DNA from: Robertmurraya sp.
GTDB lineage: Bacteria > Bacillota > Bacilli > Bacillales > Cytobacillaceae
Direction of reading: 5' to 3'
DNA length: 40,945 nt
NCBI GenBank assembly: GCA_025451895.1
Contig: JANWJP010000081.1
Coordinates: 1 to 40,945 of the forward strand
The notes under the pieces are model-generated. The model was not told where the DNA came from. It saw nothing but the letters and a program-made list of their open reading frames with translations, and searched no databases. The position numbers and the translations under genes were made by a program. Each line of letters begins with the position of its first letter. Within the stretch, counting starts at the first letter, position 1. Below, piece by piece: positions 1 through 40,945 of this stretch.

Positions 1-250
1 ATTTTCCAGAATTTGCAATAAAATTCCAGCTAATTTGATTGGATCCTAATAATTTGTATTGGAAGCCATCAAATTTCAAGGAATTTTAGGTTTAAATAAA
101 CGATGCCGTAAGGCTATGAATATTTCAGGATTCTTTTTCTAAAAAGACAAGATTACGAAAAAATTTTTAAAAAGATTAATATTGCCAAATAAGTTTCGTA
201 TGCATTAAAATGTTTACTGAAGGCAAATTTCTTTAGCATATACATTTTGG

Positions 251-279
251 TTAAAAATACAAGTCTTGATAGATATAAT
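251..279 (+). promoter_or_regulatory. Possible promoter for zupT
   Basis: A perfect TATAAT lies at 274-279, with a weak TTAAAA at 251-256 and a 17-base spacer. It would give a leader of about 100 bases that contains the inverted repeat at 323-340. The -35 match is poor, so this is tentative. Confidence 0.35.
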
Positions 280-322
280 CTTATTAAAAGATATAAAATA
301 AAGAATTATTGCACATCGCAGA

Positions 323-340
323 TATTGAATCTTTTCAATA
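323..340. repeat. Perfect inverted repeat ahead of zupT
   Basis: TATTGAA at 323-329 and TTCAATA at 334-340 are perfect 7-base arms around a 4-base spacer. It sits about 45 bases before the zupT start and could be an operator, for example for a metal-responsive repressor. It does not match the Zur or MntR boxes I know from Bacillus, so the assignment is open. Confidence 0.45.
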
Positions 341-385
341 AAGAATGCTGCTGTATTTCTTTGCAATAGGAAGGGAGAGGGAAAG

Positions 386-1195
386 ATGACCGAAAATATC
401 ATTATGGCATTTGGATTAACCTTATTGGCCGGACTTGCAACCGGGATAGGGAGTTTTATTGCCTTTTTTGCAAAAACGACAAACACAAAATTTCTCTCTT
501 TTGCCCTGGGATTTTCAGCGGGAGTTATGATTTATGTGTCCATGATAGAAATATTTTTTAAAGCCAAGGATGCACTGACGGGGGAATTAGGAGAAGTGCC
601 CGGGTACTGGGCGACGGTTGGCGGCTTTTTCGGGGGCATGCTTTTAATTGCATTAATTGATAAATTTATACCCCAGCACGGGAATCCCCATGAGTTAAAA
701 AAGGTTGAGGAAATGAAGACTCCCGCCGCCGCAGCGGATGATAAACTTCTCAAAATGGGAGTATTTACTGCGTTGGCTATAGCGATACACAACTTTCCTG
801 AAGGTATTGCCACGTTTACGTCGGCATTGCAGGACCCGGCTCTCGGTGTTGCTATAGCCATTGCGGTTGCCATTCACAATATTCCGGAGGGGATTGCTGT
901 TTCCGTACCTATTTATTATGCAACGGGGGACAGAAGAAAGGCGTTTGCATATTCCTTTTTGTCCGGTGTGGCAGAGCCGCTCGGCGCGTTGACGGCCTTC
1001 TTAATTTTAATGCCCTTTTTAAACGATATTATTTTCGGTGTGATTTTTGCCGGAGTGGCCGGAATTATGGTATTTATTTCCCTCGATGAATTATTGCCGG
1101 CTGCAAAAGAATATGATGAAGCCCATCTTTCCATTTACGGTTTAATAGCCGGAATGGCGGTAATGGCCGTAAGTCTGATTCTTGTTATGCAATAA
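386..1195 (+). CDS. zupT: ZIP-family divalent metal transporter (ZupT type)
   Basis: The 269-residue membrane protein belongs to the ZIP family, which imports zinc and often iron or manganese across the cytoplasmic membrane. The two signature metal-site motifs are present: HNFPEG at residues 135-140 and HNIPEG at 164-169, in the two central helices that form the binuclear metal site. About eight hydrophobic segments are visible, with a short charged loop (about residues 97-122) between helices 3 and 4; length and layout match bacterial ZupT. The ATG follows a purine-rich AGGGAGAGG site. The gene stands alone and ends before a strong hairpin at 1250-1285. Substrate preference cannot be read from sequence alone. 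Confidence 0.92.
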
Positions 1196-1249
1196 TTTAT
1201 ATTTGCTAAAACGTCAGAGGGGGACGCGAAAGTTCATCTGACAAATCTT

Positions 1250-1285
1250 AACCTCACATCCCGTTGGCAGATGTGAGGTTTTTTA
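1250..1285 (+). terminator. Intrinsic terminator after zupT
   Basis: A perfect 11-bp stem (1250-1260 pairing with 1270-1280) with a 9-base loop runs into a short T tract. Confidence 0.85.
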
Positions 1286-1374
1286 TGATTTTTTCATTTA
1301 GGGTTCTAATCATTCAGTTTGCTGTTCTGAGCAGAATATTTTTGGCAGATATGGTCCTTTTCATTCATGTAAGT

Positions 1375-1403
1375 TTTACAAGCAAGCAGATTCGATATAT
1401 AAT
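1375..1403 (+). promoter_or_regulatory. SigA-type promoter for aroK-aroD
   Basis: TTTACA at 1375-1380 and TATAAT at 1398-1403 are separated by 17 bases. Transcription would begin near 1410, about 45 bases before aroK. Confidence 0.7.
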
Positions 1404-1453
1404 TTTAAATAATTTGATGAAATACGCGTACCAGAGAGGAAGTATACGGAATT

Positions 1454-2005
1454 ATGGAAAAAGAAATTTCTCTGAGAGAAAAAAGTATTGCTTTTATCGG
1501 ATTTATGGGAGTGGGGAAAACAACGATCGGCAAACTTGTCGCAAAAAAATTATATCGGGATTTTATTGATATAGATGAAGAAATCGAAAAAGAATTTAAA
1601 ATGCCTGTTTCAGAAATTTTCAAAACGTATGGAGAAAAAGTTTTTCGGGAGCGGGAACGGGAGTTGGTGACCGAAGTCTGCCGGAAAAAGCTGAATGTCA
1701 TTTCCCTGGGCGGGGGTTCCTTTCTTCAGGAGGATATCCGTAAAGTCTGCCTGGAAAATTGTATTGTCTTTTATTTGGATCTGTCCTGGGATTCCTGGAA
1801 AGATCGCATCGGCTTAATTATTGACAGCCGTCCTGTTTTGAAGGGAAAAAGCTTGGAGGATATGGAAAAGCTTTTTTATGAAAGAAAAGAAATCTACGCA
1901 AATCACCACTCGCGCGTATCATTGGATGATTTGGACTGCGAAGAAGCGGCCGAGCAAATTGTTAATTCAATCAAATTAGCCTGGGATCTTCATGATCCGA
2001 GGTAA
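1454..2005 (+). CDS. aroK: Shikimate kinase
   Basis: This enzyme phosphorylates shikimate to shikimate-3-phosphate in the cytoplasm, the fifth step towards chorismate. The 183-residue protein shows the family pattern: P-loop GFMGVGKT at residues 16-23, the shikimate-binding FIDID segment at 37-41, FRERE at 64-68, the GGG motif at 86-88, the lid arginine in SRPVLK at 125-130, and the FYERKEIY helix near 141-148. Length is slightly above the usual 165-175 because of short extensions at both ends. The ATG follows a GAGAGGAAG site. It is followed after 54 bases by aroD, so two shikimate-pathway enzymes share one promoter and one terminator. Confidence 0.93.
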   Translation: MEKEISLREKSIAFIGFMGVGKTTIGKLVAKKLYRDFIDIDEEIEKEFKMPVSEIFKTYGEKVFRERERELVTEVCRKKLNVISLGGGSFLQEDIRKVCLENCIVFYLDLSWDSWKDRIGLIIDSRPVLKGKSLEDMEKLFYERKEIYANHHSRVSLDDLDCEEAAEQIVNSIKLAWDLHDPR

Positions 2006-2059
2006 TGATGAAAAATTTCAGCGCTTCCCGCTAAGGAAGAAGCAAAAAGGTGGAGGGAA

Positions 2060-2824
2060 ATGGAAACAGTAACGGTTAGAAACATAAAAATCGGGGAAGG
2101 GGCTCCGAAAATCATTGTTCCGCTCGTCGGTAAAAATAGAGAAGAATTGCTTGATGAGGCAGTGCTGGTTCAATCGGCAGGCCCAGATCTTATTGAATGG
2201 CGGGCAGATTTTTTTGACAAGGTGGAAAACATTGCTGAAGTAACGGACATGGCCAAACAATTGAGAAGTAAGCTTGGCAATATTCCCCTGATCTTTACTT
2301 TTCGGACCAGAAAAGAAGGGGGCGAAAGAGAGATTGGGCAAGACTATTACCGGGAGTTGAACCTTGCTGCCATTCATTCAGGAAGTTTTGATTTAATTGA
2401 CCTTGAGTTGTTCAGTCCGGAGCAGACGATTGATGCTGTGATTAGAGAGGCGAAAAAACACGCGGTATATGTAATCATGTCAAATCATGAATTTTCCTTT
2501 ACCCCGCCTAAAGAGGAAATCATGGAACGGCTTCAGCGCATGGAGGCAAATGGTGCGGATCTGTTGAAAATTGCCGTCATGCCGCAATCTGTTTCAGATG
2601 TACTGACCCTTCTTGATGCTACAACTGCATATAAACAATTGGACGGGAAAAAACCGCTTGTAACAATGGCCATGGGCGGATTGGGGCTCATCAGCCGGAT
2701 GGCGGGTGAAGTTTTCGGTTCAGCGATGACTTTTGCGTCCGGAAAATCAGCTTCAGCTCCCGGACAAATTCCTGTGTCTGAATTAAAAAGCGTTATCGGC
2801 ATATTACACAGAAACTTGCAATAA
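2060..2824 (+). CDS. aroD: Type I 3-dehydroquinate dehydratase
   Basis: This class I enzyme dehydrates 3-dehydroquinate to 3-dehydroshikimate through a Schiff base. The 254-residue TIM-barrel protein keeps all expected catalytic and substrate residues: E46 in EWRAD, R82 in FTFRTRKEGG, H143 in SNHEF, the Schiff-base lysine K170 in LLKIAVMP, R213 in ISRMAG and Q236 in SAPGQI. Length is typical. The ATG is preceded by a GGTGGAGGG ribosome binding site. It is the second gene of an aroK-aroD unit ending at the hairpin at 2832-2873. In many Bacilli these genes are not adjacent, so the pairing is mildly unusual. Confidence 0.95.
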   Translation: METVTVRNIKIGEGAPKIIVPLVGKNREELLDEAVLVQSAGPDLIEWRADFFDKVENIAEVTDMAKQLRSKLGNIPLIFTFRTRKEGGEREIGQDYYRELNLAAIHSGSFDLIDLELFSPEQTIDAVIREAKKHAVYVIMSNHEFSFTPPKEEIMERLQRMEANGADLLKIAVMPQSVSDVLTLLDATTAYKQLDGKKPLVTMAMGGLGLISRMAGEVFGSAMTFASGKSASAPGQIPVSELKSVIGILHRNLQ

Positions 2825-2831
2825 GAATAAT

Positions 2832-2873
2832 CCACAGAGTGATTTTTACTTCTGCTCTGTGGTTTATTTTTTT
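2832..2873 (+). terminator. Intrinsic terminator after aroD
   Basis: CCACAGAG at 2832-2839 pairs with CTCTGTGG at 2855-2862, followed by a T-rich tail. Confidence 0.85.
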
Positions 2874-3189
2874 GATAAAATTTGAAACGGAGAATTTTTG
2901 AAAAAGTCAGCTGTCCTTTTGAAAAGGAGCCTGGCGCGAAATAGAAAAATACATACTTTAGAATGTTTGTAATGCATCTGCCAGGCGGACAAAACCTTTC
3001 GCAGGCGGTTGTAACAGAAATCTCCCAAATACACCCGGAACCGCTCTTTTTTGTTTATATATTTCATGGTTGAATAGAAATAGAAAAGACGTAAAATAAA
3101 CAGAGTTTGAAGCAGCCGGATTTGTGAAATATTGTCCATGCTGCCCGGGCCATATACTAAAAATTGTCTGCGAATAATTTTTTTTCTTC

Positions 3190-3219
3190 TGCCACAGTGT
3201 GATTTTTGGGTGGTATAAT
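3190..3219 (+). promoter_or_regulatory. Extended -10 promoter for pssA
   Basis: TATAAT at 3214-3219 is preceded directly by TGG, giving an extended -10 element. A weak -35 (TGCCAC, 3190-3195) lies 18 bases upstream. Confidence 0.65.
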
Positions 3220-3288
3220 GATTTCGACAGATGCACTTTATATATTTTTTTTAGAATTAGGAAACTATGAAACTATTGTAGGAAATGG

Positions 3289-3999
3289 GTGAAAAGCTTG
3301 CGGCAACGGGTATTAAAAAGTATTCCTAATATGTTTACGTTAGGGAATTTGTATTGTGGTTTTTTATCAATTAGTTTTGCTGCGGCAGGATCATATAAAA
3401 ATGCTGCAATTTTAATTTTAATAGGAATGATGTTGGACAGTATGGACGGCAGACTTGCAAGAATGCTTGACGCAGACAGCACCCTTGGCAAGGAACTCGA
3501 TTCGTTGGCCGATATTGTGACTTTCGGAGTGGCTCCGTCTTTTCTTGTATATTATACGTATTTTTATCAGTTCGATCTGTGGGGAATTATTGTGGCGGGA
3601 TTGTTCCCGTTATTTGGAGCTTACCGTTTGGCCCGCTTCAACATTACACCAAGTAAAGTTTCCATGGATTATTTTGTCGGGGTTCCGATTACTGCTGCCG
3701 GAGGAATTTTGGCCATCCTTACATTATTCGGCGACCTGATCCCCAATATTGTTACGACAGTTGTTTTTATGTCTCTCGCTTTCTTAATGGTCAGCAGAAT
3801 TAAGCTTCCCAGCTTTAAAAGTGTGCCATTGCCAAAATACGGAACAATTGTTACCCTATTCTTAGGGGCGCTTCTTTATGTGATTTACCGCGGAACCTAT
3901 AAGGAGTTCCCATATTTGATCTATATTGCAGTTCCACTTTATATTGCCTTTGTTGCTTACCGTTTCGTAAAAAAGAAAAGCAAAAAAAAATCCGGTTGA
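3289..3999 (+). CDS. pssA: CDP-diacylglycerol-serine O-phosphatidyltransferase
   Basis: This membrane enzyme makes phosphatidylserine from CDP-diacylglycerol and L-serine, the precursor of phosphatidylethanolamine. The CDP-alcohol phosphatidyltransferase signature is complete: D53, G54, A57, R58, then G67, D71 and D75 with the canonical DGxxAR-x8-GxxxDxxxD spacing. About eight hydrophobic segments follow. The start is a GTG after an AGGAAA site. At 236 residues it is longer than the roughly 177-residue B. subtilis PssA, with extra C-terminal membrane segments and a lysine-rich tail. It lies alone, with no psd gene next to it. The family is certain; serine rather than another alcohol is inferred from overall resemblance. 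Confidence 0.9.
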   Translation: MKSLRQRVLKSIPNMFTLGNLYCGFLSISFAAAGSYKNAAILILIGMMLDSMDGRLARMLDADSTLGKELDSLADIVTFGVAPSFLVYYTYFYQFDLWGIIVAGLFPLFGAYRLARFNITPSKVSMDYFVGVPITAAGGILAILTLFGDLIPNIVTTVVFMSLAFLMVSRIKLPSFKSVPLPKYGTIVTLFLGALLYVIYRGTYKEFPYLIYIAVPLYIAFVAYRFVKKKSKKKSG

Positions 4000-4037
4000 T
4001 TGACGCCGGAATTCCGTTTCATTCCGGAATGAGACAG

Positions 4038-4066
4038 CTCGCCCGATGGCGAGTTTTCTTTGTTTT
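4038..4066 (+). terminator. Intrinsic terminator after pssA
   Basis: CTCGCC at 4038-4043 and GGCGAG at 4048-4053 form a stem with a 4-base loop, followed by a T-rich run. A second small hairpin (CCGGAAT/ATTCCGG) lies just upstream at 4006-4027. Confidence 0.8.
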
Positions 4067-4236
4067 CTAAAAACCCCTTCAGCTTTCTCCAAACAGCTTT
4101 TTCCATTTTACATACGAAAACAAATAATTTTTGATAGCAAAGTTGCCTTTTGCGGGGAGCTGATGACGGGAAATAATCCTGTATTTGGAAGTATTCTTCA
4201 GTTTGCAGCAACATAAAAGTTAAGGAGCATCGTCGC

Positions 4237-5601
4237 ATGAATCAGACTTTTACATTAAAAGAGAAAACAAAACAAATCATCGTTTTGCTGGTTCCGATTC
4301 TGATCACACAACTCGGAATGTTTGCCATGGTTTTCTTTAATACCGTTTTTTCGGGAAACTATCATTCTTCCACATTGGCGGGCGTGGCGATCGGCGCATC
4401 GATTTGGAACCCCGTCTTTACCGGTTTAAGCGGCATTTTGCTAGCCGTTTCGCCGATTGCCGCACAATATTACGGGGAAAAACGAAAAAACGATGTTTCG
4501 TATATAGTTACCCATGGTGTTTTTCTTGGTTTATTCATTGCTTTATTGGTAATCGTGGCCGGGATTTTATTTTTAAATCCTCTTCTGGACGTTTTGGATT
4601 TAGATGCGGCGGTCCGCCATGCAGCTTATGGCTATCTGATCGGGCTCAGCCTTGGAATTATTCCGTTATTTATTTTCAATGCGTTAAGGTCGTTTATTTA
4701 TGCATTGGGAAATACAAGGGCAGTGATGCTCATCCTTCTCTTCGCATTGCCCGTTAATATCTTTTTAAATTATGTCCTTATTTTTGGAGTGTGGATTTTT
4801 CCTGAACTGGGCGGGGCAGGAGGAGGTTTTGCCACAGCGATTACATATTGGTTCATTTTAGCGCTGACCGTATATGTTTTAAAAACAAAGAGGCCGTTCT
4901 CTCAATATGTCAGATTAAAATATTTTAAGTCTTTTTCTTGGAAAAGATGTCTGGAAATTTTAAAAATTGGCGTTCCCATGGGCTTTTCCATGTTCTTTGA
5001 GACAAGCATGTTTGCCGCGGTTACGATCTTGATCAGCAGATTTACGGTAGAGACGGTAGCCGCATATCAATCTGCCCTGAATATCATTTCATTTCTTTAT
5101 ATGATTCCGCTCAGCGTGTCCATGGCTATTACGGTTCTTGTCGGTTTTGAAGTCGGCGCACAACGATTCAGGGATGCAAAAATATACAGCTGGCTCGGCA
5201 TTGTGATGTCGCTCAGCATTGCATTGTTCGCCGGTTTGGCGGTCGTTCTTTTTCGCCATGAAGTCGCTTCACTTTATTCGAATGAAACAGAAGTACTCGC
5301 TTTAATCGCTCAATTTCTTATCTACGCCTTGTTTTTCCATATATCAGATACCCTCCAAGTCACAGCCCAGGCGGCGCTCCGGGGCTATAAAGATGTGAAT
5401 TTTTCTTTGGTCATCACCCTTGTTGCTTATTGGCTTATTTGCCTGCCGACGGGCTATATACTGGCGCATCCGGCCGGCTTTGGACCGACCGGTTATTGGC
5501 TTGGTCTTACCATCGGTCTTTTGGCTGCAGGGATCGCTCTTTCTTTTCGTCTTATTTCCATACAAAAGCGAAAGTTTGCTGAAATGAAAAAGGCGGCATG
5601 A
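4237..5601 (+). CDS. MATE-family multidrug efflux transporter
   Basis: The 454-residue protein has about twelve hydrophobic helices in two similar halves, the layout of MatE-domain (NorM-like) exporters that expel cationic drugs or metabolites using a sodium or proton gradient. The N-terminal half starts with the typical segment of short cytoplasmic tail, VPILITQLGMFAM and an SxxLAGVAIGASIW helix; the second half begins near residue 245 with the matching VPMGFSMFFETSMFA segment. The ATG follows an AAGGAG site about 14 bases upstream. The gene stands alone between the pssA terminator and the marR operon. Substrate cannot be predicted; the family is clear. Confidence 0.92.
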   Translation: MNQTFTLKEKTKQIIVLLVPILITQLGMFAMVFFNTVFSGNYHSSTLAGVAIGASIWNPVFTGLSGILLAVSPIAAQYYGEKRKNDVSYIVTHGVFLGLFIALLVIVAGILFLNPLLDVLDLDAAVRHAAYGYLIGLSLGIIPLFIFNALRSFIYALGNTRAVMLILLFALPVNIFLNYVLIFGVWIFPELGGAGGGFATAITYWFILALTVYVLKTKRPFSQYVRLKYFKSFSWKRCLEILKIGVPMGFSMFFETSMFAAVTILISRFTVETVAAYQSALNIISFLYMIPLSVSMAITVLVGFEVGAQRFRDAKIYSWLGIVMSLSIALFAGLAVVLFRHEVASLYSNETEVLALIAQFLIYALFFHISDTLQVTAQAALRGYKDVNFSLVITLVAYWLICLPTGYILAHPAGFGPTGYWLGLTIGLLAAGIALSFRLISIQKRKFAEMKKAA

Positions 5602-5628
5602 GCGGACAGTCGTCTTTTATGAATGGGG

Positions 5629-5691
5629 GATTCCCGGGAATCATGCGATTTTGCAGGATTGCCCGGTCATCACCCGCCGTTGCATGATTCC
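5629..5691. repeat. Palindrome overlapping a 10-bp inverted repeat
   Basis: GATTCCCGGGAATC at 5629-5642 is a perfect 14-bp palindrome. Overlapping it, GGAATCATGC at 5637-5646 is perfectly mirrored by GCATGATTCC at 5682-5691, with 35 bases between. There is no T tract, so this is not a standard terminator. It lies 28 bases after the MATE gene stop. Confidence 0.6.
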
Positions 5692-5880
5692 ATTTGCTGC
5701 AGGCAAGGAAAATAAATATGTTCCTTTTAAAAGTTTGCGTTTTTGCGGGAATTGTCTCTGAGGGCCGGATAAAAAGCGGTTAATCGGGGTGGCAGTATCC
5801 TGAATGCGGTAAATCGGGGGAAAAATTTATTAGTTTCTTTGGTTTTTAAAAATGCGGCGGCCGAGTGACTGAAATTTCGG

Positions 5881-5951
5881 TATTGGTGATTTTAATAGTA
5901 TTATTGGCAAACCTCGGGATATATGGGCGAAAATTTCGGTATATCAGCGAA
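5881..5951. repeat. Degenerate 20-bp-period repeats (TATCGGCGAA family)
   Basis: TATTGGTGAT (5881), TATTGGCAAA (5902), TATGGGCGAA (5922) and TATCAGCGAA (5942) recur at 21, 20 and 20 bases. They are decayed copies of the unit found as six tidy copies at 16791-16901. Confidence 0.6.
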
Positions 5952-5976
5952 AATCAGTCTTATTTGTTGAAACCAG

Positions 5977-6006
5977 ATTGACAGACTAAATCCTGTCAAT
6001 TATATT
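5977..6006 (+). promoter_or_regulatory. marR-mmpL promoter with overlapping inverted repeat
   Basis: TTGACA at 5978-5983 and TATATT at 6001-6006 are separated by exactly 17 bases. ATTGACAG (5977-5984) is perfectly mirrored by CTGTCAAT (5993-6000), so an 8-bp-arm palindrome covers the -35 and the spacer. This is a likely repressor site. Confidence 0.75.
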
Positions 6007-6020
6007 TAAAATGAAAATTA

Positions 6021-6073
6021 GTTAAACAGTTTAACAATTAAACAATTAAACAATGAAACAATGAAACTGTTTT
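6021..6073 (+). repeat. Operator-like repeat block in the marR leader
   Basis: GTTAAAC-A-GTTTAAC (6021-6035) is a perfect palindrome. It is followed by four contiguous 8-bp direct repeats: AATTAAAC (6036-6043), AATTAAAC (6044-6051), AATGAAAC (6052-6059) and AATGAAAC (6060-6067). AAACAGTTT (6024-6032) is also mirrored by AAACTGTTT (6064-6072), so the whole block can fold on itself. Confidence 0.7.
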
Positions 6074-6095
6074 GAGAGGTGAGGTGAACGTTCTA

Positions 6096-6563
6096 TTGAC
6101 TGATAAATTGATTGAAAAACTTGTCGATAAATACATTTCACTGAGTTTTTCTGTCACGAAAAACGGAGAAGCACTTATTGGCAGTGAAATTGGGAGGAAA
6201 CTCACAACGGATCAGCATTATGTATTGAGGTATATTAATAAGGTTCAACGCTGTACATCAACAGAACTGGCAGAAGTTTTTGACGTTAAAAAAAGTGCCA
6301 TCACGGCAATTGTAAACAGAATGTGGAAAAAGGGACTGATTAAACGAACCCGGGACAGTAAAGACCGTCGTGTCGTTTATCTGACACTGACGGAGGAAGG
6401 TGCTGAAATATTCCGGCAAACAGAGGAACGGATTCAGTTTTTGGTTGCATCGTTAATTAGCAAATTTGAACTTCAGGAAATCGAACAATTCATTGCTACC
6501 TATGAAAAACTGAATCAAGTGCTGATAGATTATAAAAATAAGAGGCTGGGGGAAGAGGAATGA
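6096..6563 (+). CDS. MarR-family transcriptional regulator
   Basis: A winged-helix dimeric repressor of the MarR family, probably controlling its own operon with the following MMPL exporter. The recognition helix region (STELAEVFDVKKSAITAIVNRM) and the wing with the DxKDRR-VVYLTLTEEG pattern are typical. I chose the TTG at 6096 because an AGGTGAGGTG ribosome binding site ends about 10 bases before it; a GTG at 6084 and a TTG at 6072 are in frame but lie inside or before that site. Its stop overlaps the next start by 4 bases. The promoter palindrome and leader repeats just upstream are natural candidates for its binding sites. Length of about 155 residues is normal. Confidence 0.88.
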   Translation: MTDKLIEKLVDKYISLSFSVTKNGEALIGSEIGRKLTTDQHYVLRYINKVQRCTSTELAEVFDVKKSAITAIVNRMWKKGLIKRTRDSKDRRVVYLTLTEEGAEIFRQTEERIQFLVASLISKFELQEIEQFIATYEKLNQVLIDYKNKRLGEEE

Positions 6564-9500
6564 GATTCATAATCAGGAATAAATGGTTCGTGCTAATTGC
6601 CTGGATTGCCATGGTGGCCGCTTTGTTCTTTACAGCGCCGGGTATGGCGGATTTAGTGCGGGAAAAAGGGCAAATTACCTTACCTGACAGTTATTCATCC
6701 AAACTTGCCGGGGAGATCCTTGCAGATGTCCAATCCCGGGATGGAAGCGGTGACAGCACAACCGTTGCTTTAGTGTTTTTTAATGAAAAAGAAAAACTCA
6801 GCGCTTCGGAAATAAAAGAAGCAGAAAAAGCGGTCGAGATTCTGGAAAATAACAAAGAGCTTGGCGTTATAGAGATTATCTCTCATTTCAAAGAAGAAAG
6901 CCTTCAGGAAAAGCTCGTTTCTGAGGACGGCAAAGCAATCCTGGCTTCCGTGACATTGGAATGGAAAGGCCGTGATGCAAAGGAACTGAAGAGCAGTCTT
7001 TACGAGGCGCTTGAAGATGTGGATGTAGATTTTGCGTATACGAGTGAGTGGATGGTCAACGAAGACTTAATCGTCAGTTCACAGGAAGGGGTTAAGAAAA
7101 CAGAGGGAATTGCGATTGTCTTTATTCTCATTGTACTTCTGCTGGTTTACCGGTCCTTAGTGGCCCCGTTGATTCCGTTAGTAACGGTCGGCTTCAGCTA
7201 TTTGGCGGCTCAGTCGATTGTGGCATTTCTTGTTGATTATGTTGATTTTCCTGTTTCAACATACACACAAATTTTCTTAGTCGTTGTTCTGTTCGGGCTT
7301 GGTACAGACTATTGTATTTTATTGCTGAGCCGTTTTAAGGAAGAAATGATCGAGCAGGAGACAGTCACGGATGCCATTGTCGAGACGTACCGGAACGGGG
7401 GCCGGACCGTCCTGTTCAGCGGAATTGCAGTCACGATTGGTTTTGCAGCCATTGGTTTTTCTGAATTTATTATCTATCAATCAGCTGCGGCTGTAGCAGT
7501 CGGAATTGCAATTCTCTTAATCGCATTATTTACGATCGTTCCCTTTTTCATGTCCATCCTTGGCAACAAACTGTTTTGGCCGTCTAAAATTAAGCCAAAA
7601 CAAGGGGATAATTGGCTTTGGGCGTTCTTTGGAAAATTCTCATTGGCCCGTCCGTTTGTGTCATTATTGCTTGTGGCGGCAGTATGTGTACCGTTCTTGG
7701 TGTTTTACGACGGAGATTTATCCTATAATTCGATGGATGAAATCAGTGATGATTACGGGTCTGTCAAAGCCTTTAATGTGATTGCAGACAGTTTTTCTCC
7801 GGGAGAAGCAATGCCGGCGCAAATCGTTATCAAGAACGATGAAGCAATGGATTCACAGGAGTACTTAGCTTTGGCTGAAAAAATAAGCCGTGAATTGGAA
7901 AAGGTTGATTTGGTTGAATCGGTACGTTCTGTCACAAGACCGATGGGAGAACCTTTAGAAGATTTTCTCGTGGCAAAACAGGCAAAAACACTCGGTGAAG
8001 GACTCGGTGAAGGAAAAGACGGTTTAACCCAAATCAGCGACGGACTCCGGCAGGCAAGTTCTGAACTGTCCAAGTCTGAACCGGAGTTAAATGAGGCAGC
8101 CAAAGGGATTAACCAGCTGATTTCCGGAACGGACGAATTAAGGACAGGCATTTCCGAATTAGAAAAAAATCTGGCTGCCATTGAAGCAGGGATTCGCCAG
8201 GGTTCGGCAGGTTCCGGTGAAATAATTGCCGGATTGGAGCAAATGAAAGCCGGAGCGGAAGAACTTTTCACCATTTATGAAAATCAGATTCTGGCAGGCT
8301 ATCAAACCTTAGGGGAGCAGCTGGGCAAAATAAATATGGGCTTTCAAGGAATAACAGCCGGGTTAACGGAGTTGTCAGCCGGATTAGGCAGAGCAAACAC
8401 GGATTTGTTTGAGCATCTGGAAAATCAATATCCGCAGATTCAAACGGATATGGAATATCAACAGAAAAAAATGACCGTGAACTATTTGCAACAACAATTG
8501 GCTTACCTGCTCGTTTCCAACGAGTATGTGCAATTAATGGAGGGATTAGCCAAGATTAATGAAGGCCTGGCTGCCGCAAATGCCGGGTTTGATCAAGCCC
8601 TGAAACAAGGGAAGTCAGAAATAGGCAGCGGTTTACAACAATTGATAGCCGGAATTGAACAACAAAAGGCCGGTTTGGAACAGCTTGCTGACGGACAGGG
8701 GCAAATTGCAGCTCATCTGCCGGCTGTAACGGAAGGGCTATCAGGAATAAACAGTGGTCAACAACAGCTCTTAGACGGTTTCAGTGAAATCGGCAGTCAG
8801 CTGTCACAGCTCACTGACGGCCTCAATCAGAGTGCAGACGGATTGAACCAGGTGTCCGACGGACTCGGGTCGGCGCAAGACTATCTATCAGGACTTGCCA
8901 ATTCTGATCCTTTGAGCGGTTTTTATCTTCCAAAAGAAGCCTTTGAAAGTGAGGAATTTGCACAAGTCATAGATGTATACCTGTCGCAGGATCGCAAGGT
9001 TATGACCATGGATGTCATCTTTGAGGCCAATCCTTATTCCAACGAAGCAATGGGCCAAATCAGTGAAATTGAGAAAGCCGTGGAAAGGGCGACAAAGGAT
9101 ACAAAACTGGAAAATGCCGTTGTGGCGATTGGCGGAATTACAAGCATCAATGCTGACCTTGATACGATGTCAACCCAGGATTATACCCGGACTGTTACTT
9201 TTATGCTCATTGGTATCGGGCTTATCTTGATTTTCTTGTTCAGGTCAATTATTATGCCAATCTATATTATTGGTTCGCTGATTCTTACCTTCTATACCAC
9301 GATGGCGATAAATGAAGCGATTTTTGTCAACTTGCTGGGGTATGCAGGAATCAGTTGGGCAGTTTCATTCTTCGGTTTCGTTATTTTAATCGCTCTTGGT
9401 GTAGACTACAGTATTTTCTTAATGGATCGATTTAACGAGTATAAGAATTTGTTGGTTGAACAGGCGATGTTTACGGCAATGAAAAAAATGGGCACGGTTA

Positions 9501-9703
9501 TCATTTCGGCGGCGATTATTTTGAGCGGAACATTTGCTGCGATGATGCCGGCGGGAATGCTGTCATTGCTGCAAATTGCCTCGATTACCATCATCGGATT
9601 GTTCCTATATTCCTTTGTCGTACTGCCGCTCTTTATTCCGGTTATGGTCAAAACTTTCGGTGCGGCTAATTGGTGGCCGTTTCAGCGTCCTTCAAATGAT
9701 TAA
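6560..9703 (+). CDS. MMPL/RND-type efflux transporter with long coiled-coil insert
   Basis: The 1047-residue membrane protein has the two-lobed MMPL layout: one N-terminal helix, a five-helix cluster at about residues 183-335 with a GTDYCILLLSRF motif near 247, and a second cluster at about 880-1030 with GVDYSIFLMDRF near 947. Such proteins export lipids, drugs or other hydrophobic compounds using proton motive force. Residues about 478-777 form a long extracellular stretch of glycine-punctuated heptad-like repeats (LxxGLxQLxxG), resembling YhgE/Pip-type proteins. It resembles B. subtilis YdgH, which also sits behind a MarR gene, but is longer. Translation is coupled to marR by an ATGA overlap. 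The substrate is unknown. Confidence 0.88.
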   Translation: MRFIIRNKWFVLIAWIAMVAALFFTAPGMADLVREKGQITLPDSYSSKLAGEILADVQSRDGSGDSTTVALVFFNEKEKLSASEIKEAEKAVEILENNKELGVIEIISHFKEESLQEKLVSEDGKAILASVTLEWKGRDAKELKSSLYEALEDVDVDFAYTSEWMVNEDLIVSSQEGVKKTEGIAIVFILIVLLLVYRSLVAPLIPLVTVGFSYLAAQSIVAFLVDYVDFPVSTYTQIFLVVVLFGLGTDYCILLLSRFKEEMIEQETVTDAIVETYRNGGRTVLFSGIAVTIGFAAIGFSEFIIYQSAAAVAVGIAILLIALFTIVPFFMSILGNKLFWPSKIKPKQGDNWLWAFFGKFSLARPFVSLLLVAAVCVPFLVFYDGDLSYNSMDEISDDYGSVKAFNVIADSFSPGEAMPAQIVIKNDEAMDSQEYLALAEKISRELEKVDLVESVRSVTRPMGEPLEDFLVAKQAKTLGEGLGEGKDGLTQISDGLRQASSELSKSEPELNEAAKGINQLISGTDELRTGISELEKNLAAIEAGIRQGSAGSGEIIAGLEQMKAGAEELFTIYENQILAGYQTLGEQLGKINMGFQGITAGLTELSAGLGRANTDLFEHLENQYPQIQTDMEYQQKKMTVNYLQQQLAYLLVSNEYVQLMEGLAKINEGLAAANAGFDQALKQGKSEIGSGLQQLIAGIEQQKAGLEQLADGQGQIAAHLPAVTEGLSGINSGQQQLLDGFSEIGSQLSQLTDGLNQSADGLNQVSDGLGSAQDYLSGLANSDPLSGFYLPKEAFESEEFAQVIDVYLSQDRKVMTMDVIFEANPYSNEAMGQISEIEKAVERATKDTKLENAVVAIGGITSINADLDTMSTQDYTRTVTFMLIGIGLILIFLFRSIIMPIYIIGSLILTFYTTMAINEAIFVNLLGYAGISWAVSFFGFVILIALGVDYSIFLMDRFNEYKNLLVEQAMFTAMKKMGTVIISAAIILSGTFAAMMPAGMLSLLQIASITIIGLFLYSFVVLPLFIPVMVKTFGAANWWPFQRPSND

Positions 9704-9740
9704 TGATGATTGAAGCAAATTGAGATAAAATGATAGTAAA

Positions 9741-9788
9741 GGCTGTCCTTTAAAGGGGTTCTTCCTTTGTCCGGGACAGTCTTTTCCT
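9741..9788 (+). terminator. Intrinsic terminator after the marR-mmpL operon
   Basis: GGCTGTCC at 9741-9748 pairs with GGACAGTC at 9774-9781 (one G-T pair), with further inner pairing, then TTTTCCTT. The outer stem closely matches the terminator at 30704-30751. Confidence 0.8.
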
Positions 9789-9909
9789 TAAATGGTAAGT
9801 GCGGTTTATCCATCTGATATGGAAGTAAGCAGAGAAATTTAGAATGGAATCCCGGTCAAAAAGGAACGGACACAGAGAATATTTTAATTACGATGTGAGG
9901 GGAAAATGT

Positions 9910-10341
9910 ATGCAAGAGAAAAATGTGCAGAATGAAATAAGGAAGATACTCACGGAACACCGCATTGGCGCGTTAAGTACGATGAAGGGCGATCAGCCGT
10001 ATTCCAGATTGATGATTTTCCGCTATGAAAACGATTTACTGTACACGATTTCCAGCAGAAAAACCGGCAAGGTTCAGGACATATTGGAAAATGAAAAAGT
10101 ACATATCCTTTTGGGAATTGCAAACGGCTGTTTCGGAAAACCATATTTGGAGATTACGGCAACGGCCACTATTCATGATGACAAAGAAATGAGGGACCAT
10201 TTTTGGCATGAAAATTTTCGCAAATATTTGACTGGTCCCGACGATCCCAATTATGTTGTGATCCGTTGCAAGCCTAAAACCATCCGGTTAATGAATCATC
10301 GTGATTTTGACGGGCCGGTTTCCATTCACTATTCTGAATGA
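9910..10341 (+). CDS. Pyridoxamine 5'-phosphate oxidase-fold protein (general stress type)
   Basis: The 143-residue protein has the split-barrel flavin-binding fold of the general stress protein 26 group; B. subtilis YdaG is the closest protein I can name. Visible features are the N-terminal IGALSTMKGDQPYSRLMIFRYENDLLYTISSRKTGKVQDILENEKV pattern, in which residues of the PYSR and SSRKTGK segments would contact flavin. The ATG at 9910 has a GAGGGG site 7 bases upstream; an ATG at 9844 is in frame but lacks one. Members bind FMN, FAD or F420 and are often induced by general stress; the reaction is unknown. It appears to be a single-gene unit. Confidence 0.8.
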   Translation: MQEKNVQNEIRKILTEHRIGALSTMKGDQPYSRLMIFRYENDLLYTISSRKTGKVQDILENEKVHILLGIANGCFGKPYLEITATATIHDDKEMRDHFWHENFRKYLTGPDDPNYVVIRCKPKTIRLMNHRDFDGPVSIHYSE

Positions 10342-10724
10342 AGCAGCTCTGGTATTTACTCTGTTGGTGTTGAAATCCGAAAAAAATATCAGGTATTGTC
10401 TTTCCTTGAGGGAGCATGATTTTGATTGGTTGGGAGAATATTACTCCATTTTTTAAAATCAACGAAAAAGTTTTCGAATGAGCATCCTAAAAATAGATTC
10501 TTTAAAAGAAAAATAAAAGCGTGTGTTACGGAGTGAGGTCATTGTATAAAGAAAACAGGGATGCAGCTTTGAAATGATTAAACTATTTATGCAAAGGTGC
10601 ACAAATTGAAGGATTAATGTTTTATGGGCTAAGAGTCCTGCTTTCTAAAAATGAAAACAATCGATAAAGAAACGACGGCCAAATATCATTCAATATTGAA
10701 AATAAATTTGGGCTGCTTAAGTCA
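10342..10724. other. Intergenic region with no clear gene
   Basis: AT-rich sequence with several short frames and no strong ribosome binding site. An ATG at 10651 opens a 37-codon frame that stops inside the next ORF. No terminator is obvious after the upstream gene. Confidence 0.5.
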
Positions 10725-11039
10725 ATGCCTGAAAAGGATCCGAGTCCCGGGAAACTGCCTGTGATGGATTGGGTTGAGTCAGCAAAGAAGATTTGTGAAT
10801 TATGGTTAAAAAAGATTGCAGATGTTAAATTAGGGAAAGAATCTCCCCATTTGTACCAAATTCTTGTTTCCGGAGAAGTTCTGTTCATTAGCGGACAACA
10901 TGACAAATTTGAAAGTGGGCAAGTTGAGGTACATAATTATACAAATGAAGATGAAGTGTTTATAGTATCGGCAGGTCCGGGAGATGATATTGCTGTGTGG
11001 GTCCCGGAAGATATTCTTGAACAGGAAATGAATCATTGA
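10725..11039 (+). CDS. Hypothetical protein, possibly a gene remnant
   Basis: I do not recognise this frame. It encodes up to 104 residues, acidic and soluble, with a C-terminal part (about residues 40-100) whose VSGEVLFISG, VEVHNYTNEDEVFIVSAGPGDDIAVWVPEDI pattern looks like real protein. The start is unclear: the ATG at 10725 has no ribosome binding site, and the frame stays open upstream to 10668 without a good start. That suggests either an unusual start or the surviving 3' part of a longer gene. No membrane segment or signal peptide is present. Confidence 0.35.
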   Translation: MPEKDPSPGKLPVMDWVESAKKICELWLKKIADVKLGKESPHLYQILVSGEVLFISGQHDKFESGQVEVHNYTNEDEVFIVSAGPGDDIAVWVPEDILEQEMNH

Positions 11040-11112
11040 AGTTGGATTGACATAAAGACGGTTTCTCAACGGCGGACATTACCGGTCCGGCAAATGAGGA
11101 TTAATATTGCAT

Positions 11113-11160
11113 AAAAAAAGATAGATGAGGAGGAGGGGAGTGTGTTCCTGTTCATCTATC
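11113..11160 (-). terminator. Terminator for the minus-strand AspT-type gene
   Basis: GATAGATGA at 11120-11128 pairs with TCATCTATC at 11152-11160. The A7 run at 11113-11119 gives a T tract when read on the minus strand, about 125 bases after the 11284 stop. Confidence 0.7.
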
Positions 11161-11283
11161 CTTCTTAATTGGTATTAATTGAGAGACATTTTTATTTTAC
11201 TATATATGCTTTTAAACACTTTCCTAAATCTTCTCATTATGGATTGTTATCTTTGGCTCATTGCAAATAGAATTTGTGAAGAA

Positions 11284-12876
11284 TTACACAAAGAAAACCA
11301 GCAACTGAGTGGTTATTGCCATTAAGACAAGTGCAAAAGGATATGCTGCTGCATAAGCAATTGCCGGTTCATCTGAGCGGGCAAGTTGATTTATTGCCCC
11401 CAGACCCGGTGTACTGGTCATACCCCCGCAAAGTCCGCCCATGGTATGGAGCATGTTTAAACGCAAAATTTTTCTGGACAGAAAATATCCTGTAATCAAA
11501 GGTACAGTGGTAATGAAAGCACCGGCAATGAATAATGTCAATCCTTCAGTTTTGACGATTTCCACCAAGCCGTTCCCGGCGGTTGTTCCTGCCCCGGCCA
11601 GAAACAATACAAGGCCGATATCACCGATTGCTTTGTTTACCGGTGGATAAAAGCGTGTACGTATGGGACCGATTTTACCGAAATGGCCAATAATTAATGC
11701 CGCAAAAAGGGGACCGCCGGCAATACCCAATGTAATGGTTCCCAGACCCGGGATATGAATCGGAATCATTCCGAGAGCCACCCCGAGAAGCAAAATTAAA
11801 CTGAAAGACAGGATGTCCAAATTTGACATTTTAAAAGTTCTCTTGGATAACACTTTTTCCACTTCGTCCAACCGGTTTTCGTTGCTGACAACAGTAAGGA
11901 CATCGCCGATTTCCAACGGGAGTGTTGAGTTCTGGCTGTATTCGATTCCATTCCGTTCAATTCTGGTAACCGTAACACCGTATTTTCTTCTCAAATCCAG
12001 TTCCTGAATGGTCTTTCCTGCAATTTCGTTTGATTCAATTACGATTCTTCTGGGTTTGATATTATCAAGGTTTTTGAAATTATTTTCAACTTTTTTTCCG
12101 AAATGATCGCACATATCCTCCAATTCAGGATGGGTTCCAACCATGACCAGTTTGTCCCCTTGTAAAAGAACAGTATCCCTTAAGGGGATTATGTTCCGGC
12201 TGCCTCTGATGACCCGGCTGATTACAACTGAATTTTTCTTAAAAAACGTCAGCTCCCTTATCATTTTTTTATGAAAGGAAGGATTGAGTATTTCAACCGT
12301 TTTTACTTCCGGGGAATTTTCATCACGTTTGACTTGGGTTTGTTGCAGTTCCTTTTTTAAGTCCACTTTTAATACTTTGGGTACAATTTGTACAAATAAA
12401 ACAACAGCCAATATCCCAAAAGGATAGCCGATTCCGTAACCTATGGATGCAATCGGGTCATTGGTGGCCTGCAGTGCTGCGGCCAGTCCCGGGGTACTTG
12501 TCATCGCACCCGTATATAAACCGGCAATTAATGCAGGTTCGATATGAAATATTTTTGCCACAATAACTGCTGTGACAGAAGCTGCCAGAATGACTATAAA
12601 TGAAACTGTGCCAAAAACCATTCCTTTTGAGCGCATCATACGGAAAAAACTGGGCCCCGCCTGGAGTCCGATGGATACAATAAACAGGCTCAGTCCGATG
12701 TTTTGTGCCACCGGAGATACTTCATAGCCAAAATGTCCGAATAACATGGCCACTAAAAGAACCCCCGCCGATCCCAAACAGAGGCCTTTTACTTTTATTC
12801 CTCCAATCAAGGAGCCTAAAAATAAAATAATAAATAATAATAGCAGCGGATCATTTAGTAATGCTTGCAAATTCAT
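11284..12876 (-). CDS. AspT/YidE-type exchanger with two RCK_C domains
   Basis: The 530-residue protein has the duplicated architecture of the aspartate:alanine exchanger family. Two hydrophobic halves (about residues 8-180 and 355-530) flank a cytoplasmic centre containing two TrkA_C/RCK_C-like domains (about 195-345), each ending in a GDKLVMVG- or GDVLTVVS-type strand. Each half carries the family signature TSTPGL, at residues 126-131 and 487-492. AspT itself exchanges aspartate for alanine to conserve energy; relatives move other carboxylates, so the substrate here is open. The ATG follows a GGGTAAGG site. It is a single-gene unit on the minus strand with its own promoter and terminator. 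Confidence 0.85.
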   Translation of the reverse strand: MNLQALLNDPLLLLFIILFLGSLIGGIKVKGLCLGSAGVLLVAMLFGHFGYEVSPVAQNIGLSLFIVSIGLQAGPSFFRMMRSKGMVFGTVSFIVILAASVTAVIVAKIFHIEPALIAGLYTGAMTSTPGLAAALQATNDPIASIGYGIGYPFGILAVVLFVQIVPKVLKVDLKKELQQTQVKRDENSPEVKTVEILNPSFHKKMIRELTFFKKNSVVISRVIRGSRNIIPLRDTVLLQGDKLVMVGTHPELEDMCDHFGKKVENNFKNLDNIKPRRIVIESNEIAGKTIQELDLRRKYGVTVTRIERNGIEYSQNSTLPLEIGDVLTVVSNENRLDEVEKVLSKRTFKMSNLDILSFSLILLLGVALGMIPIHIPGLGTITLGIAGGPLFAALIIGHFGKIGPIRTRFYPPVNKAIGDIGLVLFLAGAGTTAGNGLVEIVKTEGLTLFIAGAFITTVPLITGYFLSRKILRLNMLHTMGGLCGGMTSTPGLGAINQLARSDEPAIAYAAAYPFALVLMAITTQLLVFFV

Positions 12877-12907
12877 CGTCCTTACCCTCTTTCATGCAGT
12901 TACTTTC

Positions 12908-12936
12908 ATTATAGCGACTTTTTTTGTAAAAAAAGT
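12908..12936 (-). promoter_or_regulatory. Promoter region with A/T inverted repeat for the AspT-type gene
   Basis: On the minus strand a TATAAT occupies 12913-12908. Immediately upstream of it, ACTTTTTTT (12917-12925) and AAAAAAAGT (12928-12936) form a perfect 9-bp inverted repeat with a 2-base spacer, in the place of the promoter spacer. The -35 is weak. It may be an operator or a bent-DNA element. Confidence 0.45.
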
Positions 12937-13052
12937 ATTTTCGCTGCAAATTCATTATGTTGACAAAATAAAACGCTTTCATATTTTTAATAAGAAAGTT
13001 GAAGTGATCATCATCACAAAAGTTCATATTTCTTAAAAATATTATTTCGCAA

Positions 13053-13101
13053 TAAAAAACAGCAGATGCACGGAAACTTCTTTAACGTGCCGTTCTGCTG
13101 T
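13053..13101 (-). terminator. Terminator for cwlJ
   Basis: ACAGCAGA (13059-13066) pairs with TCTGCTGT (13094-13101), with a further GCACG/CGTGC pairing inside. The A run at 13054-13059 supplies the minus-strand T tract. Confidence 0.7.
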
Positions 13102-13138
13102 CGTCTGATAAGCCGGATTCGATTGAGTATATCAATTG

Positions 13139-13567
13139 TTACCAGGTATTGTAAATTTCTTCGCATGTTTCCCCGGTCGGTTCATAAAAGCAATGAAGCT
13201 TGTATTGACCGGAAAACGGCTGGCTGTACCACTGCGGGGGACAGGAACCGGGAGGCCTGAAATACCACAGGCTGAATTTGGCGGGCCAAAACCGTTCACC
13301 GCGAACGTTCCTGCGGGCAAGTCTTTTTTCATTTTCCCTGGGTGCCTGATAAAAATATCCTTTTTGTGTCGCTTCAAAGGCATGAGGCTGAAAAACCATT
13401 TGTCGGATGGTCCTGATTCCTTTAAAATCAGAGCATTCTACACGAACGCGGTTAATTGCCACATTGCCGACAAGAAGCATCCCCAAATTTCCTTCCCCTT
13501 CCGCTTCCGCACGAAGCAGTCTTGCCAGAAGGTTGATATCCGAATTTGTCGCTTTTACGACAGCCAT
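13139..13567 (-). CDS. cwlJ: Spore cortex-lytic cell wall hydrolase CwlJ
   Basis: CwlJ is a spore-coat-associated enzyme that degrades cortex peptidoglycan during germination, notably in response to calcium dipicolinate. The 142-residue length equals that of B. subtilis CwlJ and the sequence is nearly collinear with it: MAVVKAT start, LLARLLRAEAEGEG with the catalytic glutamate region of the hydrolase_2 (SleB/CwlJ) domain, GNVAINRVR, FQPHAFEA, and WPAKFSLWYFRPPG near the C terminus. No signal peptide is present, as expected for a protein made in the mother cell. The ATG is preceded by a strong GGAGGTGA site. Its partner gerQ is not in this window. The gene marks the organism as a spore former. 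Confidence 0.95.
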   Translation of the reverse strand: MAVVKATNSDINLLARLLRAEAEGEGNLGMLLVGNVAINRVRVECSDFKGIRTIRQMVFQPHAFEATQKGYFYQAPRENEKRLARRNVRGERFWPAKFSLWYFRPPGSCPPQWYSQPFSGQYKLHCFYEPTGETCEEIYNTW

Positions 13568-13759
13568 ACCCTCACCTCCGTTTAGGGTCCATACTTCTTA
13601 TATTATTCAGCTATTCAGTGAACATGACGGGATAGTGATGTTTGCTCCTTTTTTGTGCAGGGAAAAATTTTTTCTGCCTTCCGGGTTAACTTCTGAAACA
13701 GCCGGAAAAAGAATATGGTATGTTGAGGACGTTTAAACTGTGAAAGAAAGGAGAGAGCA

Positions 13760-15109
13760 ATGGAAAATAAACAGGAACACCGGGGTCTTTACGGAAAGGA
13801 CCGCGACTATGTGTGGCATTCGCTGCGCCCTTATAATCCTGACCATACGATGATCATCGAAAAAGCTTCCGGTTGCCGGGTTATCGATCATGAAGGGAAG
13901 CACTTTCTTGATGCCATGTCCGGTTTATGGTGTGTCAATGTTGGTTATGGGAGGACCGAGCTGGCAGAGGCAGCTTATCAGGAATTGAAAGAACTTTCTT
14001 ATTATCCTTTAACACAAAGTCATAAATCCGCTATTCTTCTTGCTGAAAAACTTAATACCCTTCTCGGTGATGACTATGTAATCTTTTTTTCCAACAGCGG
14101 TTCGGAAGCAAATGAGACAGCATTTAAAATCGCGCGCCAGTTTCATCATGAAAATGGTGAACATTCACGGTTTAAAATCATTTCCCGGTACCGCGGCTAT
14201 CATGGTAATACAATGGCTGCCCTTGCGGCGACCGGCCAGGCGCAAAGAAAATATATGTATGAGCCTTTAACTCCGGGATTTATTCATGTGGCACCGCCGG
14301 ATATGTACCGCAATCCGGAACAGTCTGCTGACCCCTGCGAACTGAAATCAGTAAAAGATTTAGACATGGTCATGACATGGGAATTGAGTGAAACCATCGC
14401 TGCAGTGATCATAGAACCGATTATCACCGGGGGAGGCATACTCATGCCGCCTGAAGGATATTTGCAAGGAGTGCAGGAGATTTGTAAAAAGCACGGAGCA
14501 CTTCTGATTATTGATGAGGTAATCTGCGGATTCGGCCGGACGGGAAAAGCTTTTGGCTTTATGCATGAAGAAATTAAACCGGATATCATTACGATGGCAA
14601 AAGGAATTACCAGCGCCTATTTGCCGTTGGCTGCCACGGCAGTCAAAAAAGAAATCTATGATTCTTTCAAAGGAAACGGCCAATATGATTATTTCCGCCA
14701 TATAAACACTTTTGGAGGTCATCCCGCTTCCTGTGCGGTCGCTTTGAAAAATTTGAAAATCATGGAACGTGAAAACTTATTTGAGCGGTCGGCGGCATCC
14801 GGGAATTATTTAAGAACTGAATTGGAACAAAAATTAGCAGGTCATCCTTTTGTGGGAGATATACGGGGAAGAGGGCTCCTGCTGGGGATTGAACTGGTGA
14901 AAAATAAGGAATCGAAGGAACCTCAGGATGCAGCCCTTCTTGATCAAATTATTGCCGGTTGTAAGCAAAAAGGCCTGATTATCGGGAAAAACGGGGCCAC
15001 GGTAGCCGGCTTTAACAATGTACTTACCTGTGCACCGCCTTTAAATATCACCAAAAATGAACTTGATTTTATTATCGATACAATCAGCGAAGAAATTAAG
15101 AAAATATAA
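13760..15109 (+). CDS. Class III (omega) aminotransferase
   Basis: The 449-residue cytoplasmic PLP enzyme resembles B. subtilis YhxA and omega-amino acid/taurine:pyruvate transaminases. Motifs are intact: LDAMSGLWCVNVGYG near 50-64, the PLP-phosphate loop SNSGSEANE at 111-119, YHG at 147-149, the PLP-ring aspartate D252 in IDEVICGFGRTG, and the Schiff-base lysine K281 in TMAKGITSAYLP. Such enzymes move an amino group from omega-amino acids, amines or taurine to pyruvate or a similar acceptor; the exact donor cannot be read here. The ATG follows a strong AGGAGAGAG site. It is divergent from cwlJ and followed by a weak hairpin and by trpB under a separate promoter. Confidence 0.9.
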   Translation: MENKQEHRGLYGKDRDYVWHSLRPYNPDHTMIIEKASGCRVIDHEGKHFLDAMSGLWCVNVGYGRTELAEAAYQELKELSYYPLTQSHKSAILLAEKLNTLLGDDYVIFFSNSGSEANETAFKIARQFHHENGEHSRFKIISRYRGYHGNTMAALAATGQAQRKYMYEPLTPGFIHVAPPDMYRNPEQSADPCELKSVKDLDMVMTWELSETIAAVIIEPIITGGGILMPPEGYLQGVQEICKKHGALLIIDEVICGFGRTGKAFGFMHEEIKPDIITMAKGITSAYLPLAATAVKKEIYDSFKGNGQYDYFRHINTFGGHPASCAVALKNLKIMERENLFERSAASGNYLRTELEQKLAGHPFVGDIRGRGLLLGIELVKNKESKEPQDAALLDQIIAGCKQKGLIIGKNGATVAGFNNVLTCAPPLNITKNELDFIIDTISEEIKKI

Positions 15110-15113
15110 TAAC

Positions 15114-15133
15114 GGCAGATTGGTCTGTTTTTT
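15114..15133 (+). terminator. Weak intrinsic terminator after the aminotransferase
   Basis: GGCAGA (15114-15119) and TCTGTT (15124-15129) can pair with two G-T pairs around a 4-base loop, leading into a T6 run. Confidence 0.5.
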
Positions 15134-15198
15134 AATGGAAAAATATGTAATTCGTTCATGATGTTGAAATCTTTCTGGTTATTCTAAAGAAAAACCTA

Positions 15199-15227
15199 TT
15201 GGAAAGTTCCGTTATTCCATTTATAAT
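15199..15227 (+). promoter_or_regulatory. SigA-type promoter for trpB
   Basis: TTGGAA at 15199-15204 and TATAAT at 15222-15227 are separated by 17 bases. The transcript would begin near 15234, just before the NAG-triplet leader. Confidence 0.7.
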
Positions 15228-15241
15228 GTAAATATTAAGTT

Positions 15242-15281
15242 TAGCCGAGAATTTTAGTACAGTTGAGAGGAGTAAAGTTAG
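15242..15281 (+). promoter_or_regulatory. Possible TRAP-like NAG-triplet leader overlapping the trpB ribosome binding site
   Basis: Read as RNA, triplets occur at 15242 (UAG), 15247 (GAG), 15255 (UAG), 15260 (CAG), 15265 (GAG), 15270 (GAG), 15275 (AAG) and 15279 (UAG), mostly with 2-base spacers. The TRAP protein of Bacilli binds such arrays, and at some genes the array covers the ribosome binding site. Part of the pattern could simply be the purine-rich ribosome binding site, so this is inference. Confidence 0.35.
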
Positions 15282-15283
15282 TG

Positions 15284-16450
15284 ATGCAAAGTGTGAGTGA
15301 GGTAAATAAAGGTTATTTTGGAGAATTTGGAGGAAGTTATGTTCCTGAGGAACTCCAAAAAGTATTGGATTATATTGAAGAAAATTTCCTGAAATACAAA
15401 GATGATCCGCAATTTATTGAAGAATATAAATATTATATGAAGGAATATGTAGGTCGGGAAACACCGTTAACCTTTGCCAAAAATCTTACTGAAAAACTGG
15501 GCGGGGCAAAAATCTATCTTAAAAGAGAAGATTTGAATCATACCGGAGCCCATAAGATTAATAATGTTGTCGGACAAATTTTATTGGCAAAAAGAATGGG
15601 CGCCAAAAGAATCATTGCTGAAACAGGCGCCGGACAGCATGGTGTAGCAACTGCAACAGCTTGTGCCATGTTCGGCATGGAATGTGTCATTTACATGGGA
15701 AAAGAAGATACTGAGCGCCAGGCACTGAATGTGTTCCGCATGGAATTGCTGGGTGCTAAGGTAGTTCCCGTCGATAAAGGCCAGGGCCGCCTGAAAGAAG
15801 CCGTTGATGAAGCTCTGAATGATTTAATTGCAAACTATAAAAATACCTTTTATCTAATCGGTTCAGCAGTAGGACCGCATCCATATCCGAGTATGGTAAA
15901 ACACTTCCAGGCAATTATCAGTGAAGAATCAAAACGGCAAATTCTTGAAAAGGAAGGCAAACTTCCAACAGCCGTTATTGCATGTGTCGGCGGCGGAAGC
16001 AACGCCATCGGTTCCTTTGCAAATTACATTGACGAAAAGGATGTCCGTTTAATCGGGGTTGAACCGGCAGAGGCACCTACACTGACTGAGGGAGTGCCGG
16101 CTGTTCTCCACGGTTATAAATGTTTCACTCTCCTTGATGAAAAAGGAGAACCAATGCCGACATATTCCATCGCTGCGGGCCTGGATTATCCCGGTGTCGG
16201 TCCGGAACACAGTTTCTTGAAAGACAGCGGGCGGGCAGAATACGTTACTGTTTCTGCCAAGGATGCGCTGGAAGCATTCCAAACTTTGAGCAAAACAGAA
16301 GGGATTATTCCTGCATTGGAAAGTTCCCATGCGGTTGCCCACGCTATTAAAATTGCGGGACAGATGTCCAAGGATGATATTTTGATCGTTAATGTGTCCG
16401 GACGCGGAGACAAGGATGTTGAACAAGTCTTTAAAATGTTTAATAAATAA
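15284..16450 (+). CDS. trpB: Tryptophan synthase beta chain (orphan gene)
   Basis: The PLP-dependent beta subunit condenses indole with L-serine to make tryptophan, normally in an alpha2-beta2 complex. Counting from the ATG at 15284, the PLP lysine is in HTGAHKINN (about residue 91) and the catalytic glutamate in ETGAGQHG (about residue 113), 22 residues apart as in Salmonella TrpB. The phosphate loop [10 protein letters not shown] and the C-terminal SGRGDKD are present. The length of 388 residues fits the TrpB1 type. A GTG at 15281 is an equally placed start; GAGAGGAG is the ribosome binding site. No trpA or other trp gene is adjacent, so it is either a displaced trp gene or a second indole-salvaging copy. 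Confidence 0.92.
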
Positions 16451-16462
16451 ATAGTGTTATAA

Positions 16463-16490
16463 AACGCCTGACGGTGGTCGGGCGTTTTTT
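16463..16490 (+). terminator. Intrinsic terminator after trpB
   Basis: AACGCCTGAC (16463-16472) pairs with GTCGGGCGTT (16477-16486) with one G-T pair and a 4-base loop, then a T6 tract. Confidence 0.9.
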
Positions 16491-16790
16491 GATCCAATCC
16501 GGAAATCTGCCGGAAATATTCCGGACGTGGCGGACGGCTTGGGTTTTCGACCGGTCATAAGCGTATGTCCATTTTTTTAAAAAAAAAGACAAAATGTATG
16601 GCTGTGAGTCATTTATGATTATTTTTCGTTAATGAATGGTCAAAAACGGAAAAAATTTTGGGGATTTGGCGGGAGTGGGGGCTTAGAAGGCGGTGGAAGG
16701 GGATGAATGGGGCCGGAATTCCCTTGAAATCTGCTGATTTGGATATATTTGTATGTAACATGGGTGAGAGGGGAGTGACATAAATCAACA

Positions 16791-16901
16791 TATCGGCGAA
16801 AACCGGCGGGATATCGGCGAAATTTTGGATTTATCGGCGAATTTTTAAATATATCGGCGAAAATTGCGTTATATCGGCGAAAATTCAATTTTATCGGCGA
16901 A
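16791..16901. repeat. Six tandem TATCGGCGAA repeats with a 20-bp period
   Basis: The 10-base core TATCGGCGAA occurs without a mismatch at 16791, 16812, 16832, 16852, 16872 and 16892. The spacing is 21, then 20 four times. The 10 bases between cores vary in sequence and are mostly A/T. A decayed set of the same unit lies at 5881-5951. The period equals about two helical turns, so all cores face the same side of the DNA. The function is unknown. Confidence 0.9.
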
Positions 16902-16916
16902 ACGCTGCAAGCAAGC

Positions 16917-16955
16917 AAAAAAGGGGCTCCCAAAATACCGGATGGACAGCCCCTT
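16917..16955 (-). terminator. Terminator for the metallophosphoesterase gene
   Basis: AAGGGGCT (16921-16928) pairs with AGCCCCTT (16948-16955). The A6 run at 16917-16922 provides the minus-strand T tract. Confidence 0.8.
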
Positions 16956-16984
16956 ATATGTATTGATAAACGTTCTGTCAGGCA

Positions 16985-17701
16985 TTATTGACCTGCGTTT
17001 CTCAGCAAATTGATGACAAATTCTTTATTTGGATAATCGGAGTTTTTATACTGGCTGCATACTTTCTCGACATCAAAATCAACCCGCTCAATGGAAGTGC
17101 GGAAATTGCCGGAAGTAATTTCCACGATGGCATAAGATGCCTTAGCCATACCGTCAAACGGCAAACCGACACTGCCTGTGTTAATGACCACTTTTCCATT
17201 TATGTATCTGATATACGGGGTGTGGATATGGCCGTAAACGAATATTTTTTCGTCTCCTTTCATAAGCTTTTCCAACACAGTCTGATTATCGGCATGCGGT
17301 GGCACAATTTCAAATAAGCTGTCAGGAGTGGCATGGAAACCGGAAATATCCATGGATTCAATGGTTAATTTGTATGTTTCGGGCAGGTTCAATAAATAAT
17401 CAATGTCCTTTTTATCAAGTTTGGAGACGCACCAATCCCGTTCTTTATTCATGATTTCCAGGGCGTTATCGGGAACTTCGCCTTTTTTAATGCCTCTGAT
17501 TACCCACTCGTCTGCATTTCCTTTAATGACATCTGTCTCCAGAGAACGCACCAAATCAAGTGCTCTTTTTGGTTCGGGGCCGCGAAAACAAAGGTCGCCG
17601 AGGACAATTATTTTATCGACATCTTTTGCAGAGATATCCTTCAAGACTGCTTCCAATGCAACGGCATTTCCATGAATGTCGGAAATAAATGCATATTTCA
17701 T
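16985..17701 (-). CDS. Calcineurin-like metallophosphoesterase
   Basis: The 238-residue cytoplasmic protein is a small dimetal phosphoesterase of the YfcE/MJ0936-like group. Metal-ligand motifs are in order: D8 and H10 in SDIHGN, D36 in LGDLCFRGP, N62 in KGNADEW, a histidine in GFHATP, and GHIHTP near 176, followed by the characteristic NTGSVGLPFDG. The GNHE motif is replaced by GNAD, as is common in this subgroup. The ATG at 17701 follows a GAGGTGAT site; an upstream in-frame start lacks one. Relatives hydrolyse phosphodiesters in vitro; the natural substrate is unknown. It is transcribed alone towards trpB. Confidence 0.85.
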   Translation of the reverse strand: MKYAFISDIHGNAVALEAVLKDISAKDVDKIIVLGDLCFRGPEPKRALDLVRSLETDVIKGNADEWVIRGIKKGEVPDNALEIMNKERDWCVSKLDKKDIDYLLNLPETYKLTIESMDISGFHATPDSLFEIVPPHADNQTVLEKLMKGDEKIFVYGHIHTPYIRYINGKVVINTGSVGLPFDGMAKASYAIVEITSGNFRTSIERVDFDVEKVCSQYKNSDYPNKEFVINLLRNAGQ

Positions 17702-18137
17702 GCTTATCACCTCATATATTATTGGAATTATTTTACACGAACGGGGGTGTTTTTTCAAAAAGGAAGAACGGCTTACATTTATTTTTAGTAAAACATCTAT
17801 GAGTTCCAGCCTGCAACATAGAAAGAAAAAATTTCATGAAAATATTTTATGTAAATAAATAGAAAATTTATGAAAAAGGTCAGTTTCTATTTTTGTTTTA
17901 TTCCTTTATAATTTAAATTCAAAATATTCAGTAAATTATAGACGATTAAAAGGAGGTGAAAACTTAAAACGGAAATTTGGAGAAAAAGGTCGATGAACCA
18001 ATGAAATACGGCATGTCCTTATCTGTTTCTGGGGCTGTAATTGAACTGCATCCGAAATAACCGTTGCCGGATGAGAAACTGACTTTGTTGCCTGTTTCGA
18101 ATGATTTGCAAAGAGATTGAAAAGAGGGGGAGTTTTA
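17702..18137. other. Long leader region upstream of the alanine symporter
   Basis: This region lies between divergent genes. TATAAT at 17907-17912 is a possible -10. A very strong AAAAGGAGGTGA ribosome binding site lies at 17948-17959, but the GTG at 17956 inside it gives only three codons before a stop. The same frame then reopens as a 27-codon frame from TTG 17977 (ATG 18001) to 18060 without its own good site. No riboswitch I know is recognisable. The leader would be about 220 bases long. Confidence 0.5.
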
Positions 18138-19649
18138 TTGGATTATTCTCTGAAGTGGCTGAATGATTTGATTGACTGGCTTAATTCATTGATTTGGAGT
18201 CCGGCTCTGGTATTTTTATGCCTGGCTGTCGGATTATTCTATTCTGTCGCTACAAGGTTTCTTCAGGTGCGGCATCTAAAAGAGATGGTCAGGCTGATGT
18301 TTAGCAGAAAGTCATCACAAGCGGGAATTTCCTCATTTCAGGCATTGAATGTTGCTTTGGCCGGACGGGTCGGTGTCGGGAATATTGCCGGAGTGGCCAC
18401 CGCCATTGCTTTTGGCGGTCCGGGAGCGGTCTTCTGGATGTGGGCCGTCGCTTTTCTCGGTGCCGGAACGGCATTTGTGGAGGCCGCTTTGGGTCAGGTC
18501 TACAAGGAAAAACTGGACGGCCAATTCCGGGGCGGGCCTGCCTATTATATTGAAAAAGGTTTGAAAATGAAGTGGTATGCCGTATTGTTTGCCGCTGTTA
18601 CGGTTGTGGCAACAGGCGCGCTGCTTCCAGGTGTGCAGGCGAACAGCATTGTATCAAGCATTGAAAACGCTTTTGGCATTAATCCCTATCTGAGCGGGGG
18701 AGTCATCGCTGCAGTACTTGCTTTTATCATTTTTGGCGGTTTAAAGAGAATTGCCCGTGTGGCGGAGTTTGCTGTTCCTTTTATGGCGATTGGATATATT
18801 GTTGTTGCTGTAATCGTAATGATACTTAATGCTTCAGAAATTCCCGCCGTTTTTTCGCTTATTTTTAAAAGTGCCTTTGGGGCAGAGGCTGCTTTTGGAG
18901 GGATGATTGGGTCTGCGGTTATGTGGGGCGTGAAACGCGGGATCTATTCCAATGAGGCCGGTCAGGGAACGGCTCCTCATGCAGCTTCTGCGGCAGAAGT
19001 CTCTCATCCGGCAAAACAAGGTCTCGTTCAATCTTTCTCTGTTTATATTGATACGATGTTTATCTGTTCAGCCACTGCTTTTATGATTCTGGTCACCGGC
19101 ATGTACAATGTGACGCCGGAAGGGAAAGAGCCTATTGTTACGACATTGGGGGCGATGGAGGCGGGTCCCGGCTACACGCAGGAAGCGGTAGAATCGGTGA
19201 TACCCGGGTTTGGCGCTCCATTCGTTGCTCTCGCCCTGTTCTTCTTTGCTTTTACAACCATTATGGCATACTACTATATGGCTGAAACAAATCTTGCTTA
19301 TATTAACCGCAGTAAGAGACGGATTTGGTCAGAATATCTTTTAAAAGCCGTATTTATCGGCATGATTTTTTACAGCAGCATTAAAACAGCCGGCCTCGCC
19401 TGGGCTTTGGGGGATATTGGCGTCGGCAGCATGGCCTGGTTAAATATTATTGCCATCATCTTTTTATCAAAGACAGCTTTAAGAGTTTTGAAAGATTATG
19501 AGAATCAGAAAAAACAAGGAAAGGATCCGGTTTTTAATCCCAAAGAAGCAGGGATTGCCAATGCGGATTTTTGGGAGAAGGAGTACCAGTATGAAGATTC
19601 CCGTACAGTAACCATTGCGGTTGACGGCAAACCGCTTGACAGCAACTAA
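18138..19649 (+). CDS. Sodium:alanine symporter (AGCS family)
   Basis: The 503-residue integral membrane protein imports alanine or glycine (in some members glutamine) with sodium. The AGCS family signature GGPGAVFWMWAVAFLG is present near residues 93-108, and about ten membrane helices can be traced. Other conserved blocks are ALAGRVGVGNIAGVATAIAFGG just before the signature and GVKRGIYSNEAGQGTAPHAA in the middle. I chose TTG 18138 because AGAGGGGGAG ends 6 bases upstream; the TTG at 18117 precedes that site. The C-terminal tail of about 50 residues is hydrophilic and longer than usual. A strong terminator follows. Confidence 0.9.
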   Translation: MDYSLKWLNDLIDWLNSLIWSPALVFLCLAVGLFYSVATRFLQVRHLKEMVRLMFSRKSSQAGISSFQALNVALAGRVGVGNIAGVATAIAFGGPGAVFWMWAVAFLGAGTAFVEAALGQVYKEKLDGQFRGGPAYYIEKGLKMKWYAVLFAAVTVVATGALLPGVQANSIVSSIENAFGINPYLSGGVIAAVLAFIIFGGLKRIARVAEFAVPFMAIGYIVVAVIVMILNASEIPAVFSLIFKSAFGAEAAFGGMIGSAVMWGVKRGIYSNEAGQGTAPHAASAAEVSHPAKQGLVQSFSVYIDTMFICSATAFMILVTGMYNVTPEGKEPIVTTLGAMEAGPGYTQEAVESVIPGFGAPFVALALFFFAFTTIMAYYYMAETNLAYINRSKRRIWSEYLLKAVFIGMIFYSSIKTAGLAWALGDIGVGSMAWLNIIAIIFLSKTALRVLKDYENQKKQGKDPVFNPKEAGIANADFWEKEYQYEDSRTVTIAVDGKPLDSN

Positions 19650-19663
19650 GGGTGTAAATTTTT

Positions 19664-19687
19664 GTCCCGCAAGCCGGGGCTTTTTTT
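19664..19687 (+). terminator. Intrinsic terminator after the alanine symporter
   Basis: GTCCCG (19664-19669) pairs with CGGGGC (19675-19680) around a 5-base loop, followed by T7. Confidence 0.8.
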
Positions 19688-19750
19688 CTGCAGAATAGTT
19701 TTCTGTCGTTGGCTGCAAGCAGGACCCGGTTCATGGATAGGCATGAAAAT

Positions 19751-19779
19751 TTACGAAGCATCAATTTTTGCTCTATAAT
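19751..19779 (+). promoter_or_regulatory. Possible promoter for the NRDE gene
   Basis: TATAAT at 19774-19779 with a weak TTACGA at 19751-19756 and a 17-base spacer. Confidence 0.4.
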
Positions 19780-19804
19780 CAGGGAAAAAAGGCAGGTTTT
19801 CACC

Positions 19805-20560
19805 ATGTGTTTAATCTTATTTGCATATAAAGTTCATCCGGAATATGAACTTATCGTTGCTGCGAATCGGGATGAATTTTATAAGCGGCCTGCGTCTCCT
19901 GTCGATTTTTGGCAAGATGAACCGGATATTCTCGCCGGCAGGGATCTCGAAAAAATGGGTACATGGATGGGAGTCACAAGGACGGGCCGGTTTGCAGCGT
20001 TAACGAATTACCGCAACCCGGCCGGGGACATAAGCGGCAAACGGACAAGAGGGGAAATTACGACAGGGGCATTGACGCATAAAGGCAGCATGCTTGACTA
20101 TTTAAATCAGCTGGCGCAAAAGGATCATTTATATACCGGTTATAATCTTCTTGCCGGAGATATTGACCGGCTGTATTATTATTCCAATATAACCGGCAGC
20201 ATTCAAATGCTTGCTCCCGGAATATACGGGCTGAGCAATGCCTTATTAAATACGGAATGGCCCAAGGTGCAAACGGGAAAAAAAGGTTTGCAAAAAATTC
20301 TTGCCGGCCGGTCCCGGGATTTAGCAGAATCGCTTTTTGATTTATTGCGTGTTGATGAGCAGGCGCCCGATCATCTGCTGCCGAAAACGGGAGTATCGCT
20401 GGAGTGGGAACGGGTTCTTTCGCCGATTTTTATTAAAAGCGATGTTTATGGTACAAGGAGTTCCACTGTTTTGCTCATGTCCGGGCAATCGCTCTATTTG
20501 CAGGAACGCACCTTTACCGGGGACGGTGTCATCAAAAGAGAGTTTTCGCTAAACTTGTAA
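19805..20560 (+). CDS. NRDE-domain (TANGO2-like) protein
   Basis: The 251-residue protein is a bacterial member of the NRDE/TANGO2 family. The sequence begins MCLILFAY, placing a cysteine at position 2 as in the family, and the name-giving NRDE motif is at residues 21-24. Further family blocks are the LAGRDLEKMGTWMGVTRTGRFAALTNYRNP segment and a C-terminal GTRSSTVLLM strand. The fold is thought to be Ntn-hydrolase-like, and eukaryotic TANGO2 is linked to heme or lipid handling, but the bacterial role is unknown. The ATG at 19805 is preferred over upstream starts because the family always begins at this methionine-cysteine. The ribosome binding site is modest. Confidence 0.85.
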   Translation: MCLILFAYKVHPEYELIVAANRDEFYKRPASPVDFWQDEPDILAGRDLEKMGTWMGVTRTGRFAALTNYRNPAGDISGKRTRGEITTGALTHKGSMLDYLNQLAQKDHLYTGYNLLAGDIDRLYYYSNITGSIQMLAPGIYGLSNALLNTEWPKVQTGKKGLQKILAGRSRDLAESLFDLLRVDEQAPDHLLPKTGVSLEWERVLSPIFIKSDVYGTRSSTVLLMSGQSLYLQERTFTGDGVIKREFSLNL

Positions 20561-20707
20561 GATGGAAAACAGCGGTTTGACAGACAGAATTTTTTGGGAT
20601 TTGCCAGAATAAAGGAACTCTTACCATTTCTTTCACAATATTGCAATTTATCTTCCAAAAAATCAGATAAAATGAAGATAGACAAGAATTTTTTGGAGGG
20701 GAAAATT

Positions 20708-22366
20708 GTGCTGACATTGCAGGAAATTCTCGAAAAAAATGCTGAGGATTACAGGCTGTTTTCCAATTATGATGTTTACGAGCTTTCGATCTTTTCAGTT
20801 TCCCTGTCTTTAAATCCTGTGGCAGCCGATCAACCGGACTCTCCTTTTCAAGAGCCTGAAGAGAATTTCTTGAGGGGACATGCTGAAATCAGCGAAGCCT
20901 CCAAGTTTTTAAAGAGCCGGAAGCACAATGAATCCAGCCGGTATTCTGAAGTGCTACTATTGACAACCCGGTCCATGGATGAATGTCTGTTAAACAGACT
21001 AAAAGAATTTAAGAGTCAAATGGCGGATCAAACGATTGTCCTTTTGCAGACTAAACTGAGTGAAGAAGATTTGTATTTGCGCCTTTTAATAAGAATCAGC
21101 GAAGAGAACCGGCAAACGAAGGCGCTTATAAGCAATGATTATTTTCTGTTAACCGATTTATTAATTAAAGATGCGAGTATCAGGGAGATAGAAAAGGCAG
21201 CCCGCGACATACTCGGGAATCCGATGATTATTACGGATGACAGTTATAAAGTGCTTGCTTATTCGCAAGGAATTGATATTACAGACCCGATTTGGTCGAT
21301 TATTGTCAGCAACACATACTGTCCCAGCAATCTTGTCAAATTGACCGACTATAATCAGTTTTGGAAACGGCTTAAATCTTCACGGCGGCCCTTATTTGTC
21401 GACAGTGATCATTTTTCACCATATATTCGCAGGGCAGTGGCGGAAATACGCTCAAACGGAAAGACAAAAGGGTACATTGCCCTTTTGGAAAAAAATAAGA
21501 CAATTACCGGGCGGGATCTGTTTGTTTTGCAAATGGTTGCCGACTTAATCGGAATCCGGTTGAAGCAAATGGATGATATCCTGAAAGCCAAAGGACAAAT
21601 GGAGCGGGAATTCTTAAATGACCTGTTTCAAGGCACGATGAAAAGCGAAAAAATGGCGGTAAACAGGGCCCAATCGCTGGGCTGGAAAATTTGCGGCCAC
21701 TACCTGGCCATGTGTGTATCTAATAACAGGACAAATACTTCAACCTCCAATAAGGTTTTTTTAAAACTTCAACAAGCTCTTCTCACCCGATTTCCTTTAT
21801 GTGTATTCAGTTCCAACAGTGGCATGGCCTGTTTTGTTTTGGGCAGCGACGGGGCCGGGAAATTGCAGCTTTCTTCGTTTGTTGAACTGGAAAAGTTTCT
21901 AAAGAAGGAAAACCTGGTTTGTTATGCCGGTTTGCCTTGTCAAACATTAACGGGAATTCCGGACAGTTACTCACAGGCGATTAACAGTTTTAAAGTGATG
22001 GAAATGTTTGGTGAGGCTTATGATAACAAATCTGTATATTCATACAGCGAAACAGCCGTTTTTCTTTTTCTCAGCCGCCTTTCTCCTACAAAAGAGGAAC
22101 AAACTACATTAATAAGCGGGGCGCTCCGAAAGTTGCTGGAGACCGATAAGACTGAAGGAACAGAATATGTACCGACATTGAGGCATTTTTTCTTAAACAA
22201 CCAAAATGTTGCCGCCACGGCTGATTCTATGTATTTGCACAGAAATACCATTAATTATCGGCTGCAAAAGATAAAGGAACTTCTTGACGAGGATTTTGAT
22301 CATCCCGCTGTGAGGCTTCATTTTCAACTGTCGCTTATTCTCTTTGATATGGGATTGTTGGATTAG
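20708..22366 (+). CDS. PucR/CdaR-family transcriptional regulator
   Basis: The 552-residue regulator has the PucR layout: an N-terminal PucR-type sensory region (about 1-130), a middle GGDEF-like/CdaR region (about 290-420) and a C-terminal helix-turn-helix of the HTH_30 type, visible as NVAATADSMYLHRNTINYRLQKIKELL near residues 500-527. Such proteins usually activate catabolic genes in response to a substrate. The GTG at 20708 is preceded by GGAGGGG at the right distance; the frame upstream is open but lacks a site. It lies 166 bases before the FAD/Fe-S oxidoreductase on the same strand, which is its most likely target. The effector is unknown. Confidence 0.85.
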   Translation: MLTLQEILEKNAEDYRLFSNYDVYELSIFSVSLSLNPVAADQPDSPFQEPEENFLRGHAEISEASKFLKSRKHNESSRYSEVLLLTTRSMDECLLNRLKEFKSQMADQTIVLLQTKLSEEDLYLRLLIRISEENRQTKALISNDYFLLTDLLIKDASIREIEKAARDILGNPMIITDDSYKVLAYSQGIDITDPIWSIIVSNTYCPSNLVKLTDYNQFWKRLKSSRRPLFVDSDHFSPYIRRAVAEIRSNGKTKGYIALLEKNKTITGRDLFVLQMVADLIGIRLKQMDDILKAKGQMEREFLNDLFQGTMKSEKMAVNRAQSLGWKICGHYLAMCVSNNRTNTSTSNKVFLKLQQALLTRFPLCVFSSNSGMACFVLGSDGAGKLQLSSFVELEKFLKKENLVCYAGLPCQTLTGIPDSYSQAINSFKVMEMFGEAYDNKSVYSYSETAVFLFLSRLSPTKEEQTTLISGALRKLLETDKTEGTEYVPTLRHFFLNNQNVAATADSMYLHRNTINYRLQKIKELLDEDFDHPAVRLHFQLSLILFDMGLLD

Positions 22367-22532
22367 ACATGTATTTTTAAATGATGATGAGGGAATTTTC
22401 AGAATCTTTTTGCCACCTTTGGTCAAATGCACAAAGAATCCAGCGATTATTTTTTAACACTCTTCTTTGTGAATCTTTTAACATAATGAATAGAAGGCAT
22501 TTTGTTAAAAACTTCAAAGGAGTGTTGAGAAG

Positions 22533-24539
22533 ATGGGCTTCGAAAAAATTCTTCAACCGGGAAAAATCGGAAAGATGGAATTAAGAAACCGTCTGATTAT
22601 GCCTGCCATGGGAACAAATCTTGCAGCGTCCGACGGTACAGTATCAGATGTCATTGTTAACTATTATGCGCGGCGGGCGAGCGGCGGTGTAGGTTTGATT
22701 ATTACCGAAGTAGTCAGTCCTGATCCGTTGGGATGTTGTATTCCGGGAGAACTTGAACTCTCATCAAATGCATTTATGCCCGGTTTGAGCCGGATTCCTC
22801 ATGCTGTTCATGCAGGCGGAGCAAAGGTTTGCCTGCAATTGGCTCATGCAGGATGCTTTGCCAGTCATCATGTCACTGGCCAGCAGCCTGTTTCCCCTTC
22901 AGGTGTCGGCACCTACCAACTTCCAGACGATACACCAAGAGAAATGACCATCGAAGAAATTAAAGATTTGATAAAAAAATACGGCCTGGCAGCCCAGAGA
23001 GCAAGATCGTGCGGCTACGATGCCATTGAGCTTCACGGGGCCCACGGTTATATGCCGTTGCAATTCTTGTCACCGTATACAAACCGCAGAACAGATGAAT
23101 ATGGAGGAAGCCTGGAAAACCGCGCCCGCTTTGCTCTTGAAACGATCCGCTCGATCAAAGAGCATGCCGGGGAAGACTTCCCGCTTATCTATCGTCTGTC
23201 CGGAGAAGAATATGTTCCAAACGGCCTGACGCTTGAAGATGCTTGCACTTTTGCCAAATGGGCCGAAGAAGCAGGGGCAGACGCCATTCATGTCAGTGCC
23301 GGAACCTGGGATTCAAGACTTGAAAAATACTTTGATGTTATGGCCGGAAAAGCTTCCGCTAAAGGAGAAGATTTGTCAAAAGGCGTGGCAACTTCTGTAT
23401 GGGTGCAGCCCAACTATACACCGAGAGGAACCCTGTTGCATCTTGCCGCAGAAGTGAAAAAGCATGTGAGTGTACCGGTCATTGCCGTCGGAAGCCTGAC
23501 GCCGGAAATGGCTGAGGAAACATTAAGAAAAGGCGAAGCCGATTTTGTTGCCCTTGGCAGACAAATTATCGCCGACCCCGATTTTCCGAATAAGCTTAAA
23601 GCCGGCCAACCGGAAAAAATTGTCCGCTGCCTGCGTTGTAATGAATGCCTGGGCGAAGTGATGAAAAGCAATGGCATCTCTTGTTCGGTTAATCCTGAAG
23701 CGGGGAAAGAGTATGAACCTTGGGGAACGCTTTTACCTGCAACCTCCAAAAAGAAAGTGGCCGTTATCGGATCCGGACCGGCAGGCATGCAGGCTGTAAT
23801 TACGGCAACAGAAAGAGGACATGATGTGACCCTCTTTGAAAAGGAAGATCGCCTGGGCGGAAACCTTTATTATGTTGCACTGCCTGATTTTAAGAGTGAT
23901 TTCCGCGCTTATCAGGATTATTTAATTCATGCGGTGGAGAACAGCGGTGCCAAGATTCATAAAGGAACGGAGGCTACGGCTGAACTGATTAAAGCCGGCG
24001 GTTTTGATGCGGTGATTGTGGCTACAGGAGCAACCAGCTTCAAACCGGATTTGAATGGTGCGGACGATGACACCATTTATGATCCGCTCGAAGTATTGGA
24101 CGGTAAAATTCCGGAGGGAGACCGTATTATTGTTGGCGGTGCCGGCTTGTGCGGGTGCGAGGTTGCCATGTTCCTGGCGGAGAAAGGCAAGAAAGTTACC
24201 ATGGTGGATATGATTTCGGAACCTGCGCCGGATATGCCGATTTACAGCCGCTGGGTGTTAAACTCCAGAATGGCAGAACTTGAAATTGCTTTTAAAGGCA
24301 ATTTTGAAATTACAAAACTGACGGGTAAATCCGTAACCGGCAAAAAGGACGGCGAAGAAATCACCTTAGAAGCCGATGCAGTAGTATGCGCACTCGGATT
24401 AAAACCGAGAAAAGCCCTCACCGAAGAGCTGCGTGAATCGTTACCGGGCATTGATATTATTCCGGTCGGAGATACAAATGAACCGCGTAAAATCATCCAG
24501 GCAGTCCATGAAGGCCACCATGCCGCAAGGAGACTATAA
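22533..24539 (+). CDS. FMN/4Fe-4S/FAD oxidoreductase (2,4-dienoyl-CoA reductase or enoate reductase type)
   Basis: The 668-residue enzyme has three parts. Residues 1-345 form an old-yellow-enzyme FMN barrel with HGAHGYMPLQFLSPYTNRRTDEYGG near 167-191. Cysteines C366, C369, C372 and C384 follow, with spacing like the 4Fe-4S site of trimethylamine dehydrogenase. The C-terminal half binds FAD and NAD(P)H: GSGPAG at 413-418 and a second glycine-rich fold GGAGLCG near 533. Relatives reduce 2,4-dienoyl-CoA, enoates or bile-acid enones, or demethylate amines; the substrate here is open. The ATG follows AAAGGAG. The neighbouring PucR-type gene suggests substrate-induced expression, and a perfect hairpin ends the unit. 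Confidence 0.87.
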   Translation: MGFEKILQPGKIGKMELRNRLIMPAMGTNLAASDGTVSDVIVNYYARRASGGVGLIITEVVSPDPLGCCIPGELELSSNAFMPGLSRIPHAVHAGGAKVCLQLAHAGCFASHHVTGQQPVSPSGVGTYQLPDDTPREMTIEEIKDLIKKYGLAAQRARSCGYDAIELHGAHGYMPLQFLSPYTNRRTDEYGGSLENRARFALETIRSIKEHAGEDFPLIYRLSGEEYVPNGLTLEDACTFAKWAEEAGADAIHVSAGTWDSRLEKYFDVMAGKASAKGEDLSKGVATSVWVQPNYTPRGTLLHLAAEVKKHVSVPVIAVGSLTPEMAEETLRKGEADFVALGRQIIADPDFPNKLKAGQPEKIVRCLRCNECLGEVMKSNGISCSVNPEAGKEYEPWGTLLPATSKKKVAVIGSGPAGMQAVITATERGHDVTLFEKEDRLGGNLYYVALPDFKSDFRAYQDYLIHAVENSGAKIHKGTEATAELIKAGGFDAVIVATGATSFKPDLNGADDDTIYDPLEVLDGKIPEGDRIIVGGAGLCGCEVAMFLAEKGKKVTMVDMISEPAPDMPIYSRWVLNSRMAELEIAFKGNFEITKLTGKSVTGKKDGEEITLEADAVVCALGLKPRKALTEELRESLPGIDIIPVGDTNEPRKIIQAVHEGHHAARRL

Positions 24540-24576
24540 TAAGTTGTTAATCTGAAAAAAAGCACTTTAGGAACAG

Positions 24577-24603
24577 GCCCTGTTTAAAAAACAGGGCTTT
24601 TTT
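24577..24603 (+). terminator. Intrinsic terminator after the oxidoreductase
   Basis: GCCCTGTTT (24577-24585) pairs perfectly with AAACAGGGC (24589-24597), then T6. Confidence 0.92.
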
Positions 24604-24694
24604 ACGGGTAAATCCGGTGTTTTTGAGTGATGCCCTGTGAAACGTTTAGCGTTGACTAAGATTGATTTCCTTGACGCTTCCCCCGGCAGACAGA

Positions 24695-24723
24695 TTGACA
24701 CGATTCTTTTATTATGTTATTTA
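24695..24723 (+). promoter_or_regulatory. htpG promoter
   Basis: TTGACA at 24695-24700 is a perfect -35. The -10 17 bases later (TATTTA, 24718-24723) is weak. The start point would lie just before the CIRCE element. Confidence 0.55.
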
Positions 24724-24736
24724 TTTTATTGTGTAA

Positions 24737-24763
24737 TTAGCACTCTCGGTTGCCGAGTGCTAA
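24737..24763 (+). promoter_or_regulatory. CIRCE element (HrcA operator)
   Basis: TTAGCACTC (24737-24745), 9 bases, GAGTGCTAA (24755-24763): an exact match to the consensus CIRCE operator bound by the heat-shock repressor HrcA. It lies 72 bases before the htpG start, between promoter and ribosome binding site. Confidence 0.97.
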
Positions 24764-24835
24764 CCGGATTTTTTAAAATACCGGGCAGCTGATGTTGTTG
24801 TCTGCAGTTTATATATACAGGGAGGAGTGGTTTTT

Positions 24836-26713
24836 ATGGAAAAGAAAGAGTTCCAGGCTGAATCGAAGCGCTTATTGGAATTGATGATTAACTCCATTTA
24901 CACACACCGTGAAGTATTCCTGAGAGAATTAATTTCCAACGCCAGTGACGCGATTGACAAAATCTATTACAAGGCTCTGACCGACGACTCTTTAAGCTTT
25001 GACCGGGACAGTTATTACATAAAAGTGATTCCCGATAAAGAAAACCGCACATTAACCATTAAAGACACGGGAATCGGTATGACGAAAGATGAACTGGAGA
25101 GCAATCTCGGCACGATTGCAAAAAGCGGTTCCCTTGCCTTTAAGAATGAACATGAAATCAAGGACGGATTTGACATCATCGGCCAATTCGGAGTAGGATT
25201 TTATTCCGCATTTATGGTTGCGGATGTTGTAACCGTCATTAGTAAGGCGCTCGGCAGCGACACTGCCTATAAATGGGAGTCATCCGGAGTGGAAGGCTAT
25301 ACCATTCAGCCTTGGGAAAAGGATGAAGTGGGAACGGAAATTATTTTGAAAATTAAAGAGAATACCGAGGACGAAGATTTTGATCAGTATTTGGAAGAAT
25401 TCCGGTTGCGCTCAATTATTAAGAAGTATTCAGACTTTATCCGCTATCCAATTAAGATGGATGTTACAAGGTCAAAACCGAAGGATGACGACAGCGGTGA
25501 ATACGTGGATTATAAAGAAGAGGAAACTATTAACTCAATGATTCCGATTTGGAGAAAAAATAAGTCGGAGCTGAAGGATGAAGATTATGAAAACTTCTAC
25601 TCTGAAAAGCGTTACGGATTCGATAAGCCGCTAAAATATATTCACACAAGTGTAGACGGAGCAATCCGTTACAACGCGATTCTTTATATTCCGGAAAGCA
25701 TTCCGTTTGATTACTATACAAAGGAATATGAAAAAGGTCTAGAACTGTATTCCAATGGCGTATTAATCATGAATAAATGTCCTGAATTGCTGCCGGATTA
25801 CTTCAGTTTTGTCAAAGGCCTTGTTGATTCTGAAGATTTATCCCTTAATATTTCAAGGGAAATGCTTCAGCATGACCGCCAGCTTAAGCTGATTGCCAAA
25901 AATATTAAAAAGAAAATCAAGAATGAACTTCTCAATATGCTTAAGAATGAGCGGGAAGAGTACGAAAAGTTCTTCAAATCTTTCGGAATGCAGCTGAAAT
26001 ATGGAATTTACAGCGATTTTGGCGCGGAAAAGGAATTCCTTCAGGATTTAATTATGTTCTATTCTTCCACTGAGAAGAAGATGGTCACTCTTGATGAATA
26101 TGTGTCAAGAATGAAGGAAGACCAGAAATACATTTACTATGCTACCGGTGAATCTATTGAAAGAATCGAAAAGCTGCCGCAAACAGAATTGGTTGCGGAC
26201 AAAGGCTATGAAATTCTTTTCTTCACCGAGCATGTGGACGAATTTGCCATCAAAATGCTCATGTCCTATAAGGACAAAGAGTTCAAGTCCGTTTCAAGCA
26301 GCGACTTGGATCTCGGCGATGAAACAGAAAAAGAGACAGAAGCCGAACAAAAAGAGCATAAAGAACTGTTTGATTTCATGAAAAATGTCTTGTCTGATAA
26401 AGTGAAGGAAGTCAGAGTCTCCAAGAGATTGAAAACACATCCCGTTTGCTTTGCGGCAGCAGGCGATTTGTCCATTGAGATGGAGAAAGTTTTGAACGCC
26501 ATGCCTGACAAACCAAATATTAAGGCAGATAAGATTCTGGAAATCAACACCAATCATCCGGTTTTCGAATCTCTGAAGAATGCATTCGAAAATGACAAGG
26601 ATAAGCTGACCTTGTATACAAATCTGTTATACAACCAGGCTCTCTTAATTGAAGGTCTGTCAGTTGAAGACCCGGTTGAATTCTCTAATGATATTTGCAA
26701 AATTATGGTTTAA
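24836..26713 (+). CDS. htpG: Molecular chaperone HtpG (bacterial Hsp90)
   Basis: HtpG is the cytoplasmic ATP-dependent Hsp90 homodimer that helps client proteins mature after stress. The 625-residue protein has the complete GHKL ATPase site: E31 and N35 in [18 protein letters not shown] at 77-82 and [11 protein letters not shown] at 116-126, then the middle domain with NISREMLQ and a C-terminal dimerisation domain. The ATG at 24836 is 8 bases from an AGGGAGGAG site; a GTG three codons upstream overlaps that site. The gene sits alone under a perfect CIRCE operator, so HrcA repression is expected. This differs from B. subtilis, where htpG is not in the HrcA regulon. Confidence 0.97.
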
Positions 26714-26722
26714 TAGAGTGGG

Positions 26723-26764
26723 AATCCACAGGACGGTGTTTGGAACCGTTCTGTGGATTTTTTT
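26723..26764 (+). terminator. Strong intrinsic terminator after htpG
   Basis: A 15-bp stem (26723-26737 with 26745-26759, one G-T pair) with a 7-base loop is followed by a T tract. Confidence 0.95.
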
Positions 26765-26891
26765 AATGAAAAATAATGCATGGTCATCCGGAGCATTGGT
26801 TCGGCTTTGAAGTGTGAGGAAATTGTTCCGGGAAGGAAAGAGGGGGCAAGTTTATATTTGGAGATTTTTCATTTTGATATTGGTTTGGAAG

Positions 26892-27118
26892 GAACTTGTT
26901 CCCGAAATGGGGGTGTATTGCCCAAAACGACAGTTTGGAGAAGCAGCTTCCTGATTAGCAGTGTTCCGTTCAAAACGGTCCGTAGATTGCGGAAGCAGCT
27001 CCCAAATCGGTTAAGTTTTGTATCAAATGGACCTTAGAATGTTGAAGCAGTTCCCGAACTGGCTGTGTCCTCCTGTCCTGTTTAGAACAGCTCCTGCATT
27101 GCCAAACTGGATCCCGAA
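26892..27118. repeat. Degenerate tandem repeats of about 50 bp (GAAGCAGCTCCCGAA core)
   Basis: Related cores occur at 26892 (GAACTTGTTCCCGAA), 26940 (GAAGCAGCTTCCTGA), 26992 (GAAGCAGCTCCCAAA), 27044 (GAAGCAGTTCCCGAA) and, weaker, at 27085 and 27104. The first four are spaced 48, 52 and 52 bases. Flanking parts of each unit also resemble each other, for example CAAAACG after units one and two. Confidence 0.6.
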
Positions 27119-27288
27119 TTTGTAGTGCCATATCCTGAATGCCCGCCAAAACGAAGAACTAACCGGTTGGAACTGAAGTGCACAAGCAAATACCCAAAAC
27201 CATCACCAATATATCCGATGATTTACTCCCCGGCAAAATGCTCCCGGTCAAACTAAAACCTTTCTCTCCTTAAAACGGCTGCTAATCC

Positions 27289-27318
27289 TTGAACTAAATC
27301 ACACCTTAAAAGTACAAT
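27289..27318 (+). promoter_or_regulatory. Promoter for the small membrane protein
   Basis: TTGAAC at 27289-27294 and TACAAT at 27313-27318 with an 18-base spacer. Confidence 0.5.
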
Positions 27319-27349
27319 AATATAGACAACAGGGTGTGAAACGAGGGGA

Positions 27350-27649
27350 TTGTTTGCGGTTTGTTTGGAGTTGTTAAGAATCATCTTTATGATGTTTATT
27401 TTGGGCAGCAATACGAGTTTGATTCTAAAAGTTTTTTATATTGGGATAGACAGCCAAATCTTAAAATATGGCTGGCATGGTTACATGGCAATATTTATTA
27501 TTATTTATATTCTCTACAGAAATAAGTTGCAATTCAGCGGCTGGTACCGGGAAAAAAGCATGGAAAAACTGACGAAAAGAACAACAGGAACTCTAATCTT
27601 CATTGCGACGTACTCATACTTGCACCACCTGCATTATTTTTTATGTTAA
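27350..27649 (+). CDS. Small membrane protein of unknown function
   Basis: I do not recognise this protein. It encodes up to 99 residues with three likely membrane helices (about 5-30, 41-57 and 78-97) and a basic cytoplasmic-looking loop with the pattern RNKLQFSGWYREKSMEKL in between. The start is uncertain: the TTG at 27350 lies almost on top of the GAGGGG site, while the next in-frame TTG at 27365 is rather far from it. A plausible promoter lies just upstream, which favours a real gene. It is followed after 249 bases by the TraB-family gene on the same strand; no functional link can be shown. Confidence 0.5.
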   Translation: MFAVCLELLRIIFMMFILGSNTSLILKVFYIGIDSQILKYGWHGYMAIFIIIYILYRNKLQFSGWYREKSMEKLTKRTTGTLIFIATYSYLHHLHYFLC

Positions 27650-27898
27650 TATAATCCCGGAATATGTAAAATGATTCAGCCGTTTGAGAACACGTAATCA
27701 TATAATGGTTTACGTGGATGTAATCCGGAAAATCGGATCCAATATAATTAAAACTATTCTCTTACTGTCCGAAATCGGTTATGATTGGACATGTAGCAAA
27801 GGATGATTACAAGAATTGGAAAAAATGATAGTCATCATACGAAAATAGAAGGCCACACCCAATCGCTTGTCTAGACTTTTAAAAGAGGAAGGAAGCTT

Positions 27899-29071
27899 AT
27901 GACTGAACAGTTTGAAAATATAACCAGAATACATATTGGTGAAAAAGAAATAATTTTAGTGGGTACTGCTCATGTGTCAAAGACAAGTGCGGAACAGGTT
28001 AAACAGGTGATCGAAGCTGAAATGCCTGACTCGGTCTGTATTGAATTGGACGAACAAAGATACCAGTCGATCCTTGATAAAGATAAATGGAAAAAGATGG
28101 ATATATTCAAAGTGATCAAAGAAAAGAAGGCAACTCTTTTATTAATGAATCTTGCCATTTCGTCTTTTCAAAACAGAATTGCCAGCCAATTGGGCATTCA
28201 AGCGGGACAGGAAATGCTTCAGGGAATTGAATCGGCAAAAGAAGTCGGTGCTGAACTTGTTCTGGCTGACCGGGATATTCAGACAACATTTGCAAGAATT
28301 TGGAATAATGTCGGGTTTTGGGGAAAGCAAAAACTTCTATTAGAAATAATTTACAGCATTTTCAGTAAAGAAACGATTACGGAAGAAGATCTGGAAGAAT
28401 TGAAAAAACAGGATACCATTCATGCGATCCTGAATGAATTTACGACTTCTTTTCCCCAGTTGAAAGTTCCTTTAATTGATGAACGGGATCAATATCTGGC
28501 ACAAAAAATTAAAGAGGCGCCCGGCAAGAAAATCGTCGCAGTTCTCGGAGCCGCCCATGTTCCCGGGGTGACGAGGGAAATAAAAAAGGACCATGATTTG
28601 GCAAAATTGACGGAGAGGCCGCCTAAGTCAAAGATTCCGAAAATCATTGGCTGGGCGATTCCTGTCTTAATCATCGGGTTAATTCTCTATACATTTTTTA
28701 CTAACCCTTCTGCCGGTCTTCAGCAGACTATTGCCTGGACCCTTTGGAACGGTTCGTTGGCAGCTATCGGAGCAACGATTGCTTTGGGCCATCCGTTAAG
28801 TATTTTAACAGCTTTCATTGCTGCCCCGATTACTTCTTTGAATCCGTTGCTGGCCGCTGGCTGGTTTGCCGGGCTTGTACAGGCGGTACTGAAGAAGCCA
28901 AGTGTAGAGGATTTTGAAAATCTTTCTAAAGACGTCTACAGTGTTAAAGGTTTTTGGAGGAACAAAGTAACCCGCATTTTGCTTCTGGTTATCTTTGCGA
29001 ATTTGGGCAGCTCTCTTGGAACGATTTTAGGCGGTGCTGATGTGATTCGGCTTTTTATAGAAAATATTTAA
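27899..29071 (+). CDS. TraB/PrgY family membrane protein
   Basis: The 390-residue protein belongs to the TraB family, part of the Tiki/TraB/EreA/PrgY superfamily of putative metalloproteases. The N-terminal domain carries the conserved GTAHVS at 22-27, an IELDEQRY segment near 49-56, an LADRDIQTT segment near 121, and LGAAHVPG near 217; the histidines and acidic residues of these blocks are the presumed active site. The C-terminal 140 residues contain four membrane helices. In Enterococcus, PrgY limits the host-made pheromone that induces plasmid conjugation; chromosomal copies in Bacilli have no established role. The ATG follows a strong GAGGAAGGAAG site. It appears to be monocistronic. Confidence 0.88.
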   Translation: MTEQFENITRIHIGEKEIILVGTAHVSKTSAEQVKQVIEAEMPDSVCIELDEQRYQSILDKDKWKKMDIFKVIKEKKATLLLMNLAISSFQNRIASQLGIQAGQEMLQGIESAKEVGAELVLADRDIQTTFARIWNNVGFWGKQKLLLEIIYSIFSKETITEEDLEELKKQDTIHAILNEFTTSFPQLKVPLIDERDQYLAQKIKEAPGKKIVAVLGAAHVPGVTREIKKDHDLAKLTERPPKSKIPKIIGWAIPVLIIGLILYTFFTNPSAGLQQTIAWTLWNGSLAAIGATIALGHPLSILTAFIAAPITSLNPLLAAGWFAGLVQAVLKKPSVEDFENLSKDVYSVKGFWRNKVTRILLLVIFANLGSSLGTILGGADVIRLFIENI

Positions 29072-29119
29072 CAAGTACTGATTCAGATGTAAAGACAATT
29101 TTACGGTTAATACCATTCG

Positions 29120-29157
29120 GCATACTAAATCATCATTTATTCAGTATGCTATTTTTT
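29120..29157 (+). terminator. Intrinsic terminator after the TraB-family gene
   Basis: GCATACT (29120-29126) pairs with AGTATGC (29143-29149), followed by a T-rich tail. Confidence 0.7.
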
Positions 29158-29208
29158 ATAATCCGGTTGGTTGATAACGATACTGCCAAGTTTCAATATG
29201 AAATAGAA

Positions 29209-29242
29209 GCATCATATAACATTCAATTGTTGTTAATGATGC
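29209..29242. repeat. Inverted repeat between the TraB and ecsB genes
   Basis: GCATCAT (29209-29215) is mirrored by ATGATGC (29236-29242), and with one bulged base the stem extends by four more pairs (TAAC/GTTA). No T tract follows, so it is not a plain terminator. Confidence 0.4.
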
Positions 29243-29364
29243 ACCGGCACTGAAAAAGTGGGCTATTTATGATTGAACGTGCAAGTGATATTCCGGTTAT
29301 ATGTATAAACTCCATCTGCCGAAAAAGTATTGCCAATAGCATGCTAAATATTAGTTAATTATTA

Positions 29365-29392
29365 TTAGAAAAATTAAAATTTTGGGTATAAT
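29365..29392 (+). promoter_or_regulatory. Promoter for the ecsB homologue
   Basis: TTAGAA at 29365-29370 and TATAAT at 29387-29392, 16-base spacer. This falls within the 410-base gap between the TraB gene and ecsB; the rest of that gap holds a terminator and an inverted repeat. Confidence 0.45.
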
Positions 29393-29481
29393 GAATATGA
29401 GAATGGCGAAATAAGGAAAACTTTTAAATGGATGCGACAAGATCATGCCGGCAGTTTTTCAATGAAGGTAAGGGTATGTAC

Positions 29482-30662
29482 ATGGAGATTAAAACATTAT
29501 GGGGTTTGAGGTTTCGGGAATTTTATCGGAAAATATTCAAATACTATGCAATCATTGGCGCAAATGTTGTTTATTTCTTTTTGGTCATTGGCAGTGTTTC
29601 TCTTTATTATTTAAATTTGTTTATTCAGTGGGTGCCTGCTCAATTATCTGTTGAAGCAATCTCATCTCTGTTACTGACCTATTTTTTAATGCACACAAGG
29701 GTTCGTACATTTGTTAAGAAGGCAGATATTATCTTTTTATTACCGTTGGAAGGAAAAATGAGGCCGTATTTTGCCAAATCACTAGTATACAGTTTTGTTG
29801 TTGATCTTATAAAGCTCCTTTGTTTTTTGGTCATTTTTATATCCCTATTTTTGCACACAACGGAGATAGATATCCTATTTATTCTTTTAATATTGGGAGT
29901 CGGTTTTAGCAATATTTTTATGAAATGGACTGAACAGTGGTTGGAGAGCCGCTTCCAGTTTGGATTGCACAGATTATATCGGTTTTTTCGCTTTATTTGA
30001 TAAGTTATTTATTGTTCAAAAATGAAAGCATTTTTGCGCTTATTGTAATGATCATAAATCTCGATCTCGTATATTTGATATCTTTTATAGGAAGAAAGAG
30101 AAGCCTCAATTGGCAGTGGTTATTAGAAGAAGAGGAAACTGCTGTATTGAGAAACTTTAGATTTATTAATTATTTTATAGATGTCCCTCATCTCAAGCGC
30201 TCGTTTCGGAAAAGGCGCTGGCTCACGATGATTTTGAACAGGATTATACCGTATCATCAAAACAATACGCTTATCTATTTATACTCGCATTTGTTTGTAA
30301 GATATAATGATTATTTTTATCTTTTTATAAGGCTGACCATAATCGGAATGCTTGTAAATTATGCTTTACCGGCAGGAGCATTGATTCTTAATCTTCTGAT
30401 CTTATTTATAACAGGGTTTCAACTAATATCTTTACAACATGAAATGAAAGAAAACGTGTTGCTTTATCCGAACCTCAGGGTGAAGGATTCGTTTTTAAAA
30501 GTTGTTGCGGTTATTTTGTTCGCACAATTTTTTATCCTGTATTTTGCACTGTTTTTCTATGCTCCCGCTCCAAATATCCGGCATTTTGTCATCGGCTGTT
30601 TATTTATATTTGGATTCGTAAATTTTTTTGTATCAAAGCGAATCGTTCAGGAAGTTTTCTAA
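29482..30662 (+). pseudogene. ecsB: EcsB-type ABC transporter permease, interrupted by a frameshift at a T6 run
   Basis: Two overlapping frames together give one EcsB-like membrane protein of about 393 residues, close to the 408 of B. subtilis EcsB. The first frame (from ATG 29482, with ATG 29476 as an alternative) holds the EcsB patterns RVRTFVKKADIIFLLPLEGKM and MKWTEQW and stops at 30000. The second frame, open from 29937 to 30662, continues with the remaining helices. One extra T in the run at 29983-29988 would join them smoothly. EcsB pairs with the ATPase EcsA, which is not adjacent. The break may be a real mutation, a sequencing error at a homopolymer, or -1 slippage on the T run. Confidence 0.75.
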
Positions 30663-30703
30663 AGAAATTCGTTTTTTTCAGGAAAGTGAGTTTGGGACGT
30701 ACA

Positions 30704-30751
30704 GGCTGTCTCTTCCGGAAGTGTTATTTCCGGAAAGGGACAGTCTTTTTT
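30704..30751 (+). terminator. Strong intrinsic terminator after the ecsB homologue
   Basis: An arm at 30704-30720 (GGCTGTC then TTCCGGAA) pairs with 30728-30745, followed by T6. The outer stem resembles the terminator at 9741-9788. Confidence 0.9.
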
Positions 30752-30862
30752 GCTTTATTTTCGCTTTTTCACAACAAGCAACTGCCATCTATCTTTTTTC
30801 ATGAATGACAGACTTTGATATTGTCTATCATCAAATAAGTAGGAATGCAATATAATATGCGC

Positions 30863-30893
30863 TTGACAATATTGTGTGTCGCACAGTATATTG
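30863..30893 (+). promoter_or_regulatory. padR promoter with palindromic operator
   Basis: TTGACA at 30863-30868 and TATATT at 30887-30892 with an 18-base spacer. CAATATTGTGTG (30867-30878), TCG, CACAGTATATTG (30882-30893) is a near-perfect palindrome (10 of 12 positions) that fills the spacer and covers the -10. The TGTG...CACA core resembles known PadR-type sites, so autorepression is likely. Confidence 0.7.
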
Positions 30894-30912
30894 GTATTGG
30901 GAGTTGAACGCT

Positions 30913-31281
30913 ATGAGTAAAGCTAAGGAGCATCTGGATAAAATTATGCTGGAATTGCGGCGGGGGACCATTACTATCGGTGTATTAAGCCAGCTTAAAG
31001 AGCCGCAGTACGGTTATTCATTGGTGAAAGTTCTTGAGGAAAAGGGTGTGAATGTGGAGCCGGGAACGTTATATCCGTTATTAAGAAGACTGGAGAAGCA
31101 GGGACTTCTTGTAAGCAAATGGGATACAGACGAAACCAGGCCGCGGAAATATTATTTGTTAAGTCCATTGGGAGAGGAAGTTTTCGACCTTGTTTGCAAA
31201 GAGTGGAAAGAAATGACGGAGGTTATGGAAAAGCTAATCAGCCCGCGGGGCGATGGAGGGAAAACAGATGGATTTGATTGA
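30913..31281 (+). CDS. PadR-family transcriptional regulator
   Basis: The 122-residue protein is a short PadR winged-helix regulator. The family pattern is clear: LRRGTITIGVLSQLKEPQYGYSLVKVLEE for the first helices, then VEPGTLYPLLRRLEKQGLLVS for the recognition helix and TRPRKYYLLSPLGEEV for the wing. The ATG at 30913 is chosen because the protein start MSKAKEHLDKIMLELRRG matches the family and a GGGAG site precedes it. It overlaps the following HAAS-domain gene by 14 bases, giving the recurrent padR-HAAS pair of Bacilli in which the partner is thought to be controlled by the regulator. The palindrome in its promoter supports autoregulation. The inducer is unknown. Confidence 0.9.
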   Translation: MSKAKEHLDKIMLELRRGTITIGVLSQLKEPQYGYSLVKVLEEKGVNVEPGTLYPLLRRLEKQGLLVSKWDTDETRPRKYYLLSPLGEEVFDLVCKEWKEMTEVMEKLISPRGDGGKTDGFD

Positions 31282-32272
31282 TCGGTATGTATACGCGGTG
31301 GTACGCAGACTGCCGCATTCACAAAGAGAAGAAGTAGCGGCGGAATTAAAGAGTCTGATTACCGATATGCTTGACGAACGGACGAACGGAAATCCGGCGG
31401 ACAGGAAAGATGTAAAGATTGTTCTTTTGGAATTGGGCCATCCGAGGGAAATGGCGGACAAATACAGTGAATCGCGAAAATATTTAATCGGCCCGGAACT
31501 CTATGATTCTTTTATGACTGTATTAAAGATTGTTCTTTTATCAATCGCTTTTGCTGTCGCTGTCATTTTTGCCATACAGAGCATTCTTGAGCCTCATCAT
31601 TTGCTTGATCATTTTATTGATTTTATTCTTTCTCTGGTGCAAATTCCGATCGCTGCGCTGGGGTGGGTGACCCTTATTTTTGCAGGGATTCAGTACTTCG
31701 GCATCAAGAGCGTTAAGAATTTGGATGATTTGGAATCATGGGATCCTGAAGAACTGCCGGAGGTTCCGGATGAAAAATCTGTGATTAAACGTTCGGAAAC
31801 AATCATCAATATTATTTTTACGATTTTCTTTGGCTTTCTCATTGGCGCAAGTTATTTTGCCATTCCTGCCATCAAATCGGGAGATTCTTTTGTATCTGTT
31901 CCTTTCTTAAATAAGGAAAGTTTTTCTGTTTACTTTCCGCTTATTTTGCTCCTTGTCGGTTTTGGCATTTTAAAAGAGATCCTCAAGCTTGTTTCGGGAA
32001 AATGGACAAAAAAACTAGCCATTCAAATTTCACTGGTAAGTCTTCTGTCTCTGGCAACCGTTTTGATTATGATCGCCCTGGAAGCTCCATTCTGGAATCC
32101 GGATTTTATGAGCGAATTGGCCGGGACAGGAATCATTCAACCGGGAACGGAACTGTATCAAACGATTGAACGAATTTGGAGCAACGGAACCATCATCATT
32201 GTTATTCTGACGCTTTTCGGCTTTGTCCTCGATTCTGTTCTTGCCTTTTTTAAATCCGTGAAGAATGTATAA
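31268..32272 (+). CDS. HAAS-domain membrane protein paired with PadR
   Basis: The 334-residue protein starts with a HAAS signalling domain (about residues 1-75: LIDRYVYAVVRRLPHSQREEVAAELKSLITDML and LGHPREMADKY), a domain typical of partners of PadR regulators. It continues with about six membrane helices in three pairs (about 86-108 and 122-145, 176-200 and 217-237, 250-272 and 305-325). The ATG at 31268 follows GGAGGG and lies inside the end of padR, so the two are translationally coupled. The pair is probably a membrane-stress or envelope-sensing module with the HAAS protein as sensor or effector; this is inference from context. A strong terminator follows within 7 bases. Confidence 0.85.
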   Translation: MDLIDRYVYAVVRRLPHSQREEVAAELKSLITDMLDERTNGNPADRKDVKIVLLELGHPREMADKYSESRKYLIGPELYDSFMTVLKIVLLSIAFAVAVIFAIQSILEPHHLLDHFIDFILSLVQIPIAALGWVTLIFAGIQYFGIKSVKNLDDLESWDPEELPEVPDEKSVIKRSETIINIIFTIFFGFLIGASYFAIPAIKSGDSFVSVPFLNKESFSVYFPLILLLVGFGILKEILKLVSGKWTKKLAIQISLVSLLSLATVLIMIALEAPFWNPDFMSELAGTGIIQPGTELYQTIERIWSNGTIIIVILTLFGFVLDSVLAFFKSVKNV

Positions 32273-32278
32273 ACATTT

Positions 32279-32307
32279 AAGGCTGGCCTTCATATGGCCG
32301 GCCTTTT
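32279..32307 (+). terminator. Intrinsic terminator after the padR-HAAS operon
   Basis: AAGGCTGGCC (32279-32288) pairs with GGCCGGCCTT (32296-32305), with one T-G pair, followed by TT. Confidence 0.85.
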
Positions 32308-32496
32308 AAATTTTTATTGAAAAAATATTGTTTTACCTGAAGTTTGGGAAATGTAATAATGGACTTAGCATGAAATGGCGGTTATTTTCATAAAGAAGCC
32401 CGAATGGAATGGAAGCCGGACATTGAAAAAAGTCTTTCCGATGAAAGTCCATTGTTTTTCTGAAACAACAAAGAGACAAACGGATGGTGAAAAGCT

Positions 32497-33393
32497 GTGA
32501 ATACCTTATCTGTGAATATTTATGTTTTTACTGACCCTGCTTCTGCCTGGTGTTGGGGCAGTGAACCGGTTTTGCGAAAAATTGAAACATATTATAAGGA
32601 CCGGGTGGAACTTAAGTTTGTCATGGGCGGATTAATTCGGGATATTCGCAAATTTTATGATGCCAAAAACCAAATTGGCAGAGATATTTCCTTGTCGAAT
32701 AAAAATCTCAGCAAGCATTGGCTCGAGGCATCAAAAAAACACGGCATGCCTGTTCAAACTGAGGGAATTGTCCTTTTTTCCGAAGATTATCCTTCTACAT
32801 ATCCGCTTAATAAAGGCTGCAAAGCTGCCGAACTCCAGAATGCCGGCCTGGCGCGGAAGTTTTTGCGGAGAATACAGGAAGCAATCGCTGTGGATGCCAT
32901 TCCTGTAATCCGCCTGGAAAAAATGGTCATTCTGGCTGAGGAAACGGGTCTCAATGTGGAATTGTTTATTGAACATATGGCAGACGGACCGGCTGAACAA
33001 GCCTTTCAGAAGGACCTGCAAAAGGTGAAGGAATACGGTGTACGAGTATTTCCGACTTTCTTAATTCAATATGGGAAAAAGGAGACAATTCTCAGGGGTT
33101 TTCAGCCTTTTGAAAGAATTAAAAAAGCAATCGATACGATCACAAACGGGGAGGTCACAGGAGAACAAGAGAGGGCGACCGATAAAAACATTCTCTCGTT
33201 TATAAAACAATACGGCCGTGTGGCACCTGTTGAAATAAAAGAAAGCTTTGATTTAAAAGAGAGTAAGCTTGAGGATGTCCTCCAACGGCTGGAAGCACAA
33301 AAGCTGGTCGTTATTATACCGGCTGGGAACGGAGCGTTTGTGACGGAGGCTTCTCACCCATCAGTGGTAGACCTGAATCAAACCCGCGGCTGA
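32497..33393 (+). CDS. SpxH/YjbH-like DsbA-fold protein with altered active site
   Basis: The 298-residue cytoplasmic protein has a DsbA/thioredoxin-like domain (about 1-215) and a C-terminal winged-helix-like part (about 230-290). It aligns with B. subtilis YjbH (SpxH), the adaptor that delivers Spx to ClpXP: DPxxxxCWxxEPV has the same spacing, KAAELQ is shared, and the C-terminal domain has the same pattern. The CxxC active site reads S16-A-W-C19 here, so only the second cysteine remains; the cis-proline region VFPTF is kept. It may be a divergent SpxH or a paralogue with a different client. GTG 32497 follows GGATGGTGA. It appears to stand alone. Confidence 0.75.
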   Translation: MNTLSVNIYVFTDPASAWCWGSEPVLRKIETYYKDRVELKFVMGGLIRDIRKFYDAKNQIGRDISLSNKNLSKHWLEASKKHGMPVQTEGIVLFSEDYPSTYPLNKGCKAAELQNAGLARKFLRRIQEAIAVDAIPVIRLEKMVILAEETGLNVELFIEHMADGPAEQAFQKDLQKVKEYGVRVFPTFLIQYGKKETILRGFQPFERIKKAIDTITNGEVTGEQERATDKNILSFIKQYGRVAPVEIKESFDLKESKLEDVLQRLEAQKLVVIIPAGNGAFVTEASHPSVVDLNQTRG

Positions 33394-33621
33394 CAATTTA
33401 ATGGACTGCCTACTATTTTATAATCATTGCGGCAAAAAAGTCTGTCAGTCATTTTGAATGGCTTCTTTGTTTCATAGGGGCCATTTTTCTCTTTAAGGAA
33501 AGTGATAATTTGCAAAATATTCTATTTATTATTAACTATTGCTTTTTCAACAGGTAAAATAGAAATATACAATTCTGCTAATAAATTGACAAAATCGTTC
33601 GAATGAAATGACCGTGAGAAA

Positions 33622-33706
33622 ATTGATCAAGTCCTTGATTGATAGAATCATTGAATACGGGAAGATTGATCAAGTTTTGTTTGATAGAATCATTGAATGC
33701 GAAAAA
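33622..33706. repeat. Two tandem copies of a 43-bp repeat
   Basis: ATTGATCAAGT...TTGATAGAATCATTGAAT occurs at 33622-33664 and again from 33665 to about 33706, with few differences. Each copy contains the palindrome TTGATCAA. The repeat ends 22 bases before the start of the membrane protein gene. The 335 bases between 33393 and 33729 hold no gene; the rest is plain AT-rich sequence. Confidence 0.75.
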
Positions 33707-33728
33707 ATTAGGTTTGAGGGTTGAAACG

Positions 33729-34328
33729 ATGAAACTAAAAGAATATCTTCCGGGAATATTCATTTATTTGATTTCAGGAATTGCGGTTGGTGCGATTGCA
33801 AAATTTTTGGATACCGTCCCCGTCGACGGAAGCCGGTTAAACGATTTTCTCAGCTATGCTGCAAATATGATGACAAGACTGGGAATATGGGTATTTTTCG
33901 TCATCATCATTGCTGTTTTCAGCAAAACAGCGCTTAAGGCGGCTGTTCATACTTTCCTGTTTTTTGCGGGTATGCTCATCAGTTATTATGTCTACTCTGC
34001 GCAGTTATTTGGATTTTTCCCCACCGGCTACTTTTTGTATTGGGGGGCAGCGGCCCTGGCAACGCCTGTTTTGGCTGTGATCAGTTGGTTCGGCAGGCAT
34101 GATCTCCGTTTGGCCCATTTTTTACCGGCTTTGCCGCTGGGTTTACTATTAAGCCTTTCATTGGGAATCGGCTTTTTTTATATTGATTTGGTCTATATTG
34201 ACGAATTTATTATGTTTCTTCTGGCCGGTGTTTTGTTTTATAAAAATCCGAGACAAATGGCGCTTGCAGCGGTGCTTTCCTTTGCTGCAGCCATATTGAT
34301 TTCAATGGTCTTTCCCCTGCATTTTTAA
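33729..34328 (+). CDS. Multi-pass membrane protein of unknown function
   Basis: I do not recognise this protein. The 199 residues contain about six membrane helices (near 8-28, 54-73, 77-97, 105-124, 138-160 and 165-195), a short N-terminal cytoplasmic start (MKLKEYLPG) and few charges. It has no obvious catalytic motif. The ATG at 33729 follows a TGAGGG site; the in-frame upstream ATG at 33639 lies within the 43-bp repeats and is not credible. The terminator stem begins inside the last codons, so the gene's 3' end doubles as a terminator arm. Neighbours give no functional hint. Confidence 0.7.
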   Translation: MKLKEYLPGIFIYLISGIAVGAIAKFLDTVPVDGSRLNDFLSYAANMMTRLGIWVFFVIIIAVFSKTALKAAVHTFLFFAGMLISYYVYSAQLFGFFPTGYFLYWGAAALATPVLAVISWFGRHDLRLAHFLPALPLGLLLSLSLGIGFFYIDLVYIDEFIMFLLAGVLFYKNPRQMALAAVLSFAAAILISMVFPLHF

Positions 34329-34344
34329 GGGGAAAGATTTTTTT
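34310..34344 (+). terminator. Terminator overlapping the end of the membrane protein gene
   Basis: CTTTCCCCT (34310-34318) pairs perfectly with AGGGGAAAG (34328-34336), followed by A then T7. The left arm lies in the coding sequence and the stop codon in the loop. Confidence 0.92.
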
Positions 34345-34464
34345 ATTGGAGAAGCGCTGCCCGAAAGATAGAAGAAATGAATGGTTCGTGCATCGGCCCT
34401 TCTTTCACACCCGCACTCCGCAATTTGTATGAATAACCCGCAGAATATTCCTGCAATCTGCCGG

Positions 34465-34493
34465 TAACTTGCTGTTTTTTAACAAGTTATAAT
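34465..34493 (+). promoter_or_regulatory. Thiolase promoter with overlapping inverted repeat
   Basis: TATAAT at 34488-34493 is overlapped by CAAGTTA (34483-34489), the right arm of an inverted repeat whose left arm TAACTTG lies at 34465-34471. The arrangement suggests a repressor site. The -35 region is weak. It does not match the B. subtilis FadR consensus. Confidence 0.5.
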
Positions 34494-34546
34494 ACATTTA
34501 CAAGTTTAACCGGAATTTTATGTAAAAAAGAATGGAGTGATGCGGG

Positions 34547-35731
34547 ATGGGAAGAAATGAAGTTGTACTCATTGACGGAGCAAGAACACCTTTTGGGAAA
34601 TTCGGCGGTTCATTCAAGGACATTTCCGCCAGTGATTTAGGGGCAATCAGCGCAAAAGAAGCGATTGCCCGATCAGGAATAGACGCAGATGACATTGATC
34701 AGGCCGTGATCGGCAATGTCCAGCAATCCAGTACAGATGCCCATTTTCTTGCCAGACACGTCGCATTAAAAGCCGGACTGCCCGTTCATGTTCCCGCCTT
34801 AACCGTCAATCGTCTGTGCGGTTCCGGACTTGAAGCGATCCTTACTGCTGCAAAAAATATTATAATTGGAGAATCACAGGCAGCTTTAGCCGGCGGCACG
34901 GAAAATATGAGTCAAATCCCCTTTTTGATTCAGGGGGCCAGATGGGGAACACGCCTTGGAGAAGGGCTTCAAATCGTCGATTATTTATGGGAAGGCCTCC
35001 ATGATACAGTTGGCGGTTGCACGATGGCCATGACTGCTGAAAATGTGGCCGAAAAATACAATATTTCCCGCGAGGAAGCGGATGAATTTGCCAAGCTCAG
35101 CTATGACCGTGCTATTCGGGCGATGAAATCGGGGAGGCTGGCAAAAGAAATCGTCCCGGTAACCGTCCGGACCCGCCGCGGGGAAAAAATCGTTACTGAA
35201 GACGAACAGCCAATTCCCACTGAACTGGAAGTATTAAGAAAAATGAAGGCGAGATTTAAAGAAAACGGAGTGGTGACGCCCGGCAATGCAAGCGGAATTA
35301 ATGACGGAGCGGCATCGGTCATTTTAACTTCGGCAGAGTATGCAGAAAAGAACGGTTTAAAACCGCTGGCAAGGCTTGTGTCCTGGAGTGCAGTGGGGGT
35401 GGATCCGCAACTGATGGGAATCGGTCCCGTTCCGGCTATCCGTGAAGCATTGAAAAATGCCAATCTTCGTCTCGGGGATCTTGACCTGATCGAAATTAAC
35501 GAGGCATTTGCCGCGCAGTATTTGGCTTGTCAAAAAGAGCTCGGTTTTGCTCCTGAAATCGGGAATGTTAACGGCGGTGCTGTGGCATTGGGACATCCGT
35601 TGGCAGCGAGCGGAGCGCGGATCTCTCTCAGTTTGATTTATGAACTGCATGAACAAAATAAGAAATATGGGGCCTCCGCATTATGTATCGGAGGGGGCCA
35701 GGGAATCGCGGCTATTTGGGAAAGACTGTAG
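34547..35731 (+). CDS. Acetyl-CoA acyltransferase (thiolase)
   Basis: The 394-residue cytoplasmic enzyme is a type II thiolase: it joins two acetyl-CoA or splits 3-ketoacyl-CoA. The catalytic triad is intact: nucleophile C91 in NRLCGSGLEAI, H350 in GGAVALGHPLAASGAR and C380 in CIGGGQG. The ADP-side and NEAFA loop motifs are also present. Length and start (MGRNEVVLIDGARTPFGKFGG) are typical. A GGAGTGATG site precedes the ATG. Direction, degradative or biosynthetic, cannot be read from sequence, but the nearby acyl-CoA ligase on the same strand and the regulator between them favour a catabolic role. It is monocistronic by its terminator. Confidence 0.93.
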   Translation: MGRNEVVLIDGARTPFGKFGGSFKDISASDLGAISAKEAIARSGIDADDIDQAVIGNVQQSSTDAHFLARHVALKAGLPVHVPALTVNRLCGSGLEAILTAAKNIIIGESQAALAGGTENMSQIPFLIQGARWGTRLGEGLQIVDYLWEGLHDTVGGCTMAMTAENVAEKYNISREEADEFAKLSYDRAIRAMKSGRLAKEIVPVTVRTRRGEKIVTEDEQPIPTELEVLRKMKARFKENGVVTPGNASGINDGAASVILTSAEYAEKNGLKPLARLVSWSAVGVDPQLMGIGPVPAIREALKNANLRLGDLDLIEINEAFAAQYLACQKELGFAPEIGNVNGGAVALGHPLAASGARISLSLIYELHEQNKKYGASALCIGGGQGIAAIWERL

Positions 35732-36222
35732 AACCCCCGGATATTCTGGAGCGTTTGTAAGAATTCCCGTGAACGCCCATCAGAAGTAAGCTTTTGATTA
35801 TGAAAATATGATTTGTCAATAAGAATAAAGTATAAAATATTTACAAAATTAGCCAATAAATGTAATAATAGGATTATCGGTATATTTTGAATCTTAGTGC
35901 GTTAATGCGAACTAAGATTCTTTCATTTTAAGAAAAGGTTAATAAATTGAAAGAAAAAGTTGCTAATAAGAGGACAGGAGAGCTGCCCGGCTGTTTTTAA
36001 CTTAAGCTGTCCGGTTGCCTCCGGGAGTTTGCTGACAAAGCCGGTTCTTTGAGAATACATAAGATTGATCATTTATATTAATGCGAAGTTGAAAACAACA
36101 AACCGCAATCGTTTCAGTGTTTTGGTTATTTTGTTTCTTCTAAAAAATCTTAACCGGATCCAATCAAACTTTTAAAAATAGAAATTGTCAGATTTTAACA
36201 ATAAGGAGGGGAGTCCATAACA
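35732..36222. other. Intergenic region between thiolase and the GAF-PucR gene
   Basis: About 490 bases without a gene. It holds a terminator-like hairpin at 35889-35929 and otherwise AT-rich sequence with no clear promoter. Confidence 0.55.
35889..35929 (+). terminator. Probable intrinsic terminator downstream of thiolase
   Basis: GAATCTTAGT (35889-35898) pairs perfectly with ACTAAGATTC (35911-35920), followed by TTTCATTTT. It is 158 bases after the stop codon. Confidence 0.65.
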
Positions 36223-38409
36223 ATGAATGCTGTCAAACAGCAGCAATTAATCAAAAAAGTTGAAAATCATTTGCGCACCGTCGCACGAAAGCTTATTCAT
36301 TTTGACACGGAAAAGGAAACGCTGCAATACTTAATTGATTCGTTCCGTACCCAGTTTCCATGTGACTTTGCAGGAATTATTCTGCTGGAGGATGACAAAC
36401 TGGTTGCAAAAGTGACAAGCGGGGCGGCGGTGGCATTTACGGACAGGATGCCGGTTAAGATTGATGAAGGCACAAATCCCTTGTTATATCAGCCTCTTAC
36501 CTATGACGAAATGGGGGATTGTCCTTTTACCGCCCTTTTGAAAAAAGAAGACATGGCCACCTGGTTCTCCGTTCCGTTAATTGAGGATGTGAGAAGCTAC
36601 GGATTTTGCATTATCGGTTTTAAGACGGATATTGTTCTCTATAAGGAAATGAGTTCTGTTTTTTCGGAGTTTGGCAAGGATATCGCCATCGCCCTCAATC
36701 TTGCCAAGAGAAAAGAGACCGAAAAACGCAAGATGTTAAATGCAGAATGGATTAGCAAAAATCTCAGTCTGCATTCCCCTCAAGAAAAAGTCATTGAAAC
36801 GATCGTCGAACGGGCCGGTAAGGGGACAGAATCGATGAAAGCCTGTATTTATCTTTACAATGAACAAAATAATTGCTTTCAATTTCAGCCTCCTTCTTTC
36901 GGAGAAATGCAAGGCGATAAAGTCATTTCCCTGCAAAACAATATTCTGGAAGACTATTTTCCCTTCCTGGAGAAAAGCGGCGGCAATGCTATTACCGTTC
37001 CCCTGACAGTGGAATTAAAAACAGTCGGGGTTCTGCATGTACATGATAAGCAGACCGGAATCTACACTACTGAAGACCTGGAGCTTCTCCGCCTGCTGGC
37101 AAATCATTTTGCCTCTATTTTAGAGAATATCAGATTATATAATAATGTCAGAAATCATAAAAGAAAGCTTCGTTCTCTCCTCGAATTTCAGCAGTCTCTT
37201 GTTATGGAAACGGTGAAAGGTAACAGTTTCAGCGGGATCACAACTCTGGTAGGCAAATATTTTTCAAGAAATGTCATTCTGTTTGACCGCTTTTTCCGAC
37301 CGCTGACTCATTATCTGTCTGAAGGCGGGGAGGACAGGCTGGCTGAACTGATAGAGAAAGCCAGTTGCAAAATTATTGGCACTGATCAGAGAGGCTGGTT
37401 AAATATCACTGAGGACAATGAAAACCAAATAGATATCTGGCCGATTAATGACGGCCGCGACTTGTCCGGATACCTGGCCGTTGAAAATTTTGACGGAGCC
37501 ATGAATGACTTTGACCAGCTGGGAATCGATTTGGCATTGAATATTTACGCTTCTCAATTTGCCAAACAAAAACTGATCATCGATGCCAGGGAACAGGTAA
37601 AGGACAGTTTTATTAACAAACTTCTTGTCAAGAACATCCGGGAACCGGACAGTATCATTCAATATGCCAATCTGTTCAAATGGAATTTGTTTGAAACACA
37701 CCGGGTTGCCGTGTTGTCGTTCACAACAGAGGCAAAAGAGGAGAACATTCTCGAAAAAGAAGCCCGGAAATCGCTCCTGTGGGACCGGTTAAAAAGGCGG
37801 ATCACGATGTATGAGCCGGAAATACAAGTGACGAGCAAAAAAGATGAATATATTGTCATTGTGCCTGCTGCAAAGGAAATGAAAAAACCAAAGAGCTACT
37901 GGTCTTCGTTTTATGAACGCATAAACAAATGGCTGCGTGAGGAGAGTCCGGATTTGCTTGTCTATATAGGGGTGGGGGGAAAGACAAAGAAACTTGAGGA
38001 TTATTATAAAAGTTATCAACAGGCAAGGGAAACATTGAATGTGGTAAAAAACCGCTTTAAAGATAAAAGGATTGCCTTATTTGATGAAATGGGCTCCTAC
38101 GCCATATTACGGGAAATGAAAGACTCTGCCATCACCGCACTGTTCCTGGAAAAATACATTTATCCGCTTCGCAGATATTCTTCTGAAAAAAATGCTGACC
38201 TTTTTCATACGCTGAGAATTTTTCTTCACAACAACGGGAATATATCAAAAACAGCCAATGAACTTTATATACACCGCAGTTCGCTGTTATACAGATTAGA
38301 AAAAATTGAAAGTCTTTTAAAGATTAAATTGGATGATCCGGACCATCGCTTTAATCTGATGCTGGCCTACCGGTTATATGATTTGTTTTACGACCAGTTT
38401 TCAAAATAA
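36223..38409 (+). CDS. GAF-domain PucR-family transcriptional regulator
   Basis: The 728-residue protein begins with two GAF-like sensory domains (about 20-165 and 185-305; the second contains IYTTEDLELLRLLANHFASILENIRLY), continues through a GGDEF-like/CdaR region (about 430-610) and ends with a PucR-type helix-turn-helix, seen as NGNISKTANELYIHRSSLLYRLEKIESLL near 675-703. GAF domains bind small ligands, so this is a ligand-sensing activator or repressor. It sits between thiolase and an acyl-CoA ligase, all on one strand, which makes those its likely targets. The ATG follows AAGGAGGGGAG. It is a different architecture from the PucR-type regulator at 20708, so the two are not recent duplicates. 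Confidence 0.87.
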   Translation: MNAVKQQQLIKKVENHLRTVARKLIHFDTEKETLQYLIDSFRTQFPCDFAGIILLEDDKLVAKVTSGAAVAFTDRMPVKIDEGTNPLLYQPLTYDEMGDCPFTALLKKEDMATWFSVPLIEDVRSYGFCIIGFKTDIVLYKEMSSVFSEFGKDIAIALNLAKRKETEKRKMLNAEWISKNLSLHSPQEKVIETIVERAGKGTESMKACIYLYNEQNNCFQFQPPSFGEMQGDKVISLQNNILEDYFPFLEKSGGNAITVPLTVELKTVGVLHVHDKQTGIYTTEDLELLRLLANHFASILENIRLYNNVRNHKRKLRSLLEFQQSLVMETVKGNSFSGITTLVGKYFSRNVILFDRFFRPLTHYLSEGGEDRLAELIEKASCKIIGTDQRGWLNITEDNENQIDIWPINDGRDLSGYLAVENFDGAMNDFDQLGIDLALNIYASQFAKQKLIIDAREQVKDSFINKLLVKNIREPDSIIQYANLFKWNLFETHRVAVLSFTTEAKEENILEKEARKSLLWDRLKRRITMYEPEIQVTSKKDEYIVIVPAAKEMKKPKSYWSSFYERINKWLREESPDLLVYIGVGGKTKKLEDYYKSYQQARETLNVVKNRFKDKRIALFDEMGSYAILREMKDSAITALFLEKYIYPLRRYSSEKNADLFHTLRIFLHNNGNISKTANELYIHRSSLLYRLEKIESLLKIKLDDPDHRFNLMLAYRLYDLFYDQFSK

Positions 38410-38851
38410 AAATCTTCAAGACAGCAAAAAATCAGCCGCCATTGGGCGGTTTTTTTATTTAAAAAAAGCTTCTCACCCTGCTTAAGTGAGATTTCACCTG
38501 ACTGCCGGCAGGCTTGGTTCGGGAATTTACTTAAAAACTTGAAAACTGTCCGGGAGATTTTTACTGATGATATGTTCCTTCTCCGCCTTCAATCTGCCCG
38601 GAAGATTAAACTATTAGTCTCGTCAATATATATGAAACATGCCTTCGCATTTTCCTATAACCTGCCGATTTTTTCGGTAAATCCTATCCATTATAATGTT
38701 TTACATAAAATCCCAAATAGTGTAAAGGAGGAAGAACATCGGTTTTAGAAAAACGGAAAAGGCTTTCAAAGTGAATCTTCAGGAAAGGAATGTAAAGCAG
38801 TAACAGAAAAAAAGAGATAAGATTAAATCAATTTAAGAGGGGGTAAAGTAA
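38410..38851. other. Intergenic region upstream of the acyl-CoA ligase
   Basis: About 440 bases. After the terminator, TATAAT at 38692-38697 is a possible -10 with a weak -35. A strong AAAGGAGG site follows at 38725-38732 but has no start codon at a usable distance. A 69-codon frame at 38539-38748 has no ribosome binding site and is not called. Confidence 0.5.
38434..38457 (+). terminator. Intrinsic terminator after the GAF-PucR gene
   Basis: CCGCC (38436-38440) and GGCGG (38445-38449) form a stem with a 4-base loop, extended by weaker pairs, then T8. Confidence 0.85.
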
Positions 38852-40420
38852 ATGAGTTATCATCTTTCAGTGCCGGAATTGCTTCAAAGAGCGGTCCGGG
38901 AAGTCCCGGCCAAGGAAGCTGTTTATGACGGATATCAGCGGATCTCCTATCAACAACTTTATGAGAATGTGCAATTGCTGGCATCCTCTCTCGCTGCGAA
39001 AGGAATTCAGAAAGGCGATCGAATGATTGTATTTTTGCCTAATTGGCAAGAATTTGTCTCCATTTACTTTGCCGCCGCAACATTGGGGGCAATTTTGGTG
39101 CCGGCTAATATCAGGTATCGCCGGGAGGAATTGCAGTACATTTTAGTCCACTCAGGTGCAAAGGCCATTTTTATCGGAGAAGGGCTGTCCCATTTTGAGT
39201 TCCTGGAGGAATTCAAAAATGACCGTGCAACGGAGCTTGAGCATATTTTTACAGTCCGCTTCAAAAAAGACTCTTATTTGTCATATGATGAACTGCTCGC
39301 AGCAGGCAATCTGTCAAAAGTTCCCCAAGTATCCATAGACCCCGGAGAAGATATTATTTCAATTCTGTATACATCAGGCACAACAGGTGTGCCCAAAGGC
39401 GCCATGTTAACGCATAAAAATTTCGTTCATACCGCTGTGATTTCAGCACAATACATGAAATGCACGAGTGACGATGTTTTTCTCATTGTTGTACCGGCCT
39501 TTCATTGTTTCGGCCTGATCCCCGGAATTTTGTCGGCCGTGTCCGTAATGGGAAAAATGGTTCTCATGGAGGAGTTTAAGGCAGAACAGACCCTTAAAAT
39601 GATTGAGCAGGAAAAAATCTCTGTCCATCATGGCGTACCGACGATGTTTATTTTGGAACTGAATCACCCTTCCTTTAAAAAGTACGATTTATCCTCACTT
39701 AGAACAGGCATTATTGCCGCAGCGCCGTGCCCGGAAGAAATTGTCCGCCGAATCAGGACGGAAATGGGCTGTGATATTGTTGTTTCCTACGGGATGACGG
39801 AATCTTCAACGACCATTACGATGACCGATTTTGATGATGATGACTATCTCCGCTCGGAGACGGTGGGACGGCCGCTTCCGGGGGCAGAGAGAAAAATTGT
39901 CGATGAAAACCGCAATGAAGTGCCGCCGGGAGTGGTCGGCGAAATCGCGGTAAGGTCCTACGGCATTATGAAAGGTTATTTTGGAAGCCCGGAAAAAACA
40001 AGGGAAGCCCTCGATGAAAACGGCTGGTATTACTCAGGAGATCTGGGCACCGTTGATGAGAATGGCTATGTCCGGATTAAAGGACGCAAAAAGGAAATGA
40101 TTATCCGTGGCGGCTATAACATTTACCCCCGGGAAATTGAAGAACATTTATACAAACATCCTGCTGTTTTGGATGTGGCTATTGTCGGACTACCCGATAC
40201 CGTCCTGGGTGAGGTCACCTGTGCGGCCATCAAGTTAAAGCCGGGCAAAAAAGAAGATGAACAGTCAATAAAAGAATACCTTTCCGATTTAGTTGCCGAT
40301 TACAAAGTTCCCGATCATATTGTCTTTATTGACGAATTTCCGTTAACGGCCAGCGGGAAAATTAAAAAGGTGCTTCTGCAGCAACGGCTGAAAGAAAAGC
40401 TCGGCGGAGTCCTCCGGTGA
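38852..40420 (+). CDS. Long/medium-chain acyl-CoA synthetase (AMP-forming ligase)
   Basis: The 522-residue enzyme activates a carboxylic acid to its CoA thioester through an acyl-adenylate. The adenylate-forming motifs are complete: P-loop YTSGTTGVPKG at 173-183, the YGMTESS substrate/ATP loop in the middle, YYSGDLG, the hinge GRKKEMIIRGGYNIYPREIE and the C-terminal catalytic lysine K503 in ASGKIKK. The sequence is closest in character to fatty-acid-CoA ligases of the FadD/LcfA or pimeloyl/coumarate types, but chain length or aromatic preference cannot be assigned. The ATG follows AGAGGGGG. The GAF-PucR regulator upstream probably controls it; a probable permease gene follows on the same strand. 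Confidence 0.9.
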   Translation: MSYHLSVPELLQRAVREVPAKEAVYDGYQRISYQQLYENVQLLASSLAAKGIQKGDRMIVFLPNWQEFVSIYFAAATLGAILVPANIRYRREELQYILVHSGAKAIFIGEGLSHFEFLEEFKNDRATELEHIFTVRFKKDSYLSYDELLAAGNLSKVPQVSIDPGEDIISILYTSGTTGVPKGAMLTHKNFVHTAVISAQYMKCTSDDVFLIVVPAFHCFGLIPGILSAVSVMGKMVLMEEFKAEQTLKMIEQEKISVHHGVPTMFILELNHPSFKKYDLSSLRTGIIAAAPCPEEIVRRIRTEMGCDIVVSYGMTESSTTITMTDFDDDDYLRSETVGRPLPGAERKIVDENRNEVPPGVVGEIAVRSYGIMKGYFGSPEKTREALDENGWYYSGDLGTVDENGYVRIKGRKKEMIIRGGYNIYPREIEEHLYKHPAVLDVAIVGLPDTVLGEVTCAAIKLKPGKKEDEQSIKEYLSDLVADYKVPDHIVFIDEFPLTASGKIKKVLLQQRLKEKLGGVLR

Positions 40421-40539
40421 AGACCGGCAAAATCAGGCTTTTGCCTAATCGGAGCGATTCTGGATCCGCTTTTTCCTCAAAAAATCGCATGGGAATTTAT
40501 CAATAAAGGCTGGTTCAGCCCTTGAACGGGGGGATTCGT

Positions 40540-40945
40540 TTGTCGTTCTATAAAAGAAGGGATGGCGAAGAGCAGCCATATTGGCCGCTCGGCAATTATA
40601 AGCTTCGGCTTCCTTTTATTCATTACCGATTGGAAATTCCGGAGTTTATTCAAGGATTTGTTATTTTCACGATCGGGCTCAGCATGATCGAAATCCACAC
40701 ATCAGTGGTGGGCATGTCGTTTGAAGCCGCCCTTGCCGTTGTGATTCTCACACAATTTCTTATGTTGCTTCCTTCAACACTCGGCGTGCCGTTTGTATCA
40801 GGATTTATCACGCCGGCTCTGCCGATTATTATTTTGTATATCGGCAAGTTTGAGCCGGGCCCCGAAGCCATTCAAGCATTGGTGGCGATTCAGCTCATTA
40901 TCGCCGTCATTTTCCTCGTTCTCGGTTTAACCGGGTTCGGGAAAA
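40540..40945 (+). CDS. Probable multi-pass permease, cut by the window end
   Basis: The frame is open from TTG 40540 to the end of the window, giving at least 135 residues. The start follows a GGGGGG purine block at about 7 bases; a TTG at 40522 is also in frame. The protein begins with a hydrophilic stretch (YKRRDGEEQPYWPLGNYKLRLP), then three hydrophobic helices (about residues 40-57, 66-105 with a proline-rich break, and 115-133). It looks like the N-terminal part of an anion or nucleobase-type permease, but I cannot name the family. Position after the acyl-CoA ligase suggests it may import that enzyme's substrate; this is inference. Confidence 0.6.
   Translation, partial: MSFYKRRDGEEQPYWPLGNYKLRLPFIHYRLEIPEFIQGFVIFTIGLSMIEIHTSVVGMSFEAALAVVILTQFLMLLPSTLGVPFVSGFITPALPIIILYIGKFEPGPEAIQALVAIQLIIAVIFLVLGLTGFGK

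Follow-up and report, generated by a model that had tools for sequence, protein, structure and literature searches.

Six copies of a 10-base core, set close to two helical turns apart between two genes of Robertmurraya sp., raise the question of what kind of element this is and whether a protein acts on it. The window, by which we mean the whole stretch of DNA analysed (contig JANWJP010000081.1, 40,945 nucleotides), contains the array, a decayed relative of it and the neighbouring genes.

Anatomy of the array

The following features of the window are relevant here.

5881–5951, plus strand: decayed array copy, four units at steps of about 20 bp, two of the units one mismatch from the core
15263–16450, plus strand: PLP-enzyme gene (ORF, Pfam PF00291), probably trpB as read from its C-terminal sequence; context only
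16775–16790, plus strand: 16-nt leader GTGACATAAATCAACA, abutting the first core and identical in all eight genomic copies
16791–16901, plus strand: six-unit array of exact core matches, with spacing and unit number as in seven other genomic copies
16791–16800, 16812–16821, 16832–16841, 16852–16861, 16872–16881 and 16892–16901, plus strand: cores of the main array, all exact matches
16917–16953, minus strand: probable intrinsic terminator for the metallophosphoesterase gene (stem GGGGCT/AGCCCC, run of A on the plus strand), read from sequence
16985–17758, minus strand: metallophosphoesterase gene (ORF, Pfam PF12850), convergent with the left-hand gene; context only

The core, TATCGGCGAA, occurs exactly six times in the main array, with starts at 16791, 16812, 16832, 16852, 16872 and 16892. 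The initial annotation had described six exact cores at a 20-bp period; the number and positions of the cores stand, whereas the first step is 21 bp and only the other four are 20 bp. Allowing up to one mismatch, the window holds 13 matches to the core against 2.4 expected, a count reached in none of 100 shuffles. The array lies, as described, in a convergent intergenic setting between the PLP-enzyme and metallophosphoesterase genes, with the terminator of the minus-strand metallophosphoesterase gene directly beyond its 3′ end, and a similar terminator-like hairpin adjoins the end of several other genomic copies. The decayed set reported upstream of marR was likewise recovered: its four-unit chain, starting at 5881, reaches 29.8 bits, compared with at most −6.8 in 60 shuffled windows, and a MarR/MMPL gene pair lies downstream.

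The array was correctly judged not to be a CRISPR. A CRISPR array combines repeats no shorter than about 21 bp with unique spacers that are at least about as long, and is accompanied by cas genes, whereas here a 10-bp core alternates with spacers of about 10 bp, the spacers stand in the same order at several loci, and cas families are absent among the recurring neighbours. A likeness of the core to the DnaA and Spo0A boxes was dropped, as the central bases differ.

Constraint on the cores

The genome examined is a draft of 3.23 Mb in 216 contigs. The genome-wide count that the initial annotation had proposed gave 50 exact cores, compared with 13 matches to the reversed pattern, and 28 core pairs spaced by 18–22 bp, compared with none. 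Eight arrays follow one plan, in which the leader GTGACATAAATCAACA precedes exactly six units. The arrays were located by exact core pairs and the six units then read without requiring a match; fully decayed copies are therefore under-counted. The cores of the eight copies contain seven mismatches in 480 positions. Between copies, the pairwise divergence is 2.8% in the cores and 37% in the spacers, a 13-fold difference that bears out the earlier remark on variable spacers, and spacer order is still recognisable between several of the eight. Conservation extends more weakly to the unit edges, with a T preceding the core and A/T following it; in relatives, the fifth position of the core is loose.

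With its constant six units, its constant leader and its conserved cores among diverged spacers, the array is a constrained, defined dispersed element of about 130 bp rather than a satellite. These same properties, together with the adjacency to NERD-domain genes described below, already speak against a partnerless satellite produced passively by slippage, and we give that reading almost no credence, although slippage or unequal exchange does occur, since some arrays elsewhere consist of many near-identical units (up to 37 in L208 and about 19 in L257).

Distribution among relatives

A loose triple pattern, defined as TATCNGCNAA three times at 19–21 bp, was found in 67 of 194 genomes of the host family, including Neobacillus, Robertmurraya, Bacillus methanolicus and Evansella clarkii, and in none with the reversed control. 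Together with the eight six-unit copies in the genome, this establishes the dispersed intergenic repeat family that the initial annotation had offered as one possibility. Of 181 literature matches to the exact cores, the 20 listed include none that treats them as a repeat. As to a viral origin, which was rejected, four contigs in IMG/VR match the loose pattern, and none of the four has the leader. Arrays with the same core also occur outside the Bacilli, in a Clostridia MAG (L094) and a cyanobacterium MAG (L103); the first lies within a long ORF and the second on a short contig, so either may be coding sequence or contamination.

The arrays lie mostly near gene 3′ ends (57 arrays); as assigned by a simple ORF caller, 5 of the 57 lie between divergent genes and in 39 of the 57 the right-hand neighbour reads toward the array. 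The preference for the terminus that had been raised as a test finds no support in three related complete genomes (G071, G075 and G079), whose listed solo arrays are scarce far from both record ends, possibly the terminus half. In Evansella clarkii, arrays occur on both strands and show no clear pattern with respect to replication polarity. In many arrays of this species (L090–L109, L226), the final element is a forward core joined to an inverted one (TTATCGGCGANNCGCCGATAA); the resulting palindrome might serve as a dimer site.

Read-through from the right-hand neighbours would transcribe the arrays, which might then act after transcription as a small RNA or as an mRNA 3′ structure. Neither strand is predicted to fold better than its shuffles, however (z from −0.35 to 0.18), no Rfam match was found, and phasing at 20–21 bp has no obvious meaning for an RNA. 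An RNA element is thus a very improbable explanation.

A NERD-domain gene beside the arrays

In a comparison of all ORFs near the arrays, no transposase, replication, partition or companion defence gene recurs, and a mobile element linked to a transposase was rejected for this reason. One gene family was distinguished by its distance to the arrays, a NERD-domain gene lying 3–50 bp away at six loci. Matches to the NERD-family profile are present in 179 of the 194 genomes. The converse search used a motif-free detector of 8-mers repeated at 18–23 bp, which made no detections in 353 kb of shuffles. All of the first 30 NERD loci have an array in their flanks, many with quite different cores; at one locus (L143) the gene is near a contig end and the array lies 200 bp upstream. 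These 30 loci ranked highest against a profile that was itself derived from array-linked genes. As a check on this bias, 40 NERD genes were taken from nine complete genomes selected without regard to arrays, six of which lack the original core pattern. An array is present in the 1-kb flanks of 36 of these 40 genes and in 3 of 20 regions 30 kb away, and two of the three control-region arrays carry the core of a NERD-linked array of the same genome.

The association is close. An array of at least four units lies within 200 bp of 95 of 107 full-length NERD genes, compared with 4 of 47 ordinary genes in the control regions, and among the remaining twelve genes, several have an array that is weaker or lies a little farther away. 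In families of the class outside the host family, 37 of 46 NERD genes have an array within 220 bp. Some NERD genes (L183, L185, L222, L229, L240, L243 and L321) have three to six successive arrays, in blocks every 100–280 bp.

The sole close match to the NERD profile in the genome of the window is a gene at the enolase locus; 30 bp downstream of this gene stand six TATCCGCGAA units. Its array has a motif, GGAGTGACGTA, which is related to the leader and stands at about the same distance as the leader; the array differs from that of the window in one loose base and in period, which counts against a pairing of the two. In the same genome, an array of this second type (TATCCGCGAA, 21 bp) is found at G000:C28:4739-4811. 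A second NERD protein of this genome (272 aa; G000:C104:1831-2178, L245) has no array nearby, and so the association is with the longer NERD type.

The NERD protein and core specificity

The partner protein consists of a NERD domain (Pfam PF08378, 75.6 bits), a zinc ribbon and a helical C-terminus, and by profile it is a clear member of the NERD-domain proteins. The residues D80, E93 and K95, which form the D..ExK motif, are invariant in the aligned proteins and suggest that it is an active nuclease. The AlphaFold model is of moderate confidence (mean pLDDT 63), with the C-terminal segment modelled as helices. Its fold matches in the PDB are mostly nucleases of the PD-(D/E)xK type, none of them significant, and a sequence search returned no solved relative.

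Paralogs within one genome each have their own core. Orthologous loci with conserved flanks can also differ in their cores, as at L149/L154/L177 and at L150 compared with L155/L160. Across 97 NERD–array pairs, with overall protein identity removed, core similarity correlates best with the last ~35 alignment columns (r = 0.16, z = 3.9, 0 of 500 permutations; best-window test, 0 of 500). The overlapping window before these columns gives p = 0.004, and columns 105–140 are marginal (p = 0.018, uncorrected). The permutations ignore phylogeny, and the covariation of the C-terminal segment with the core, which is weak, is therefore suggestive. The cooperative protein binding on one helical face proposed in the initial annotation receives indirect support only, from this covariation and from the constraint on cores relative to spacers.

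Specificity that diversifies among paralogs might also be expected of a defence system, with NERD as a restriction-like nuclease and the arrays as self-marks or decoys, and one NERD member partially, if weakly, matches the MAD6 family of defence proteins. Against this, PADLOC gave no match to the NERD proteins above noise, the neighbours of the arrays include no recurrent companion defence gene, and the NERD genes are syntenic, unlike typical defence islands. We consider a defence role improbable.

Solo arrays and core switching

Solo arrays usually share their core with a NERD locus of the same genome, with clear exceptions. The two cores agree in E. clarkii, Robertmurraya siralis and five further genomes (G009, G016, G067, G111 and G196). 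In G068 and B. methanolicus no NERD gene was found with the core of the dispersed arrays, which counts against pairing, and in a set of three related genomes the cores agree in two but not in the third. The same solo array, with near-identical flanks and neighbours of the same size, is found in B. methanolicus and R. siralis (L061 and L087). As no NERD gene with the core of this shared site was found in B. methanolicus, a solo array might persist after its partner gene has gone.

One genus has dozens of copies of a solo element of ~145 bp, mostly with six units and a conserved 3′ hairpin. The array block at one orthologous site belongs as a whole to either the TATTGGCGA or the TATAGCGA type. 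Array identity is 74% within types and 59% between them, whereas that of the hairpin is 80% in both comparisons and the flanking genes are equally similar within and between types. The switching of cores at this fixed site looks like block replacement by recombination, and is the sole hint of something acting on the arrays.

No empty insertion site was seen at the one site examined in one genus, where an array occupies the site in each of the 18 genomes in which it could be read; in three of the 18 the array is cut to three units. This bears on the proposal that NERD gene and array together form a hopping mobile element, with the solo arrays as its footprints. Many NERD genes are indeed flanked on both sides by arrays in the same orientation, as in Evansella clarkii. 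NERD loci nevertheless keep the same flanking genes between species, and the protein has no close homologue in 72,556 plasmids or in 50,697 phages, the latter giving one weak match. With no empty site seen either, we regard a hopping element as highly unlikely.

The main rival explanation involves no cutting: NERD or another protein would bind the arrays so as to structure the DNA or insulate the ends of genes, with ordinary recombination spreading the copies. The phasing, constant on one DNA face, fits such an architectural or regulatory array, as do the avoidance of divergent promoters, the location mostly near gene 3′ ends and the residence of NERD genes at syntenic loci, and nucleoid binding has been proposed by Subirana and Messeguer (PMC8161180). 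The invariance of the catalytic residues in the aligned proteins and the switching of whole arrays, which suggests active recombination at them, argue against it. We judge this explanation unlikely, but one that carries real weight.

Relation to known repeat systems

Tandem repeats of 20–21 nt in Bacillus, of 'constant length, variable sequence', were published in 2020–2021 without known function or partner (Subirana and Messeguer 2021, PMC8161180). Judged by sequence, the window array is a member of this class, which is defined by at least four units of constant 20–21 nt, variable sequence with a short conserved signal, and no coding of amino-acid repeats. It has six units at 20–21 bp, a constant core and variable spacers, and it is intergenic, with a period of 20 that is not a multiple of three. 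The two share unit length, non-coding character, several families per species and a short conserved signal per unit. In particular, the B. weihaiensis signal TCGCGG (PMC8161180) is the reverse complement of CCGCGA in window-type cores. The repeats in that account are species-specific, with no partner gene, leader or fixed unit number, whereas the core described here is common to several genera and is linked to NERD genes. What is new here is a candidate partner gene for these published repeats, the NERD gene. In the open-licence literature we found no paper tying NERD genes to repeats, and earlier notice is possible.

In REPtrons, which consist of REP sequences and TnpA-REP/RAYT, the gene is described as not mobile, and enzyme and repeat co-evolve (PMC8266576, PMC3116915). 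Here too, dispersed intergenic repeats also lie beside the gene of a dedicated DNA-processing enzyme. The enzyme is, however, a predicted nuclease of the NERD family (PF08378) rather than a relative of HuH (Y1) transposases, there are several paralogs per genome, and the repeats, rather than being palindromes that fold into hairpins, are direct, asymmetric and set in phased arrays; they show no folding signal, and in some species a hairpin stands at the array end only. In its proposed working the NERD/array pair resembles a REPtron, but as two defining features of that family differ, the enzyme superfamily and the palindromic repeat, it is not filed as one.

Plasmid iterons, centromere repeats and the TnsB site arrays of Tn7-like elements are asymmetric direct repeats at about two helical turns that are bound by a cognate protein. 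The arrays described here differ in being dispersed over the chromosome and in having no recurring replication, partition or transposase gene.

A possible two-part system

The reading that we favour, with rather modest confidence, is that the window array is a solo copy of a dispersed element belonging to a two-part system, in which a chromosomal NERD nuclease-like protein acts in trans to bind, cut and spread the arrays. We infer a REP/RAYT-like pair that binds on one DNA face, with the solo arrays as dispersed target copies. The trans partner would combine a PD-(D/E)xK-type nuclease domain, a C4 zinc ribbon and a helical C-terminal segment. Recognition of the ~10-bp core by the C-terminal segment, with NERD subunits oligomerising side by side along one face of the DNA, is the arrangement that agrees best with the array anatomy, the C-terminal covariation and the closeness of gene and array; the placement on one face follows from the spacing of the cores by two helical turns. 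A cognate array would be kept beside most NERD genes, and further copies would lie between genes, as in the window. The nuclease would cut at the arrays, and repair from another copy would spread or convert them, much as RAYT does for REP sequences but by a different chemistry. Such cutting and repair would explain both the switching of arrays and their spread.

The link to the NERD family makes the question of the 20–21-nt repeats testable. If the pairing is functional, single genomes contain several separate protein–site pairs whose specificity evolves fast at fixed loci, and these pairs would be useful for studying the co-evolution of DNA recognition and its targets. More tentatively, NERD proteins and phased arrays might form a general two-part system of the Bacilli, in which a sequence-specific nuclease would maintain, convert and disperse the arrays that it recognises, while its paralogs diverge in specificity. 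If true, this would explain the 20–21-nt repeat class, and the system would parallel REP/RAYT without common descent, with a nuclease as its driving enzyme.
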